Shown here: piece after piece, positions 1 to 64,000 of the stretch | How the letters are laid out: every line of letters starts with the position of its first letter | How positions within the stretch are numbered: position 1 is the first letter of the stretch | DNA from: Paenibacillus sp. OK003 | Lineage (GTDB): Bacteria; Bacillota; Bacilli; Paenibacillales; Paenibacillaceae | Direction of reading: 5' to 3' | DNA length: 64,000 nt | Assembly: GCF_900109515.1 (NCBI RefSeq) | Contig: NZ_FOBD01000005.1 | Span: 248,001-312,000 of the forward strand | Notes under the pieces: model-generated | Database searches by the model: none | What the model saw: only the letters and a program-made list of their open reading frames with translations | Told to the model about the DNA's origin: nothing | Program-made: the position numbers and the translations under genes

Positions 1-1
1 A

Positions 2-287
2 TTCGACCAGGCTGTATGGGAAGCGGAGTGCAAAATGCATTGAGTATGAGGGCAACGAAGCCAAATTCACTCAAAACGAACAATTGCTGACCACACTGCT
101 CGCCACCCGCGGCACGACCCTTGTGGAGGCAAGCCCGGATGATCGCATCTGGGGTGTTGGACTGGCGGAAGAAGACCCGCGCATTCGTGATAGAAGAACG
201 TGGCGGGGAACCAATTGGCTGGGTGAGATCCTCACTCGTCTTAGAGAGAATATAGGAAGTGATGAAGATGAACGATCAACAACATAA
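2..287 (+). pseudogene. NADAR-family protein, 3' part, frameshifted
   Basis: The window opens inside this gene. Reading from base 2 gives FDQAVWEAECK, a typical NADAR/YbiA motif, but that frame stops at TGA 41-43. The frame starting at base 3 continues the family pattern: EAKFTQN near base 57, then LVEASPDDRIWGVGL and WRGTNWLGEIL, ending at TAA 285-287. NADAR (RibX/YbiA-like) proteins act on N-glycosidic bonds of riboflavin intermediates or ADP-ribose derivatives. The switch falls in the AAAA run at 32-35, and removing one A would restore a single frame. It is therefore either a real one-base insertion or a sequencing error. The 5' part lies outside the window. The 3' end overlaps the start of the next, also damaged, gene. 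Confidence 0.75.
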
Positions 288-1010
288 GAACAATATTCAG
301 AACAACAATCGTAGAGGTTTCGAAGTTAAGCCTTGGAACCATGAGTTTCGGTGTACCTGAACGCGGCAATACTCCATGGTCTCTGGATGAGGAGCACAGC
401 AGACTGATTATTAAGAGGGCACTCGAATTGGGCATCAACTTTTTCAGTACCGCCAACATGTATTCCGACGGAACAAGCGAAGAAATCCTTGGGCGTGCCT
501 TAAAGGACTTCGCTCATCGTGACGAAGTCGTCATAGCTACAAAGGTATTTGTTCCGATGCGCAAAGGGTTGGACACGGTTCGTCTCTATGGAGAATAGAT
601 TAAACCTGCTCTACCGGGAAGAAGAAAGAGAAATGCTTCCCCTTTGCAGAGACGAGGGAGTTGGCGTCACTCCTTACCTGCCTTTGGCTGCAGGCCGGTT
701 AACTAGGGATTGGAATGAACGGACCTCACGATCCGAGAATGACCAGATAGCTAAAGCGTTGTTTATTAAAACGGAAGAAGCTGATCGTAAAGTAGCTGAG
801 AGAGTTGCGGAAGTGGCTGCTAACCAAGGAATTCCACGCGCACAGGTTGCTCTTGCATGGTTGCTGCAAAAAGAAGAGATCACCGCCCCAATTATCGGTT
901 CGACCAAGACCAGCCATCTCGAAGATGCCGTTTCGGCGTTGTCGGTTAAATTGACACCTGAAGAAATTACCAGTTTAGAAGAACTTTATGTACCACATCC
1001 ATTAGTATAA
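268..1010 (+). pseudogene. Aldo/keto reductase remnant with frameshift and internal deletion
   Basis: ATG 268 (after AGGAAG) starts a frame reaching GFEV near 316-327. The family pattern then continues in the next frame (KLSLGTMSFGVP), so a few bases have been lost near 325. That frame gives the usual N-terminal half of an aldo/keto reductase (TANMYSDGTSEEILGRAL, VVIATKVF) and breaks near 570-590. The C-terminal half resumes in a third frame: NLLYREEEREMLPLCR, PLAAGRLTRDWN, and a C-terminal IIGSTKTSHLEDAV NADPH-binding segment. About 80 to 90 residues that normally lie between the two halves, including the catalytic Lys/His region, are absent. This looks like a dead YajO/YakC-like reductase gene. 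A complete member of a related branch is present at 29696-30562. Confidence 0.85.
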
Positions 1011-1045
1011 ATTGGACACATCTATACAACGAATCCTATGTATTG

Positions 1046-1076
1046 AACTCTTCATGGATACGATGCATGAAGAGTT
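1046..1076. repeat. Perfect 11-bp inverted repeat
   Basis: AACTCTTCATG (1046-1056) and its reverse complement CATGAAGAGTT (1066-1076) enclose a 9-base loop. No T-run follows, so it is not a standard terminator. It lies just after the decayed reductase and could be an operator or an RNA stem. Confidence 0.5.
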
Positions 1077-1204
1077 GATGCATGGTAACTCCCACGAAAG
1101 GGGAGCCACAAAAGGTGTTTGTTTTTGAAAGCTTTGATGTTCATGATGAGCGAGCAATGCGTCGGATTGATTTTCTTGACAGCAGGTCACGGTGAAATAT
1201 AAAG

Positions 1205-1234
1205 AAGCCACTCCATTTTTCTGGAGTGGCTTTG
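1205..1234 (+). terminator. Intrinsic terminator hairpin
   Basis: AAGCCACTCCA (1205-1215) pairs perfectly with TGGAGTGGCTT (1222-1232) around a T-rich loop and is followed by TTTG. It can act on either strand, since the left arm is preceded by AAAG. It would end transcripts from the decayed reductase region. Confidence 0.65.
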
Positions 1235-1240
1235 TACTCA

Positions 1241-1268
1241 GCTATTATACGGTGAACGGTATAATAGC
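1241..1268. repeat. Perfect 10-bp inverted repeat
   Basis: GCTATTATAC (1241-1250) and GTATAATAGC (1259-1268) flank an 8-base spacer. It lies immediately after the terminator and downstream of the minus-strand HEAT-like gene. It could be a protein-binding palindrome or a 3' end hairpin of that gene. Confidence 0.5.
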
Positions 1269-1361
1269 GATCGTGATCAAGCAAAGGATCGAGTTAAAGT
1301 TACAATGTTAAATCAGCCCGATGGAGACTGTGCAAAGACTACATTATAGCTTAAACGGCGG

Positions 1362-1814
1362 CTATCTTCTGCCTAGTGTCTCCCAAATTCCATGGAGCCA
1401 GGAGTCGAACTCAGCATCTTTGTCGCCCTCGTAAGTATCGTAGATATCCAGACGTGTCTTTTGCAATTTTTCCTTAAATTGCTCAAATGTGTGACCGTCA
1501 GGAAGGCTTTTTTTGATTCGCAGCAAAATTTTGTTAAGACCTTTAAACAGATCACCTTTGTTTTTGGCAGGCATTTGTACATCTTCATCCAACTGCTTAA
1601 GCTTGAGATATGCGGCTTCGCGCACTTGAAACACTTGATCACTTTTCAAAAGATAATGAAGCAACTGTATGGTAGGGACTGTATCCCAGTTTCCCAATTC
1701 ATTCACCGCATTCAGTCTGTCTCTCCAGCTTGCCGACCGATTAGCCGCTCGTTTAAGCTCTTCAAAGTTTTCCGGTAGTTCGTTAACTGCTCCAACATCA
1801 TGGTTGTTCGTCAA
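1362..1814 (-). CDS. Small HEAT-repeat-like protein
   Basis: A 150-residue soluble protein. The start is TTG (1814), with AAGGAGA about seven bases upstream. Residues 15-75 carry a helical pair (RAANRSASWRDRLNAVNELG, then TIQLLHYLLKSDQVFQVREAA) that looks like one HEAT/armadillo-type repeat. The C-terminal half is helical and charged and ends DSWLHGIWETLGRR. HEAT repeats are protein-protein scaffolds. No catalytic motif, signal peptide or membrane segment is visible. It stands alone, with no co-directional neighbour close by. Function unknown. Confidence 0.75.
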   Translation of the reverse strand: MTNNHDVGAVNELPENFEELKRAANRSASWRDRLNAVNELGNWDTVPTIQLLHYLLKSDQVFQVREAAYLKLKQLDEDVQMPAKNKGDLFKGLNKILLRIKKSLPDGHTFEQFKEKLQKTRLDIYDTYEGDKDAEFDSWLHGIWETLGRR

Positions 1815-2010
1815 AGTTCAATCTCCTTAATCATCGCCATCTCGGCAGAATGATGAATGTTAATCAGGTGAACACCATTATAGCACGAATCTGGCTAAAC
1901 TACTTCATCAAAGCCGATTGGTTAGCCTAAACATCACATTCACCAATTCATGTTTTTGCAAGGGCAACAGGATGAAAATTATTGTGTTCCATCCAGCTTG
2001 ACTACGGATA

Positions 2011-2063
2011 AGTGGCCTTCATCCTGAGTTCAATGGGACTGAGGATGAAGGCCGCTTGTTTTT
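2011..2063 (+). terminator. Hairpin terminator without an obvious gene
   Basis: AGTGGCCTTCATCCT (2011-2025) pairs with AGGATGAAGGCCGCT (2042-2056) and is followed by TGTTTTTG, the layout of a plus-strand intrinsic terminator. No plus-strand gene ends nearby, so it may end a small RNA or be left from a lost gene. Confidence 0.55.
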
Positions 2064-2182
2064 GTATGTAATCACTCATACCGTGTACACCCAACCAATC
2101 AGTCCACATAAAACAAAACCAAACGCATGCTGAGATCCGTAAATGGGAAGCAAATCGAGTACAGGGCTACCAATTTGAATAC

Positions 2183-2257
2183 AAAAACCTCTGCTTTGAG
2201 CGGATGGAGAGAGAGCATGTTAGCTGACTCTGTTCCTATCTACAAAGAGAGGTTTTT
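2183..2257 (-). terminator. Long-loop hairpin after the iron-binding protein gene
   Basis: AAAAACCTCT (2183-2192) and AGAGGTTTTT (2248-2257) form a 10-bp stem with a 55-base loop. It sits 36 bases beyond the stop of the siderophore-binding lipoprotein gene. The A/T ends allow action in either direction. Confidence 0.45.
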
Positions 2258-2292
2258 GGTGTTTTATTTATATGTTGTGCGTAAGGATCATT

Positions 2293-3240
2293 TTATTTCT
2301 TAGAAAACATTTCTTTGGCTTCATCCATAGCCATTTTATTGCCGATTGAAGAATAGTCCAGCCAAGGTTGAGCGCCGATCGGGTAGACATGGCCTGCTTT
2401 GACAGCCTTCAGTCCTTGCCAGATCGGATTGTTTTGCAGTTCTTTGAACATGTTCTGAGCTTCATCATCCGAGTTCACAACAACGAAGATCGCATCTGCA
2501 TCAAAGTCCGGCAGTATTTCACGTGAAACAACTTGATACGGTTTGGAAGAATCGAATTCCTCAATGCCTTTAGCTGGAGTTAACCCCAGATCTTCATACA
2601 AAATCGGGCCCATGGGACGGCGTGTACTGAATACACGCAATTCTTTGGCGGTAACACGGATCGCCATTACGGTGCCGTCACCGATTGTATCGTGAATCAG
2701 GGATTTCACTTCTTCCGTTTCAGTTGCATAATCCTGAATGTATTGCTCGGCTTCTTTCTCGCGATTGACCAGTTTACCAATGTCCTTCAGGTGGTCGCGC
2801 CAAGTGCCATCATCCAGATTGAAGACGTGTACAGGAGCAATTTTCTCGAATTTGGCAATATCATCTCCGGAGAATTCTTCGTCCAGGTAGATGACATCCG
2901 GTTTCAGGGCAAGCAAGGCTTCCATATCCGGGTCTTTAACGGGACCGAGCGGCGTTGTATTTTGAAGACGGTCAGCAACATGGGACAGGAAGGCTTTGGC
3001 TTCCCCGCCGATCACCGAACCAACCGGTGTAATGCCGAGAGACAGCAGGTCATTGGTCAGATGGATCGACATGGATGCGATGCGTTGATCTCCGGAAGCG
3101 GAATTGGTATCCTGTGTAGCGTTCGAAGTGTCCGTAGTAGAACTTTCCGACGCAGAGGATGAATTATTGGCGTTCCCGCAGGCTGCGAGTACAAGCACCA
3201 GACAGATGCTCATGAAGAGCATAAGGTTTTTCTTTAACAT
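2293..3240 (-). CDS. Iron-siderophore ABC transporter substrate-binding lipoprotein
   Basis: A 315-residue lipoprotein that captures ferric siderophore outside the membrane and hands it to the two FecCD permeases encoded just upstream. The N-terminus is a lipoprotein signal with lipobox LAAC (Cys near residue 21), then a Ser/Thr-rich linker. The FepB/BtuF-type fold follows: RIASMSIHLTNDLLSLGITPVG, PDMEALLALKPDVIYLD, and the C-terminal WLDYSSIGNKMAMDEA. Upstream in-frame start codons exist, but the ATG at 3240 begins directly at the signal peptide. It is the last gene of the minus-strand iron operon, about 90 bases after the second permease. No ATPase gene follows, so the energising subunit must be shared or encoded elsewhere. 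This is known for FeuABC-type systems that use a common ATPase. Confidence 0.92.
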   Translation of the reverse strand: MLKKNLMLFMSICLVLVLAACGNANNSSSASESSTTDTSNATQDTNSASGDQRIASMSIHLTNDLLSLGITPVGSVIGGEAKAFLSHVADRLQNTTPLGPVKDPDMEALLALKPDVIYLDEEFSGDDIAKFEKIAPVHVFNLDDGTWRDHLKDIGKLVNREKEAEQYIQDYATETEEVKSLIHDTIGDGTVMAIRVTAKELRVFSTRRPMGPILYEDLGLTPAKGIEEFDSSKPYQVVSREILPDFDADAIFVVVNSDDEAQNMFKELQNNPIWQGLKAVKAGHVYPIGAQPWLDYSSIGNKMAMDEAKEMFSKK

Positions 3241-3330
3241 GGGTAATCTCAATCTCCTTGAACATCTCATGGATGTCGTTTTTATGTTGGGTGTAACGGT
3301 GAACCTATTCGGATTGTTCCGATAAATTTA

Positions 3331-4347
3331 TTACTTGGTTCGTACCAGCAGGTATAAAAAGTAAGGTGCGCCGATCGCCGCGACCACAACGCCTGCCGGA
3401 ATGGAATTGGGCTGAAAGATCGTTCGCCCGACCGTATCGGCAGCAACCAGGATCACCATGCCGATGAGTCCGGCGGCTGGGGTCAGATGGCGATGCATCG
3501 GGCCAACCAGTCTGCGGGCCAGATGCGGCGCCGCCAGACCAATGAATCCGATCCCGCCAGCCATGGACACACTGACGGCAGACAATGCTACCGTGCACAA
3601 TAGCAAAATAACACGTTGGGATCTGACGGGTGTACCAATACTGGTCGCGGCAGCATCTCCCAGATTGAAGGCATCCAGCGTTTTGGAGCGGCTCCATATG
3701 TACGAGATGCACAGCACAATCCATGGAAGCAGCGCCTGGACATGTACCCAGTCTCTGCCCCAGACGCTACCTGCCAGCCAGCGGGCGGCGAAGGAATAGG
3801 TGTCTTCATCCAAACGCAGGGACAGATAGAGCGTCAGGGCATGGAACCCGGCTGCTACGGCAATGCCCACCAGAATAAGCTTAATGGGGGATACTCCGTT
3901 ATGTCGGTCATAGGATAGCAGCATGATAATCAACGCCGCGGCGACACTGCCTGCAAAAGCAAACAGCGGAATCATCAAGGCCACCGAACCATTCATGGAA
4001 TGGGAGAAGCTTACGAATACCATCAATCCAAAAGCCGCTCCTGCATGCAAGCCGAGGATGCCCGGATCGGCCAACGGATTGCGTGTAATGCCTTGCAGTG
4101 CAGCACCGGCAACACCGAGTCCCGCTCCGGCGAGTACAGTAACCAGAATACGTGGCAGTCGATAGTCGAACAATACAATCTGATCATCCGGCGTGCCATA
4201 GCCAAGCAGGGTGTGAAGCACGGCTATTGGTGACAAGCGAATGGTTCCCGAGTTGAGGCTGATAATGATAACGGCACAGGCGATACAGAGCAGCGCAACG
4301 CTGACCGCTATGGAACGTTTGCCTCGTGAAGGTGTATTGGTGTTCAT
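3331..4347 (-). CDS. FecCD-family iron-siderophore permease, second subunit
   Basis: A 338-residue integral membrane protein of the FecCD/BtuC family, which forms half of the channel of a ferric siderophore importer. The sequence shows about nine to ten hydrophobic segments, the conserved GVAGAALQGITRNPLADPG loop near residue 85, and the C-terminal GFIGLAAPHLARRLVG segment that contacts the ATPase. The start at 4347 follows AGGAGG and lies two bases after the stop of the other permease, so the two are translationally linked. Its partner shares the same motifs, consistent with a heterodimer. The substrate cannot be read from sequence. The Btr-like regulator upstream suggests a catecholate siderophore, by analogy. 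Confidence 0.93.
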   Translation of the reverse strand: MNTNTPSRGKRSIAVSVALLCIACAVIIISLNSGTIRLSPIAVLHTLLGYGTPDDQIVLFDYRLPRILVTVLAGAGLGVAGAALQGITRNPLADPGILGLHAGAAFGLMVFVSFSHSMNGSVALMIPLFAFAGSVAAALIIMLLSYDRHNGVSPIKLILVGIAVAAGFHALTLYLSLRLDEDTYSFAARWLAGSVWGRDWVHVQALLPWIVLCISYIWSRSKTLDAFNLGDAAATSIGTPVRSQRVILLLCTVALSAVSVSMAGGIGFIGLAAPHLARRLVGPMHRHLTPAAGLIGMVILVAADTVGRTIFQPNSIPAGVVVAAIGAPYFLYLLVRTK

Positions 4348-4349
4348 CG

Positions 4350-5396
4350 CTATAGGGCCCTCCTTTCTTTACGGGCCAGATAGAGGAAGAAAGGTACACC
4401 GACAAAGGCAACCATAATGCCTACAGCCAGTTCTTGAGGCGGGTTCACAATGCGTGATCCCAGATCGGCGAGTACCAGCAAGACGGCTCCGAGCAGGGAG
4501 GACATCGGAATGATGAGTCGATAATCCACGCCAACCAATTTGCGAGAAATATGTGGTATAACCAGCCCAACAAAGCCGATCGAGCCTACAGCAGAAACGG
4601 ATACGCCAGCCAGCACAACAACCGCCGTCAAGGCAAACAGTCTGGTCCAGCGGAGGTTGATTCCGAGATTAATCGCAACTTCTTCTCCTAGCGACATGAG
4701 AGATATCCGACGGGCCATAGGCAAAGTGAGCACCAGAGTAACGAGCAGAACAGGCAGAATCAGCTTCAGATGCCGCCATTCAATCCCCCCGAAACCACCC
4801 GCATACCAGAAGGCCAAATCCTGGCTCAAGTCAAAATATATGGCGACACCGGTGCTAAGCGAACTCAGCATGGCTGCAATAACGGCACCCGCAACGGTAA
4901 GCCTGATGGACGTCAGTCCTCCGGGTGCCGCCATGCCCAGCAGGAAAATGAGCAGCGTGCCAAGCACAGCCCCTACAAATGACAGGAACATAATCCAGCC
5001 ATAAGGCAATCCTGGCCAGAAGGCGAAGCTGAGCGCCACGACAAAGGTAGCGCCCGCATTGATCCCCAGAATGCCGGTGTCTGCCAGCGGATTACGTGTG
5101 ATTCCCTGCATGAGCGCTCCAGCTACAGCAAAGGCTGCGCCAATCACAGCAGCAGCAATGACACGTGGCAGCCTTAGCTCGTGAATAATCTGATGCGGCG
5201 TCAAAGCCGGGTTGTACTGAAATATGGCAGTCCACACGGTCTCCAGTGTCAGCCCCTTGGCACCAAGAGAAATGGCGACAAACATACTAAGCAGCAGTGC
5301 GGCAATGGCCGCCAAAAACATCAGGCCAACCGTCACTGCGGATTTTCTTGATTTGGACGGACGTTGTGACAGTCCCGGATGTTGAATGCGGGTCAC
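4350..5396 (-). CDS. FecCD-family iron-siderophore permease, first subunit
   Basis: A 348-residue multi-pass permease of the FecCD/BtuC family. It shows the hallmark GALMQGITRNPLADTG (about residues 90-105) and GFVGLVIPHISRKLVG near residue 275. The N-terminus is cytosolic and basic (SKSRKSA), followed by the first membrane helix. The frame opens with GTG at 5396, but the AAAGGAG ribosome site overlaps that codon, so translation may really begin a few codons later and the exact start is uncertain. A Fur-type box lies about 35 bases upstream, indicating iron repression. It heads the transporter part of the operon and is followed almost without a gap by the second permease. Confidence 0.92.
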   Translation of the reverse strand: MTRIQHPGLSQRPSKSRKSAVTVGLMFLAAIAALLLSMFVAISLGAKGLTLETVWTAIFQYNPALTPHQIIHELRLPRVIAAAVIGAAFAVAGALMQGITRNPLADTGILGINAGATFVVALSFAFWPGLPYGWIMFLSFVGAVLGTLLIFLLGMAAPGGLTSIRLTVAGAVIAAMLSSLSTGVAIYFDLSQDLAFWYAGGFGGIEWRHLKLILPVLLVTLVLTLPMARRISLMSLGEEVAINLGINLRWTRLFALTAVVVLAGVSVSAVGSIGFVGLVIPHISRKLVGVDYRLIIPMSSLLGAVLLVLADLGSRIVNPPQELAVGIMVAFVGVPFFLYLARKERRAL

Positions 5397-5430
5397 TCCT
5401 TTGTTACCAACAACGCTTTGCTGTTGTTAT

Positions 5431-5445
5431 TGATTATCATTATCA
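5431..5445 (-). promoter_or_regulatory. Fur box upstream of the siderophore permeases
   Basis: On the minus strand the site reads TGATAATGATAATCA, a close match to the 7-1-7 Fur consensus TGATAAT-N-ATTATCA. A TATAAT hexamer lies just upstream on the same strand (5461-5456). The site would therefore block transcription of the two permease genes and the binding protein when iron is sufficient. Confidence 0.8.
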
Positions 5446-5460
5446 ATTAGTGAACATTAT

Positions 5461-5503
5461 AAAATCTTAATTCAGGCCCGTACATGGCATAAATTAAGAT
5501 TTT
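5461..5503. repeat. 12-bp inverted repeat between regulator and permease genes
   Basis: AAAATCTTAATT (5461-5472) and AATTAAGATTTT (5492-5503) are perfect reverse complements with a 19-base spacer. The repeat lies between the stop of the AraC-type regulator and the Fur box and overlaps the likely -35/-10 region (TATAAT on the minus strand at 5461-5456). It could be the regulator's binding site or the regulator's terminator. No T-run beyond the stem favours terminator function. Confidence 0.5.
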
Positions 5504-5523
5504 AGAGATGGACATTTTTTAGA

Positions 5524-7242
5524 TTACAGAAATGCTGGTTTGTTCGTCAACATAGAGAGCGCTTCATCGAGCTGGATGTTGATGGAATAAGGAGCATATA
5601 CCACCCATGAATTCCAGTCTATGACATGAACGCGTCCAGCTTTTACCGCAGGATAGCTTTTCCACAACGGATCAACAGTAATCTGCTGTAACAGAGTAGT
5701 ACGTTCGTGCATGGACGTAACCGCAATCAGCAGCACATCCGCTTCGAGGCCATCCCATTCTCCAGGCGTGAAAGACATCCAGTTGAATCCCACACCGTCA
5801 GGTTTGCCTGTCAGTTCTTTCTGAATTCGATCTGGAGGTGACAGCTGCAGGCTGCGGTAAAATACATGACCGAAGTTACGATTGCTGTACATACGCGGTC
5901 CTTTTGCAGTTAAGGTACAGATCGCGACGGTGACCTGACCTGCTGTATCTCTGATCTTTTTGCGAGCCCGCTCCGCCTTACGCTCATGCCGATCCAGCCA
6001 CTCCTTAGCCGCTTGAGTACGATCCACGATAGAGGCTATTTTCTGCAAATGACCAAACATGTCTGTCTGATTCCAAGGGACGGTAATGATTGGAGCTACA
6101 TCTCCGATATGTTCCATCGCCTTAGCGGCGGCGTTGTCCTTGGTTAGAATCAAGTCGGGATTCACATCAAGAAATGCCTGACGTCCCTGTTCCCATGGTT
6201 CATAGGCATGGAATGGCAATGTCAACGATTTGGGAACATGGGGCAGATGGCCCTGGATCTGCGCTGCGCATGGTGTGATGCCAAGCGTCATTAGATGATC
6301 GGTGTAAGGATAGGAGAGTGAGACGATATTTCGATGTACCTGCTTGGCATAGGAAGTTGGCGCGTAACCGGCATGGTTCCTGAAGCGGCGGCTGAAATAG
6401 AATTCGTCCCGATAGCCTACCTGGCGGGCTACATCACGAATACGCAGATCTGAAGTCATGAGCCATTCCTTGGCCCGATTCATTCGTAAATGAGTGATAT
6501 ATTCGATAGGATTTTTCTGCATCCGGCTCTTAAACAGCTGTGAATAATACGACGGATGCATACCTGCCAGTTCGGCCAGCTTCTCCAGCTTGATTTCGTT
6601 CATATAGTTTTCCCGCATATACTGCAAGGTGGATCTGAGCCACTGTTCAGGCTCGTCCTGTGCTTCCGCATGCTCCTGACCTTCCTGCGGCCAGAGCGTA
6701 TGAAGCAGATCGGTCAGAAGCAGCTGCACTTTCAGGCTGGTCTGTGAAGCTTCTGTTGTTAATTGTGCGGCAATTCGCTGTATCCCATAGTAAGGGCCCT
6801 GAATCCACCCAGTTACAGGTGAACCAAGCTCTCGCACATATATTCGCCGTTCTTTCGTTTTCTCAGCAACCCGAAACAGATCGAAATGAATGATATACAA
6901 TTCAATCTCATGGTCAGCATCAGAGAAAAGCTCCAGAGAAGTTCCCGGTGTAGACAAGAAGGCGGATTTACGAGTCACAAGGGATTCGATTCCGTTCGCT
7001 ACCAGCTTGCCCGTGAATTTGTGCATGTAGACAAAGGTATGGTGAGGGAGCTCAGACTGACTCCATTGCCAATGCGTATTCACGGTAACCAGCTCTGCCT
7101 GACGCAATTCGAGCAGCGCATCGTTCAGAAAAGCATCCATTTCCGTTCGTGTCATGGATTCATCAGTGCGTTTCGGCTGATCCGGTTGGGTCAACGTGTG
7201 GGAGGTATTGCCGTTATTATTGGTGCTTGGATGGGTTAACAT
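5524..7242 (-). CDS. AraC regulator fused to a siderophore-binding domain (Btr-like)
   Basis: A 572-residue protein with three parts. Residues 30-170 form a cupin-like AraC N-domain. About residues 205-305 hold two AraC helix-turn-helix motifs (LEKLAELAGMHPSYYSQLFK, then IRDVARQVGYRDEFYFSRRF). Residues 310-572 are a periplasmic-binding-protein-like module (SYPYTDHLMTLGITPCA, LILTKDNAAAKAMEHIGDVAPI). This is the build of B. subtilis Btr, which senses ferric bacillibactin inside the cell and activates feuABC. The protein has no signal peptide, as expected. The start ATG follows AAAGGAGG. It lies directly between fetB (34 bases away) and the siderophore permeases, so it probably activates the latter. 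Confidence 0.9.
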   Translation of the reverse strand: MLTHPSTNNNGNTSHTLTQPDQPKRTDESMTRTEMDAFLNDALLELRQAELVTVNTHWQWSQSELPHHTFVYMHKFTGKLVANGIESLVTRKSAFLSTPGTSLELFSDADHEIELYIIHFDLFRVAEKTKERRIYVRELGSPVTGWIQGPYYGIQRIAAQLTTEASQTSLKVQLLLTDLLHTLWPQEGQEHAEAQDEPEQWLRSTLQYMRENYMNEIKLEKLAELAGMHPSYYSQLFKSRMQKNPIEYITHLRMNRAKEWLMTSDLRIRDVARQVGYRDEFYFSRRFRNHAGYAPTSYAKQVHRNIVSLSYPYTDHLMTLGITPCAAQIQGHLPHVPKSLTLPFHAYEPWEQGRQAFLDVNPDLILTKDNAAAKAMEHIGDVAPIITVPWNQTDMFGHLQKIASIVDRTQAAKEWLDRHERKAERARKKIRDTAGQVTVAICTLTAKGPRMYSNRNFGHVFYRSLQLSPPDRIQKELTGKPDGVGFNWMSFTPGEWDGLEADVLLIAVTSMHERTTLLQQITVDPLWKSYPAVKAGRVHVIDWNSWVVYAPYSINIQLDEALSMLTNKPAFL

Positions 7243-7275
7243 GGTGTGACCTCCTTTCCTCGCGAGGTTGATATA

Positions 7276-8025
7276 TCATAGCGAGCGCAGCCGCATATCC
7301 GATGTGAACCACTGTCGGTACGTCATCATGCTGAGTAGAATGCTGGTAATGGCGGCTGAGCTGGTAAAAGCAAACACGATCAGAATCTGGTAACGCACGG
7401 CCTCAACCGGATCAGCACCCGCAATAATCATGCCTGTCATCATACCAGGCAGCTGTACGAGTCCTACCGTTTTCATGCCATCGATCGTGGGGATCATGCT
7501 GGATTTTACGGAACGTTTCAATACGTCCTGAAAAGCACGTCTTGGCGTTGCGCCCAATGCAAGCAGGGATTCAATCTCTCCTTTGGAGGATTCGACCTCG
7601 CGTTTCATCTGATTCAGGAACAGCCCGGACACTACCATGGCATTCCCGATGGTCATCCCACTCAATGGAATAATGTATTGGGGAGTAGGCTCTACAATAC
7701 CCAGGCCTAGCAAGAGCCCCATCATGAGCAGCTCCGTGACCGTAATTGCAGCCGCAATATATAAGGAAATCCAGCGAAGTCCTTTGCCACGTTTGCCAGC
7801 ATTAATGGAGGCTACGATAATCATGAATCCGACAATGGCAATGATAAGAACGGGGTGGTCCGAGTTAAATATAAATTGAAGTACATATCCGACAAGCAAC
7901 AGCTGTACAGCGGAACGAACGGTGCCTATAGCAATATCCTTTTCCAGATCAAGCTTCTGCCAGACAGAGATGAGCATGGTGACCATCACAAATATAATGG
8001 TAAAACTCAGAGCGATGAGTGACAT
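7276..8025 (-). CDS. fetB: FetB-type iron export ABC permease (UPF0014)
   Basis: A 249-residue integral membrane protein of the UPF0014/YbbM family with about six to seven hydrophobic helices. Family marks are the central stretch ESLLALGATPRRAFQDVLKRS and the following MKTVGLVQLPGMMTGMI. In E. coli, FetA and FetB lower internal iron and protect against oxidative stress. The start ATG follows AAGGAGA and is nine bases after the fetA stop, so the two are co-translated. The gene is followed 34 bases later by the Btr-like regulator, placing an export pair and an uptake system on one strand. Alternative name: YbbM-like permease. Confidence 0.88.
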   Translation of the reverse strand: MSLIALSFTIIFVMVTMLISVWQKLDLEKDIAIGTVRSAVQLLLVGYVLQFIFNSDHPVLIIAIVGFMIIVASINAGKRGKGLRWISLYIAAAITVTELLMMGLLLGLGIVEPTPQYIIPLSGMTIGNAMVVSGLFLNQMKREVESSKGEIESLLALGATPRRAFQDVLKRSVKSSMIPTIDGMKTVGLVQLPGMMTGMIIAGADPVEAVRYQILIVFAFTSSAAITSILLSMMTYRQWFTSDMRLRSL

Positions 8026-8034
8026 GATTTCTCC

Positions 8035-8775
8035 TTATTCTGCCGCAGGGGCAGGGTGCATAATGAATTGTCTGGCCAGGTCCGTGGCCGGATTGTCAAA
8101 AAAATGAGCTGTCGGCTGGCGCTCCAGCAGTGTCTGATTGCCCATAAACCAGGTGGTTGTACTGAATGATTGTGCCTGTTCCTGATCATGGGTAACCCAG
8201 ACGAGCGAAGTACCTTCCTGCTGGCTCCAGCGGGTCAATTGCTCTTCCACCAGGCGTGCGTTGGTCCGATCCAGGGAAGCAGTCACTTCATCCAGCAGCA
8301 GGACCTCAGGACGCAGTATCATGGAACGAATAAGAGCTATGCGCTGTTTCTCCCCACCGGAGAGGTCGATGGCCCGCTTATGAATATCAAGATTCTCTAA
8401 TCCCATACCTGTAAGCAGGCGTCGGGCGAGATCCTGATCGTATGGCTGCTTGTGAAGCAGATGCACTGTTTTCAGGTTATCTTCCACACTGCCTGCCAGC
8501 ATGACAGCTTGCTGTGCGACATAAGTCATGCGTGTACGCCAGATACGAGGGTCCGAATCCCGATAAGAAATTCCTTTCCAGATCAGGTCTCCTTCATCAG
8601 GAATATCCAGCAGGGCGAGAATGCGGAGCAATGTGCTCTTCCCTTGGCCGGATGCACCGAGTATGGCAATACGTTCTCCCTGATCCACTTCTGCGTTCAC
8701 ATGTTCAAATAAAATACGCTGCTCGGTTAAACCGATACGTTTTACTAGATTATCAATGGTTAAAAGTGTGGACAA
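8035..8775 (-). CDS. fetA: FetA-type ABC transporter ATP-binding protein
   Basis: A 246-residue ATPase partner of FetB. Walker A is GASGQGKST (about residue 40), the signature LSGGEKQRIAL lies near residue 138, Walker B VLLLDEVTAS follows, and the H-loop region is WVTHDQEQ. The start is TTG at 8775 with AAAGGA about ten bases upstream, and no in-frame ATG lies near it. The YbbL/FetA family pairs only with UPF0014 permeases, which the next gene supplies. The divergent intergenic region upstream contains a Fur-like palindrome (8839-8853). Confidence 0.88.
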   Translation of the reverse strand: MSTLLTIDNLVKRIGLTEQRILFEHVNAEVDQGERIAILGASGQGKSTLLRILALLDIPDEGDLIWKGISYRDSDPRIWRTRMTYVAQQAVMLAGSVEDNLKTVHLLHKQPYDQDLARRLLTGMGLENLDIHKRAIDLSGGEKQRIALIRSMILRPEVLLLDEVTASLDRTNARLVEEQLTRWSQQEGTSLVWVTHDQEQAQSFSTTTWFMGNQTLLERQPTAHFFDNPATDLARQFIMHPAPAAE

Positions 8776-8838
8776 AGTCGGGTCGTCCTTTCATCCGTGA
8801 TCTGCAATCATCTTAGCAAAAATACGAAAAAATTGAAA

Positions 8839-8853
8839 TGAGAGTGAATCTCA
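8839..8853. promoter_or_regulatory. Fur/PerR-like 7-1-7 palindrome upstream of fetA
   Basis: TGAGAGTGAATCTCA is an inverted repeat with 7-1-7 spacing, matching 5 of 7 positions in each half of the Fur consensus. It lies 64 bases upstream of the fetA start. The fit is weaker than for the 5431 box, so the binding protein is uncertain. Confidence 0.4.
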
Positions 8854-9003
8854 ATTAGATCATTGAAATGACAACATGGAATGTGAAAGATGAAACGGGT
8901 CTGACGCAAGCGGTTCTTTTTGGTAAAATAAAGAAGACTCCGTGTTGGCCTAATCGAGATCGTGATCTTTTTAAAATATGTTGATATCAGGGGAGGCTTT
9001 ACG

Positions 9004-10008
9004 ATGACGAAAGTGGTTGGACGGGACAAGGTGAATTGGGGCATTATGGGTACGGGATGGATAGCATCCCAGTTCGCACGAGATCTGGAGCATGCCGGAA
9101 ACGCCGTAAAAGCGGCGGTGGGTTCACGAACATCTGAAAGCGCAGAGAAGTTTGCAGCTGAATATGGTTTTGCATACGCTTACGGTTCATATGATGAGAT
9201 GCTGCAGGACCCTGAAGTGGACATTATTTATGTGGCAACACCGCATCCGTTACATAAGGAAAATGTACTTGCTTGTCTGGAAGCGGGTAAAGCAGTACTT
9301 TGTGAGAAACCGTTTACGATGAATGCCCGTCAGCTGGAGCAATTGGTGGAGAAGGCGCGTGAGCGCAATCTTTTTCTCATGGAAGGCATGTGGACACGCT
9401 TTCTGCCACCAATTACCCAAGCCAGAGCTTGGATTGCGGAAGGCAGAATCGGCGAGGTACGTTTGGTCAAAGCAGACTTTGGTTTCCGCGTAGGCTGGGA
9501 GCCGGAAGGCAGGTTGCTTAACCCGGATCTGGGTGGTGGGGCTTTGCTTGATGCAGGGGTATATCCGATCTCCTTCGCGTCCATGATTTTTGGCGAGCAG
9601 CCTCAGCATGTGTGGAGTACTGCGAACATTGGACAGACGGGTGTGGATGAACAGTTCTCCGTACTGTTGTCTTATTCGGAAGGTCGTTCTGCATCGCTGA
9701 ACGGGGCCATTCGTCTTAACCTGAGTAACGAAGCGGTCGTATATGGCACGGAAGGGTACATTCGTTTACCACTTTTCCTGGCAGGCAAAGAAGCTTATCT
9801 TCATGTGAACGGTCAGGACGAACCGGAGACATTTATCGATGACCGGACGTGTATTGGTTATGCGTTTGAAGCGGAGGAAGCAGGTCGCTGCATTCTGGAA
9901 GGACGTACGGAGAGCAGAACGATCCAACTGGACGAATCCCTGGAAATTATGAAGTTGATGGACACGATTCGTGGGCAGTGGGGCCTGCGTTACAAATCCG
10001 AGAAATAG
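9004..10008 (+). CDS. Gfo/Idh/MocA-family NAD(P)-dependent oxidoreductase
   Basis: A 334-residue soluble dehydrogenase. The N-terminal Rossmann motif is WGIMGTGWIASQFARDL, and VLCEKPFTMN carries the family's EKP signature near residue 95. The C-terminal domain has the GGGALLDAGVYPI stretch typical of the dihydrodiol-dehydrogenase/xylose-dehydrogenase branch. ATG 9004 is preferred because GGGGAGG lies seven bases upstream, although an in-frame ATG exists at 8962. The pcp gene follows after a short gap, so the two may be co-transcribed. The sugar or cyclitol substrate cannot be read from the sequence. Confidence 0.9.
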   Translation: MTKVVGRDKVNWGIMGTGWIASQFARDLEHAGNAVKAAVGSRTSESAEKFAAEYGFAYAYGSYDEMLQDPEVDIIYVATPHPLHKENVLACLEAGKAVLCEKPFTMNARQLEQLVEKARERNLFLMEGMWTRFLPPITQARAWIAEGRIGEVRLVKADFGFRVGWEPEGRLLNPDLGGGALLDAGVYPISFASMIFGEQPQHVWSTANIGQTGVDEQFSVLLSYSEGRSASLNGAIRLNLSNEAVVYGTEGYIRLPLFLAGKEAYLHVNGQDEPETFIDDRTCIGYAFEAEEAGRCILEGRTESRTIQLDESLEIMKLMDTIRGQWGLRYKSEK

Positions 10009-10025
10009 ACAGGAGTGGAAATGCG

Positions 10026-10646
10026 ATGGTGAAAATTCTGATTTCCGGATTTGAACCTTTTGGCGGGGATACGGTGAATCCGACGGGAGAACTGATGGAG
10101 GCACTTGCGCATGAAGTGATAGAGGGAGCAGAGCTGAAAAGAGTGCTGCTGCCTGTGCACTTCGATGAATGTGCGGATCTGCTGATCGCAGAGATGGAAT
10201 CCTATCAACCGGATGTTGTCATCGCCTGTGGTCTGGCCAAAGGTAGGACAGCCATTACACCTGAACGGATTGCTGTTAATGTCAAAGATATTCCTCCTGG
10301 CTCCTATGCGGACAACCAAGGGCAGCATCCCGTGGACGAGCTCATAGTGGAAGGCAGCCCGGACGGCCTGTTCTCCACATTGCCGATTCGTGCGATGGTG
10401 AATAACATGGGGGCAGCAGGCATCCCGGCTGCGGTGTCCAATACGGCAGGCACGTATATTTGCAACAATACGATGTACCGGGTGCTGGATCATATCCGAG
10501 TGAAACAGCTTCCGATTCGTGCCGGATTTGTACATTTTCCGGCTTCAACACAGATGGCTGTGCTTCAGCCTTCCGTGCCGTCGCTCCCTATCCCCATGAT
10601 GCTGGATGCTCTGCGGATTATGATTCGCACGGTAGTGGCGGAGTGA
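10026..10646 (+). CDS. pcp: Pyrrolidone-carboxylate peptidase (C15)
   Basis: A 206-residue cytosolic cysteine peptidase that removes N-terminal pyroglutamate from peptides. The family start ILISGFEPFGGDTVNPT is present. The catalytic triad is visible: Glu in ITPERIAVN (about residue 80), Cys in NTAGTYICNNTMY (about 143) and His in AGFVHFP (about 166). ATG 10026 is chosen because the protein then begins exactly at the conserved strand and AGGAG lies about ten bases upstream. It follows the oxidoreductase by 17 bases and ends before a strong terminator. Confidence 0.96.
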   Translation: MVKILISGFEPFGGDTVNPTGELMEALAHEVIEGAELKRVLLPVHFDECADLLIAEMESYQPDVVIACGLAKGRTAITPERIAVNVKDIPPGSYADNQGQHPVDELIVEGSPDGLFSTLPIRAMVNNMGAAGIPAAVSNTAGTYICNNTMYRVLDHIRVKQLPIRAGFVHFPASTQMAVLQPSVPSLPIPMMLDALRIMIRTVVAE

Positions 10647-10698
10647 CGGAGTTTGGATCAACATTGTGTATAGGTTCGATTTGTTGTTGAAATAAATT

Positions 10699-10750
10699 AC
10701 AAAGGGCAGTCCTATGGTCATGAATATGACTTTATAGGACTGCCCTTTGT
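10699..10750 (+). terminator. Strong hairpin terminator after pcp
   Basis: A 17-bp arm beginning ACAAAGGGCAGTCC (10699-10715) pairs perfectly with 10734-10750 (ATAGGACTGCCCTTTGT), with a small inner GTCAT/ATGAC hairpin. The ends are A/T-rich, so it can serve either direction. Confidence 0.85.
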
Positions 10751-11069
10751 ATTATTTAACGAACTGGAGCCACGCTAATGGGCGGAATTCCATAGATACT
10801 GGAATGTTACGAACCCCAGAAGCGTTATTTCGACGTTCATTCTGTTTCTTATGTCTTTGCGCTGAGATTTATCGTAATAACGTGACTGAGGTTCGTTGCT
10901 ATTGCTATTCGGCTCGATTCTGCTCAATAAGGTGTTAACGATTCGTTAGCGCCTTGGACACGCAGGTCAATAGCACAGCAATGAGACCGTGCCCAACACT
11001 AAATAGGAAAACGAGATTGGGCACACCCTGATTGATGGTCTGAATTGATGCCTGACAAATCAAATCAAA
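10751..11069. other. Intergenic stretch before the mqnD stop
   Basis: No credible gene is seen. A 63-codon frame at 10747-10938 starts inside the terminator and lacks a ribosome site. A GTGCCCAA/TTGGGCAC stem (10989-10996 with 11017-11024) lies downstream of mqnD and may be its 3' hairpin, though no T-run follows on the minus strand. Confidence 0.5.
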
Positions 11070-11075
11070 TCAAAT
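11056..11075. repeat. (CAAAT)4 tandem repeat spanning the mqnD stop codon
   Basis: Four perfect copies of CAAAT lie at 11056-11075. The mqnD stop (TGA on the minus strand, 11070-11072) is inside the array. Slippage by one unit would leave the stop intact, because only the distal part of the array is beyond it. Confidence 0.8.
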
Positions 11076-11912
11076 CCGCAATAAATCCAGATCGAACTCG
11101 GGAACAAGTCCTTCTTTCATCGCTCGTCCAAGCAATGCTGTAATTGCACCGTAACCATCATCGCCCAGGTTGGCGCTGAACTCGTTAACGTACAGGCCGA
11201 TATGCTGTGCAGTTACATCAGGGTCCATCTCTTGTGCATGCTCCATGACGTATGCCTTGGACTCATCCGGATGCGCCCATGCGTATTCCACCGAGGCACG
11301 TGCCCAACCTGCAAGGGCGTGAGCATCCAGGTTGCGACGGGCGATGATTGCACCCAGCGGGATTGGCAGGCCTGTGTCGCTTTCCCACCAGTTACCGAGA
11401 TCTGTCATCAGTTTGAGATCATAATTCTGGTACGTGAAGCGTGCTTCATGGATAACCAGGCCGGCATCGATCTTGCCATCCCGGACTGCAGGCATAATCT
11501 GATCGAATGGCATAACGACAATCTCGCCTACACCGCCGGGAACATTTTGTGCTGCCCAGAGACGGAATAGCAGGTAGGCTGTTGAACGTTCGCTCGGCAC
11601 GGCAACTCGGCGTCCCGAGAGATAGGCTGGATCGGTTGTACCGTTAGCGGTCAGAACCAGCGGACCACATCCTCTGCCAAGTGCGCCGCCCGCAGGCAAG
11701 AGCGCATAATCATTCAGCACATAAGGCAGTGCTGCATAGGATATTTTCATAACTTCAGGTGTATCTGGTCCATCCGGATTTGCCGCAAGGCCGTTGGTAA
11801 TATCGATATCCGCATAACGGACATCAAGCTCAGGTGCACCTGGAATCAGTCCATGCACCCATGCGTGAAAGATAAATGTATCGTTAGGACAAGGGGAAAA
11901 TGCAATTTTCAT
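11070..11912 (-). CDS. mqnD: 1,4-dihydroxy-6-naphthoate synthase (futalosine pathway)
   Basis: A 280-residue cytosolic enzyme that converts cyclic dehypoxanthinyl futalosine to 1,4-dihydroxy-6-naphthoate, a menaquinone precursor. The fold is that of a periplasmic-binding protein without a signal peptide. Family marks are MKIAFSPCPNDTFIFHAW at the N-terminus, KISYAALPYVL, GRGCGPLVLT near residue 75, and VIHEARFTYQNYDL with the conserved His near residue 150. Its start overlaps the mqnB stop by four bases (ATGA), showing translational coupling. The other pathway genes (mqnA, mqnC) are not in this window. Confidence 0.95.
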   Translation of the reverse strand: MKIAFSPCPNDTFIFHAWVHGLIPGAPELDVRYADIDITNGLAANPDGPDTPEVMKISYAALPYVLNDYALLPAGGALGRGCGPLVLTANGTTDPAYLSGRRVAVPSERSTAYLLFRLWAAQNVPGGVGEIVVMPFDQIMPAVRDGKIDAGLVIHEARFTYQNYDLKLMTDLGNWWESDTGLPIPLGAIIARRNLDAHALAGWARASVEYAWAHPDESKAYVMEHAQEMDPDVTAQHIGLYVNEFSANLGDDGYGAITALLGRAMKEGLVPEFDLDLLRI

Positions 11913-12784
11913 GATATAAGTACCTCCCGTAAAATGGAACTTGCAGCCTGGAGCGCACCCAGAGCATCCTTGATGCGCCAGGCGTCGCGGTCGCGTGGAC
12001 CGACCGCGTTGGATATAGCCCGCAGTTCGAGTGCTGGCACGCCGAACTGCTGGGCTGCCGTTGCCACGCCGAAGCCTTCCATGCCTTCGGCGGCGGCATC
12101 CGGCACGCGGCGCAGCAGCTCCGCGGCCGTCTCGGCAGTTCCGGTCGCCGTGGATACGGTGACCGCCGTGCCTCCGCTGACAGCGAGCCCTGCCCGCTGC
12201 AGCTCATGGCGCAGGCGCGCGGCAAGCACCGCGTCCGCCGCCACACGGGACGAGCCGAAACCGAGCTCGTCCACGCTGAGGAAGCCGTCTGGCGTCTGCG
12301 AGCCCAGATCGGCGGCAACCATGGCGTCGGCCACCACGAGGGAGCCGACGTCCGCCCGGCCGGGGAACCCGCCGCCGATGCCGGCACTGACCACCAGCGT
12401 GTACGCTGGGGTCAGTCCGGTCCTGGCAAGGGGCCCCGGCCTTGAGGATGCGGCAGATGCCTGTGCCGCATCAGTTTGGCTTGGCGCAGCGGAGCCTTGC
12501 GCCAGCGCCTTTGCGCCAGCCGCTGCTGAGGCAAAGGCCAGCGCGGCAGCAGTTCCTGCTGCGGCCGAGGCAGGGCCTACGCCCGCAGCAATTACATCAA
12601 AGCGTTCCGTGGCCTGGTCACCCAGACCGCGCAGTACAGCCTCTTTTTCCGCATCAACGGCGGTTACAATTAATACACGCTTTGTCGATGCTGTGGATGT
12701 CGAGTTTGTTTCAAAGCTACTTAACAAGCTTGTAGTTTCTGGGCGATTACGTTCTATAGAATCATTCTGTTTCTGTTCATTCAT
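11909..12784 (-). CDS. mqnB: Futalosine hydrolase with an Ala-rich insertion
   Basis: A 291-residue nucleosidase that removes hypoxanthine from futalosine. The core of the PNP/MTAN-like fold is clear: VLIVTAVDAEKEAVLRGL near residue 37, AAGVGPASAAAGTAAAL, VVSAGIGGGFPGRADVGSLVVAD, AAEGMEGFGVATAAQQFGVP and RAISNAVGPRDRDAWRI. Two features are unusual. There is a 35-residue Ser/Thr-rich N-terminal extension, and an Ala/Ser-rich stretch of roughly 35 residues sits between the first and second core strands. The DNA from about 11930 to 12600 is much richer in G and C than its neighbours. The start follows GAGGGAG. It is the first gene of the mqnBD pair. Confidence 0.92.
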   Translation of the reverse strand: MNEQKQNDSIERNRPETTSLLSSFETNSTSTASTKRVLIVTAVDAEKEAVLRGLGDQATERFDVIAAGVGPASAAAGTAAALAFASAAAGAKALAQGSAAPSQTDAAQASAASSRPGPLARTGLTPAYTLVVSAGIGGGFPGRADVGSLVVADAMVAADLGSQTPDGFLSVDELGFGSSRVAADAVLAARLRHELQRAGLAVSGGTAVTVSTATGTAETAAELLRRVPDAAAEGMEGFGVATAAQQFGVPALELRAISNAVGPRDRDAWRIKDALGALQAASSILREVLIS

Positions 12785-13261
12785 CCCGAATTCTCCCTCA
12801 TGAGGTTTTTATAAAGCCATCTATAAAATATGTACGCATAGGCCAGACGGAGTGACAACTGTACTGACAACGAGCGAAGCGAGCATGTGAACCAGTGAAC
12901 GAGCACAACGTTCTTCTCCATCATAACGGAAGGGGAAAGATCAGAACAAGCTTTGAACGTATTTAGCGGGATAAGCGATTTAACGAACAGTAGCAACCCG
13001 CCCGAACCAGACTGAACCCCGAAATTACGCGTTTTATATAACAGAGTAATCTATTTCTATCTGCCTATATGTCACTTTAATCATATATATAAACCTAACG
13101 CGAATCATACGAGAAGTCAAAGTAAATGGTTGACAATCTGTATTAACTGTATTAATAATAGTAGTACAGTTAATACACCTTAGTGTTGGATACATACACT
13201 TCAAAACACAGTCATCGTTCATTAATAGGGTATTACAACTTTTATAGAGAGGAGGTGCGGG
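12785..13261. other. Intergenic stretch between mqnB and the GntR operon
   Basis: No gene is supported. The left part (12860-12980) has GAACGAGC-rich sequence of the type seen in dispersed intergenic elements of such genomes. The right part holds the palindromic operator and promoter of the GntR operon, listed separately. A 71-codon minus-strand frame (12781-12996) lacks a ribosome site and family likeness. Confidence 0.5.
13130..13176 (+). promoter_or_regulatory. Promoter with 11-bp palindromic operator of the GntR/ABC operon
   Basis: A TTGACA -35 box (13130-13135) is followed 17 bases later by an AT-rich -10 region (TAATAA, 13153-13158). GTATTAACTGT (13140-13150) and ACAGTTAATAC (13166-13176) are perfect reverse complements flanking the -10. 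This is the layout of a self-repressed YtrA-type operon, and the GntR protein encoded next is the obvious ligand. Confidence 0.75.
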
Positions 13262-13651
13262 ATGTTCGAATTGGATGTACGCAGCCGTAAGGCGATCTAT
13301 GAGCAACTAGTAGACAAAATCAAAGAAATGATCGTGTACGGTGTTCTCCAACCCGATGAGCAGCTGCCTTCCGTTCGCACACTGTCCGGGCAGCTCACGG
13401 TTAATCCGAATACGATTCAGAAGGCGTACCGGGAACTTGAACGTGAAGGTTATATCTATTCATTGCAGGGAAAAGGGAGCTTCGTATCATCGTCCGTGGA
13501 ACATCCGAATGCAGCTATGAGAGATGAAATCAGAGCCGCTCTGGTGAAGCTGATTGCGGAAGCTTCATATTCCGGTCTTAGCAAAGCCGATATGACGCTT
13601 TTATTTGAGGAAGCGATGGCCCGTATAGAGAAGGGGGAGCCGCATGATTGA
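13262..13651 (+). CDS. GntR-family repressor, YtrA subfamily
   Basis: A 129-residue transcription factor. The N-terminal winged helix (about residues 10-75) contains the GntR pattern: PSVRTLSGQLTVNPNTIQKAYRELEREGYIYS. The short helical C-terminal part is typical of the YtrA group, which controls ABC operons and lacks a large effector domain. The start ATG follows GAGAGGAGG. It overlaps the ATPase gene by 8 bases and is preceded by a palindromic site across its own promoter, so self-repression is likely. In B. subtilis such regulators respond to cell-envelope antibiotics. The signal here is unknown. Confidence 0.9.
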   Translation: MFELDVRSRKAIYEQLVDKIKEMIVYGVLQPDEQLPSVRTLSGQLTVNPNTIQKAYRELEREGYIYSLQGKGSFVSSSVEHPNAAMRDEIRAALVKLIAEASYSGLSKADMTLLFEEAMARIEKGEPHD

Positions 13652-14546
13652 GCTGAATCAGGTCATTAAGGCATTTGAACAGGAAAAAGCCGTTGATGGC
13701 GTCACGATGCAAGTACATAAGGGATCGATCTACGGTTTACTCGGTTCCAACGGGGCAGGCAAAACGTCGCTGCTCAAAATACTGGCAGGCATCTATCGTC
13801 AGGATAGCGGAACGGTTCGCATGGAGGGACAAGAAATTTATGAAAATATGGACCTCAAGGGACGCACCATTTTTATGGCGGATGCGCCATACTTTTTCCC
13901 GCAATCCTCCATCCATCAGATGGCTGCCTTCTACCGTTCGGTATATCCGCGCTGGAATGAGGAGCGTTTTGTACAGCTCGGCAGTGTATTTAAACTGGAT
14001 GTGAAACGTAAACTGCATCGCATGTCCAAAGGCATGCGCCGTCAGGCAGCCGTCTGGCTTGGGCTCAGCTGTATGCCTGAAGTGCTGCTCATGGATGAGC
14101 CGATTGATGGGCTTGATCCGGTCATGCGGCAGCAGATCAAGAACCTGCTGTTCCAGGAAGCAGCGGAGCGTCAGGTGACGATTCTGATCTCGTCTCACAA
14201 TTTGCGCGAGATTGAAGACCTATGCGACCATGTTGCCATCATGCACAAAGGCCGGATTATCGTAGAGAAAGATTTAGATGATCTGAAGGCTGATACACAT
14301 AAAATTCAGGTCGCTTTCCGTCATCCTGATCATGCCAAGGCTATGGACGAACAGGTGAATATTTTGCATGAAGAGCAGCGTGGAAGTGTATCCCTGTTTA
14401 TTGTGAAAGGCAATCGCGAGGCTGTGACGGAACGATTCCGTGCATTTGATCCCTATCTGCTGGATGTGCTGCCGCTGACGCTGGAAGAAATATTTATCTA
14501 TGAAATGGAGGATGCAGGATATGATATTCAACCGATTGTTCTGTAA
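13644..14546 (+). CDS. ABC transporter ATP-binding protein (YtrB-like)
   Basis: A 300-residue ATPase. Walker A GSNGAGKT lies near residue 34, the signature is a relaxed MSKGMRRQ, Walker B is VLLMDEPIDGLDP, and the H-loop is SSHNLREIEDL. A C-terminal extension of about 85 residues follows the nucleotide-binding domain, as in exporters of the YtrB/EcsA type. It overlaps the GntR gene by 8 bases and the permease gene by 26 bases, so all three are one operon. The direction is probably export. Confidence 0.92.
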   Translation: MIELNQVIKAFEQEKAVDGVTMQVHKGSIYGLLGSNGAGKTSLLKILAGIYRQDSGTVRMEGQEIYENMDLKGRTIFMADAPYFFPQSSIHQMAAFYRSVYPRWNEERFVQLGSVFKLDVKRKLHRMSKGMRRQAAVWLGLSCMPEVLLMDEPIDGLDPVMRQQIKNLLFQEAAERQVTILISSHNLREIEDLCDHVAIMHKGRIIVEKDLDDLKADTHKIQVAFRHPDHAKAMDEQVNILHEEQRGSVSLFIVKGNREAVTERFRAFDPYLLDVLPLTLEEIFIYEMEDAGYDIQPIVL

Positions 14547-16542
14547 CCGGGGCATCCTGTTCCAAAATTTCAGGCAGCATGGATGGATCGGCATCTTGTA
14601 CCTGATCACGTTGTTGTTTTCGCTACCGCTCCATATCAGTACAGAGTACCGGGATTTACCCCAGCAGATTACGAGTTTGTTCCAAGCGAATGGGGAAGTA
14701 CAAATTCTGTTTGCCATTACATTCCCGGTAGCAGCGGGCATTTTTCTGTTCCGGTATGTGCAATCCGGTGCACCTTCAGATCTGTTCCACAGTTTGCCGC
14801 TGCGCCGAAAGCATCTGTTAACCGTTAATTTGTTGACGGGGTTCGTGATGACTCTGGTTCCAATCTGGATAACGACAGCAGTTACAGGCTGGGTATGGGC
14901 TGTTCTGGATAAGCCTGCTTATATATTTGGAGGCAGCTCCATCTGGATGTGGGGCCTCAGTATGAGCATCTACTCGTTGTTTATGTTCATGCTGACCGTG
15001 GTGGTAGGCATGTGCATTGGACAGTCCGTGTTGCAGGGACTCACAGTGTACGCTATTCTGTTGTTGCCTGTTGTTGTATGGTTCATTTTTTCCTTGCATC
15101 TTCAAAATTACCTGCTTGGATATCCGTACGATGGTGTTGGGCGAAGTGCAGAAAAAATATCTTTAGTCCTTCGCATGGGTTCGATTAGTGGAGCTCCTGT
15201 GATCGGTTGGGAACTCATTATTTATTCGATATTGACACTGTTGTTCATCCCGTTGTCTTACGTATTCTATGCGAAGAGAAAGGTGGAATCTGCTACCCAA
15301 GCGGTGACGTTTAAGCTTGTTAAACCCATATTCCGATTTGGTTTAATGTTTACGCTGGTTTTAATTGGCGGAGCCTACTTCACCATTATTGCTCCGAGAG
15401 GATCATCCGGGTGGGGAATCTTCGGATATATCCTCGGTGGGGTTGTCGGTTATATATTTGCCGAGATGATTATCCGCAAGACGTGGCTGATCTGGAGCAG
15501 CAAGCTCCTGCCCAAGTTTGCTTTATATGGTATAGTTGCCGGATTGATTTTGTACGTCCCTGTTGCTAGCTGGAATGGATATGCTGCACGAGTGCCTGAG
15601 TTGAACAAGGTTAACAGTATCAAGCTTGGTGGAGAGAGATACTCTTATACTAACGGTGTCTCATTGAAGCTGGATGATAGTCCATTCTACTCGGATGATC
15701 CTGATTTTTTGGAAGCCGTTCTTGCCCTGCATCATAAAATTATCGATTCCGATCTTCCTTTGCTAGATCCGGTTAATCCAAATGATTATGACGAGTATGT
15801 GTCTATTAACTACAAGCTGGATAACGGCAAGGTAATGAAACGAAGATACCAAATTCCTGAAATCCATTTCCGACAGGAACTCATGGTATTGAAACAGACT
15901 CAGGCATACAAATCGGTGGCCTATGACACGTATAAACTGGAAGAGGATGCATTAAGTATCGGAATCCGCTCAAGTATTAGCTCGTATCGGAAAGTATATA
16001 TCAGCAATCCAGAACAAGTCCGTGAATTCAAGGAATTATTGAAGCAGGACATGTTGGATCAGACCTACGAAGAACAGCGCTCCCCTTGGCAGTCTTTTGC
16101 TTACGCGGAAATGAACCAGAATTCAACATCTTCTGACCCTTATCAACCGAAGGAGATGTGGAATTTTGATATTAAACCGAGTTATAAGCGAGTGCTGGCA
16201 TGGTTGAAAGATAACAACTTATACGAGCAGCTTCAAGTTCCGGTAGACGAAATCGCTTCGGCGCAATTTGTGAAGCAGGAGATTGATAGTCCAGGATATC
16301 CGAAGACGGCTTATCCACAATCAGAGTATATTGACGATAACTTGAGTGGCAATAAACAGGTTGCGACCAAAAATAAAAAAATTATCAGCCAACTGCTCAA
16401 GCGTCAACGGTCCGGTTATCAAACAGAGAGAGATACCATCTATCAGATCAAATTGAATGTTACCCAAGGGGAGAACATCTACATGATCCTGAAGGAAGAA
16501 GACCTGACAGAAGAAATGAAAGCTATCTTGGCTGAACAGTAA
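14521..16542 (+). CDS. Large ABC transporter permease of the GntR operon
   Basis: A 673-residue protein. The first 350 residues contain about ten membrane helices and an FHSLPLRRKHLLTVNLLTG segment seen in YtrC/YtrD-like permeases. The remaining 320 residues are soluble, charged and rich in Tyr (KLDNGKVMKRRYQIPEIHF and similar), and probably form an extracytoplasmic or cytoplasmic sensing domain. Permeases of this build carry an annotated domain of unknown function (I believe DUF6449, not checked). ATG 14521 is preferred over an earlier in-frame ATG because GGAGG lies about nine bases upstream and the first helix follows soon after. It is the last gene of the operon and is followed by a terminator. 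Confidence 0.82.
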   Translation: MIFNRLFCNRGILFQNFRQHGWIGILYLITLLFSLPLHISTEYRDLPQQITSLFQANGEVQILFAITFPVAAGIFLFRYVQSGAPSDLFHSLPLRRKHLLTVNLLTGFVMTLVPIWITTAVTGWVWAVLDKPAYIFGGSSIWMWGLSMSIYSLFMFMLTVVVGMCIGQSVLQGLTVYAILLLPVVVWFIFSLHLQNYLLGYPYDGVGRSAEKISLVLRMGSISGAPVIGWELIIYSILTLLFIPLSYVFYAKRKVESATQAVTFKLVKPIFRFGLMFTLVLIGGAYFTIIAPRGSSGWGIFGYILGGVVGYIFAEMIIRKTWLIWSSKLLPKFALYGIVAGLILYVPVASWNGYAARVPELNKVNSIKLGGERYSYTNGVSLKLDDSPFYSDDPDFLEAVLALHHKIIDSDLPLLDPVNPNDYDEYVSINYKLDNGKVMKRRYQIPEIHFRQELMVLKQTQAYKSVAYDTYKLEEDALSIGIRSSISSYRKVYISNPEQVREFKELLKQDMLDQTYEEQRSPWQSFAYAEMNQNSTSSDPYQPKEMWNFDIKPSYKRVLAWLKDNNLYEQLQVPVDEIASAQFVKQEIDSPGYPKTAYPQSEYIDDNLSGNKQVATKNKKIISQLLKRQRSGYQTERDTIYQIKLNVTQGENIYMILKEEDLTEEMKAILAEQ

Positions 16543-16860
16543 GATCATTTGCAAGCGGGAAGGGTTCTCCCGGTAAATATGCTGATTTCTCTATCTGACT
16601 TGACCAGAATACAACTATGGAATATATTAGAAAAAGGTAGTGGTTCGATTCGAGATGATGACCATTTCGGCGAATCCCATAATGGAACGGCTTATGAGGG
16701 AAGCACCCGTAAGAGCAGGCAATACGCCTGACTTGCGGGTGCTTTTTTTGTCTTTTTGCCAGTGTGTTCATTAGGGAGCGTAAGGATCGTAATCGAGTCA
16801 CCGCACAGACACATCCAGCAGGTTCTAATTATCAATTCACATGGAAGGGAGCAGAAGAGA
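16543..16860. other. Intergenic stretch with the operon terminator
   Basis: Apart from the terminator at 16701-16749 nothing is seen until the ribosome site (AAGGGAG) of the coiled-coil gene at 16846. Confidence 0.5.
16701..16749 (+). terminator. Intrinsic terminator of the GntR/ABC operon
   Basis: AAGCACCCGTAAG pairs with CTTGCGGGTGCTT, enclosing a second CAGGC/GCCTG hairpin, and is followed by seven T residues. Confidence 0.92.
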
Positions 16861-17895
16861 ATGCAAACTGGAATTTTCGATGAAAATGCAAGTCATCAGG
16901 TGGGTCATTGTTCGTGTGCAACACCAATCAGGGAGCAAGGCATCAATGAGGGGGATGAAGACAAGCAACAGATCATGAACCAATCCCATATGAGGAGGAG
17001 CACGAAAAATCATAGTTTCATGAGCAACCTGAGCAACCGATACGGGTCACGCCCAAACCTTTGCGCTAACGTATGGACCCGTATGAGCCTGGGACTCATC
17101 ATCATATTCAGTATGAGTGTAATGTATTATTCCTCCGCTGCTGAAGCAGCGGGACTTGAGCTTGGCGTAACAGCCCAGAAGGCGTGGGAAACCGTGCTGA
17201 GCAAGGCTGATTCGCAGACCAAGTTGTCCCTGCAACGAGCGTACGAGAACGTAGGCAACTGGACGACTCAGGAACAAACTTGGGAACAAAAGATAAAGAC
17301 CATTCATGCCGCTAATAGCAAGGAGCTGGAACAATTACGTGTGGGTATAAGGCAAATCGATGATGCAAAGATCGCTGGTTTAACCGAAAAGGTAAAACAA
17401 ACCGAGGCCCGGTATGAGTCTTTGTTTGCTTTGTACAGTTCAGTGAATAGGCAGCTCGACGCCGCCAAAGCGATCAAAAACAAGGAATGGAGTGCGGCTA
17501 TTCGCACCCAAGCGGATACGTTGAAACCTGTTGTTCAGCTTGCCCGAGAAGACATTCGTTTCAAGAAAAAGGAGCTTGCCGAAGCCCGCAAACGAAAGAG
17601 TACAGAAGTGAAACGGTTGCGTACTTTACTGGTAGGAGCTGATCCGGTGAAGAAGCAGATTCAAACGGGCAAAAAACAGGCGAGCCTGTCGAAAGAGCGA
17701 TATTCAAACGCGTTGCAGCAGTTCAAACAGAGTACAAAACTAGGCCAGTCATCACGCGTATTAAGCTCGTTGAACTCCTTATCCGCAGTAGCGGAGAAAT
17801 GGGCTGGCTCCAAACAACATATCTATACACTTGAGCAGAAGGTAAGTGCTACCTACGCCAAAGTCAGTCAGGAACTGACCAAGAGACCGAAATAA
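16861..17895 (+). CDS. Secreted coiled-coil protein, function unknown
   Basis: A 344-residue protein. ATG 16861 follows AAGGGAG. An alternative start at 17020 would place the signal peptide nearer the N-terminus. The hydrophobic segment LGLIIIFSMSVMYYSS followed by AEAAG (about residues 78-98) looks like a signal peptide with cleavage after AEA. The mature part is almost wholly helical and rich in Lys, Gln, Ala and Glu, with heptad-like runs such as EARKRKSTEVKRLRTLL. It probably forms an extended coiled coil outside the cell. No enzyme motif is visible, and I do not recognise the family. No operon partner: nikR begins about 110 bases later. Confidence 0.72.
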   Translation: MQTGIFDENASHQVGHCSCATPIREQGINEGDEDKQQIMNQSHMRRSTKNHSFMSNLSNRYGSRPNLCANVWTRMSLGLIIIFSMSVMYYSSAAEAAGLELGVTAQKAWETVLSKADSQTKLSLQRAYENVGNWTTQEQTWEQKIKTIHAANSKELEQLRVGIRQIDDAKIAGLTEKVKQTEARYESLFALYSSVNRQLDAAKAIKNKEWSAAIRTQADTLKPVVQLAREDIRFKKKELAEARKRKSTEVKRLRTLLVGADPVKKQIQTGKKQASLSKERYSNALQQFKQSTKLGQSSRVLSSLNSLSAVAEKWAGSKQHIYTLEQKVSATYAKVSQELTKRPK

Positions 17896-18003
17896 AAGCG
17901 AGCTACATTATCCTTTTTGCCAGTACCAAGAAACAACAGTATAGTCGATGAGAAGACAGGACTGTGGTACACTCGAAGCAAACGAGGCGGCAGGAGGATA
18001 TGA

Positions 18004-18525
18004 ATGGCAGACAAAGAAGATTTGACCCGGTTCGGTGTGGCATTTCCCACGCCTCTGATCGAACAGTTTGACAGCTATATTGAAGAGCAGGGATACAAGA
18101 ACCGTTCGGAAGCTTTTCGTGATTTGGTCCGTAAAACATTGCTGGAGCCCTCTGCATTGCATTCCGAGCAGGATGTAGCTGGAACCATTGTGATGGTGTA
18201 TGACCACCATATCAGTGATCTTCCTATTCGGTTAATGGAGCTGCAGCACGAGGCACACCATGACATCATCTCCAATATGCATGTGCACCTGAACCATGAT
18301 CAGTGTTTGGAGGTCATTGCAGTGCGGGGCAACCTAGGACGATTGCGTCATCTGCATCAGCAGATCCAGGTTCAAAAAGGAGTACTGTATGCAGAGCTGT
18401 CCGTAACGTATGTGGATGAGCTCAACAAAATGGCAAGCCACCACAGTCCGCACAATCATGATCACAGCCAAAATCAACAAAGTCATCACCATCCTCACAA
18501 TTCTCCTGATTCTTCAACGGATTAA
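18004..18525 (+). CDS. nikR: Nickel-responsive regulator NikR with a His-rich tail
   Basis: A 173-residue ribbon-helix-helix regulator. The N-terminal RHH domain is TRFGVAFPTPLIEQFDSYI with KNRSEAFRDLVRK. The ACT-like domain carries the metal site: His in YDHHISDLP, then HVHLNHDQCLEVI with His-X-His and Cys (about residues 76, 87, 89 and 95 in E. coli numbering). The last 35 residues are an extension rich in His, Asn, Gln and Ser, able to bind more metal. E. coli NikR lacks such a tail. The start follows AGGAGG. It lies just upstream of the nickel-type transporter operon, from which a terminator separates it, and probably represses that operon when nickel is ample. Confidence 0.94.
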   Translation: MADKEDLTRFGVAFPTPLIEQFDSYIEEQGYKNRSEAFRDLVRKTLLEPSALHSEQDVAGTIVMVYDHHISDLPIRLMELQHEAHHDIISNMHVHLNHDQCLEVIAVRGNLGRLRHLHQQIQVQKGVLYAELSVTYVDELNKMASHHSPHNHDHSQNQQSHHHPHNSPDSSTD

Positions 18526-18833
18526 CTTTTAAAATTTCAAAAACCGATTCATTGGCTTTAGCCGACTTTGTCCATAGCACGTATGTAGAACAACAGATTA
18601 TTGGTCCATTACCGATAATCTGTTGTTCTTTTTGTTTTGTTATAATACCTAACTCGAAACACTGTATCATCTTCGGAACCCCCTGTTAATCTCATTTAAA
18701 TTCCCTGTAAATGAAAATAAATGGATTTTGAAGTTAAGTTTGTTGACACAATGAAACTGTTTTGTGCTACAATTTTCAAAAAAAGTAACACGGAATTAGA
18801 TTTTATCGTCAAAATTAAAGGGGGAACAGCATA
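18526..18833 (+). promoter_or_regulatory. nikR terminator and nik operon promoter region
   Basis: GAACAACAGATTAT (18587-18600) and its complement (18614-18627) followed by TTTTTGTTTTG form the nikR terminator. Downstream, TTGACA (18743-18748) and TACAAT (18768-18773), 19 bases apart, form a likely promoter for the nik genes. I could not find a clear GTATGA/TCATAC NikR box. Confidence 0.6.
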
Positions 18834-20480
18834 ATGCGCGGATTTTCATGGGGGAAACGACCAGTTAGAGCGGGAGTAGGAATTTTACTTATATGCACAG
18901 TTGGGCTGTCGGGATGTACACAGGGGACATCCTCAACAATAGAGAGCGTTCAGCAGGCAGCGGTTTCTCTTCCCAAAGACGAATTAGTGCTGGCTGTTGG
19001 CACGGAACCGGAAGGCGGATTTGATCCCACTACGGGCTGGGGACAGTACGGTTCACCGCTCTTTCAGAGCACTTTGCTGAAAAGGGATGCCAAACTTCAA
19101 CTGGTCAATGATCTGGCGACAGAGCATTCCGTCAGTGAAGATGGGCTGACTTGGACCGTCACACTCCGGGATGATGTAAAGTTCTCGGATGGTGAGCCAC
19201 TGACGGCCGAAGATGTCAGATTTACGTTTGAAACGGCTGCCAAGAGTGGTTCAGTCATCGATTTGACCAATATGGCTGATGTGGAAGCACCGGATACAAC
19301 AACTGTCGTCTTTACATTAAAGTCGCCGCAGTCCACGTTTATCAGTCTGCTGACTACACTCGGAATTGTGCCTGAGCACGCCTATGGTCCTGATTACGCC
19401 GAGCATCCGGTTGGGTCTGGTCCATACAAGCTGGTGCAATGGGATAAGGGTCAGCAGGCGATCGTCGAGGCTAACGAACAATATTACGGGAAAAAGTCCA
19501 CATTCCATAAACTGACGTTCCTCTATCTGGATGAGGATGCAGCCTTTGCAGCGGCGCAAGCCGGAACAGTCGATATTGCGGCAATCCCGGCGGCATTCAG
19601 TAAGCAGCAGGTAAGCGGCATGAAGCTGGAAACAGTGAAAACAGTTGATAACCGGGGCATCATGTTTCCGATGCAGCCCGCAGGCGCTAAGTCTGGTGAC
19701 GGCCTGCCGGCAGGCAATGATGTTACATCCGACATTTCTATTCGTAAGGCGGTAAATGTGGCGATTGATCGCACTGCATTGGTGGAGGGGGTACTGGAGG
19801 GTCATGGTCGTCCGGCCTACTCGGTCAGCGACGATCTGCCGTGGAGCAATTCGGATTCTGTATTTGCAGATGCGAATCCCGATGAAGCGAAGCAGATTTT
19901 GGCTGATGGCGGCTGGGCGGATACAGATGGTGACGGAATTGTCGAGAAGAACGGTACAAAGGCCGAGTTCAATCTGCTTTATTTTGCAGGGGATTTAACG
20001 AGACAGTCGTTGGCACTGGCTGCTGCGGATATGGTGGCCCAAGCGGGAATCCAGGTCAATGTGGAGGGGAAAAGCCGGGAAGAGACGAAAAAGCTGGCCT
20101 ATACCAATGCCGTATTATTTGGCTGGGGAAGTCATGATCCGCTTGAAACCTACAATCTCTACAGCAGTACCCATAAAGGTGAAGGATACTACAACACTGG
20201 ATTGTACAGCAACCCAACCGTGGACAACTGGATGCATCAAGCTCTCCGAGCGACAACGGAAGAAGAGGCACTGCCCTTCTGGCAGAAGGCGGAGTGGGAT
20301 GGATCGACAGGATTCAGTTACCAGGGCGATGCGCCATGGGCATGGCTGGTGAACATTGATCATCTGTATCTGGTGAAGAATAGTTTGAAAATCGGTGAAC
20401 AGCAGATCCATCCACATGGTCATGGGTGGCCTGTGACATCCAATCTGGAAGAATGGTCCTGGGATGAAGATTCGAAATAG
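18834..20480 (+). CDS. nikA: Nickel/peptide-type ABC substrate-binding lipoprotein
   Basis: A 548-residue lipoprotein of the SBP family 5 (OppA/NikA). The signal peptide ends in a lipobox at LSGCTQ (Cys near residue 28). The family pattern EHSVSEDGLTWTVTLRDDVKFSDGEPLTAEDVRFTFE is present near residues 97-133 (quoted here in parts: TWTVTLRDDVKFSDG; LTAEDVRFTFE). Near the C-terminus HPHGHGW is a possible metal-binding cluster. Its place after nikR and before two permeases and two ATPases supports nickel, or a nickel complex, as the substrate. A peptide or opine metallophore (Cnt type) is an alternative. The start follows AAAGGGGG. Confidence 0.86.
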   Translation: MRGFSWGKRPVRAGVGILLICTVGLSGCTQGTSSTIESVQQAAVSLPKDELVLAVGTEPEGGFDPTTGWGQYGSPLFQSTLLKRDAKLQLVNDLATEHSVSEDGLTWTVTLRDDVKFSDGEPLTAEDVRFTFETAAKSGSVIDLTNMADVEAPDTTTVVFTLKSPQSTFISLLTTLGIVPEHAYGPDYAEHPVGSGPYKLVQWDKGQQAIVEANEQYYGKKSTFHKLTFLYLDEDAAFAAAQAGTVDIAAIPAAFSKQQVSGMKLETVKTVDNRGIMFPMQPAGAKSGDGLPAGNDVTSDISIRKAVNVAIDRTALVEGVLEGHGRPAYSVSDDLPWSNSDSVFADANPDEAKQILADGGWADTDGDGIVEKNGTKAEFNLLYFAGDLTRQSLALAAADMVAQAGIQVNVEGKSREETKKLAYTNAVLFGWGSHDPLETYNLYSSTHKGEGYYNTGLYSNPTVDNWMHQALRATTEEEALPFWQKAEWDGSTGFSYQGDAPWAWLVNIDHLYLVKNSLKIGEQQIHPHGHGWPVTSNLEEWSWDEDSK

Positions 20481-20521
20481 AAACGCTACGGTAGCTTTAG
20501 CCTGAATTGGGGAGAGATTGG

Positions 20522-21517
20522 ATGGAGGACAGGATGGGATGGGCCAAATTTGTCGGATTTAAAATGCTGCGGCTGTTATCTTTGCTGGCAGGAGTCAGCG
20601 TGGTGTCTTTTATATTAATGCAGTTCTCTCCAGTGGACCCGGTGGAGGCTTACATTGGTGGAGATATGATCAGGGTGAGCGCAGAGCAGCGCAGTCTTAT
20701 TGAAGAACGTTGGGGGCTCAATGCTTCACCCGTAGAACGGCTGTTTACTTGGGGACAGGCACTGATTCAGGGCGATCTAGGAACATCAATGATCTATAGG
20801 CAGCCGGTTGCGGACATCATCCAGGAACGATTCATGAATTCTGTTGCTCTTATGGCGGTGGCATGGGTGTTATCCGGTCTGATTGGATTCGGTCTGGGCG
20901 TCGTTGCTGCCATGAAAAGGGATTCACGGCTGGATCGTCTGATCTGTTGGTACTGTTACACACTGGCTTCCACGCCTGTATTCTGGATCGCGCTGTTATT
21001 ACTCATGGTATTCGGTGTATGGCTTGGCTGGCTGCCAATCGGACTTGGTGTACCTGCGGGCATGGCAGCAGATCAAGTGACATGGGGAGATCGGGCCATG
21101 CACATGATTCTGCCTGCGCTGACGTTGAGTCTGACGGGCGTAGCCGCGATTGCCTTACATACCCGGCAGAAGCTCGTGGATGTGCTGGACTCCGATTATA
21201 TTCTTTTTGCGAGGGCACGAGGTGAGCGAGGTGTTCAACTGTTTCGTCGTCATGGGTTCAGACATGTGGTACTGCCAGCTTTGACGCTGCAATTTGCTTC
21301 ATTTAGTGAATTGTTCGGTGGAGCTGTGCTCGCGGAGCAAGTGTTTTCCTATCCCGGATTGGGGCAAGCAACAGTCCAGGCTGGATTACGCGGTGATGTG
21401 CCGCTGCTGCTGGGACTTGTGCTGTGTAGTGCGATATTTGTGTTTACAGGCAATATGCTGGCCGATATTCTGTACCGTATCATTGATCCGCGCATGAAGG
21501 AGGAGGCTATAGGATGA
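20522..21517 (+). CDS. nikB: Nickel-type ABC permease, NikB-like
   Basis: A 331-residue permease of the DppB/NikB family with about six helices. The N-terminal helix (LLSLLAGVSVVSFILMQFSPVDPVEAYIG) is quoted in part as SVVSFILMQFSPVDP. The EAA-like loop is in the ARARGERGVQLFRRHGFRHV region near residue 230. ATG 20522 is chosen because GGGGAG lies seven bases upstream. An in-frame TTG at 20507 is also possible. Its stop overlaps the nikC start by four bases. Confidence 0.9.
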   Translation: MEDRMGWAKFVGFKMLRLLSLLAGVSVVSFILMQFSPVDPVEAYIGGDMIRVSAEQRSLIEERWGLNASPVERLFTWGQALIQGDLGTSMIYRQPVADIIQERFMNSVALMAVAWVLSGLIGFGLGVVAAMKRDSRLDRLICWYCYTLASTPVFWIALLLLMVFGVWLGWLPIGLGVPAGMAADQVTWGDRAMHMILPALTLSLTGVAAIALHTRQKLVDVLDSDYILFARARGERGVQLFRRHGFRHVVLPALTLQFASFSELFGGAVLAEQVFSYPGLGQATVQAGLRGDVPLLLGLVLCSAIFVFTGNMLADILYRIIDPRMKEEAIG

Positions 21518-22497
21518 AACAGACATTAGAACGTCCCTCCCGGCCTGAGGCTCAGACTGCACAGCATCTGAAAGTTAACTCTCCCAAAAGTGAGGCGGGG
21601 AACAAGAGGAATTGGAGGCCAGTACATCCACGTACTCATGGTGGGAAAGGTTATTCAGGTGGCGGTATTCCTCGTTTTCGTAATCCGCGCAAATGGGCGA
21701 TGATCTGGGGTGGCCTAGGTGTGATCTGGATTGCCACCGTGTGGCTGACAGGCAGACTGCTTCCCGCAGAATCGACGCTGACCTCCTTGATGGATCGGAA
21801 TCTGGCTCCGGCCTGGGCACATCCTTTCGGTACAGATTGGCTGGGAAGAGATATGTTTATGCGCACATTGAAAGGATTGGCAACGAGCATTCAGGTGGGG
21901 TTACTCGCGGCTTGTGGCGGCGGACTTATCGCTCTTTTACTGGGTCTTGCTGCTGCTTCAGGGAGAGCTGCGGACCGGGTCATTTCATGGATCATTGACC
22001 TCTTTCTGAGTGTTCCCCACTTGGTATCGCTGGTGATGCTGGCTTTTGTGTTCGGTGGAGGTTTGCCTGGGGTGGCGTTAGCCATTGCCCTGACCCATTG
22101 GCCGAATCTGGCCCGCATTGTAAGGGCAGAGATGATTCAACTGAGATCAGCCGAGTATATTCATATCTCACGCAGATTGGGCCATTCGCGAATGTGTATT
22201 GCGGTGCAGCACATGCTGCCCCATCTGATCCCGCAGCTGTTCGTGGGAGTGCTGCTGATCTTCCCTCATGCCATTCTGCATGAGGCAGCGATTACGTTTC
22301 TGGGGCTGGGGCTGTCGCCGCAGCAGCCAGCCATCGGAATTATTTTATCAGAGTCGATGCGATATTTGTCCGCAGGGATGTGGTGGTTGGCTTTTTTCCC
22401 AGGGCTCGCATTGTTGTTGGTTGTTCGTGCGTTTGATGTGTTGGGCGGTAGTCTGAAGACATTAACGGGAACCGGCAGTTCAAGGGAGGTGATGTAG
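21514..22497 (+). CDS. nikC: Nickel-type ABC permease, NikC-like
   Basis: A 327-residue permease of the DppC/NikC family. The first 60 residues are basic and Gly/Pro-rich and probably cytosolic, longer than in E. coli NikC. Then come AHPFGTDWLGRDMFMRTLKG, the usual entry to the DppC transmembrane domain, and ISRRLGHSRMCIAVQHMLPH, the coupling loop. The start overlaps nikB by ATGA. Together with NikB it forms the channel. Confidence 0.9.
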   Translation: MKQTLERPSRPEAQTAQHLKVNSPKSEAGNKRNWRPVHPRTHGGKGYSGGGIPRFRNPRKWAMIWGGLGVIWIATVWLTGRLLPAESTLTSLMDRNLAPAWAHPFGTDWLGRDMFMRTLKGLATSIQVGLLAACGGGLIALLLGLAAASGRAADRVISWIIDLFLSVPHLVSLVMLAFVFGGGLPGVALAIALTHWPNLARIVRAEMIQLRSAEYIHISRRLGHSRMCIAVQHMLPHLIPQLFVGVLLIFPHAILHEAAITFLGLGLSPQQPAIGIILSESMRYLSAGMWWLAFFPGLALLLVVRAFDVLGGSLKTLTGTGSSREVM

Positions 22498-22499
22498 AC

Positions 22500-23456
22500 A
22501 TGGCACTTCTTGAAGTGGATGAAGTATCGGTTTCGTTCCGGCGTGCTCGGGGATGGTTTGGGCACGAGGAGAACCGTGTTATTCAGGATATGACTCTGTC
22601 TGTCAATGAAGGGGAGATTGTCGCCGTCGTAGGGGCAAGTGGATCAGGCAAAAGTGTGCTGGCGCAGGCGATCATAGGCATTCTTCCTGCCAATGCGACG
22701 ATAGAAGGCCGGATTAGCTATGCAGGCGAACCCTTGACCATGGATCGGCAGCTTCATCTGCGTGGAGATGAACTGGTGTACATTCCGCAATCGGTCAGTT
22801 ATTTGGACCCGCTGTTGAAGGTGGGCAGGCAGGTTCAACCCGTAAGCCAAAAGACAGGGCGCAAGCAAGGATCGACGCACCGATCCACGATGCAAAAGGC
22901 AGAGCAGGAACTGACGGGACGCTATGGATTGCCTCAGGGAACGTCGGGCAAATATCCGTTTGAGCTGTCAGGTGGCATGGCACGTCGGGTGTTGATGGCA
23001 ACGGCCACCTCTGGTGCTCCGAAACTCATTATTGCAGATGAGCCAACACCTGGCATCCATCCCGAAGTGCTGGCTGAAACGATGAAGCATTTTCGTCAAC
23101 TGGCCAATGAAGGGGTCGGCATTCTTTGGATTACCCATGATATTACGACTGCCTTGACGGCAGCAGACCGCATATCCGTATTTTACGCAGGCTCCAATGT
23201 GGAGACGGCACAGGCTTGTGATTTTACGGGAAAGGGCGAAAGATTAAGACATCCATACACGAAAGCGCTCTGGAACGCGTTGCCACAAAATGATTTTCAA
23301 CCTCTGTCTGGAACCCAGCCTGTAGCAGGTCGACAGCGGGTAGAAGGATGCTCATTTGCACCACGCTGCATCGGAGCGACCACGGCTTGCACGAACGAAC
23401 GTCCTGAGCTGCGCAAGGTCCGAGGCGGGGAAGTGAGGTGCATCCATGCCACTTGA
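22500..23456 (+). CDS. nikD: Nickel-type ABC ATPase, NikD-like
   Basis: A 318-residue ATPase. Walker A is GASGSGKSV (about residue 46), the signature is LSGGMARRVL, Walker B LIIADEPTPG follows, and the switch His is in WITHDITTAL. The C-terminal oligopeptide/dipeptide-transporter tail has the Cys cluster region CSFAPRCIGATTACT typical of DppD/NikD. ATG 22500 lies two bases after the nikC stop. It overlaps nikE by 11 bases. Confidence 0.92.
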   Translation: MALLEVDEVSVSFRRARGWFGHEENRVIQDMTLSVNEGEIVAVVGASGSGKSVLAQAIIGILPANATIEGRISYAGEPLTMDRQLHLRGDELVYIPQSVSYLDPLLKVGRQVQPVSQKTGRKQGSTHRSTMQKAEQELTGRYGLPQGTSGKYPFELSGGMARRVLMATATSGAPKLIIADEPTPGIHPEVLAETMKHFRQLANEGVGILWITHDITTALTAADRISVFYAGSNVETAQACDFTGKGERLRHPYTKALWNALPQNDFQPLSGTQPVAGRQRVEGCSFAPRCIGATTACTNERPELRKVRGGEVRCIHAT

Positions 23457-24048
23457 GGTTAGTGATGCAGGGTATCGTTATGGTAAAGAAGCTTGGGTAT
23501 TTCAAAATATAAGTATGGAAGTACAGCAGGGGGAAGTCGTTGGCTTGTGGGGGCCCAGTGGCTGTGGCAAAACAAGTCTTGGACGTATCCTTGCAGGGTA
23601 TGTGGAACCGATCGCAGGTCAAGTGCTGCTGGATGGGAAGCCGCGCCCCAAAGCCGGAGCCTGTCCGGTTCAGCTGGTATTCCAGCATCCGGAGAAAGCG
23701 GTGAATCCACGCTGGCGGATGCGCCGTGTCTTGAAGGAAGCCATGATCGAGGATCAGGAGCTGCTCAATGACTTGGGTATCCAGACGAATTGGCTGGATC
23801 GAAGGCCCGGTGAGTTGTCAGGCGGAGAATTGCAACGATTCTGCGTTGCACGTGCACTCGGCACAGCAACTCGTTACGTGATCGCTGATGAGATGACCAC
23901 CATGCTGGATGCGATCACACAGGCGCAGATCTGGCATACCGTGATGAATATCGCGCGTCAGCGTAACCTGGGACTGTTGATCATCAGCCATGATCGGGAG
24001 TTACTGGACAGGTTATGCGATCGGATTGTGCAGATGCCAACCTCATAA
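23446..24048 (+). CDS. nikE: Nickel-type ABC ATPase, NikE-like, short
   Basis: A 200-residue ATPase. Walker A is GPSGCGKTS, the signature LSGGELQRFCVARAL and Walker B YVIADEMTTMLD with ISHDREL as H-loop. It is about 60 residues shorter than E. coli NikE, because it ends right after the core domain (DRIVQMPTS). All catalytic motifs are present, so it is probably active. It is the last gene of the nik operon and is followed by a hairpin terminator. Confidence 0.9.
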   Translation: MPLEVSDAGYRYGKEAWVFQNISMEVQQGEVVGLWGPSGCGKTSLGRILAGYVEPIAGQVLLDGKPRPKAGACPVQLVFQHPEKAVNPRWRMRRVLKEAMIEDQELLNDLGIQTNWLDRRPGELSGGELQRFCVARALGTATRYVIADEMTTMLDAITQAQIWHTVMNIARQRNLGLLIISHDRELLDRLCDRIVQMPTS

Positions 24049-24077
24049 CTTACGGGGTATAAACCGTTTTCCGATAT

Positions 24078-24146
24078 AAAAGGGGTGTCCGAGTAGTCCA
24101 TCATGAACATGAATCATGGATTTGACTACAGGGACAGCCCCTTTTG
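24078..24146 (+). terminator. Terminator of the nik operon
   Basis: AAAAGGGGTGTCC (24078-24090) pairs with GGGACAGCCCCTTTTG (24131-24146), and an inner GTAGTCCAT stem extends it. The T-run is short. Confidence 0.7.
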
Positions 24147-24268
24147 CAATTTTACCGAAATCAGCGCTTTAATGAAACGAGCGCGGGTTATTAGACGAAA
24201 TTTTAGTTTCGTTGTTGGAACGAATTGTAGACACCTTATGCCCGATTCGTTAACGTCTTCAATGTACT

Positions 24269-25480
24269 TTAAACGTAATTCAACTTATTGTCCGACAGCC
24301 TGCCCACCAGCACAGACAATCTGCGCATGGCTTCTTCTACCGTGGAACGTGGGCAGGCCACATTCATGCGCATAAATCCTGTGCCTTCTGCTCCGAAGAT
24401 ACTTCCATCATTGAAGGCGAGTCCTGCTTCCTTGAGCAGCATCGTACACAGCTGCGCATGCGGAATATTCAGCTTCCGGAAATCCATCCACAGCAGGTAA
24501 GTCGCATCTGGAAGCCGAATTCCGATTTGCGGCATATGCTCTGCGACATACTGCTGCACGTATTCCATATTTCCGCGGATATAAGCAAGACAGTTATCCA
24601 GCCATTCTTCAGCGCCGTTGTATGCCGCTTCGGCTGCTTCTGCTCCCAGCGTGCTGATGTTGGCAAGACCCATCGTTTTCACGCCCTGCATGAATGATTC
24701 CCGCAGCTTGGCATTTGAAATGATGATATTGGAGGTGCATAGACCTGGAATGTTGAACGTTTTGCTTGGTGCAGTACAGATAATGCTGAGATCAGCGACA
24801 GCTTCAGAAATAAGGGCCAGCGGAGTATGCTCACCGCGTTCGTGGACCAGATCGGCATGAATCTCATCCGAAACGATGAGTACGTTATATTGCACGCAGA
24901 GTGCAGCAAGGCTTTGAAGTTCTTCACGAGTCCATACCCGTCCAACCGGGTTGTGAGGACTGCACAGAATTAACATTTTGACCCGACCCGTCTTCAGGCA
25001 GGATTCCAGATGCTCCAAATCCATGTAATAATGTCCATCGTTCTCCACCAACGGATTGGTCATCAGTTCTCTGCCTTGACCGCGTACCACATCATAGAAG
25101 GGTGCATACACCGGAGTCTGAATTACTACTGCATCTCCCGGTTCGGTGAACCGTTGTACAGCAATGCTGAGTGCAGGCACAATACCTGGGGTGAATACAA
25201 CCCATGCATCGTTAATGCTCCAGTTGTGACGTCGCTCCATCCATCCCGATAGTGCTGCGTGATACGCATCTGTTCGCACTGTATAGCCAAAAATCCCATG
25301 TTCCATTCGAGTCTTCAACGCTTGAATGACCGATGGTGGAGCGGCGAAATCCATATCAGCAACCCACATGGGGAGCGCATCTGTGACCCCAAAAATCTCC
25401 TCAAGTGCATCCCATTTCTCTGATCCCGTGCAGAGTCGATTAATCGGCTCGTCAAATGTATGATTATTGTTCTTGCTCAT
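24269..25480 (-). CDS. patB: MalY/PatB-family aminotransferase (C-S lyase)
   Basis: A 403-residue PLP enzyme of fold type I. Marks of the PatB/MalY branch are the N-terminal WDALEEIFGVTDALPMWVADMDF (quoted in part: LPMWVADMDF), the ILCSPHNPVGRVW Asn, SDEIHADLV with the PLP-contacting Asp, and the Schiff-base Lys in CTAPSKTFNIPGL. PatB of B. subtilis is a cystathionine beta-lyase/cystathionase and MalY acts similarly, so the likely reaction is beta-elimination from cystathionine or cystine. The start follows AAGGGGG. It is a single gene. Confidence 0.9.
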   Translation of the reverse strand: MSKNNNHTFDEPINRLCTGSEKWDALEEIFGVTDALPMWVADMDFAAPPSVIQALKTRMEHGIFGYTVRTDAYHAALSGWMERRHNWSINDAWVVFTPGIVPALSIAVQRFTEPGDAVVIQTPVYAPFYDVVRGQGRELMTNPLVENDGHYYMDLEHLESCLKTGRVKMLILCSPHNPVGRVWTREELQSLAALCVQYNVLIVSDEIHADLVHERGEHTPLALISEAVADLSIICTAPSKTFNIPGLCTSNIIISNAKLRESFMQGVKTMGLANISTLGAEAAEAAYNGAEEWLDNCLAYIRGNMEYVQQYVAEHMPQIGIRLPDATYLLWMDFRKLNIPHAQLCTMLLKEAGLAFNDGSIFGAEGTGFMRMNVACPRSTVEEAMRRLSVLVGRLSDNKLNYV

Positions 25481-25811
25481 TGCTTAAATCCCCCTTGAAA
25501 TCCGTTCCTTCGACTACAATCGACAGATTATTATCTTATAAATTTGATGATTTCGCAACTTGTAACCAGCAGATGGATTCCATTTTGTATGGGGCTGCAT
25601 CCAGGACTTTATTCATGTAATAACAATGATTCGAGCGTGCGTAAAGCAAAATGAATGAAACGACTAATTTTGTGCGGCGCTGGTCCTGTTTTTCTATTAA
25701 ATCATGTACAAGCTCTCGCCAGATGGTATTATGATTCCAAGCTTTGGTTTAACAACGAAGCAGCAACCGTACATAAATTTCGGTAATAGAGACAATCAGG
25801 AGGGACTTTGG
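25481..25811. other. Divergent intergenic region
   Basis: The region holds the ribosome sites of the two divergent genes. I see no riboswitch or T-box. An open frame begins at 25704, but the signal peptide and ribosome site of the next gene point to ATG 25812. Confidence 0.45.
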
Positions 25812-26501
25812 ATGAAAAATAAAAAGTGGATGTTAACCGCTGGTGTCTTCAGTATGGTATTAACAGGATCAGCAGGGGTATATGCAGGAACGCAATTGGA
25901 AACCATTAAGGCTTATTTGAACCATGGGTTAGGCATTGAAGTTAACGGACAGAAGTTCACACCAACAGGTGATCAGGGCAAGAAGCTCGTCCCTATTACA
26001 TATCAAGGCAGTACGTATCTCCCAGTTCGTTCCATTGCAGATGCGTTGAACACGGAAGTCACGTATGATTCGAAAACCAATAAAATAAGCATCGGGTCCA
26101 CAAGCTCCTCCAGTGGGTCCAGTTCCACAAGCAACAGCGGTTCGACTTCAACATCAACAGATAAAAACAAACAGGCTGAGAGTGTGAAAGCCAAGTATTT
26201 ACCGGTTGATTTCCCTTTACCAACGGATGCCAAGACCATCAGCCTGATTGAGTCTAGTGTAGAAGGTAAGAACAAAATCGTCTTTATATATACAACAAAA
26301 GAGACGCTGCTCGCGGTAGGAACATCTTACAAAGATTATTACCAGAACAAAGACCTGACTCAATACGCGCAAGACGTACAGGCGGATGGATTCAGCATTG
26401 TTGGTCGTGAAGAAGGCAAATTCGCCGTATCCATTACGGGTTCCACTTCTACAACGTACAAGGATGTTAATGAAGTAACCGTTGTGTGGGGCGAAGAGTA
26501 A
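25812..26501 (+). CDS. Secreted stalk-domain (copper amine oxidase N-like) protein
   Basis: A 229-residue exported protein. ATG 25812 follows CAGGAGGG and begins a signal peptide (KKWMLTAGVFSMVLTGSAG, cleavage near VYAG). Residues 40-95 form the stalk or copper-amine-oxidase-N-like domain: GIEVNGQKF, LVPITYQGSTYLPVRSIADAL, TYDSKTNKISIG. A Ser/Thr-rich linker follows, then a globular C-terminal domain of about 100 residues with no recognised family. Stalk domains are common in Paenibacillus wall-associated proteins. No enzyme motif is visible. Confidence 0.8.
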   Translation: MKNKKWMLTAGVFSMVLTGSAGVYAGTQLETIKAYLNHGLGIEVNGQKFTPTGDQGKKLVPITYQGSTYLPVRSIADALNTEVTYDSKTNKISIGSTSSSSGSSSTSNSGSTSTSTDKNKQAESVKAKYLPVDFPLPTDAKTISLIESSVEGKNKIVFIYTTKETLLAVGTSYKDYYQNKDLTQYAQDVQADGFSIVGREEGKFAVSITGSTSTTYKDVNEVTVVWGEE

Positions 26502-26603
26502 GGGAGCACTATCAAGTACTCATAGTCATGCTTTCATAAAAATAAACATGGGATAGTAACGCAGAACGCAGTAATTGTCCCATTTCCAAACGTCAAAACA
26601 GTA

Positions 26604-26653
26604 AAAAACCACCAGGGAAGGTCATGATATGACCGCTTCTACTGGTGGTTTTT
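26604..26653. terminator. Bidirectional terminator
   Basis: AAAAACCACCAG (26604-26615) pairs with CTGGTGGTTTTT (26642-26653) around an inner GGTCAT/ATGACC hairpin. It sits between convergent genes. Confidence 0.88.
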
Positions 26654-26746
26654 ACTAATCCAGAAATTCTTCCCGCTCAGGCAGACATAGGTAGCAAGAG
26701 GAAGAATATTTATCTTTTATTTCATAAATGTGATCTTATGATAGCG

Positions 26747-28747
26747 TTACAAGTGCTCATTGAACCATCCAGCAATATGCTCCAGACGACGTACCCGTAA
26801 GTGCGGGTGACCTCCGCGGGACAACTCGTGATTGGCTCCCGGGAAACGAACGAACCGAGTGGTCTGTCTGCGCCGCTTCAAGGCAACATATAGTTGTTCA
26901 GCTTGTTCAATCGGACAACGCAGATCCTGCTCACCATGCAAAATCAGCAGCGGCGTGCTGACATTACCCACATATGCAAGCGGAGAATGTTTCCATAACT
27001 TCTCGGTGTCATCCCATGCATTACCGCCAATCTGGTCTTCCGTGAAAAAGAATCCAATATCACTGACTCCGTAGAACGAGAGCCAGTTAGAGATGGAACG
27101 CTGAGTGACGGCTGCCTTGAAACGGTCGGTATGTCCAACAATCCAGTTGGTCATGAAGCCACCATAGCTGCCGCCAGTGACGCCCAGACGGGACTCGTCG
27201 ATAAACGGATATCGGGAAACCGCATAATCCATGGCTTCCATCAGATCACGATAATCCCCGCCGCCATAGTCACCCCGGCAGGCATTCACGAATTGCTGTC
27301 CGTATCCGAGCCCACCTCTTGGATTAATATATACAACAGCATAGCCCTGTGCTGCGAGGAGCTGAAACTCATGCATAAACGTAAAGCCATACATCATATG
27401 TGGACCGCCATGAATCTCAAGAATGGTTGGGACTTTGACTCCTTCCACCATGCCAGCCGGTTTCAGCATCCAGCCTTGCAGTCGCAGGCCATCAGAGGAA
27501 TTGAACCAGAAGGTCTCGGGTGTGCTAAGTTGGATTTCTTCAACCAGTTGAGGATTGCTATGGGTCAATTGTATAGGCTCGGCCCCAACTTCATCAGATT
27601 GAGTATACAGAAAGAGATCACCAGGACGAAGTACGTCTGCTACGGCAGCCACAATCTGTCCGTTTTCCAGCTCAGCAAACTGATAGAACTCTTTCTCGTC
27701 CGGCAAGATGTATTCGGCATGACTGCCATCTCGTGCGAATCGGGCAATCCGAACGCTACCTTCAATAGTAGCAAGACAGAGAATGGATGAACCATCACGA
27801 CTGAATACCGGGCCCGTATTAGTTAAGTGTGAGCGCATATCACCAACGAGGCTATGATTGATCTGTACATCCCAATCCTTGCTTAGACATACGGGTTGGC
27901 CGCCTGAGATCGGAAGGGTATAGAGCTTGACCAACGTAGCATTTCCATAGGAACGGTCGCTGGCAAGCAATGCAAGGGTTTGTCCATCAGGTGCGTACGT
28001 CAGCCGGCCGAAAGAGTATCCTTCCGGAGTCAACTGCTGCACGTCAGATCCGTCAGCCTTGGCACGATATACATGGTTTGTCAGGGAGTAATCGTTATGG
28101 TGCTCGCCCTCTTCCGGAAACTGAGCGATCCAGGCAATGGACTCTCCATCCGGCGACCACGCATAGTCCCCAACGTCATAATGACCTGTAGTTACAGGGA
28201 TCGCCTCTCCCCCTTCGATTGGAACACGAAAGAGATGGGTTCGTCGACCGTTCCACAGTCCACCGCTGTCAGATTTCATTCGAATTCGATCCACGACAAG
28301 TTCTTGCGGCCGTTTTTTATCGATGTCTTCCGTTTCATCTTCGTCTTTTTCGCTCATGTCCACAGATGATTTAACAAGCAAAGTGAGCCCATCCGGTGAC
28401 CAAAGCAGGGAGCTGACGCCATGCTTCAAATGGCTGACTTGCTGTGCTTCTCCACCATCTGAGGCGATCAGCCACACTTGTGTTTTGCCTTCATGTTCTC
28501 GTAAAAAAGCAAGCTGTGAACCATCCGGCGACCAAACAGGAGCGTGATCCTTATCTCCGGATGTGAAAGCTCTGTCCTTCTGGTTCTCCAGGTTAAGGAG
28601 TCTCAGGTGAGAAGAATAACCGTCTCGTGCTTTGTTTGTTTTCCGACTTACATATACCAGTTGTCCGCCCTGAGGAGACGGAGTTGGATCATTAACCCAT
28701 GTAATCTGAAAAAGATCTTCCGATGTTATGCCGCGCAGACTATTCAT
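26747..28747 (-). CDS. S9-family prolyl oligopeptidase-like serine peptidase
   Basis: A 666-residue peptidase of family S9C (acylaminoacyl-peptidase/YuxL type). The N-terminal part (about 1-400) is a beta-propeller with WSPDG repeats (APVWSPDGSQLAFLR, LLWSPDGLTLLVK, YAWSPDGESIAWI). The C-terminal alpha/beta-hydrolase has the nucleophile in GGSYGGFMTNW (about residue 510), Asp in HGEQDLRCP and His in GANHELSRGG. There is no signal peptide, so it is cytosolic and probably removes short peptides. ATG 28747 is chosen over one at 28765 because GGGAGG lies seven bases upstream. It is a single gene. Confidence 0.93.
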   Translation of the reverse strand: MNSLRGITSEDLFQITWVNDPTPSPQGGQLVYVSRKTNKARDGYSSHLRLLNLENQKDRAFTSGDKDHAPVWSPDGSQLAFLREHEGKTQVWLIASDGGEAQQVSHLKHGVSSLLWSPDGLTLLVKSSVDMSEKDEDETEDIDKKRPQELVVDRIRMKSDSGGLWNGRRTHLFRVPIEGGEAIPVTTGHYDVGDYAWSPDGESIAWIAQFPEEGEHHNDYSLTNHVYRAKADGSDVQQLTPEGYSFGRLTYAPDGQTLALLASDRSYGNATLVKLYTLPISGGQPVCLSKDWDVQINHSLVGDMRSHLTNTGPVFSRDGSSILCLATIEGSVRIARFARDGSHAEYILPDEKEFYQFAELENGQIVAAVADVLRPGDLFLYTQSDEVGAEPIQLTHSNPQLVEEIQLSTPETFWFNSSDGLRLQGWMLKPAGMVEGVKVPTILEIHGGPHMMYGFTFMHEFQLLAAQGYAVVYINPRGGLGYGQQFVNACRGDYGGGDYRDLMEAMDYAVSRYPFIDESRLGVTGGSYGGFMTNWIVGHTDRFKAAVTQRSISNWLSFYGVSDIGFFFTEDQIGGNAWDDTEKLWKHSPLAYVGNVSTPLLILHGEQDLRCPIEQAEQLYVALKRRRQTTRFVRFPGANHELSRGGHPHLRVRRLEHIAGWFNEHL

Positions 28748-29090
28748 TGTTTGTCCTCCCACCACGATCAGATTGTTTTAATTTCCTAACCTTTCCATTT
28801 ATATTAACGGAAAGCATGAGGCAGGACAACACGATTCTGAACGAACGTACTCCTATTTCTTAACAATATCGCCTATGCCCGAAAGGAATTATTGGAAGCA
28901 TGACGAATCCTAATGTTGAATAGTCATGAAATGGACGAAAAGCTGTCTGAAAATGATGTTTAATGTCAGTTGAATCTGTTTAATGAACATTGCTATTTAA
29001 GTATATTTGGTAATGCAGCTGATTTAATGAGCTGCACCCCGTTTATATAGATCATTCTTGTCTCAGTCACCATGAAGGAGGAGCATCACT
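28748..29090. other. Divergent intergenic region
   Basis: AT-rich, with no gene or clear repeat seen. It must hold the promoters of the S9 peptidase and the STM3941-like gene. Confidence 0.4.
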
Positions 29091-29660
29091 TTGTCCACAT
29101 CCTATGATCAACAGCACGTGGAATACCCAAGCCGGAAACGAATGGCATGGCTTACATTGGGGGCGGCACTTTTTGTAGCAGCCGGATTTTTTTTGATGTT
29201 AGATGATTCTTTAGCCAAGGGATCTGCCATTTCTTCGGTTATAGGTTTGTTCTCTATTTTGTTTTTCGGGCTTTGTCTCTGCTACAGCCTGGTGAAGATG
29301 ATTAAGAAGGAACCTTCCTTTGTTGTTGATGATCATGGGTTTGTGGATGCATCTTCTTACACATCAGGAGGGTTAATTGCCTGGAAAGATGTTGAGAATA
29401 TTTTTATGTATGAATTCATGGGACAGAAGATGATTGGGGTTAAATTGTGGGACGAGAAAGCGTTTCTGGATCGCCAGAATGGGATGAAGCGCAAACTAAT
29501 GACGGTAAACAGCAGCATGGTCGATGCTACGGTAAGCATTGCCCAGAACAGCCTCACATTACCACTGGACCAGTTGTATATCATGATGGTGGAGCGTTGG
29601 AAGCAATCGATTGAAAGGTCGAGTGAAGGAAGTAGCTTTGATCTATTTAATAATAAATAG
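29091..29660 (+). CDS. STM3941-like membrane protein
   Basis: A 189-residue protein. The start is TTG with AAGGAGG nine bases upstream. Two hydrophobic helices (about residues 17-37 and 47-69) are followed by a soluble domain with SFVVDDHGFVDASSYTSGG, AWKDVENIFMYEFMGQKMI and GVKLWD, the pattern of the STM3941 family. The family has no known biochemical role. The next gene follows 35 bases later on the same strand. Confidence 0.72.
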   Translation: MSTSYDQQHVEYPSRKRMAWLTLGAALFVAAGFFLMLDDSLAKGSAISSVIGLFSILFFGLCLCYSLVKMIKKEPSFVVDDHGFVDASSYTSGGLIAWKDVENIFMYEFMGQKMIGVKLWDEKAFLDRQNGMKRKLMTVNSSMVDATVSIAQNSLTLPLDQLYIMMVERWKQSIERSSEGSSFDLFNNK

Positions 29661-29695
29661 ATCATGAGGAATATTGTCAGATTGGAGGAGTACAG

Positions 29696-30562
29696 ATGCA
29701 ACAAGGAAATCAGACGCGTACGATCCAGCTGCCCGATGGGACAACACTGCCTGCAATCGGACAGGGAACATGGTATATGGGTGAGAAGCAATCCAGTCGG
29801 AGAGAAGAAGTTCAGGCACTGCGTTATGGTATTGAACGTGGAATGACAGTAATAGATACGGCTGAGATGTATGCTGAAGGCGGGGCGGAAGAGGTCACTG
29901 GTGAGGCGATAAAAGACTGTCGCGATGATGTATTCCTGGTATCCAAGGTGTATCCTCATCATGCGGATCGGAAGCAGATGATTACCGCTTGTGAGCGCAG
30001 CCTTTCGCGTCTGGGTACAGATCGCTTGGATCTGTACCTGCTGCACTGGCGTGGAGGTGTGCCGTTGGAGGAGACGGTTGAAGCTCTGGAACAGCTGAAA
30101 CAATCAGGCAAAATTCTGCGCTGGGGTGTTTCGAATCTGGATACAGAGGACATGCAGGAGCTCTGGAACATTCCAGCTGGTCAGCATTGTGCAGTGAATC
30201 AGGTGCTGTATCATGCAGCTTCTCGTGGTATTGAATACGAGCTTCTTCCCTGGTTGAGGGAACGCCTTATTCCTGTTATGGCCTATTGTCCGCTGGCCCA
30301 AGGTGGCAGGCTTCGTAAAGAATTGTTGGAGCATTCAGTCATCCGTGAGATTGCCGAGGATCGAGGAGTCAGTCCTTCGCAAATTGCGTTATCCTGGGTT
30401 ATCAGGGATGGAGACATACTGGCGATCCCGAAAGCTGTACAGCTGAATCATGTTGCAGAAAATGCTGCGGCGATGGACGTTATTTTGACCCAAGATGAAG
30501 TTGTTCGGTTGAATGAGGCATTCCCTGCACCTAAGGGTAAAGTGCCTTTGGATATCGTATAG
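29696..30562 (+). CDS. Aldo/keto reductase
   Basis: A 288-residue NADPH-dependent reductase with an (alpha/beta)8 barrel. The tetrad is visible: Asp and Tyr in VIDTAEMYAEGGAEE, Lys in FLVSKVYPHH and His in LYLLHWRGG. The cofactor-binding C-terminal segment LAIPKAVQLNHVAENA is present. The ribosome site TTGGAGGAG precedes the ATG. It belongs to the same superfamily as the broken gene at 268-1010 but is a different branch. The substrate is unknown. Confidence 0.93.
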   Translation: MQQGNQTRTIQLPDGTTLPAIGQGTWYMGEKQSSRREEVQALRYGIERGMTVIDTAEMYAEGGAEEVTGEAIKDCRDDVFLVSKVYPHHADRKQMITACERSLSRLGTDRLDLYLLHWRGGVPLEETVEALEQLKQSGKILRWGVSNLDTEDMQELWNIPAGQHCAVNQVLYHAASRGIEYELLPWLRERLIPVMAYCPLAQGGRLRKELLEHSVIREIAEDRGVSPSQIALSWVIRDGDILAIPKAVQLNHVAENAAAMDVILTQDEVVRLNEAFPAPKGKVPLDIV

Positions 30563-30624
30563 AGACTTCTTGTCAGGCCGATTACATCATACAATGACCG
30601 TAGTTGGAAGAATCAAGAGTAATA

Positions 30625-30655
30625 AGAGCAGATCTGAGGATCTGTTCTTTTTTTG
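30625..30655 (+). terminator. Intrinsic terminator
   Basis: AGAGCAGATC (30625-30634), loop TGAG, and GATCTGTTCT (30639-30648), followed by a run of T. Confidence 0.9.
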
Positions 30656-30683
30656 CATTTGGGGCCATTTTAAATAAATGGGC

Positions 30684-30720
30684 TTTACAACAACAAATCA
30701 CTAGTGTACTATGTAACTAA
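30684..30720 (+). promoter_or_regulatory. Promoter of the second GntR/ABC operon
   Basis: TTTACA (30684-30689) and TACTAT (30707-30712) are 17 bases apart. An imperfect dyad TAGTGTAC-TA-TGTAACTA overlaps the -10 (30702-30719) and may be the GntR operator. Confidence 0.6.
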
Positions 30721-30750
30721 CACACAGATACAGAGAGGAGCGAGGACATT

Positions 30751-31161
30751 GTGAGCATTGAATTTGACAACAACTTGCCAATCTACCTGCAGATTATGCA
30801 GTACATCAAAAGACAGATTGTGACCGGGACACTTAAGGCAGGCGATAAAATTCCTTCGGTTCGTGAGCTCGCGGCCGAATTACAGATCAATCCTAATACA
30901 GTACAGCGAACATTTCAGGAGTTGGAGCGGGAAGAAGTGGTTGAAACCAAGCGAGGTCTGGGCCGATACGTGACAAGTGAGGAGTCGAAAATTATGACGA
31001 TCAAAAAAGAGATGGCTGGTGAATTGCTGGAGCGTTTTCTGACAGGAATGCAGGAGCTGGGCATCGAAGAACAGGATATCGTAAATATCGTCGCTGATGC
31101 CGTTGCGGAAGGAAAACAATCACTGCATCGCGATGGAATAGGAGGAACAGTGAATGAGTAA
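30751..31161 (+). CDS. GntR-family regulator, YtrA subfamily
   Basis: A 136-residue regulator starting with GTG, with GAGAGGAG about nine bases upstream. The winged-helix domain contains IPSVRELAAELQINPNTVQR and a typical wing (EVVETKRGLGRYV). The C-terminal part is short and helical. It overlaps the ATPase gene by 8 bases. It is a paralogue in layout of the operon at 13.2 kb. Likely a self-repressor of the ABC transporter. Confidence 0.9.
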   Translation: MSIEFDNNLPIYLQIMQYIKRQIVTGTLKAGDKIPSVRELAAELQINPNTVQRTFQELEREEVVETKRGLGRYVTSEESKIMTIKKEMAGELLERFLTGMQELGIEEQDIVNIVADAVAEGKQSLHRDGIGGTVNE

Positions 31162-31852
31162 TATTCTTGAGCTGAACCATGTAAGCAAAACGTATGGCGG
31201 CAAGAAAGCTCTTCATGACATCACGCTTGAAATCGCACCAGGCCGAATTGTAGGTCTGCTGGGCAGTAACGGCAGCGGTAAAAGCACTTTGATGAAGCTG
31301 GTTGCAGGGCTTCTGCACCCCAGCAGTGGAGATGTTCGTGTCACGGGGAAAGCGGTTGGCTTGGAAACGAAGTCGCTGGTATCTTTTATGCCGGACCGCC
31401 CATTAACCGAGAGTTGGATGAAGGTACGGGACGCGATTGCGTATTACCGCGATTTCTACGCTGATTTTGATGAAGCCAAAGCAAGAGAGATGCTTGATTT
31501 CATGAAGCTTGAAGAGGGAGAAAAGGTAAGACATTTGTCGAAAGGCATGAATGAACGATTACAACTAACACTGGCTCTTTCCCGTAAGGCTCGTCTTTAT
31601 CTGCTCGATGAACCGATTGGCGGGGTAGACCCGGTTGCCCGGGGCAAAATTCTGGATGCGATTGTGAAGTTCTATGACGAAGACAGCAGTCTGATCATCT
31701 CTACACATCTTGTAACGGATATCGAACGAATTTTTGATGAAGTGATCTTCATCCGTGAAGGTGAGCTGGTGATGCGGGAAGAAGTGGAGACACTGCGTCT
31801 CAAGTACGGTAAAAGTGTGGATGAGATGTTCAAGGAGGTTTATGCGGAATGA
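31154..31852 (+). CDS. ABC transporter ATP-binding protein (YtrB-like)
   Basis: A 232-residue ATPase: Walker A GSNGSGKST near residue 37, signature LSKGMNERLQL, Walker B LYLLDEPIGGVDP, H-loop STHLVTDIER. The tail is shorter than in the 13.6 kb ATPase. It overlaps the permease gene by 4 bases (ATGA). One operon with its GntR regulator. Confidence 0.92.
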   Translation: MSNILELNHVSKTYGGKKALHDITLEIAPGRIVGLLGSNGSGKSTLMKLVAGLLHPSSGDVRVTGKAVGLETKSLVSFMPDRPLTESWMKVRDAIAYYRDFYADFDEAKAREMLDFMKLEEGEKVRHLSKGMNERLQLTLALSRKARLYLLDEPIGGVDPVARGKILDAIVKFYDEDSSLIISTHLVTDIERIFDEVIFIREGELVMREEVETLRLKYGKSVDEMFKEVYAE

Positions 31853-32589
31853 TGACACTGCTGAAGTATGACTTTAGAAGGAATTGGAACACATTGCTGG
31901 CTGGGCTAGCCGTATTGATTATTGTTCAAATTGGGCTGTCCTTGTTTGTTTCAGATATAACTGCAAGTGCTATAGGTGTTATTGTATATGTCGGAGTAGG
32001 CGTGTCCATATATGTGAAAATGATCAAAACGTATTGGTCCAACATCCGTTCGTACAATCGCCGCCTTGTGCCGGTAACAGGACTGTCTCATGTCTTATCC
32101 CCGATCATATTCGGAACGCTCTGCGGGCTGGGTTTGCTGGCTGTTGCCACCATTCACTACTTTATTTTCAGTGCAACGCATACAGGGATCAACTTTGCCA
32201 GCTTTATTAACGATTCGGGCATTCATCTTTCGGAGATTGTTTCGTTGCTATTGTTTTTCTGGTGGGTAGCTTTGTTCTGTATCATAATCATCTTCCTCTC
32301 CATTTCGATTGGAGGCAGCTTCCGCTTTAAAACAGGACCTTGGATTAGTATCGTCGCATTTTTCGTACTAATCAATGTCATTAGCTGGCTGGAGAATACC
32401 ATCTTCTCGGGTCGCTTTAACCCGGATGAATTATTTCAGGTAACGGAAAAAAGTACAGGGCTCTCCATTATGTCCAATCGAATCATGTGGTCAGATGGAA
32501 CGTGGGCAAGTATTATCTTTGAAATCATCGTGGCTGTAATTTTGGTTGGCGTTGCCGTATATCTGAATAATAGAAAAGTTGAAGTTTAA
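31849..32589 (+). CDS. ABC transporter permease of the second GntR operon
   Basis: A 246-residue integral membrane protein with six likely helices (for instance TLLAGLAVLIIVQIGLSLFV, LLFFWWVALFCIIIIFLSI). It begins MTLLKYDFRRNW, usual for ABC-2-type permeases. No large soluble domain is present, unlike the 14.5 kb permease. It is the last gene and is followed by a terminator. The exported molecule is unknown. Confidence 0.88.
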   Translation: MMTLLKYDFRRNWNTLLAGLAVLIIVQIGLSLFVSDITASAIGVIVYVGVGVSIYVKMIKTYWSNIRSYNRRLVPVTGLSHVLSPIIFGTLCGLGLLAVATIHYFIFSATHTGINFASFINDSGIHLSEIVSLLLFFWWVALFCIIIIFLSISIGGSFRFKTGPWISIVAFFVLINVISWLENTIFSGRFNPDELFQVTEKSTGLSIMSNRIMWSDGTWASIIFEIIVAVILVGVAVYLNNRKVEV

Positions 32590-32592
32590 GTT

Positions 32593-32629
32593 AAAAATCT
32601 GTCAGCTGCAGTTTAGCTGGCAGATTTTT
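32593..32629. terminator. Bidirectional terminator
   Basis: AAAAATCTGTCAGCT (32593-32607) pairs with AGCTGGCAGATTTTT (32615-32629). Confidence 0.92.
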
Positions 32630-32726
32630 ATATTTTGAAGCAATCACCAGTTCTTATACGTAAATGGGGATATATGTCGTTTGGCAATAAAAGATGTACT
32701 TTAGGCAGAATTATTAGGCAGAATCA

Positions 32727-33620
32727 TTATGCAGAGTCACTGCCTTCTGCCTTTACAATAGGTTCCTCTCCGTGGTGGCTCCGCACTCCTCCAGAAGTCC
32801 GTTCAGGCATTGCTTCAAGCTCGGTTTCCGCATAGCGTGCCAATACTTTGGCGGCTGTCTCAGACATTCGTTTTCGAAGCGCAGCGTTGTCTGCAATCCG
32901 TACCCGTTTGCCTAGAAAACGCATTTTGGACAGTACGTAATCCAGCTCATTTCGCGGAATGGTTAGTTCAATGCGGTACGTCTGTTGGGCTTCCACAAAT
33001 TCCACCTGCTTCTCGAAGCAGGAAAAGGCATATAGAATTCGCGACAACTCCTGATTAAACTCCGGCAGCACTTCGATCGTTACGGTTGTCTTCCGGTTCT
33101 CCGTTAAAATGGCGATTTTGGCAGCATACTGAGAAGCTGTTTCCGGTTGAAGCGGCTGGGCTTCCGCGGTAATGATGCTATGCAGCTTGGTGGACATCAG
33201 TTTGTTGTAGAGTGGAGCATACCAGAGTACGTACCATTCTTTTTTGACCATGGAATATTCGAGTTTGTAGGGGTATCCAAACTGATCCTGGCTGATTCGT
33301 CCATTGCGGACACGCCCTGTCAAACGAAACCCTTGATGATGCAAAATCATCTGCCGTAATGGTTTGAGCAGCGGATGAAAGACACTGTTTTCTTCACTTT
33401 TGGCTTTTTCGGTCAGGTAATCCTGAAGGTCCAGATCCTGCTCTGCATCCAGCATTTCATGCATTTTGTGCAACGTGTCAGGGTGCAGCGCTTCTGGTGC
33501 GGCAGGGTGATTCAGCATCATGCGCAGCCAGGCCCGTTCCTGGGATGTCCAGGTGAAAAGTCCGGTTTCATTCAATCTCGTCATCATCTGGTAGTTGAAC
33601 ATCTTCTCGAACAGATTCAT
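32727..33620 (-). CDS. WYL-domain protein, second of a pair
   Basis: A 297-residue protein. ATG 33620 is used. An in-frame TTG at 33632 sits too close to GGAG to be the start. The WYL-type motif appears as KKEWYVLWYAP near residue 165. The C-terminal third has the usual WCX-like end with IPRNELDYVLSKMRFLGKRV. A classic N-terminal helix-turn-helix is not obvious. It overlaps the preceding WYL gene by 53 bases, so the two are co-translated and probably form a pair. It diverges from the Ro60/Y-RNA locus, and WYL proteins are common controllers of nucleic-acid repair and defence genes. Confidence 0.82.
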   Translation of the reverse strand: MNLFEKMFNYQMMTRLNETGLFTWTSQERAWLRMMLNHPAAPEALHPDTLHKMHEMLDAEQDLDLQDYLTEKAKSEENSVFHPLLKPLRQMILHHQGFRLTGRVRNGRISQDQFGYPYKLEYSMVKKEWYVLWYAPLYNKLMSTKLHSIITAEAQPLQPETASQYAAKIAILTENRKTTVTIEVLPEFNQELSRILYAFSCFEKQVEFVEAQQTYRIELTIPRNELDYVLSKMRFLGKRVRIADNAALRKRMSETAAKVLARYAETELEAMPERTSGGVRSHHGEEPIVKAEGSDSA

Positions 33621-34923
33621 AATATTGCGCAATCTCCTTCCATTCCTTAATCATCTCCTGACGCAGCCTCTGTGGAGCGATCACCTCGCAGCTTGAACCA
33701 AAACTCCGAAGCCACGGCTTAATCTCGGTGGTACCGTTGACCTGAATTTCATACAGAAAGGTATGTTCCGTTTCGGGCGTAATCATTCCCCATTGGCCTT
33801 GCAAACGAACCCGATCCAGAATGAAGTTACGCTGGCCGTCCTGAGGATGGAAGAAGCGTGCTTGAACCGTTACGGTGTTCCCCGTATCCACCAGCCAGCT
33901 GTAGCGGCTGATTTCGGCCCACTGTTGCTTCAATTCGAGCATATATTCTTCTTCAATCGAATCCTGTTCCTCCAGCTGTGTAATGCCTTCCATCCGGAAT
34001 TTCACAAAGCCACGGCGTCCCTGATATCCAATGACATACCAGCGGCCATACTGATGGTCATAGACCACTTCAAGTGGTACGATCCGGTTGGATCGTCCGC
34101 CTGCTTCCCGTTCAAAGCGTGGATTCGTATTCTGCGAACTGTAGCTGGACGGTTTTTTGGGTGAATAATACAGAAACTGGATATGTTTTCGTTGGCGAAT
34201 CGCACTAAGCAGAGTGTACAGATGTGCTTCGTCCAGAATGCGTGAATAATAGTGGTACTTATATATGAATGGCTCGGTGGCTTCTTCCTGCGGATAACTT
34301 GCGGCAATGGCTTTTTTGAGACTGTCGCGCAATAAATATCCCTGCACGGACGGAACCTGGGTGTTCGCCATAATATCCACAAAATCATACAGCTCCAGCT
34401 GTTCTTCTACGGTTAGACCCGTAAGTACGTCCTGCTGCAAAAGGTAACGATAGGGCCTGCCGCCGGGTTGCTTGCGGATCACCCCGACTTCTTCCAGATA
34501 CTTCAGATCGGAGCGAATGGTCTTTTCGTCAGGCAGCGCCAGTTCCTCTGGCAGATCCGCGCAGCAGGCATCCAGTAATTCCATAGCGGTTAAAGCTTGA
34601 TCTTGCAGGGTATGCAAAAGGATAGAAAGACGCTGAACTTCAGTCTCTTTCATCGACTTGGCGCGAAAGAGGAAGAGCAGCATGGGCTCAGCAGATTCTC
34701 CGTACTGGAAGCGGACGAGATCCGCCATTTCTTTGTTTGGTTCCGAGCCTGAGCGTTGGTCAGCGACGGTCTGCATAATTTCTTTTAATCTGCGTTGGGT
34801 TTTATCAAAAGTATGTACGGATATGCCAAGCCGTTCGGCATACTGTTTACGGTTGTACGCACCACTTGTCAGGGACAACATGCGCAGAAATTGAATTTCT
34901 TTGTCAAAGCTTTCTTTAGCCAT
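33568..34923 (-). CDS. WYL-domain transcriptional regulator with HTH, first of a pair
   Basis: A 451-residue regulator. The N-terminal helix-turn-helix is GAYNRKQYAERLGISVHTFDK near residue 20 (quoted here as NRKQYAERLGISVHTFDK). A second winged-helix-like part lies near 150 (LKYLEEVGVIRKQPGGRPYRY). The WYL domain follows: RIVPLEVVYDHQYGRWYVIG near residue 290, then FVKFRMEGITQLEE. The start follows AAGGAG. It is transcribed away from the Y-RNA/Ro60/RlaP genes with a 440-base shared upstream region, so it may control them. Confidence 0.88.
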   Translation of the reverse strand: MAKESFDKEIQFLRMLSLTSGAYNRKQYAERLGISVHTFDKTQRRLKEIMQTVADQRSGSEPNKEMADLVRFQYGESAEPMLLFLFRAKSMKETEVQRLSILLHTLQDQALTAMELLDACCADLPEELALPDEKTIRSDLKYLEEVGVIRKQPGGRPYRYLLQQDVLTGLTVEEQLELYDFVDIMANTQVPSVQGYLLRDSLKKAIAASYPQEEATEPFIYKYHYYSRILDEAHLYTLLSAIRQRKHIQFLYYSPKKPSSYSSQNTNPRFEREAGGRSNRIVPLEVVYDHQYGRWYVIGYQGRRGFVKFRMEGITQLEEQDSIEEEYMLELKQQWAEISRYSWLVDTGNTVTVQARFFHPQDGQRNFILDRVRLQGQWGMITPETEHTFLYEIQVNGTTEIKPWLRSFGSSCEVIAPQRLRQEMIKEWKEIAQYYESVREDVQLPDDDEIE

Positions 34924-35170
34924 GAATATTCACTCCTTGGTGGCCTGGAGTCAGGCGGATATAGTGGATGACTAAGTTGGCAGAACAATTCTGCGATATA
35001 TAGAAACATTCGTGATCTTCCCATTTACTATATCCCTACATTGTATCAGGATGAGTGGCTGGTTTCATTTTAAACTTATGGAGGTCGCCATACTTTCGCC
35101 ATGTTCGCGTGCAGACGTGTGAGGCATAATAAGGTTGTGAAGCGGGACAGCAACAAACTCTGCGGATCAA
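34924..35170. promoter_or_regulatory. Shared upstream region of the WYL and Y-RNA/Ro60 units
   Basis: No gene is seen. It must hold the divergent promoters. A TTGGCA (34977-34982) with an AT-rich stretch 17 bases downstream and a CATAAT (35125-35130) are the only promoter-like words I find, and both are weak. Confidence 0.35.
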
Positions 35171-35308
35171 GGTTCCGAGGCGCCAGGGAGGGTTACTTCG
35201 ACTGTTAATCGACCAGGTCGTTGGTTCGAATCCAATCGCCGCCGTTCATGGCGGTGTAGCTCAGCGGTAGAGCGGGTATTATACCTTCCCCCCTTTTTCC
35301 TCGGAACA
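35171..35308 (+). ncRNA. Y RNA with a permuted tRNA(Asn)-like module
   Basis: The region folds into nested stems. GTTCCGAGG (35172-35180) pairs with CCTCGGAAC (35299-35307), and GGGAGGGT (35186-35193) pairs with ACCTTCCC (35283-35290); together they resemble the GGUCCGA helix bound by Ro60. Inside comes a tRNA in rotated order. First is an arm TCGA-CTGTTAA-TCGA (35198-35212) with an Asn-type anticodon loop (GTT 35204-35206). Next are CCAGGTCG, the T arm GTTGG-TTCGAAT-CCAAT (35220-35236), acceptor 3' strand CGCCGCC (35237-35243), loop GTTCAT, acceptor 5' strand GGCGGTG (35250-35256), TA, and D arm GCTC-AGCGGTA-GAGC (35259-35273). All seven acceptor pairs form (one G-U). It lies 50 bases before the Ro60 gene. 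tRNA-like bacterial Y RNAs are known (YrlA type); this is the first of its kind I can place here by eye. Transcript ends are estimates. Confidence 0.85.
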
Positions 35309-35358
35309 TTTTATTATGGAGTATCAGTAAATAGACTCACACCGGGAGGTCATGAGGG

Positions 35359-36852
35359 ATGAGCAGAGCAAAACAATTATTCAATCAACCTCAGCCAACG
35401 ACTCGTAATCATGGGGACTACGGAGCCTATGAGCGATTGGTGGAGGAACAATATATACAGATGTTGTTGACCAATACATTGAACAATACGTTCTATGCAG
35501 ATACACAGCAATTGATGGACGATGCGATGGTCAGTCATCAGGAGATGGCTTAGGTCGATGCAGGGTTTATGGCTCGGGCGCTGGTCTATGCTCGTAATGA
35601 AGGCTTGATGCGTTTACAGCCTCTGTACGGACTGGCACTGTTGTCCAAGGTGGAGTCGGATCAGTTTGCAAAGATATTCTCCAAGGTCGTACAGACCCCG
35701 GCTGACTTGGCCGATTTTCTGACGATTCTAAGAGGAACAGGTCGGGGGCAGGGCGGTCGAGCGGTGAAGCGTCAGGTAAGTCAATTTTTGAACGGCATTA
35801 CTGAATATTGGGCAATCAAATACAACGGGCGCGGACGTGGATACAGTCTGGGCGATATGATCGCTACAGCACACCCCAAGCCGACAGATAGGAAGCAACA
35901 AGCCTTGTTCCGTTATTTGCGAGGACATGAGGTGGATCTTACGGACCTGCCGCAGTTGCAGGCGCTGGAAAAACTGAAGGCTACTCCAAACCCGGCAAGT
36001 CGGATGCATCTGATCCAAAAAGGCAAACTGCCGTATTCGGTGGTCACATCGATCATGCAGCCGACACGTACAGTATGGGAGGCGTTAATGTCGCAGATGC
36101 CGACCTTTGCATTGTTACGTCATCTGAATGCGATGGATCGGGCGGGAGTGTTTGAAAAATCGAAAAATATCGATTACGTAACGGGCCGTCTAACGGATGC
36201 AGAAGCCCTGCGCAAGTCGCGCATCTTGCCTTTCCGCTTCGCCAGTGCGTATGAAATGATCGCAAGAGAAGAGCTGCGCTATGCTTTGCGGGAAGCGGTG
36301 GAGCTATCGATTGGCAACCTGCCATCGCTGCCGGGAAGAACCGCCATTTTCCTGGATCGCTCCGGTTCCATGCAAGGGGATTATTTGCGGATTGGATCGG
36401 TGCTGGCACTGGCGCTATATAAACAAACACGAGGCAACTCGCTGTTCTGGTTATTCGACCATATGGTTGAGGATGCTCGTCCTAAGATGAATGAAAGCAT
36501 CCTTTCCCAAGCTCACCGAATTCGCGCACAAGGTGGAACCGACACGGGACGGCCTGTACGAGAGCTTCGGGATATCGGAGAGAAAGTGGATCAGATCATT
36601 ATGATCACCGATGAACAGCAGAATGAAGGCAGTCCGTTATATGTTGAGCTTGAACGTTATCGGCGGATGATGAATCCGGATCTGAAAGCATTTATTGTGG
36701 ATATTGCACCTTATCAGCAGGCAATGGTGCCGCCACGGGATGGTAAAACCTTTTATATCTATGGGTGGAGTGAAACGGTACTGACGTATATTGCTGAGAC
36801 TATAGCGGGATATGATACACTTGCGAGCCGGGTGAGAGAGATAGAGATTTAA
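35359..36852 (+). CDS. rsr: Ro60/Rsr-like TROVE and vWA protein, interrupted by in-frame TAG
   Basis: A ring-shaped RNA-binding protein family that binds Y RNAs and misfolded or damaged RNAs. The frame opens at ATG 35359 (GGGAGG nine bases upstream) and is a continuous TROVE reading, except that codon 65 is TAG (35551-35553). Before it lies LTNTLNNTFYAD (TROVE start). After it come ARALVYARNEGLMRLQPLYG, LADFLTILRGTGRGQGGRAVK and MIATAHPKP. The C-terminal vWA domain has a full MIDAS: DRSGSM, Thr in GGTDTGRP and Asp in MITDEQ. Total length is about 497 codons, normal for Rsr. The stop means either a nonsense mutation, readthrough, or restart at ATG 35569, which would lose the first 70 residues. 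Neighbours support an intact Ro60 system. Confidence 0.88.
35551..35553 (+). other. In-frame amber codon in the Ro60 gene
   Basis: TAG followed by G, between GAG ATG GCT and GTC GAT GCA. The frame on both sides is TROVE-like, so this is a single-codon interruption and not a frame change. Confidence 0.85.
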
Positions 36853-36877
36853 ATTGGAAAATGTGGAGGCCACAGAG

Positions 36878-37684
36878 ATGACTCATGTTCATGAAGAAAT
36901 GAGAGATACGATTAGACAGCAGCTGAAGCAGATTGAACAGGAGGAGCAGGTGCGGATTATCTATGCCTGTGAATCGGGCAGCCGGGCATGGGGATTTCCT
37001 TCACAGGACAGCGATTATGATGTTCGTTTTCTGTATGTGAGACCGCTGGAATGGTACTTGTCGATTGAGGAACAAAGGGATGTTATCGAACGCCCAATCA
37101 GTGATCAGCTCGATATTAATGGTTGGGATTTGCGCAAAGCCTTGAAGCTGTTTCGCAAGTCGAATCCACCGCTGCTGGAGTGGCTGCAATCTCCGATTCA
37201 GTATGACGAACCGTACAGCGTGGCAGAGCATATTCGTGCACTGTCGCCGTTGACCTTCTCACCGAAGTCCTGTATGTATCATTATCTGAATATGGCAAAG
37301 GGTAATTTCCGTGATTATCTACAGGGTGAGCAGGTGAGGATTAAAAAGTATTTCTACGTGCTGCGCCCACTGCTCGCGTGTGGCTGGATCGAACGTTATG
37401 ATGCGATGCCGCCAATGGCATTTGAAGAGCTGGTGCAAGAGCTTGTTCCTCAGAGCGCGCCGCTCTATACGGAAATCCATGAGCTGCTGTGCCGGAAAAA
37501 GGCAGGTGAGGAACTCGACCTGGAACCTCAGCTGCCCGCGATACAGGCTTTTTTGGCGGAGAAGATCGAACATTTTGAACAACTGGCCGCTCAACTGGAG
37601 AATGAACAGATTATTCCATATGAAGAACTGGACCGGATTTTCCGTTTTGCACTGCAAGAGGTGTGGGCGGCAACCTGCGATTAA
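36878..37684 (+). CDS. RlaP-type nucleotidyltransferase, RNA-repair linked
   Basis: A 268-residue protein of the Pol-beta nucleotidyltransferase superfamily. The active site is ESGSRAWGFPSQDSDYDVRF near residue 38: GS, then Asp-Ser-Asp-Tyr-Asp for the metal-binding acids. DLRKALKLFRKSNPPLLEWL is the follow-up helix of this family (I match it to Pfam RlaP, PF10127, from memory). RlaP proteins were named for their association with RNA ligases in predicted RNA repair systems. ATG 36878 has GGAGG eight bases upstream and is preferred to TTG 36854. It starts 25 bases after the Ro60 stop, so both are one unit. It probably adds or removes nucleotides at RNA ends. Confidence 0.85.
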   Translation: MTHVHEEMRDTIRQQLKQIEQEEQVRIIYACESGSRAWGFPSQDSDYDVRFLYVRPLEWYLSIEEQRDVIERPISDQLDINGWDLRKALKLFRKSNPPLLEWLQSPIQYDEPYSVAEHIRALSPLTFSPKSCMYHYLNMAKGNFRDYLQGEQVRIKKYFYVLRPLLACGWIERYDAMPPMAFEELVQELVPQSAPLYTEIHELLCRKKAGEELDLEPQLPAIQAFLAEKIEHFEQLAAQLENEQIIPYEELDRIFRFALQEVWAATCD

Positions 37685-37990
37685 AGTACGAGGTCGTGCG
37701 TATTTGCACATCTAAATTTTGAACCGGTGGACCCACGTTTGTAATAGAATCGGTGAATCATGAGACTTCTGATTCCTTTGGACGCAAGGTAATAGGGCAG
37801 GTTTGGTATATCCAAGCCTGTTTTTGTTATTTTTCGTCAAAATATTTCATTCAAGATAATTAAAATTAGGAGTTTTAACGTTAATATAAATAACTAAAGC
37901 CCTATATGTTTCCAATCCGTTCTGGGTAATAATTAATAGTAAGCAAGTGGTCATTGGAATCTCACAACGTAACGATAGGGGGTAACCTGT
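37685..37990. other. Intergenic stretch with terminator
   Basis: CAGGTTTGG (37798-37806) and CCAAGCCTG (37812-37820) followed by TTTTTG form the terminator of the Ro60/RlaP unit. The rest is AT-rich, with the ribosome site AGGGGG of the next gene at its end. Confidence 0.6.
37798..37826 (+). terminator. Terminator of the Ro60/RlaP unit
   Basis: A 9-bp stem with one G-U pair, loop TATAT, then TTTTTG. Confidence 0.8.
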
Positions 37991-38242
37991 ATGGCGTCAA
38001 TGATTCTGCTGGTGAAACAGACGGAAGACGATGAAAAGGTTATTTATCGATTCGGACCGAATGAGCGGAAGATGGGACTCATTGAAATGAATAAGGTCAA
38101 GGAAAGTGTGAAAGAACTGGAACCTGTTCAGGTCGAGGGTGTCAGTCCGAGTTTTTATTTCAATCGGGCCGCACAGCGACTGATTCGATGTTTGTTCAGA
38201 GAAGGCGGTAAGTTCCCTGAACGGACGACATGTGAATCTTAG
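37991..38242 (+). CDS. Small protein of unknown function
   Basis: An 83-residue soluble protein with a good ribosome site (AGGGGG, eight bases upstream). It is mixed charged (DDEKVIYRFGPNERKMGLI, VSPSFYFNRAAQRLIRC) with no signal peptide or membrane helix. It stands alone and is followed by a terminator at about 38388-38430. I do not recognise it. Confidence 0.6.
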   Translation: MASMILLVKQTEDDEKVIYRFGPNERKMGLIEMNKVKESVKELEPVQVEGVSPSFYFNRAAQRLIRCLFREGGKFPERTTCES

Positions 38243-38387
38243 TTTTCTTAGGGCTGGTAAGTCGAACAACAGACTTGATCAGATCGAATATGCAGGTAAC
38301 AAAAGAAGTTCAAGCGCATCCGGAGACGGCTGTGTTTGGACTTTTTTGGTTGTGCCAGCTTTGTGCTGAATTCTCCTCAGACCAAAT

Positions 38388-38430
38388 AAAGTCCACAGCT
38401 CCGTTAAGGAGAGTGGACTAGTTATTTTTT
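38388..38430 (+). terminator. Terminator after the small protein gene
   Basis: AGTCCACAGCTCC pairs with GGAGAGTGGACT, then AGTTATTTTTT. It lies about 145 bases after the stop. Confidence 0.65.
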
Positions 38431-38440
38431 GCGTACGAGG

Positions 38441-39361
38441 TCAGAACGTCTTGGCAAAGGAAATCAGTGCAGTAATCGTAATGATGTTCAGCAAAGTCGA
38501 GATTAGCACCGTCTGAGCGGCAAAGTCTGGCTCGTTATCGTATTCCTCGGCTAAGATGGATGCGTTGACTCCGGTAGGCATACCGGATGCGATAATAAGG
38601 GCCTGAGCGGCGATCCCTTGTAAACCGAGCAGCAGTACAATGGAAATCCCGATGGCCGGACCAATCAGCAAACGCAGAAATGTGCTAATATACACATCAA
38701 GACGATACAGGCGAATTGGATATTTTACAATTTGGGCACCGAGTGTCAACAATGCTACAGCGACCATACTTTGCTGCGCGTAAGTCAGCGGCATGGACAG
38801 GAAATTGGGCAATGGAATATTCCCCATATGAAACAAAATGCCGAGCAACAGGGCATAAGGAACGGGCATTTTTAGAAATCCAATGATCACCGCACGGTAA
38901 TTGCCTTTGAGCTTCGCACCTTGAATGGACAGTACACCATAGGTAAACGTCAGCAATGCCTGTAAAGACATGACCAGTGCCTGGATGGAAGAGGCCAGCG
39001 GATCACCACGAAATACCAGGGAGTTGATGGGCAGACCATAATTGCCTGCGTTGTCCAGCATGATGCTGTTGTTGAAGGCGGCCTTCATGCCTTTGTTCAT
39101 GCGAAGCGAGCGTGCGAACACAGACCCCACAATATAGAGAATAAGTACATATAAGGCGTAAAAAAGCGTGACTGTTCCCAGCAATTCCCCCGACATATCG
39201 GAGTGATACATGCTCATAAAGACGGCTGCGGGGGTAATACAATAGAAATTGATTTTGGCGAGGGTGTACAAGTCCAACTTGAACACCTTTTGCATCCAGG
39301 ACCCGACGGCAATCAGGAGAAAGACGGGCAGGACGACTTCAAGCATGATGTCTGCAATCAT
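38441..39361 (-). CDS. AEC-family (auxin efflux carrier-like) transporter
   Basis: A 306-residue membrane protein with about ten helices in two inverted halves. Family marks are FYCITPAAVFMSMY, AFNNSIMLDNAGNYGLPI (the conserved Asn-Gly region) and IIASGMPTGVNASILAEEYD near the C-terminus, which is the second crossing loop. ATG 39361 follows AAAAGGA about ten bases upstream. In-frame ATGs at 39382 and 39415 lie further upstream. AEC carriers move carboxylates such as malate or malonate. The substrate here is unknown. It is convergent with the small gene before it. Confidence 0.88.
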   Translation of the reverse strand: MIADIMLEVVLPVFLLIAVGSWMQKVFKLDLYTLAKINFYCITPAAVFMSMYHSDMSGELLGTVTLFYALYVLILYIVGSVFARSLRMNKGMKAAFNNSIMLDNAGNYGLPINSLVFRGDPLASSIQALVMSLQALLTFTYGVLSIQGAKLKGNYRAVIIGFLKMPVPYALLLGILFHMGNIPLPNFLSMPLTYAQQSMVAVALLTLGAQIVKYPIRLYRLDVYISTFLRLLIGPAIGISIVLLLGLQGIAAQALIIASGMPTGVNASILAEEYDNEPDFAAQTVLISTLLNIITITALISFAKTF

Positions 39362-39482
39362 CAGTTCAGCTTCCTTTTTCATGAAAATTTCAGTCCGATT
39401 TCGAAAATACTTCAACCATTATATCATTTTATACACAGATGAAAGATGTAAATGACTAAAAAAGATAAGGGGGCTTTTCATT

Positions 39483-39998
39483 ATGATTCCAGATCATCTG
39501 GATGTTGGTTTATCGATATTATTTATTGGATTCAACCCCAGCATCACATCTGGAGAGACGGGTCATCATTATGCTTATAAAGGAAACCGTTTCTGGCGCA
39601 TTCTTGAACGTTCCGGATTGACCCCTCGTTTATATGATGCACAAGAGGATGGGGAGTTGCTGAAGCTCGGGTATGGATTTACGAATATTGTGGCCCGACC
39701 GACAAGAGGTATGGACGATATTACAAAGGAAGAATATGCAGAGGGACGGCAGATTTTAAGGAAAAAGCTGGAGGAATACCGACCAGACATCGCCTGTTTT
39801 GTTGGGAAAGGGGTATACACCCAGTACAGTCAGCGTGCCAAAGTGGAATGGGGATTTCAGGACGACCCGGTCGTCAAGGAAATTCATGAATTTGTAGCCC
39901 CGTCATCCAGTGGACTCGTGCGTATGTCGATGGATGAGATTGTAGCGATCTATTCACAGCTCAGTGACTTTGTCTCAGAGAAAAGCAGGGAGGACTGA
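39483..39998 (+). CDS. mug: G/U mismatch-specific DNA glycosylase
   Basis: A 171-residue enzyme of the uracil-DNA glycosylase superfamily that removes U or T opposite G and ethenocytosine. The Mug-type catalytic stretch is LFIGFNPSITSGETGHHYA (Asn in GFNPS near residue 19), then GNRFWRIL, GFTNIVARPTRG and the C-terminal loop APSSSGLVRM, which corresponds to the DNA-inserting NPSGLSR loop. The start follows AAGGGGG. Single gene, about 200 bases before the sigma factor gene. Confidence 0.95.
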   Translation: MIPDHLDVGLSILFIGFNPSITSGETGHHYAYKGNRFWRILERSGLTPRLYDAQEDGELLKLGYGFTNIVARPTRGMDDITKEEYAEGRQILRKKLEEYRPDIACFVGKGVYTQYSQRAKVEWGFQDDPVVKEIHEFVAPSSSGLVRMSMDEIVAIYSQLSDFVSEKSRED

Positions 39999-40145
39999 AA
40001 ACGAAGCGAAAAAGAAACTCCACATGGCAGCAAGTGTAGCAGTAACAATGAACCTTCAATGGTTGCAGAGTTCGGCTATCCGGTTTACACCGGGTGGCGC
40101 GAATTCTTTTTTTTGGATAAAGTGAGAGGTTTCAGGAAGTGTTTC

Positions 40146-40151
40146 CGTCTA
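40146..40151 (+). promoter_or_regulatory. Possible ECF-type -10 upstream of the sigma gene
   Basis: CGTCTA, with TGAGAG 17 bases upstream, resembles an extracytoplasmic-function promoter. Self-activation of the sigma operon would be expected, but the match is only partial. Confidence 0.3.
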
Positions 40152-40196
40152 TATAGTACAGAACCATGCATGGAAGCTGTAGAGAAGGGGGATTAC

Positions 40197-40769
40197 ATGA
40201 CTCAACAGATACCAGAGGAGGAGCTCATTCAGCGTATTATCTCAGGGGACAAACAGCTATTTACTGTGCTCGTGGATCGATATAAAAATAAAGTCTTCGG
40301 CATTTTGCGCGGAATGGGTGCGAGTCATCAGGATGCACAGGATCTTGCTCAGGATACGTTTCTCCGGATTTACCGCTATCTTCCGACACGAAGGGAAGGA
40401 AGCAGTTTTTCGTCTTGGGTATACACCATTGCTGTGAATCGGATGCGTGATTTTATGCGGCAACAGAAACCTGTGATGACCGCTGTTCATACGGGTTTGG
40501 AACAAACCAATGGTGAAACACCAGAGAAACATGTACTGCATAAGGAAATGCAGCGTGAAATCTATCGCCAGATGGACCAACTACCGGAATCGTATCGGCT
40601 TGTGCTGCTGCTTAAATATACGAATGAGCTGAGCTATGAAGAGATTGCAGATATCACGGACATGAGCCCCGCACAAGTGCGTAATGCACTTTACCGAGGG
40701 AAGAAAACGCTGAAGAAACAAATGGAGCGCAAAGGAGGTTTATCGACGTATGAAGCCTATTCCAAATGA
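40197..40769 (+). CDS. ECF-type RNA polymerase sigma factor
   Basis: A 190-residue sigma-70 family factor. Region 2 shows VDRYKNKVFGILRGMGASHQDAQDLAQDTFLRIYRYL and SSWVYTIAVNRMRDFMR (quoted in parts: DAQDLAQDTFLRIYRYL; SSWVYTIAVNRMRDF). Region 4 is LPESYRLVLLLKYTNEL with SYEEIADITDMSPAQVRNAL. ATG 40197 follows GAAGGGGG. An upstream in-frame ATG at 40059 would add 46 residues that do not fit the family. It overlaps the next gene, its likely anti-sigma partner, by 20 bases. Confidence 0.93.
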   Translation: MTQQIPEEELIQRIISGDKQLFTVLVDRYKNKVFGILRGMGASHQDAQDLAQDTFLRIYRYLPTRREGSSFSSWVYTIAVNRMRDFMRQQKPVMTAVHTGLEQTNGETPEKHVLHKEMQREIYRQMDQLPESYRLVLLLKYTNELSYEEIADITDMSPAQVRNALYRGKKTLKKQMERKGGLSTYEAYSK

Positions 40770-42369
40770 TGAGGATCGATTGTGGGAACAGCATTTGTTC
40801 CGTGAGGAACCGGATGCGGACTTTACGCTTGAGGTGATGCGGAAACTGGATGGAATGTCCATGGAGAGCGCAGAGCACGGGAATCCGTTTACGAAAAAGG
40901 CCTCCAAATCCCATTGGATGCGCCGTACGGGGATTGCAGCGGCGGCAGTTGTGATCCTTGTGGGAGGGGCCTGGTTTGCTTTTGATCACACAGAAAAATT
41001 GACTCAACCCACGGTGAATGCCGTAAATAACCCGCCATTACCTAACATACCTGTGCCAGAAGAACTCAAGTATTCCTATTTTGCCGATGATTACAAACGT
41101 TTGAAGCCACTCTGTCTAGTGGTTAATCCAAATATTAACATTGAGGATCAGGGCTACACGCTTAAGATTGAAGATGTGCTTGTAGATCGTTCTCAGATTG
41201 TAATGACCTTACAGCAAAATGCACCAGATGGCAGTATGATTAATCCGGTTTATCCCGATTTGGGAAGAGTTCATATTACAGATGAGAAAGGAAATTCGAT
41301 TGCATCATTGTCTTCGCCTGGGGATCAGACTCTGTACAGTTCAAAATATCAAAGATTTGTATACCAGTTGCAGGACGAAATTCCGGATAAAGTCGTTGTT
41401 CGAGGGGAACTTAGTCATTTAAAGATTCCCAGTTATTATAATTCCGAAAAGGAGGAATTTGTGGAATCTAGCGCAACAGTTGACTGGAGCTTTCAATTCA
41501 ACATCGATATGACCAAAGCCAAATCACTGGCTGTTGAGGCTCCCATGAACAATACCTACACCACTCCTGAGGGTTTGAAATTAGATATGACACAGCTTGT
41601 ACGTACGCCAAATGGGACCCGCCTTGATATGAACATCAGTCTGGATGATAAACTGCGTGCCAAAGTCGGAGAAGATTGGGCAGATGATATGGACTTGATG
41701 TATCACCTCGAAATTCCTGAAACGAATGAGTATCGAATATTCAACGGGAGCAGGCCAGATGCCCGTCAACCTAAGTTCCGGCTCCGAGATCTGAGTGGAT
41801 TGAGTGATGGTGGTCCATTGAAGTTATCGGAGACATGGGACCCTGCTTTTGTTACGGTGGATGCGAAGAAGATTCGCTTTGTCCTGGATGGTTACACGAT
41901 TCCTGTGAAGGAAGAGAAATCAGTGGTAGTTGATCTGGACAAGAGGCGTAAGGATACCAAGTTCTATACATTTGTAGAATTTGAACAGTTTGGAGATCAA
42001 ATTGTATTATATGACTTCAATTATCGGCCAGTGGAGCAATCATTTAATCCGCCCAAAGGCAGCTTTGAAGGAGACTCATCACTTGTACTGGAGGGAAATG
42101 GAACATTCCGAAATGCTTTCAATGGGGATCAATGGGTAGCGATTGATAGCGAAGGGACTGAGTACCCCGTCGAAGTGATGGGAACCCCGGATAAGCCCAA
42201 TAATAACGAAGAGAACGTTGTAAATGATCTGAAATTGATCATTCGTGGTTTTTACAAAGAAAATGGAACGAAATTTACCTTAAAAAGAACGGTAGTTAAT
42301 CGTGAGTATCGAGACGTGAATTGGGAAGTAGATCTTCCATCGTACACCAGTCTGCCATGGCAGAAATAA
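40750..42369 (+). CDS. Membrane anti-sigma factor-like protein
   Basis: A 539-residue protein. The first 55 residues are cytosolic with a short helix (DADFTLEVMRKLDGM) that could bind the sigma factor. One membrane helix (TGIAAAAVVILVGGAWFAF) follows at about 59-78. The long outer part is beta-rich with LKIEDVLVDRSQIVMTLQQN and IRFVLDGYTIPVKEEKS, the style of DUF4179/DUF5643 anti-sigma proteins. No zinc-finger HHCC motif is present. Overlap with the sigma gene supports a sensor role. Family name not verified. Confidence 0.78.
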   Translation: MKPIPNDEDRLWEQHLFREEPDADFTLEVMRKLDGMSMESAEHGNPFTKKASKSHWMRRTGIAAAAVVILVGGAWFAFDHTEKLTQPTVNAVNNPPLPNIPVPEELKYSYFADDYKRLKPLCLVVNPNINIEDQGYTLKIEDVLVDRSQIVMTLQQNAPDGSMINPVYPDLGRVHITDEKGNSIASLSSPGDQTLYSSKYQRFVYQLQDEIPDKVVVRGELSHLKIPSYYNSEKEEFVESSATVDWSFQFNIDMTKAKSLAVEAPMNNTYTTPEGLKLDMTQLVRTPNGTRLDMNISLDDKLRAKVGEDWADDMDLMYHLEIPETNEYRIFNGSRPDARQPKFRLRDLSGLSDGGPLKLSETWDPAFVTVDAKKIRFVLDGYTIPVKEEKSVVVDLDKRRKDTKFYTFVEFEQFGDQIVLYDFNYRPVEQSFNPPKGSFEGDSSLVLEGNGTFRNAFNGDQWVAIDSEGTEYPVEVMGTPDKPNNNEENVVNDLKLIIRGFYKENGTKFTLKRTVVNREYRDVNWEVDLPSYTSLPWQK

Positions 42370-42429
42370 CAGTTATGAATGCCAAGAACGGAATGGAATA
42401 AGCTTGGATGATTCACTAGATAGAGATAG

Positions 42430-42463
42430 AAAGGCTCCGCATAATAAAATGCTGGGCCTTTTT
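42430..42463 (+). terminator. Terminator of the sigma/anti-sigma unit
   Basis: AAAGGCTCCGCAT pairs with ATGCTGGGCCTTT with two imperfect pairs, then TTT. Confidence 0.75.
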
Positions 42464-42505
42464 GATATTCAATAAAGTTAAGTTGTACTGATTCTAAAGA
42501 AGTTG

Positions 42506-43564
42506 TTACGCCGATTCCCTTGGAATAAGGGACGTGGATAACATGACTGTTTCCTTCGGTGTACCTGGGCGTTCAATCCTGCGCTGCAAAGCTTCGATTG
42601 CACGCTGACCGAGTTCCTCTTTACAGAGGTTGACTGTGGTCAGAGGCGGGGACGATGTAGCAGCTGCATGCACATTGTCGATACCGATGACAAGGCAATC
42701 CCCAGGTGTGGAGAATCCCATTTCCTGCAGCTTATTCATCCACTGCAAGGCGATATCATCATTGACGCCAATCCAGGCATCGGGCCGTTCGTTCGCGGGC
42801 ATGTTTTTGATTGTGGCAGCCAATTGGTCAATCCATTCGCCGTTCTCATAAGGAATATTCCATTCTCTGAACGTGGTCAACCGACTGCTGTCTGCGTGAA
42901 AATGGTTCAACGCCAGTTCGATGCCGATCTTCCGCTGCGCGAAGCTGGCAGCCCGGCCATCATCCGTAATCAGACCGATGCGGCGACACTGCATCGACAT
43001 TAAATATCTCGCCACAGTAATGCCTGCTTCCAGGTTATCATGGCTGATGGTATCACAGTTCAACAGTGGCTCCTGATGATCCACGAGCACAATGGGACGA
43101 CCTGTCTGAGCCAGTCGTTGCAAGACCGCATGGGGGAAAGCACCCATGGCAATGACTCCTGCACAACGTTCCCAATCCAAGTGAGGGGCAATTGCCCGTT
43201 CTGGAGGCGTGTGTTCATCAGCGACTCCCAGAGAGGGAGATACAATGGCATGATGCCATCCTCTTTCATTACAGGCAGAGATCATGCCGGAGAGGACGCG
43301 CTGCCAGTAGTGGGGCTCACCCCGGTTGAGCTGATTCATGCAGATGAGAGCAAATGGGGGCTCGGATTGTTCTGTATGGATTGCAGTTGGAACAGTGCTG
43401 CTTCCGGGGGTGCTTTGGCGATATCCCAAGGCACGGGCTAATTCCAGCACACGGGCGCGAGTTGCTTCGCTGACGCCTGTCTTCCCACTAAGTGCACGGG
43501 AGACGGCATATTTGGATAATCCAAGCTGGTCAGCCAGCGACTGGATGGATACTTTACGTGACAT
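42506..43564 (-). CDS. LacI-family sugar-responsive regulator
   Basis: A 352-residue repressor. The N-terminal LacI helix-turn-helix is SIQSLADQLGLSKYAVSRAL with hinge residues ATRARVLELARALGY. The sugar-binding domain (about 70-350) has GVIAMGAFPHAVL, VLVDHQEPLLNCDTISHDN, RIGLITDDGRAASFAQR and WIGVNDDIALQWM. The start follows AAGGAG. It diverges from the GH125 gene. An AT-rich palindrome across the GH125 promoter (43780-43800) is a candidate site. Confidence 0.92.
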   Translation of the reverse strand: MSRKVSIQSLADQLGLSKYAVSRALSGKTGVSEATRARVLELARALGYRQSTPGSSTVPTAIHTEQSEPPFALICMNQLNRGEPHYWQRVLSGMISACNERGWHHAIVSPSLGVADEHTPPERAIAPHLDWERCAGVIAMGAFPHAVLQRLAQTGRPIVLVDHQEPLLNCDTISHDNLEAGITVARYLMSMQCRRIGLITDDGRAASFAQRKIGIELALNHFHADSSRLTTFREWNIPYENGEWIDQLAATIKNMPANERPDAWIGVNDDIALQWMNKLQEMGFSTPGDCLVIGIDNVHAAATSSPPLTTVNLCKEELGQRAIEALQRRIERPGTPKETVMLSTSLIPRESA

Positions 43565-43881
43565 TTCATTACTCCTTCATATGTAACTATACAAGTCGAA
43601 CGAATGATTTTACACTAGATCACTGCGCGGCCAGAACAATCTTCTGATCGCTGTTATCCCAGATTTTTTCTGCTTCTCCGTTATCGTGTAAATGCTCAGT
43701 TTTAAATTAATATTTGGGTTTAAGCAGTCCTCGCCAATTGACGATCATCTTCCGGCACAGTACACTTACAAATAATAATGTTATTATAATTTATCATAAC
43801 GAAAATAACAATGCGACACAAATCATTGAATGAAACGATGCAAACAAATATGGAAACTTCAATTCAAAGGAGACGACATCC
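43565..43881. promoter_or_regulatory. Divergent control region of lacI-type gene and GH125 gene
   Basis: A TATAAT (43785-43790) lies inside an imperfect palindrome at 43780-43800 (GTTATTATAA and TTTATCATAAC arms), a likely operator for the GH125 gene. GATCGCTGTTATCCC (43646-43660) is a copy of a word found again at 45267-45281. Confidence 0.55.
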
Positions 43882-45201
43882 GTGGAACAGTTCAGATTAC
43901 CGAAAATCCCCATGCCGCATCTGGAATTACCGCAAGCTGTGCAGAACATTCTTACCGAGGCCGAGGAACGACTGCAACATAGACCCAGATTGCTGGCACA
44001 GTTCCGTAACTGTTTTCCCAACACGTTGGAAACGACGACAAAGCTATTGGATGATGGGACAACCTTTGTTATTACAGGGGATATCCCGGCAATGTGGCTG
44101 CGTGATTCAGTGGAGCAGGTGATGCACTACGTTCCGCTGGCAAAGGAAGATGAACAGCTGCAGCGAATCATTGGGGGGCTGATCAAACGGCATACGTTCT
44201 ATGCGGACATCGATATCTATGCCAATGCGTTTAACGAAACGGCTAATGGATGGCATTGGGATGCAAATGATGAGACAGAGATGTCGCCTTGGGTGTGGGA
44301 ACGCAAGTTTGAGCTGGATTCACTTTGTTTCTCTATGCGGCTCGCCTATGCGTATTGGCGTGAGACGGAATTGACGGATATATTTGACGAGCGTTTCAAG
44401 AGGGTAATGGAGAGCATAGTCAGTCTGTGGAAAACGGAGCAGCGCCATGGTGAGCAGTCGCCATATCGATTCATGCGCCGGAATTGTCCAGCCCATGATA
44501 CACTCCGTAACGAAGGATTGGGGATGCCGGTAAACTATACCGGGATGATCTGGTCCGGCTTCCGCCCCAGTGATGATGCATGTGATTATCATTATAATAT
44601 CCCGGCAAATATGTTTGCAGCGGTGACTTTGCGTCAAATGGGGGAGATTGCGAGGTGGGTTTTCAGAGATGAGAAGCTGGTCAGCGAGATGGCTCATTTA
44701 GAAGAAGAAATACGACACGGTATTTCCTTATACGGTACTTACCGTCACCCCGAGTATGGGCAGATTTATGCCTATGAGACGGATGGTTACGGCAACTTTT
44801 GCCTCATGGATGATGCAGGTACCCCGGGACTGATGTCTATTCCGTATTTGGAGTATGCTTCCACCGAGGACATCGTGTACCAGAATACACGGCGCTTTAT
44901 TTTGAGCAAGGAAAATCCGTTTTATTATGAAGGACAAGCAGCCAAAGGCATCGGCAGCCCTCATACTCCTCCCGGCTACGTCTGGCATATGGCGCTGTCC
45001 ATGCAAGGTCTGACCGCAGACAATGATAAGGAAATGCTGGAGATGATAGATGTGCTGGAGAACACAGATGCAGGTACCGGGTACATGCATGAAGGTTTTC
45101 AATCAGATGATCCGAACACGTTCACAAGGCCCTGGTTTGCTTGGTCCAACAGCCTATTCTCGCAGCTTGTGTACAAGGCAATGAAAAAAGGAATTCTATA
45201 A
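43882..45201 (+). CDS. Glycoside hydrolase family 125 (exo-alpha-1,6-mannosidase)
   Basis: A 439-residue cytosolic enzyme with an (alpha/alpha)6 barrel fold. Family marks are VITGDIPAMWLRDSVEQVMHY near residue 65, with the catalytic acid region, ETANGWHWDANDETEMSPWVWERKFELD (quoted in part: DANDETEMSPWVWERK), MIWSGFRPSDDACDYHYNIP and KGIGSPHTPPGYVWHMAL near residue 355. GH125 removes alpha-1,6-linked mannose from N-glycan-like chains. The start is GTG with CAAAGGAG upstream. There is no signal peptide, so it acts on imported oligosaccharides. It is controlled probably by the divergent LacI protein. Confidence 0.94.
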   Translation: MEQFRLPKIPMPHLELPQAVQNILTEAEERLQHRPRLLAQFRNCFPNTLETTTKLLDDGTTFVITGDIPAMWLRDSVEQVMHYVPLAKEDEQLQRIIGGLIKRHTFYADIDIYANAFNETANGWHWDANDETEMSPWVWERKFELDSLCFSMRLAYAYWRETELTDIFDERFKRVMESIVSLWKTEQRHGEQSPYRFMRRNCPAHDTLRNEGLGMPVNYTGMIWSGFRPSDDACDYHYNIPANMFAAVTLRQMGEIARWVFRDEKLVSEMAHLEEEIRHGISLYGTYRHPEYGQIYAYETDGYGNFCLMDDAGTPGLMSIPYLEYASTEDIVYQNTRRFILSKENPFYYEGQAAKGIGSPHTPPGYVWHMALSMQGLTADNDKEMLEMIDVLENTDAGTGYMHEGFQSDDPNTFTRPWFAWSNSLFSQLVYKAMKKGIL

Positions 45202-45266
45202 AATGATGTAAGTTCAAAAAAATAACTGCCTGCAAAGCAGTCGTTCCGGTTACGAATCGTTCTTTC

Positions 45267-45281
45267 GATCGCTGTTATCCC
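45267..45281. repeat. Dispersed intergenic word GATCGCTGTTATCCC
   Basis: The same 15 bases occur at 43646-43660, in both cases followed by two bases and GATTTTTT. The two copies flank the GH125 gene in the same orientation and look like parts of a longer dispersed intergenic element. Confidence 0.6.
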
Positions 45282-45432
45282 CGGATTTTTTGATTCCCTT
45301 TTTGTAGGGGAAATCCGGTGATAAAGGCGAGCACTTCGTTTCTTCAGAATCGATTTCGTTCCCTGCACTACTTCGCGTTTTATCAGAAACTTTTTTTGTA
45401 CCTTGTATAGGAAAAGGAAGTAGGTAAAAAAC

Positions 45433-45475
45433 AATAAAGCCCAAACTGCTAAACTTTTGCAGATTGGGCTTTATT
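45433..45475. terminator. Bidirectional terminator after GH125
   Basis: AATAAAGCCCAAACTGC (45433-45449) pairs with GCAGATTGGGCTTTATT (45459-45475) with one mismatch. It separates convergent genes. Confidence 0.9.
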
Positions 45476-45499
45476 TAATTCAAGTACGTAGGCGCTTCG

Positions 45500-46555
45500 C
45501 TATGTGGTTTTCAGCAGATCGGCGATGAGCACCTTTTGACCTGTGCGGGCACTTTCGAGGGATGCGAGAACCATGGCCATACTGAACTGATTGTCACTGC
45601 AATCGGTCTCAGGCAGTTGTCCGGACTCCAGCGCTGCGAACATGTTCTCGAGACAGCCGTGATGTCCGGTTTTCTCCATGACGGGCAGTTGTCCTTCGAT
45701 CCGCTCACATGGTTGGAAAAAGGATGGTTTTCCTTCTGCATCCAGATGCTGTGCCGAGACAACTTCAGCATAAATGTCATCATGTCCATCCCAGATCGCG
45801 GTTCCTTTTTCGCCGGTTACACGCCAGGATGCTTCCCATGAAGTAGGCACACCTTCTGTGCACCAGGACCCGCGATAGTTAAACACGGAGCCATCGGACA
45901 TTTCGAAGATGCATAGTGCCATCGCATTACCTTGATACCAGGACCCCGGAGGATTGAATTCGTGGCAGTACACCGAGACCGGGTTGGCACCGAGAATATA
46001 ACGTGCCTGGTCGAAGGTGTGTATCGCCATATCCAGCAGCAGTGGACTATCCATCAGGTCACGGAATCCTCCAAAATGAGGTCCTAGGAAGAAATCTGCC
46101 CCTGCAAAACCGACCTGACCAATCGTTCCGTCGGAAATCAACTGCCGATAGGCGCGAATACGTGGATCGAAACGGCGATTTTGCATCACAGCCTGAATAT
46201 TGCCCGTACGGCGTGCAGTCTGAACAATATCTTCACAGTCAGAGAAGGATTCCGCCAGAGGTTTTTCGCCAAATACATGACATCCTTGTTGTAATGCCGT
46301 CATCGCAATGGTGTGATGGCTTGCTGGAATGGTGACATCAAATACGATATTGGCATCTGTTACTCGAATGGCCTCACTGATATCCGTAAACGTGGGACAG
46401 GAGAGGCCGTGCCGTGCAGCGAGTGCAACGGCAGTCTGTTCATACAGATCGACAAGCCCCACAATTTCCGTGTCCGGCCTTTGCATGGCGTAATCCACCC
46501 AGGTATTGGACATGGCCCCACAGCCTGCCACAACTACCCGATAAGGATGACTCAT
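45500..46555 (-). CDS. Gfo/Idh/MocA-family oxidoreductase
   Basis: A 351-residue NAD(P) enzyme. The Rossmann segment is VVVAGCGAMSNTWVDYA, and VFGEKPLAESFSD has the EKP motif near residue 96. The catalytic-domain segment SPLLLDMAIHTFDQARYILG carries the family's conserved Asp and His. The start follows AAGGAG. It is followed upstream (transcript order) by the TIM-barrel isomerase gene at 46631-47518, 75 bases away, so the two are probably one operon for an unknown sugar or cyclitol. Confidence 0.92.
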   Translation of the reverse strand: MSHPYRVVVAGCGAMSNTWVDYAMQRPDTEIVGLVDLYEQTAVALAARHGLSCPTFTDISEAIRVTDANIVFDVTIPASHHTIAMTALQQGCHVFGEKPLAESFSDCEDIVQTARRTGNIQAVMQNRRFDPRIRAYRQLISDGTIGQVGFAGADFFLGPHFGGFRDLMDSPLLLDMAIHTFDQARYILGANPVSVYCHEFNPPGSWYQGNAMALCIFEMSDGSVFNYRGSWCTEGVPTSWEASWRVTGEKGTAIWDGHDDIYAEVVSAQHLDAEGKPSFFQPCERIEGQLPVMEKTGHHGCLENMFAALESGQLPETDCSDNQFSMAMVLASLESARTGQKVLIADLLKTT

Positions 46556-46630
46556 CCTATCATCTCCTTATGCTTTTCATTTTCTATGTTCGTGCAATGA
46601 ATATCATGTAACTCCATGTTAATCCCGTTT

Positions 46631-47518
46631 CTATACCGGATTAGGAACAAAATTTCCACCACGACATTGTTTCAAATAGTTTAGTGCGTGCACCTGTCCG
46701 GTCATTTCAAGTTCATCTTTGTAGACAGGATCATGCCAGCCTTCAATATCAATCGTTCCCTGATACCCGTTTTGGCGCAGGATCGTAATGATGTCGGACC
46801 AGTTGGTATCCCCGAAGCCAGGTGTACGGTGCCAGACGAATTCACGTGGGCCGTGCACGCCATATTCTTTGACGATGTCCCAGGCAATGGTGGCATCTTT
46901 GCCGTGCACATGGAATACTTTAGGCGCCCACTTGCGCAGTTGCGGAATCGGGTCGATCAGGCTGGACATTTGATGGCATGGCTCCCATTCCAATCCGATG
47001 TTTTCATCAGGAACCGCATCGAACATCATCTCCCAGGCCGTTGGATTATGCGCAATGTTCCAATCGCCCGTCTGCCATGTACCGCCCATATCACAGTTTT
47101 CAAAAGCAATGCGTACACCCCGGTCTGCAGCCCGGCGTGCCAGTTCTCCAAACACTTCCTTGAACCGCGGAATCGACTGGTCAATCGGTTGATCGGTCAG
47201 TCGTCCGGTGAAGCCGGAGACGATATCCGCTCCAAAGAGCTGGGCATGGTCAATCACCCGTTCCCAACTGGCCAGTGTATCAGCGTTATCCCCGGCTCCG
47301 GTGAGCGGATTACCAAAGACACTTACGGCAGAGATGATAATTCCTTGTTCGTCCACGATTTCACGGACACGTTTGGCAGTTTCGGCGAGATCCAGATCAC
47401 CAGTCGTTTGCCAGAAGGTCAGATTGAATGATTCGAAGCCATGCTTCATAATCTGTGGAATGACGCGGACTGCGTCATGTCCACCTACAAGTGTGCCTAT
47501 ACGTAACGGATTATTCAT
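46631..47518 (-). CDS. Sugar phosphate isomerase/epimerase (AP-endonuclease-2 TIM barrel)
   Basis: A 295-residue TIM-barrel protein. Metal-binding residues of the family are visible: Glu in RIAFENCDMGG, Glu and His in GLEWEPCHQ, His in KVFHVHGKD, Glu in TIDIEGWHDPVY. Such proteins are ketose epimerases or inosose dehydratases (IolE type). It comes first in the two-gene unit with the oxidoreductase at 45500. It diverges from an AraC regulator, the likely activator. Confidence 0.9.
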   Translation of the reverse strand: MNNPLRIGTLVGGHDAVRVIPQIMKHGFESFNLTFWQTTGDLDLAETAKRVREIVDEQGIIISAVSVFGNPLTGAGDNADTLASWERVIDHAQLFGADIVSGFTGRLTDQPIDQSIPRFKEVFGELARRAADRGVRIAFENCDMGGTWQTGDWNIAHNPTAWEMMFDAVPDENIGLEWEPCHQMSSLIDPIPQLRKWAPKVFHVHGKDATIAWDIVKEYGVHGPREFVWHRTPGFGDTNWSDIITILRQNGYQGTIDIEGWHDPVYKDELEMTGQVHALNYLKQCRGGNFVPNPV

Positions 47519-47648
47519 GGTTGTATTTCACTCCAATATTGGCTTATAGTACTTCGTGACACACTCATTATAGCCGGGCATCTGCCGGATGGCTCTATAC
47601 AATCTTGTGCAATATTAGTCTGATCTTGTGGGGAGAGGAGGAGACAGC

Positions 47649-48536
47649 GTGCTGGACCTGAAAGCGCTTCACGAAAATACCCGCATTGACCATAAATCGC
47701 ATCCATTTCAGCTGTTCCAGAATCGTTGCTGGGGGATGAAAACGGAAGAATGCATTCTGTACTTGCACTGGCATGAACACTTTGAACTGATTTTTATGCG
47801 GAAGGGAAGTGCACTGTTTCATATCGACAGCAGGCCTTACGTAGCTCAAGCAGGTGAGGTTATTATCATTCCTGGAGGGGCGCTGCATGTTGGGTATGCT
47901 CTGGAGGAAGGGGATATCCATTTTGATTCGGTTGTGCTCAACAGTGCATTATTTCATGATTTTACCCATGATCCCGTTCACTTGAAATATGTTGCTCCCT
48001 ATCTGGAGGGTAAGGTAAGATTCCCGGTAAAACCGGCGGAGCACGACATAGCTTGCCAAGGCTATTACTCCCTGTTGGATGAAGCCATCGAGGAGATGGC
48101 CTCACAGCCGCTTGCCTACCAACTGGTTGTGAAATCCAAGCTGCATGCCTTGTTCACACTGCTTGCCCGTACATTTATGCCACACCAGCTTCCTGATAAA
48201 ACAAAGGGATCGTATTTTCCCAATCGAGAACGATTCAAACATTTGATTGAGCAGATTGAAGCGGAGCCAACAGGGAAAATATCCGTTACCGAGGCAGCCG
48301 GTCAGGTGGGGCTGAACACGTATCATTTTTGCAAAATGTTCAAAAAACTGACTGGACGCACCTTTGTAGAATATGTGAATGGGTGCCGAATGACGAAAGC
48401 CGAACAGTTGCTGCAGGAGAGCAGCCTTACCATTACCGAGATCGCTGCTCAGGTTGGCTGTGATAATGCTAACTATTTTACGAAGCTTTATAAACAATAC
48501 AAAGGGATGACACCCTCGCAGGGGCGGTTAAAATAG
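47649..48536 (+). CDS. AraC-family regulator
   Basis: A 295-residue regulator. The N-terminal cupin (LHWHEHFELIFMRKGSA, AGEVIIIPGGALHVGY) senses a ligand. The C-terminal pair of helix-turn-helix motifs is SVTEAAGQVGLNTYHFCKMFK and ITEIAAQVGCDNANYFTKLYK. GTG 47649 is chosen because GGGAGAGGAGG lies ten bases upstream. An in-frame GTG at 47628 also exists. It diverges from the sugar operon. Confidence 0.92.
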   Translation: MLDLKALHENTRIDHKSHPFQLFQNRCWGMKTEECILYLHWHEHFELIFMRKGSALFHIDSRPYVAQAGEVIIIPGGALHVGYALEEGDIHFDSVVLNSALFHDFTHDPVHLKYVAPYLEGKVRFPVKPAEHDIACQGYYSLLDEAIEEMASQPLAYQLVVKSKLHALFTLLARTFMPHQLPDKTKGSYFPNRERFKHLIEQIEAEPTGKISVTEAAGQVGLNTYHFCKMFKKLTGRTFVEYVNGCRMTKAEQLLQESSLTITEIAAQVGCDNANYFTKLYKQYKGMTPSQGRLK

Positions 48537-48567
48537 GAAGGCCTTGCGTCAACAGGGTACAAACAAA

Positions 48568-48607
48568 AATCCGGATCACCGCCAGAGATGCGCGAGTAAT
48601 CCGGATT
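48568..48607. terminator. Hairpin between convergent genes
   Basis: AATCCGGAT (48568-48576) pairs with ATCCGGATT (48599-48607), followed by ATTTTATG. Confidence 0.7.
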
Positions 48608-48662
48608 ATTTTATGAATATCAGATATCAGAACAAACATTTGATCTGTTTTATAAACATTGC

Positions 48663-49346
48663 TTATTTCATGAATTTCGAGAATAATCGGTTGGCCTTCT
48701 TGGAGAGGTCGTCCAATTTGATATTGGCCTGATCCAGTTGATTGTATCCCCATTTGATCGTTTGCAGCATGCGTGGGGAGATGGGCGTACCTTTGATCCG
48801 TGGATAAATATTGTGATAGGCCCAGACGAGATGCTCCCAGCGATGATCGTTGCCGTCCTGAATATACTCCGAGACGTCGATGACTTTTCCGCGTCCATTC
48901 TGGAGAATGACATTTTTTAGGTGAATGTCCCGTGGATTCAGGCCACGGCTGCGTACTGCCTCACGAGCTTCGTCCACATCGAGCATGACCTGCTCGGGGA
49001 CCGGGATTCCTTTTTCCAGACATTCGAGCAAGGTATCTCCCGCTTCAAAACTAATCACAAGAACATTCCGGCCGCTGCCGTAATAGGTAGGGAAGTAGGG
49101 CAGGCCTTTGAGCTGCTCATATACCTGTTTTTCATTTTCAAGTTTGTCCAGGGCATGATCTGAGTACATCTTGAAGGCATACTGTGGCAAGCCGTCATAC
49201 GTAAATACCGCCGCATCCGTTCCTGTACCAATACAATTCAGTCCTTCTACATGGCCAATGATGTTCACGAGCTCATTCCGGTCGCTTCCGATGACTTGGA
49301 TTTGTTGTAATGCTTCTTCCGCCTGGAACCAATCCGGTCGATTCAT
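48663..49346 (-). CDS. Small protein-kinase-like protein
   Basis: A 227-residue protein of the kinase fold. The Gly-rich loop is GTGTDAAVFTY, Lys in AFKMY, catalytic loop GLNPRDIHLKNVIL (Asp near residue 140) and metal Asp in KVIDVSEY. It lacks the C-terminal lobe of a full kinase, as in B. subtilis YrzF/YbdM-like proteins. The start follows AAAAGGAGG. No neighbour hints at a target. Confidence 0.8.
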   Translation of the reverse strand: MNRPDWFQAEEALQQIQVIGSDRNELVNIIGHVEGLNCIGTGTDAAVFTYDGLPQYAFKMYSDHALDKLENEKQVYEQLKGLPYFPTYYGSGRNVLVISFEAGDTLLECLEKGIPVPEQVMLDVDEAREAVRSRGLNPRDIHLKNVILQNGRGKVIDVSEYIQDGNDHRWEHLVWAYHNIYPRIKGTPISPRMLQTIKWGYNQLDQANIKLDDLSKKANRLFSKFMK

Positions 49347-49610
49347 GGGTGGTGCCTCCTTTTAGGATATGCCTGTACAATTCATCTGTCTAACTGCAAA
49401 ATCCTGTACTCTTTTAGTATAGTATGTGTTCTGCGTTGTAATTTCATCTTTTGGTGATGTTACTATATAAACGTTACGCATTGAATCGGAAACGGTTGCG
49501 GATAGAAGAAAATTACGGAATGGTGCTTGCGGCGTTTTTGCCCTTTCCTATATACTGTGAGCATTAAGGGATCTCATGCAGATCCGGCATACAGAAAGGC
49601 AGAATATCTT

Positions 49611-50528
49611 ATGGCACAATACCCGCAGTGGTCTTATTCGCAGTCGCGGGCGAGTATGTTCGATGAGTGCCTGCGCAAATATTATTATCATTATTATGGA
49701 GCCCATAACGGCTGGAAGGCAGAGTCGGCTGATGAGATGCAGGTACGTCTGTATCGATTGAAGCAGCTCAGTAATCTTTACCTCGTATTCGGTGACCTCG
49801 CGCATCGGATGTGTGAATCGGCGGTACGTAGCAGGGAAGAAGGCAAGGATAAACCGCGTGAACACTTTCTGGAACTGACGATGCGCAAGCTGCTGAATCA
49901 GGCGTATGTGGAATCCATGGATCAGGATCAGTGGCGGCTCGACCCCAAGAACCGGGTGATGTTGTCTGAGATGTATTACGGGGATGACACGTTAAATGAC
50001 CGGATTGCCACGATCAAAGAACGAGCCTCGGCCTGTGTCGGCAATCTGTACCAGACGCTCACGTGGGAGGACCTGTCCCGTGCGAGTACGGATATTTTGG
50101 AGATTGAGAAATGGGATACGATGATGCTGCACGATACGCGTGTGTATGTGAAGATGGACTTGTTATATCGTCGCAGCAACGGCAACATCGTCATTGTGGA
50201 CTGGAAGACGGGCAAGGAGGATGACTTCTCGGATCAGTTGATGCTGTACGCATCCTATGTGAGGGAGCATTACCGGGTTCCGCTGGAGCAGATTGAGCTG
50301 CGGGTGGAGTACCTGTTAACTGGGACACACCGAGAGTTTACGGCAACGGAAGAGGATATTCTGAAGGTGGAGGAGAACGTGGGGCGGTATATTGCGGAGA
50401 TGCGCTCCTGTGTGGATGATGAGTATTACAACCGTCCCAAGGACGTTTCGTATTTCACTCCAATGCCTTCACGCCGTGCTTGCCGGGACTGTAATTTCCG
50501 TGAGGTGTGCAGCGAACGTGTAGTATAG
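49611..50528 (+). CDS. PD-(D/E)XK nuclease-fold protein with Cas4/AddB-like Fe-S cysteines
   Basis: A 305-residue protein. An N-terminal Cys (FDECLRKYYYHYY) and three near the C-terminus (ACRDCNFREVC) match the 4Fe-4S cysteine layout of Cas4, AddB and RecB-like nucleases. The nuclease motif is DLLYRRSNGNIVIVDWKTGK (quoted in part: NIVIVDWKTGK), with QLMLYASYVR as motif IV. It is a stand-alone gene and not near CRISPR, addAB or a recombination operon. ATG 49611 with AAAGG 14 bases upstream is used. An ATG at 49527 is possible. Confidence 0.85.
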   Translation: MAQYPQWSYSQSRASMFDECLRKYYYHYYGAHNGWKAESADEMQVRLYRLKQLSNLYLVFGDLAHRMCESAVRSREEGKDKPREHFLELTMRKLLNQAYVESMDQDQWRLDPKNRVMLSEMYYGDDTLNDRIATIKERASACVGNLYQTLTWEDLSRASTDILEIEKWDTMMLHDTRVYVKMDLLYRRSNGNIVIVDWKTGKEDDFSDQLMLYASYVREHYRVPLEQIELRVEYLLTGTHREFTATEEDILKVEENVGRYIAEMRSCVDDEYYNRPKDVSYFTPMPSRRACRDCNFREVCSERVV

Positions 50529-50583
50529 AGCGCCACTCGAAGCATCTTCAGATCTCATTCCTAATTCATGTGTAAATAAAACA

Positions 50584-50626
50584 AGAAGCGCCAGCCTGGA
50601 CAGAATCTGCCCGGACTGGCGCTTCT
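50584..50626. terminator. Bidirectional terminator
   Basis: AGAAGCGCCAG (50584-50594) and CTGGCGCTTCT (50616-50626) with a further inner stem, between convergent genes. Confidence 0.9.
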
Positions 50627-50679
50627 ATTACGTTCCACAGGCCGGCGACAAGGCGCCAGGTGGAACGGTCATATCAAGA

Positions 50680-51813
50680 TTACTGGACCGCAGCGGTATT
50701 CTCCAGCGCCTGTCCTGCGGGAACATAGGCATGCCCGAGATCCCGGGCAACCGCCTCATATGTGATATGTCCATTCAGCACGTTCACCGCGCTGCGAATG
50801 GACGAACTGCCGCGAATCGCGGCGGCTGCACCGTGGTTCGCCAGCTGAAGCGCATAAGGCATGGTGGCGTTAGTCAGCGCCACCGTAGACGTGCGCGGCA
50901 CCGCGCCTGGCATGTTCGCTACCGCGTAATGCACCACACCATGCTTCACATAGGTCGGTTCATCGTGGGTCGTGATATGATCAATGGTCTCCACAATTCC
51001 GCCCTGATCAATCGCCACATCCACAATGACCGAACCGGGTGCCATGGTGGTAACCATTTGCTCGCTGACAAGAGTTGGCGCTTTGGCGCCTGGAATCAGC
51101 ACCGCACAGATCAGCAGGTCGGCAGCCGCAACAGCCGACGCAATATTGGATGGACTCGATACCAGCGTATGAATCTGATTGCCAAAGATATCATCCAGCT
51201 GGCGCAGACGATTCAGATTCAAATCAAGGATGGTCACATCCGCACCCAGACCGATCGCGATTTTGGCAGCATTCGTGCCCACCGTGCCGCCCCCAATAAC
51301 GACGACCTTGCCACGGCTTACGCCGGGTACGCCGGATAACAGAATGCCTTTGCCACCTTCCGTTTTCTCCAGCAGCTGCGCTCCAATCTGAGCCGACATC
51401 CGTCCGGCAACTTCACTCATCGGGGTGAGCAGAGGCAGCGTACCGTTAACTTCCAGTGTCTCGTACGCAATGGCGGTTACCCGGCTTTCAATCAGTGCTT
51501 TTGCCAGTGCAGGCTCCGCTGCGAGGTGCAGGTAGGTGAAGAGAATCAAGCCAGGACGGAAATAGGCGTACTCGCTGGCAAGGGGTTCTTTGACCTTGAT
51601 AATCAGTTCTGCCTCTGCCCACACAGTTGAAGCTGTATCCCGAAGCTCCGCTCCGGCCGATTGATATTCGTTGTCTGTGAATCCACTGCCCAATCCTGCG
51701 CCACGTTCGATCATGACCTGATGTCCAGCTCTGACAAAATCAGCAGCTCCAGCTGGGGTCATTGCTACACGATTTTCATTGTTTTTGATTTCTTTCGGAA
51801 TTCCGATTCTCAT
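50680..51813 (-). CDS. ald: Alanine dehydrogenase
   Basis: A 377-residue NAD-dependent enzyme interconverting L-alanine and pyruvate plus ammonia. The N-terminus [19 protein letters not shown] is the family hallmark. The catalytic His and Asp lie in [12 protein letters not shown] and [12 protein letters not shown], and [20 protein letters not shown] is the Rossmann loop. ATG 51813 is preferred over 51819 because GAGG lies nine bases upstream. It diverges from a PucR-type regulator, as ald does from adeR in B. subtilis. Confidence 0.96.
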
Positions 51814-52003
51814 CGCCATGCACCTCGTCCATTTAATGGTTGTTAGCTTATACTACAAGTTTATGACCTGAATCATCGTTTTGCACCTTACCTCATGTCT
51901 ATGTTTTGGTGAATTGAATCAACATAATGTCGAGAAAAGACTATTCAGGACATTTGTCCATCGTTTATAATGTAAGAAAAAATGACACTATGAGGGATCG
52001 ATA

Positions 52004-53674
52004 TTGAGAAATGACCGCGTGTTTACGATAAAGGATATTCTGGCTCGCCCCGTCTTTGCCAAAGCCCGGCTTGCTGCGGGGAAAGAAGGAACATCACGTC
52101 AGGTTGGATGGGTTCATGTATTGGAGATCACCAATGTATCTCCCTTTGTAAGCCCCCATGATCTTATTTTATCCACTGGACTGTGGCTTCAATCGGAAGA
52201 AGGGCGCGAAGAATATCTGCTCCAGTTAATCCGGAGCGAAGCGGCGGGGCTCTGCGTGGAGTTTGGTACGAGCATTCATGGCATTCCCGAAGAATTGATT
52301 GAACTGGCTGACAGGCATCAATTCCCGCTTATCGTGTTTGAGCAACCGGTCCGTTTTGTTGAAATTACGCAAGATATTCACGCTTTGCTTATTAATCATC
52401 AACACCAGCTGTTAAAGAGTCTGGAAACCTATTCCCGTCAGCTTCAGCAGCGAACATTACAGAGTACAGACATGTCGGCTGTGCTTCATCTTCTGCATGA
52501 ATACGCGGCCAAGCCGGTTGTGTATATCTCGTCCATGGAACCGGGCAGTTTTGTGCCGGAGCTGCCTTCGGAGACACAGCAAGCGATCTACACATGGTAC
52601 GAACAGGAGGTTGAGCACCTGGATCTCAATGATTCAGACACCGAGCTCTGGTTCCATCTGGATGAGGAACAGGTGTTACTGTGTCACCCGGTCGTATGTT
52701 TTGGTCAGGTTTTTTCCGCGGTAGGCATGGTTGTACATCCTTCAGCACCCGTCGAGTATCTTAAGCTGTTGCTCGATTATACAGCGAAGGCTGCGGCGGC
52801 ACTGACTCTGCGCTCCCAGTTTCTGGAGGAGAAGATGGTACGCAACCAGAATGAGCTGATCCAGGATCTGATGAACGGTAACATTCTACATGAGGAGCAG
52901 GCTCAGACCCGAATGGGGCTCCGTCTGCTGGTGAAGGGACAGTACTGGTTTGCCGGCGGGGTTATTGAGATGGAGCACCGTATGAAAGGCATCGGCCGTG
53001 AGCGAATGGAAACCAACCATCAGGATATTCTGGTTCTGCTGCGTTCGTTACTCAAAAAGAAAAATCTGGCCAGCCTCATCATGCTGAAAAATAATCAGGT
53101 ATATGTATGCTGTGCCAAGGAAGAGAGCAAGACATCCACACGAAAACAACTGGTAAAATCACTTGAGGGCATTATTGGTGATGTGAAGAGATTTGCGAGT
53201 CGCAATCTGAAACAGGTTACGATCCATGCCGGATTTGGCAAGGTGCGTAACCGTTTAACAGGATTGCCGGACAGTCTGCGGGAAGCGTATCAGGTCATCG
53301 AAGTTTCACGATCCGTAGATCGGCTGGAACATATTCATTTTTACGAACGTATGGGTATATATCAAATGTTAAAAGCATTGCCCCAATCGTTTCTGCAGCC
53401 TTTTGTGAATGACCATCTGGGCGTTCTGATTGAATATGATCGGACACATCATCTACGGCTGGTGGAGACATTGAATGCCTTTATGCAAAACTTCGGGTCC
53501 AAACGGGATGCGGCTGCTCAATTGTTCATACATCGGCAAACCTTATACAATAGATTGGAGAAGTTAGAAGAATTGATGGGACCTGATTTTATGGATCAGG
53601 AAAGAAGAATCTGCCTGGAGATGGCGCTGCTTGCTCATGCCATGATCGAGAAGGAACAGGATTTTTCGTCTTGA
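52004..53674 (+). CDS. adeR: PucR-family regulator, AdeR-like
   Basis: A 556-residue regulator. The N-terminal PucR domain has VLEITNVSPFVSPHDLILSTG and LCVEFGTSIHGIPEELIELA. The middle resembles a GGDEF-type domain. The C-terminal helix-turn-helix is FGSKRDAAAQLFIHRQTLYNRLEKLEEL (quoted in part: AAAQLFIHRQTLYNRLEKL). The start is TTG with GAGGG upstream. In B. subtilis, AdeR activates ald. This gene is divergent from ald, which supports the same role. Confidence 0.9.
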   Translation: MRNDRVFTIKDILARPVFAKARLAAGKEGTSRQVGWVHVLEITNVSPFVSPHDLILSTGLWLQSEEGREEYLLQLIRSEAAGLCVEFGTSIHGIPEELIELADRHQFPLIVFEQPVRFVEITQDIHALLINHQHQLLKSLETYSRQLQQRTLQSTDMSAVLHLLHEYAAKPVVYISSMEPGSFVPELPSETQQAIYTWYEQEVEHLDLNDSDTELWFHLDEEQVLLCHPVVCFGQVFSAVGMVVHPSAPVEYLKLLLDYTAKAAAALTLRSQFLEEKMVRNQNELIQDLMNGNILHEEQAQTRMGLRLLVKGQYWFAGGVIEMEHRMKGIGRERMETNHQDILVLLRSLLKKKNLASLIMLKNNQVYVCCAKEESKTSTRKQLVKSLEGIIGDVKRFASRNLKQVTIHAGFGKVRNRLTGLPDSLREAYQVIEVSRSVDRLEHIHFYERMGIYQMLKALPQSFLQPFVNDHLGVLIEYDRTHHLRLVETLNAFMQNFGSKRDAAAQLFIHRQTLYNRLEKLEELMGPDFMDQERRICLEMALLAHAMIEKEQDFSS

Positions 53675-54357
53675 TGGATCAGGCTGGAAGACAGTCCGGA
53701 CTGTGCATCAATGAAATATATGCACAGTCTAGCAATTTTTACTGATGCGACGAGCGTGTCGTAATGCTCTCGGTAATACAGGGTTGCCAGAAGCCAAACG
53801 GCGGCCTCGAAACAGTCTCGGTTGGCCGGAGGAAGGTGCAAGGGATAACGAGGTGGGAGCAGCCAAGCGATATGGCGAAGAGCTGCGCTCCGGAAGAGTT
53901 TCCGTCTCCATCTTTTTGGATGAAACACCGGTTTGACGCAACCATTCATCAAGTCGTTCACGGTTGATTCCTAGTTGTCCGCTCAGATTACAGATATCGA
54001 GGTTTTTTCTCACACAAATCCGCCTTTCCTGGAATATCGGGCTGTATAGGTTCTGAAAGGGAAGCATGAAGTTCGAAAATAGGTGATGCTCATTGACTTC
54101 AGCGTTCTGAATCACATCCAATGCCCACTTGATTGGTGTGCTCGATTAGCGGAATGGCGATTATGTTAAACAGCGGAATGAAAGCTGTATGTACCCTGTG
54201 TTAAACGTTTACATATAGCTGTTTTATATATTTTACTATAATTTGGCTTTTATCTAGATTTTATCACTTCACATGTAACTGTGCGTCTCAATATAGTCTC
54301 AACTTGTGAGAAAATAAGGTATATGGAAAGTACCAGTATCTAGTACGGAGGACACAG
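53675..54357. other. Intergenic stretch, 683 bases
   Basis: No gene with a ribosome site is seen. Minus-strand frames at 53635-53961 and 53729-54121 carry protein-like patches (LSGQLGINRERLDEWLRQTG; FEAAVWLLATLYYREHYDTL), which could be a decayed gene shifted in frame near 53930. The right part (54180-54300) is AT-rich. The next gene's ribosome site is ACGGAGG at 54344. Confidence 0.35.
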
Positions 54358-56424
54358 ATGGAGAACAGTAGTGAGGTTCAATACGATAGCCACTATGGTC
54401 ATGGAAAACGTTTTGTGGGTCGAGCCAAGGAACTGATGATGTTGGACCGATGGCTTGGCAATCCGGAAGCACCTTTAACCATTTTTTCAGTTACGGGCAT
54501 GGGAGGCATCGGTAAATCTTCCTTGATGTCCGAGATGTTGTCCGTTGCTCGAAACCAGGGAGCGACCGCCATATGGATGGATGGCAGATCCTGCGGCTCG
54601 ACACCGTCAGTTTTTTTGGAGTATCTCTCCTCTACATTGGGACTGGAGACAATGGGGAGTGGTAACCCGCGGCCATTGAGCCTGCTTAGTGAGACTTCAG
54701 TACAGAGACGGCTGGTCCTTGCTGTGGATAATTATGAAGAGCTGGCTCTTCTGGAGAGCTGGTTTATGGAAGTCTTCCTATCCAAGCTCCCGTTATATGG
54801 AGTCCTTATCATTCTAGCCTCAAGACCGGAGCCTGCTTCAGCGTGGCGGACACATCCAAGGTTGCGGCAGCGCCTCGTGCAGATGCCTCTTCAACATTTT
54901 ACGGATGAAGAAGTGTCCAAATATATTGCGTTAGCAGGGTCGTTGAACAAGAGCATGGCGGGGACAATTGCGCGTATGACGGATGGACATCCGCTGGGGC
55001 TGGCGCTTGCTGTGGAGGCTGCGGATCAGCGCAGGAATATTCCTCTTTCCGAGTGGACCGAATTGTCACAAATGATCAGCGCCAGGCTGCTGCTTGAATT
55101 GACGCTTCCCCGCCTGCATCCAATGGTAGAGGTATTAACGCTGCTGGAAACAGCGAATCAGGAATTGTTGGCATCTGTGCTGCAAACAGAGGTGACGCTA
55201 GAGGAGTATAACGTCCTGAGGCGTATGTCGTTCATTCGTTCCGGTCCTAATGGTCTGGCGCTGCATGATATGGCCAGATTACATCTGCTTCGGGATTTTC
55301 GCCAACGCGAACCACAGCGTCTGCAAGCCATGCGTGTGCGAATAGCGGGTCTGTTAAAGCCGCTCCATGAACAAGCGGGTCCGCATGAGAGACGCCAGAT
55401 TACGAGAAAAATGCTCCTTTTGTGTCAGGAATCCATGCTCCAGCACCGGAAGTACGCTGATGTGTCGGCTGATTCACTGTTCTCTCCGATGGAAGTGATG
55501 CGGGCGGAAGATTTGCCGGCGTTGCACAAATTGCTCCAACAGTGGTGTGAATATAGTGTAGAGCCCTGGCAGGCTCCGTCTTATCCTGCTTTCTTAGACG
55601 AATTGGCACAGCGTTATCCTGAGGGAATTGTACTGATGCGTGACAAGGAGGGCGATCCGATCGGGATGTTCATTACGGTCCTCGTGCACCGCGAGAGCAG
55701 CGGGATGCTGTCCAACTATTTTCCCGCCGAAATGCAGGAATGTTTCACGCCGGAAGAGCTGGATTGTGATCCGGACCAGACGGATACTCACTTTGCGGTA
55801 CTCGCTGCAGCAAGGGATGATGTGCCAGGTTACAAACGTGAAGAACTTGTGGGTTATATGTCGCTGGATCGTTTGTCACTACTGGGAGAAGGGGCCAGGG
55901 TCATATTGGTCGCAACCAACCCGAATCTGAAGCTTTTTTTGCAGAGCATTGGTTTTCGGAGTAAAAGAGCAAGTACTCGTTTATGTGACCTGTATGCAGA
56001 TCAAGCAGTTGTGTTGGATCTGGATTTGCGCAGTGGACAATTCGGGGATTGGGTCATGTCCCTATTGGTTCCGGATACAAAGGGCAGTGGGATACAGCAG
56101 GAGGTATCTGGCGTGAGTCAAGTCCCCTGGTCCGAACAGGATGTACGCAAAATGCTGACTCATCTGCACTCTCCCGGAGAATTGCATGAGTACGCTGCGC
56201 GAGTGAGCGGAATGGCGGATGGAATCCATCTACAGACGCGTATTCTCGATTTGCTGGAGGGTCGGGTTCATGGTATCTCCCGGCAGGATCAACTACTGTT
56301 ATACGCGGCCTATTGGACACATGCTGGCAATCCAACTGCCGCAGCACAGACATGCTCAATGAGCCGGGCCACATTCTATCGGCATCTGCGAGCCGCTTTG
56401 GTCCGACTGGCAAGAGTGCTATAG
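54358..56424 (+). CDS. STAND NTPase with GNAT-like middle and C-terminal HTH
   Basis: A 688-residue protein. Residues 20-330 form a STAND-type NTPase: FVGRAKELMMLDRWL, Walker A SVTGMGGIGKSSL, Walker B RRLVLAVDNYEEL, sensor SRPEPASAW. About 380-560 resembles an acetyltransferase-like fold (GDPIGMFITVLVH, VILVATNPNLKLFLQSIGF). The end carries a helix-turn-helix-like LYAAYWTHAGNPTAAAQTCSMSRATFYRHLRAAL (quoted in part: AAQTCSMSRATFYRHLRAAL). The build suggests a signal-triggered regulator. ATG 54358 follows ACGGAGG. No close neighbours on the same strand. I know no named protein of this exact layout. Confidence 0.75.
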   Translation: MENSSEVQYDSHYGHGKRFVGRAKELMMLDRWLGNPEAPLTIFSVTGMGGIGKSSLMSEMLSVARNQGATAIWMDGRSCGSTPSVFLEYLSSTLGLETMGSGNPRPLSLLSETSVQRRLVLAVDNYEELALLESWFMEVFLSKLPLYGVLIILASRPEPASAWRTHPRLRQRLVQMPLQHFTDEEVSKYIALAGSLNKSMAGTIARMTDGHPLGLALAVEAADQRRNIPLSEWTELSQMISARLLLELTLPRLHPMVEVLTLLETANQELLASVLQTEVTLEEYNVLRRMSFIRSGPNGLALHDMARLHLLRDFRQREPQRLQAMRVRIAGLLKPLHEQAGPHERRQITRKMLLLCQESMLQHRKYADVSADSLFSPMEVMRAEDLPALHKLLQQWCEYSVEPWQAPSYPAFLDELAQRYPEGIVLMRDKEGDPIGMFITVLVHRESSGMLSNYFPAEMQECFTPEELDCDPDQTDTHFAVLAAARDDVPGYKREELVGYMSLDRLSLLGEGARVILVATNPNLKLFLQSIGFRSKRASTRLCDLYADQAVVLDLDLRSGQFGDWVMSLLVPDTKGSGIQQEVSGVSQVPWSEQDVRKMLTHLHSPGELHEYAARVSGMADGIHLQTRILDLLEGRVHGISRQDQLLLYAAYWTHAGNPTAAAQTCSMSRATFYRHLRAALVRLARVL

Positions 56425-56480
56425 GTAATAGAAAGAATAATATGAATTCATCGGAAATTAGCATCATTGGAATAAACCAA

Positions 56481-56529
56481 AAAACACACAGTAACCGGCC
56501 TATAGAGCTGGTCCTGCGTGTTTTTTTTG
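56481..56529. terminator. Terminator between convergent genes
   Basis: AAAACACACAG (56481-56491) pairs with CTGCGTGTTTT (56514-56524) with one mismatch, then a T-run. Confidence 0.8.
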
Positions 56530-56559
56530 ATGGAATCATTCTCAATCAGTGACTATTGG

Positions 56560-58254
56560 TCATAGACCGAGCCTTTTCATGCGGTTATAGAGCGTTGCTC
56601 TGGAGATGCCGAGCTGACGGGCGAGTGTCCTTTTGTTGCCTCCGGCAGCATTCAGGTATTGTAGCAGGAGTTCCGACTCATAGATGTCCAGCCGCTCCTG
56701 ATAGGATAGGGTGGAAGGATCCGTCGACTCCTCTTTTTCTCCTTCATGTATTGGAAGAGAAGGGTCTGTGCTCCCGGAGAAAGGAGACGAGCCCGATTCG
56801 AGGCCGGACTGTGGATGAAGCTGTACCGTCTCGTTCAAAATGGATTGTGCCTGATCCATGGATGGAATAAAGGTGTCAGGGAGATATTCAGGCTTGACCT
56901 CGCCATCCGTGGTGAGAATGGTGATCCGTTCAATCACATTTCTTAATTCCCGTACGTTACCTGGCCAGTCATACTGGAATAACAGCTTGAACACCTCGGG
57001 AGGAACCAGTTCAATATGACGATTATAGAGCAAGGAAAACTCTTGCAGGAAGGTTTGTGTCAACTCGTAAATATCTTCCTTGCGCTTACGCAGGGGAGGG
57101 ATGACGAGGTTAATGACATTCAGTCGGTAGTAGAGATCTTCCCGGAACTGATTGCGGGCAATCATGCCTAGCAGATTCTGATTGGTTGCGGCGATAATCC
57201 GGCAGCTTGCCTGTTTCATGCGTGTTCCACCGACAGGAAAGTAACTTTTCTCCTGCAATACACGCAATAGCTTCACCTGAAGCTCCAGCGGCATTTCACC
57301 TATTTCATCCAAAAAGAGCGTGCCGCCTTCGGCCAGTTCGATTTTTCCTTTTTTTCCTTTGGGATCAGCCCCTGAAAATGCGCCCTTCTCGTAGCCAAAT
57401 AACTCACTTTCAAATAATGAACCCGGAATAGCTCCGCAGTTAATGGCGATAAATGGCGCTGTCTGCGGTTCACGCAGGTCGTGAATGGCTTTGGCGAATA
57501 GCTCCTTGCCCGTTCCGCTTTCTCCAAGAATGAGCACCGTAGCTGAGGTGGTACTGATCTTGCGAATAGTCTCCAGACACTGGTTGATTACCGGGCTGCT
57601 GCCTTTGATTCTGGCAAATGGATCGGAATCCGGGCGCAGACGGGCAACGGCTTTCTCCAGGTGCTGGACTTTGGAAGTCATATGTAATAACTCTTGATGC
57701 AGACGAATTTCGGTTGTTATATCCACTTCGGCAGCAACCGCGCCTACAATACGTCCATCGAGTTGCACCGGACGCGCATTGATCAGGGCGAACAGGTCGG
57801 GTCTTGGTTGGTGCTGCTTTCGATACACAGTTTCCCCTGTATATAACGTTTTGAGCGATTGAAGGCGATCCGGGGGAAAGAAATCCGCTGCCGGTTTCCC
57901 AATGATATCTTTTTTGTTGATGGAAAAAACATGCTCTGCACCCGATGTCCAGTAGGTCACCTTTGCTTCTTCATTAATCAATGTCAGGGCTGAGCCTGCT
58001 GTCTCCAGTGTTGTCTCAAAATAAGCCTCCATAAGCCGATGAGCATGCATCATTTCTTGCAGAACATCGGATACAGCGATATAGCCCAATAGTGGTCCAT
58101 CGTCCTGAACTAACAGATAAGGACTGGTATTGAACAGGGGGAAGGCGTCTGCCAGCCCTGTGGTTGAAGAGATGACGGGCATGGAGAGGCCCGAATCCGG
58201 GATATTCATATCTGTACGTAATAAGGACATCAAATCTGGAAGTAAATGTTTCAA
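56560..58254 (-). CDS. Sigma-54-dependent PAS regulator
   Basis: A 564-residue activator. The first 75 residues have a CBS-like half (SPYLLVQDDGPLLGYIAVSDV). A PAS domain follows (ALTLINEEAKVTYWTSGAEHVF). The AAA+ domain has Walker A GESGTGKELF, the sigma-54 contact loop GAFSGA in place of GAFTGA, Walker B GGTLFLDEIGEM and the arginine-finger region FREDLYYRLNVINLVIPPLR. The C-terminal HTH is NKRTLARQLGISRATLYNRMKRLGL (quoted in part: LARQLGISRATLYNRMKRL). The start is TTG at 58254 with GAGGTG upstream. Earlier in-frame starts give a membrane-like extension with no ribosome site. Confidence 0.88.
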   Translation of the reverse strand: MKHLLPDLMSLLRTDMNIPDSGLSMPVISSTTGLADAFPLFNTSPYLLVQDDGPLLGYIAVSDVLQEMMHAHRLMEAYFETTLETAGSALTLINEEAKVTYWTSGAEHVFSINKKDIIGKPAADFFPPDRLQSLKTLYTGETVYRKQHQPRPDLFALINARPVQLDGRIVGAVAAEVDITTEIRLHQELLHMTSKVQHLEKAVARLRPDSDPFARIKGSSPVINQCLETIRKISTTSATVLILGESGTGKELFAKAIHDLREPQTAPFIAINCGAIPGSLFESELFGYEKGAFSGADPKGKKGKIELAEGGTLFLDEIGEMPLELQVKLLRVLQEKSYFPVGGTRMKQASCRIIAATNQNLLGMIARNQFREDLYYRLNVINLVIPPLRKRKEDIYELTQTFLQEFSLLYNRHIELVPPEVFKLLFQYDWPGNVRELRNVIERITILTTDGEVKPEYLPDTFIPSMDQAQSILNETVQLHPQSGLESGSSPFSGSTDPSLPIHEGEKEESTDPSTLSYQERLDIYESELLLQYLNAAGGNKRTLARQLGISRATLYNRMKRLGL

Positions 58255-60370
<2,116 letters not shown>

Positions 60371-60428
60371 CTCAAGCTGTGAGCTCTGAAGCAGAATGGG
60401 GAATAGGCTGCCTGAAGGAGGGGATTGT

Positions 60429-60785
60429 ATGACTGTTCTTTCAACCGGACCCATTGACAATAGTCCAGTTCTTGGTGTGAATCCTTCGAGTTTTGTAACG
60501 GTGAGGATTGTGAACAGGGATTTGGTCAATAGTTCAGCTCTTCAGATTTACGGTTACATCTTGAACGGTGAGAGAACGATGTATGTCAGTGAGTTGATCG
60601 AAGTGTTTCCTAACCAGGTACTCACAAGGAATTATAGTACAAATTTCGTTGCTTACGAGTTCGTATTCACCATCACAGGTGCGGCTGTGAATGAGACTGA
60701 GGTTTCCGTGTGGGGAAAGACATCATCGGGTGAGCTGGTAGACGCGCACCGATTAGTATCTGCCGAACAATTAGGCTCTGGATGA
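60429..60785 (+). CDS. Stand-alone N-domain paralogue of the collagen-like proteins
   Basis: A 118-residue protein aligning with the N-domains of both flanking collagen-like proteins (LSTGPIDNSPV, YGYILNGERTMYVSELIEVFPNQV, VSVWGKTSSGELVDAHRLV), but with no repeats or C-terminal head. ATG 60429 follows AAGGAGGGG. It lies 58 bases after the first collagen gene. It may cap, anchor or assemble the filaments. Confidence 0.8.
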   Translation: MTVLSTGPIDNSPVLGVNPSSFVTVRIVNRDLVNSSALQIYGYILNGERTMYVSELIEVFPNQVLTRNYSTNFVAYEFVFTITGAAVNETEVSVWGKTSSGELVDAHRLVSAEQLGSG

Positions 60786-60839
60786 AATAGATAGGCAACA
60801 TGAGGGGAATTAAGTCATGATACAAAGGAGGGTGATTGA

Positions 60840-63395
<2,556 letters not shown>

Positions 63396-63533
63396 TGAGA
63401 GTGCACCAGTGAATAGTATTTGGGTGTGTCTAAAAAAATAGACATTTTAAATTGGGGATGCTCATTTTTTAGACATTAAGAGATAAGCCGGAGCGAAGAA
63501 GAGTTGGGATGCTCTGGAATGCTGTGTATACAG

Positions 63534-63580
63534 AAAAACCATGTGCCCTGCAAGAAAGTGGCAGCATGGTTTTTGTTTTT
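63534..63580. terminator. Terminator between convergent genes
   Basis: AAAAACCATG (63534-63543) pairs with CATGGTTTTT (63565-63574) with an inner TGCC/GGCA stem, followed by GTTTTT. Confidence 0.85.
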
Positions 63581-63617
63581 ATCATTGCATTTTATATAAG
63601 GGAGTCCAGTCGAGAAA

Positions 63618-64000
63618 TTATCTGAACATGTTTTTGACCACCATCCAGAGATTTGCTGGTTTCTCGGCCAGACGGCGGGTGTAATACGGGTACCACATCG
63701 TTCCATAGGGCACATAACAACGAATACGGTAGCCTTCTCTGGCCAGGCGTTCCTGTTCGCCCATACGCAAGCCGTACAACATTTGAAATTCAAACGCATC
63801 CGGGGAAATTCCCCGATCCTTCGCGTATTGCTTGGTCCAGGTAATGATATGGTCATCATGTGAAGCAACCGCTGTGTATACGCCTTGATCGAGATGGTTA
63901 CGAATCATCGTTTTGAATTGATCAATGACTTCTGAAGTGTTCTGATAAGCTACAGATGCAGGTTCCTTGTAAGCACCTTTGACAAGACGCAGCCGGATTC
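63618..64000 (-). CDS. Proline dehydrogenase, C-terminal part
   Basis: The gene runs in from the right edge, so only its last 127 codons are visible. The frame read from the edge gives RLRLVKGAYKEPASVAYQ, then VASHDDHIITW, DAFEFQMLYGLRMGEQERL and YVPYGTMWYPYYTRRLAEKP, all typical of the FAD-binding barrel end of PutA/FadM proline dehydrogenase, which oxidises proline to pyrroline-5-carboxylate. The stop is TAA at 63618-63620. The sigma-54 activator at 56560 is of the general type that controls amino-acid catabolism, but distance makes a link speculative. Confidence 0.9.
   Translation of the reverse strand, partial: IRLRLVKGAYKEPASVAYQNTSEVIDQFKTMIRNHLDQGVYTAVASHDDHIITWTKQYAKDRGISPDAFEFQMLYGLRMGEQERLAREGYRIRCYVPYGTMWYPYYTRRLAEKPANLWMVVKNMFR

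Follow-up and report, generated by a model that had tools for sequence, protein, structure and literature searches.

The closest described counterpart of the RNA analyzed here is YrlA (RF02553; Salmonella YrlA, PDB 6CU1). The 6CU1 RNA is described in part of one report as circularly permuted relative to tRNAs (PMC11472068), and passages of a second report assign D, T and acceptor-like arms to YrlA, name DusA and TruB as enzymes that modify it, and state that its stem and its tRNA-like part bind Rsr and PNPase (PMC8394870). In one review passage, the mimic in bacterial Y RNAs is described as imitating the D, T and acceptor arms only. The Rfam YrlA consensus contains no anticodon loop; its anticodon-like stem continues directly into the Y stem. 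Circular permutation of the tRNA mimic in Y RNAs is thus already known, and the complete anticodon arm is what is new here. tmRNA, which has a real acceptor end and gets charged, differs in that its tRNA part does not sit within a Ro60 RNA. The partial imitation of a tRNA inside a regulatory RNA is a feature shared with tmRNA and other tRNA mimics, as outlined in a passage of PMC8394870. In the literature listings and passages covered, all of them outside the primary papers (Chen 2014; Wang 2018), neither a closed anticodon loop nor a split anticodon stem was described for a Y RNA.

The window, namely the whole stretch of DNA that was analyzed (64,000 nt from Paenibacillus sp. OK003), contains an RNA of this type (Table 1). 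As with YrlA, the RNA lies beside rsr, here directly upstream of it, its two ends form a long stem, its arms follow the identical permuted order, and the strand that follows the D arm forms a stem with the one that precedes the T arm. The earlier note on this DNA, made from the letters alone, had proposed a circularly permuted tRNA-like module in a YrlA-type Y RNA adjoining a Ro60 gene; the proposal was borne out by the Rfam match, the TROVE gene and the Y RNAs found upstream of rsr in relatives. The order that it gave (base helix, CTGTTAA loop, T arm, acceptor around GTTCAT, TA and D arm) was likewise located in the sequence in all its parts.

Table 1. Elements of the permuted Y RNA and its neighboring genes in the window.
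Feature	Position	Strand	Remark
Base helix, 5' strand GTTCCGAGG	35172-35180	+	Columns 2-5 show both-side changes in the alignment of relatives
Ro-binding stem, 5' strand, with GGGTTAC, then CTTCG	35186-35196	+	Presumed Ro60 binding
Anticodon stem, inner 5' strand TCGA	35198-35201	+	Inner pairs also in other clades
7-nt anticodon-like loop CTGTTAA	35202-35208	+	U33 at 35203; triplet GUU 35204-35206
Anticodon stem, continuous 3' strand TCGACC	35209-35214	+	Six pairs in the window's clade, mostly five elsewhere
Variable loop AGGTC	35215-35219	+	
T arm, loop TTCGAAT	35220-35236	+	Rfam YrlA match and alignment of relatives
Acceptor stem, 3' strand	35237-35243	+	
Loop GTTCAT connecting both acceptor strands	35244-35249	+	Sequence and length vary in relatives
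Acceptor stem, 5' strand	35250-35256	+	Alignment of relatives
TA (positions 8-9) and D arm GCTC-AGCGGTA-GAGC	35257-35273 (D arm 35259-35273)	+	
Anticodon stem, outer 5' strand GG (positions 27-28)	35275-35276	+	Pairs with CC 35213-35214
Ro-binding stem, 3' strand	35281-35290	+	Alignment of relatives
Base helix, 3' strand CCTCGGAAC	35299-35307	+	
Conserved TACTTTCGCCATGTTCG upstream of the Y RNA	35091-35107	+	Possible promoter or operator
rsr (TROVE/Ro60)	35359-36852	+	Profile match TROVE 3.2e-15
RlaP family nucleotidyltransferase (PF10127)	36854-37684	+	
WYL/WCX regulator, divergent	33568-34923	-	

The Rfam YrlA model matched 35212-35278 of the window with 31.6 bits (E 3.7e-5) against a gathering score of 69, and no Rfam family reached gathering level in the window. 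Among the relatives, 33.8-40.5 bits were obtained in seven of nine sources at E 0.01, L058 and L064 giving no match at this threshold. Because the scores fall below gathering, the RNA is regarded as a YrlA-like variant and not as a member of RF02553; a Ro60/Rsr gene adjoins it (TROVE, 3.2e-15), and T arm, acceptor hairpin and D arm stand in the permuted order. What sets RNAs of the window type apart from Rfam YrlA is an insert, measuring 15 nt in both L066 and L071, that closes a 7-nt loop, the Ro stem becoming a side branch. When the Rfam model was aligned end to end to L066 and L071, the 15-nt insert had the form UUCG[A/C]-N7-[U/G]CG; the inserts in other end-to-end alignments measured 13 nt in L192, 11 nt in L049, 7 nt in L067 and 3 nt in L191.

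Scans for promoters and terminators in the surroundings of the Y RNA gave nothing above shuffles. In 28 of 42 loci (the window and 41 others), the first Y RNA is preceded by the conserved TACTTTCGCCATGTTCG or its variant TACTTCCGCCATGTTCG, a possible regulatory site, perhaps of the WYL protein. In tblastn searches with the window proteins, RlaP was found in 32 and the WYL gene in 33 of the 41 loci, and the window's genome carries two RtcB genes elsewhere and one TGT gene. An in-frame TAG occurs in rsr (35551-35553, codon 65), in place of a sense codon in the rest of the window's clade; either Rsr is possibly interrupted in this strain, or the TAG is a sequencing error.

The Rsr search yielded 41 loci, and the closest named relatives by Rsr are Paenibacillus taichungensis strains (97%). 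In many of the loci, rsr is preceded by as many as three Y RNAs. Three kinds were distinguished: Y-A resembles tRNA and is the kind present in the window, Y-B lacks tRNA arms, and Y-C has only the T arm; motif searches found Y-A alone in the window's clade. A covariance model built from 27 Y-A RNAs, the window included, was run on 394 family, 398 class and 398 phylum genomes, in overlapping sets. Full-length matches (E ≤2.4e-23) were obtained in 75 of the 394 family genomes, and the tally of 385/394 consists mostly of partial matches to positions 27-100. Rows for parsing were drawn from the best 150 of 161 matches. From the retrieved loci, 89 Y-A-like rows were parsed, 14 of which (tandem tRNA arrays, two degenerate copies and L148) were set aside, so that 75 distinct Y-A RNAs were retained. 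A set of 57 rows was formed from these by removing 18, namely twelve six-pair rows (the window and its clade among them), L141, L144, L147, L178, L192 and L058; the window's clade is absent from it because the extra pair brings gaps. The Rsr tree comprises 95 sequences, with the stem label of L280 and L271 set by hand, L272 excluded from the stem counts and L192 on a very long branch.

In 5 of 100 loci (L269, L282, L052, L059 and L062), Y-A was not detected. L269 and L282 were counted there only through the context filter, both genomes having a Y-A RNA; L052 and L059 gave none in the motif search either; and L062 has a Y-A RNA (2401-2479) in which acceptor and D arms are deleted between the T arm and the base helix. 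The set-aside locus L148, from a genome of the same genus (G099), contains two diverged Y-A-like copies (191-325 and 862-1000) and, by eye, a split stem of its own; the triplet of the first copy is UGU, and the base helix differs (CGAGTCG).

Compensatory changes in the stems predicted by the earlier note are present among the relatives, both in columns 2-5 of the base helix and in the acceptor stem, where changes on both sides with pairing kept occur in one row or more for all seven pairs. The window RNA (35172-35307) was more stable than its shuffles (z -3.30; 2 of 200 equally low).

That note had given the anticodon arm incompletely: GG, which follows the D arm, can pair with CC and so complete the stem as its outer pairs (Table 1). 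In tRNA numbering, the 3' strand 39-43 pairs through 42-43 with 27-28, which follow the D arm, and through 39-41 with the three bases before the loop (29-31). The arm of the window consists of GG together with TCGA-CTGTTAA-TCGACC and has six pairs.

In the 57 rows outside the window's clade, the split pairs 27-43 and 28-42 were paired in every one of the 114 cells, 21 of which had changed on both sides. Their covariation score was 0.565, compared with 0.259 for shuffles (none of 500 reached it), and was ≤0.033 after sliding by 1-3 columns, with the caveats that a slide of -3 leaves 82.5% of the cells paired, without covariation, and that the number of pairs with both-side change (2) was equalled in 50 of 500 shuffles. 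The window's clade also pairs at these positions (GG/CC); over all 75 rows, this clade included, 146 of 150 cells were paired at the fixed positions, the shuffles having a mean of 105.5 and a maximum of 118 in 5000. When split and inner pairs of the 57 rows were taken together, 99.6% of 285 cells were paired. The inner pair 31-39 was A-U in 43 rows, C-G in 13 and G-C in 1, and two of the three inner pairs are nearly invariant because CTTCG is conserved for other reasons. The minimum numbers of changes on the Rsr tree were 6 at position 27, 11 at position 28 and 9 at position 31. On the evidence of covariation, the predicted anticodon-stem pairs exist in the relatives.

Nearest-neighbour folding of 69 rows gave median pair probabilities of 0.029 for the inner and 0.001 for the outer pairs (0.029 and ~1e-5 in the window), and RNAalifold left the split-stem region open. 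Energy folding lends the split stem hardly any support; covariation was weighted above it because folds of the tRNA kind depend on tertiary contacts and because helices of two pairs are put at a disadvantage. Stacking of the two short helices into one anticodon stem is favoured, since the strand is continuous without an unpaired base, and they would thus form a single arm. In L049 (= L147), L067 (= L178) and L058 there is no hairpin, and an ordinary YrlA stem is found instead. L058 (2378-2514) and L057 (2355-2484) are near neighbours on the Rsr tree, yet L058 has the ordinary stem TTCGT/ACGAA; judged by these sequences, the contrast is a fairly recent switch between the two architectures.

The loop measured 7 nt in 70 of 72 closed hairpins, with L144 (11 nt) and L192 (8 nt) as exceptions, in a parse of the 75 rows that gave 7 nt a small bonus. 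When the window and the 41 loci were parsed without the bonus, 10 of 14 distinct Y-A hairpins were closed, all of them with 7 nt, and four were not closed. U33 was found in 68 of 69 rows and in 13 of 14 distinct loops. In the same 69 rows, position 36 was U in 65, 37 was A in 66 and 38 was A in 67, and positions 34 and 35 were variable. At least 23 triplet changes were counted on the Rsr tree (10 at position 34, 16 at 35 and 4 at 36), along with 5 changes at position 32, 1 at 33, 3 at 37 and 2 at 38. The triplet is constant inside the window's clade and variable beyond it, and the triplets found would fit Asn, Lys, Arg, Tyr, Thr, Gly, Ile, Ser and Pro tRNAs. Such free change of the triplet means that the module is not tied to one tRNA identity; a shape that is kept while the anticodon letters change suggests a generic tRNA look-alike and not the relic of one tRNA. 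A separate candidate, that natural anticodon loops are commoner than chance, was rejected: 6 of the 14 distinct loops occur in own tRNAs (the Lys loop CTTTTAA was entered in that list by hand), and this overlap was not counted as significant because the C-U...U-A-A frame is shared.

We consider it probable that the window RNA is a Y RNA of the YrlA type with a permuted tRNA mimic completed to four arms, most likely a generic one. Base and inner stems would be held by Rsr, judging from known Y RNAs and the shared frame, and the tRNA module would project outward. The anticodon stem would be split, with its 3' strand pairing both with positions 27 and 28 and with a three- or four-base strand after the Ro stem; the Ro stem would branch off sideways where the stem is interrupted, between 28 and 29, and the helices would stack into an anticodon stem of five or six pairs that carries a 7-nt loop. 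Such a module would most likely let Rsr recruit, or compete for, readers of the tRNA elbow and the anticodon arm, such as PNPase, modifying enzymes or nucleases. That tRNA-modifying enzymes recognise the module is plausible.

The locus, with rsr, RlaP and a WYL regulator, would provide a setting of RNA-repair character. According to passages of PMC7824862, the predicted role of RlaP is the restoration of bases that anticodon loops have lost, and a link to cyclic nucleotides exists for WYL domains. In the passages of PMC7790460 on Salmonella, the operon responds to tRNA cleavage, YrlA itself is not cut by the nuclease studied, and YrlA is suggested as a competitive inhibitor of anticodon nuclease. 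An Rsr-held tRNA mimic of full shape may thus act in a tRNA-damage setting, and the inhibitor idea, as worded in that source (PMC7790460), would gain a closer substrate mimic. A natural four-arm permuted tRNA with a split anticodon stem and switching triplets separates tRNA shape from tRNA identity. It also offers a direct test of the role of the tRNA-like part of Y RNAs, as readers of the anticodon arm can be sought as partners.

The hairpin could also be merely part of a Ro60-binding module common to several Y RNAs, with its likeness to an anticodon arm as a by-product. The frame GAGGCG...GGGTTACTTCG...TTCCTC, with variations, is common to Y-A, Y-B and Y-C and is presumably the Ro-binding part. 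In favour of a by-product, the 5' strand CTTCG is also common to all three, 17 of 20 distinct Y-C rows (one of them a truncated Y-A) have a closing hairpin at the corresponding site, and the anticodon triplet is not conserved. However, CTTCG is kept in 15 of 21 distinct Y-B rows, yet in 17 of the 21 no such hairpin was detected (L060 and L071, among the 17, were read one motif too early). The 3' strand of Y-A, moreover, runs without a gap into the covarying pairs that it forms with the bases following the D arm, and 68 of 69 Y-A rows have U33. Loop length differs as well: 7 nt in 70 of 72 Y-A hairpins, as opposed to 6 nt in 10, 7 nt in 5 and 5 nt in 2 of 17 Y-C hairpins. Y-C has a related hairpin (5-7 nt loops), and therefore part of the hairpin may serve Rsr; as an account of the whole arm, the Ro60-module explanation is regarded as unlikely. 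Y-C is perhaps a worn-down tRNA mimic. Further Y RNAs (Y-B, Y-C) occur in many loci, e.g., in L042 (2562-2765) and L048 (2521-2756). Viral Y RNAs were considered and rejected: the Y core motif was present in 52 viral stretches, with only two weak partial model hits (E 9e-4; L224 and L245), that in L224 lying away from the motif, and the 24 distinct viral motif surroundings were unlike Y RNAs.

A more specific function, to which we give a rather small chance, is that of bait, the anticodon arm serving as a Ro60-held decoy or sensor for anticodon nucleases and its triplet being redrawn as the attackers change. After a cut in the loop, base and Ro stems would keep both pieces held, and repair might follow through the neighbouring RlaP, by its predicted base restoration, and the RtcB ligases of the cell. 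Against this stand the Salmonella YrlA, reported in the relevant passages of PMC7790460 to be uncut by the nuclease studied (the family consensus being without the loop), and RlaP, which does not track the hairpin: in the 41 loci no association of RlaP with the hairpin was seen, RlaP being present also in the hairpin-less L049 and L058.

With the generic mimic as the preferred reading, the origin of the module remains to be considered. The earlier note had suggested that it may derive from tRNA(Asn) and could be recognised by asparaginyl-tRNA synthetase (AsnRS), a view that accords with the CTGTTAA loop, the tRNA-like core, the name tRNA-Asn given by ARAGORN to the un-permuted window sequence, and the place of the own tRNA-Asn among the nearest tRNAs (34/47). 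When the anticodon region of the window RNA was shuffled, however, 222 of 300 sequences were still called tRNA by ARAGORN. Global identity was discarded as a measure of likeness to own tRNAs, a spurious Met alignment with large gaps having been obtained, and a position-by-position comparison was used instead, in which positions outside the acceptor and the triplet were compared with 50 distinct tRNAs of the same genome. The signature of the window's clade (row L136) agreed at 35 of 47 positions with Met and at 34 with Phe, Ile and Asn, so that Met is placed ahead and Phe and Ile level with Asn. In GUU rows, Asn ranked 1st-6th (15th in L190), and in UUU rows Lys ranked 1st-9th, often tied with Phe; some likeness to the cognate tRNA thus exists in these rows, by this sequence comparison. 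In UCU, GUA, UCC, GCU and UGG rows, the cognate tRNA came only 10th-32nd, with Phe, Lys, Asn or others ahead (12th-31st for tRNA-Arg(UCU) in UCU rows), and Ile was 3rd in the single GAU row.

The triplet, moreover, is unstable on the Rsr tree (at least 23 changes), and an acceptor end is lacking. G 35244, taken in the note for the discriminator base, is not conserved, the cap loops of relatives starting with G, T, A or C. An origin of the module from tRNA(Asn) is therefore unsupported: the comparison does not set Asn apart from Met, Phe or Ile, the triplet shifts, and relatives do not share the base that follows the acceptor strand. As a short loop joins the acceptor strands, charging by AsnRS is unlikely. 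Descent from tRNA(Asn), with or without recognition by AsnRS, is thus held to be very improbable.

Circularly permuted tRNA genes of algae and archaea resemble the module in that the 3' half precedes the 5' half, but, according to the passages concerned in PMC3978253, they are spliced at bulge-helix-bulge motifs into working tRNAs, unlike the Y RNA, whose ends are sealed in stems. That the window holds such a gene, processed to a working tRNA, is hardly credible: 37 of 39 un-permuted modules were called tRNA by ARAGORN (subject to the shuffle result below), but the acceptor strands are linked by a short variable loop without a conserved CCA, the ends are sealed in long conserved stems, and the genome already has ordinary tRNA-Asn genes. 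In natural order none of the 39 RNAs was called, and the window as given yielded no ARAGORN tRNA call. As evidence for an anticodon arm, the calls were rejected because shuffled modules are still called: in a control with nine representatives and two kinds of shuffle, 207-290 of 300 sequences with the anticodon region or arm shuffled were called in each case.

Tandem tRNA genes are named in a passage of PMC3978253 as a plausible source of permuted tRNA genes. The Y-A model also matched junctions of tandem tRNA genes (L093, L161, L179-L188, L199 and L205), and by analogy such junctions are a likely source of the Y-A tRNA module. In four Cohnella and one Paenibacillus of the 41 loci, 2-14 ordinary tRNA genes were observed upstream of the Y RNA and rsr (L068, 409-1749; L052, 1886-2439; L047, 1874-2275; L051, 2037-2190; L044, 2230-2389). 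These groups include His, Gln, Lys, Pro, Glu, Asp, Ile, Asn and Trp tRNAs, and a tRNA reserve beside a tRNA-damage locus would make sense.
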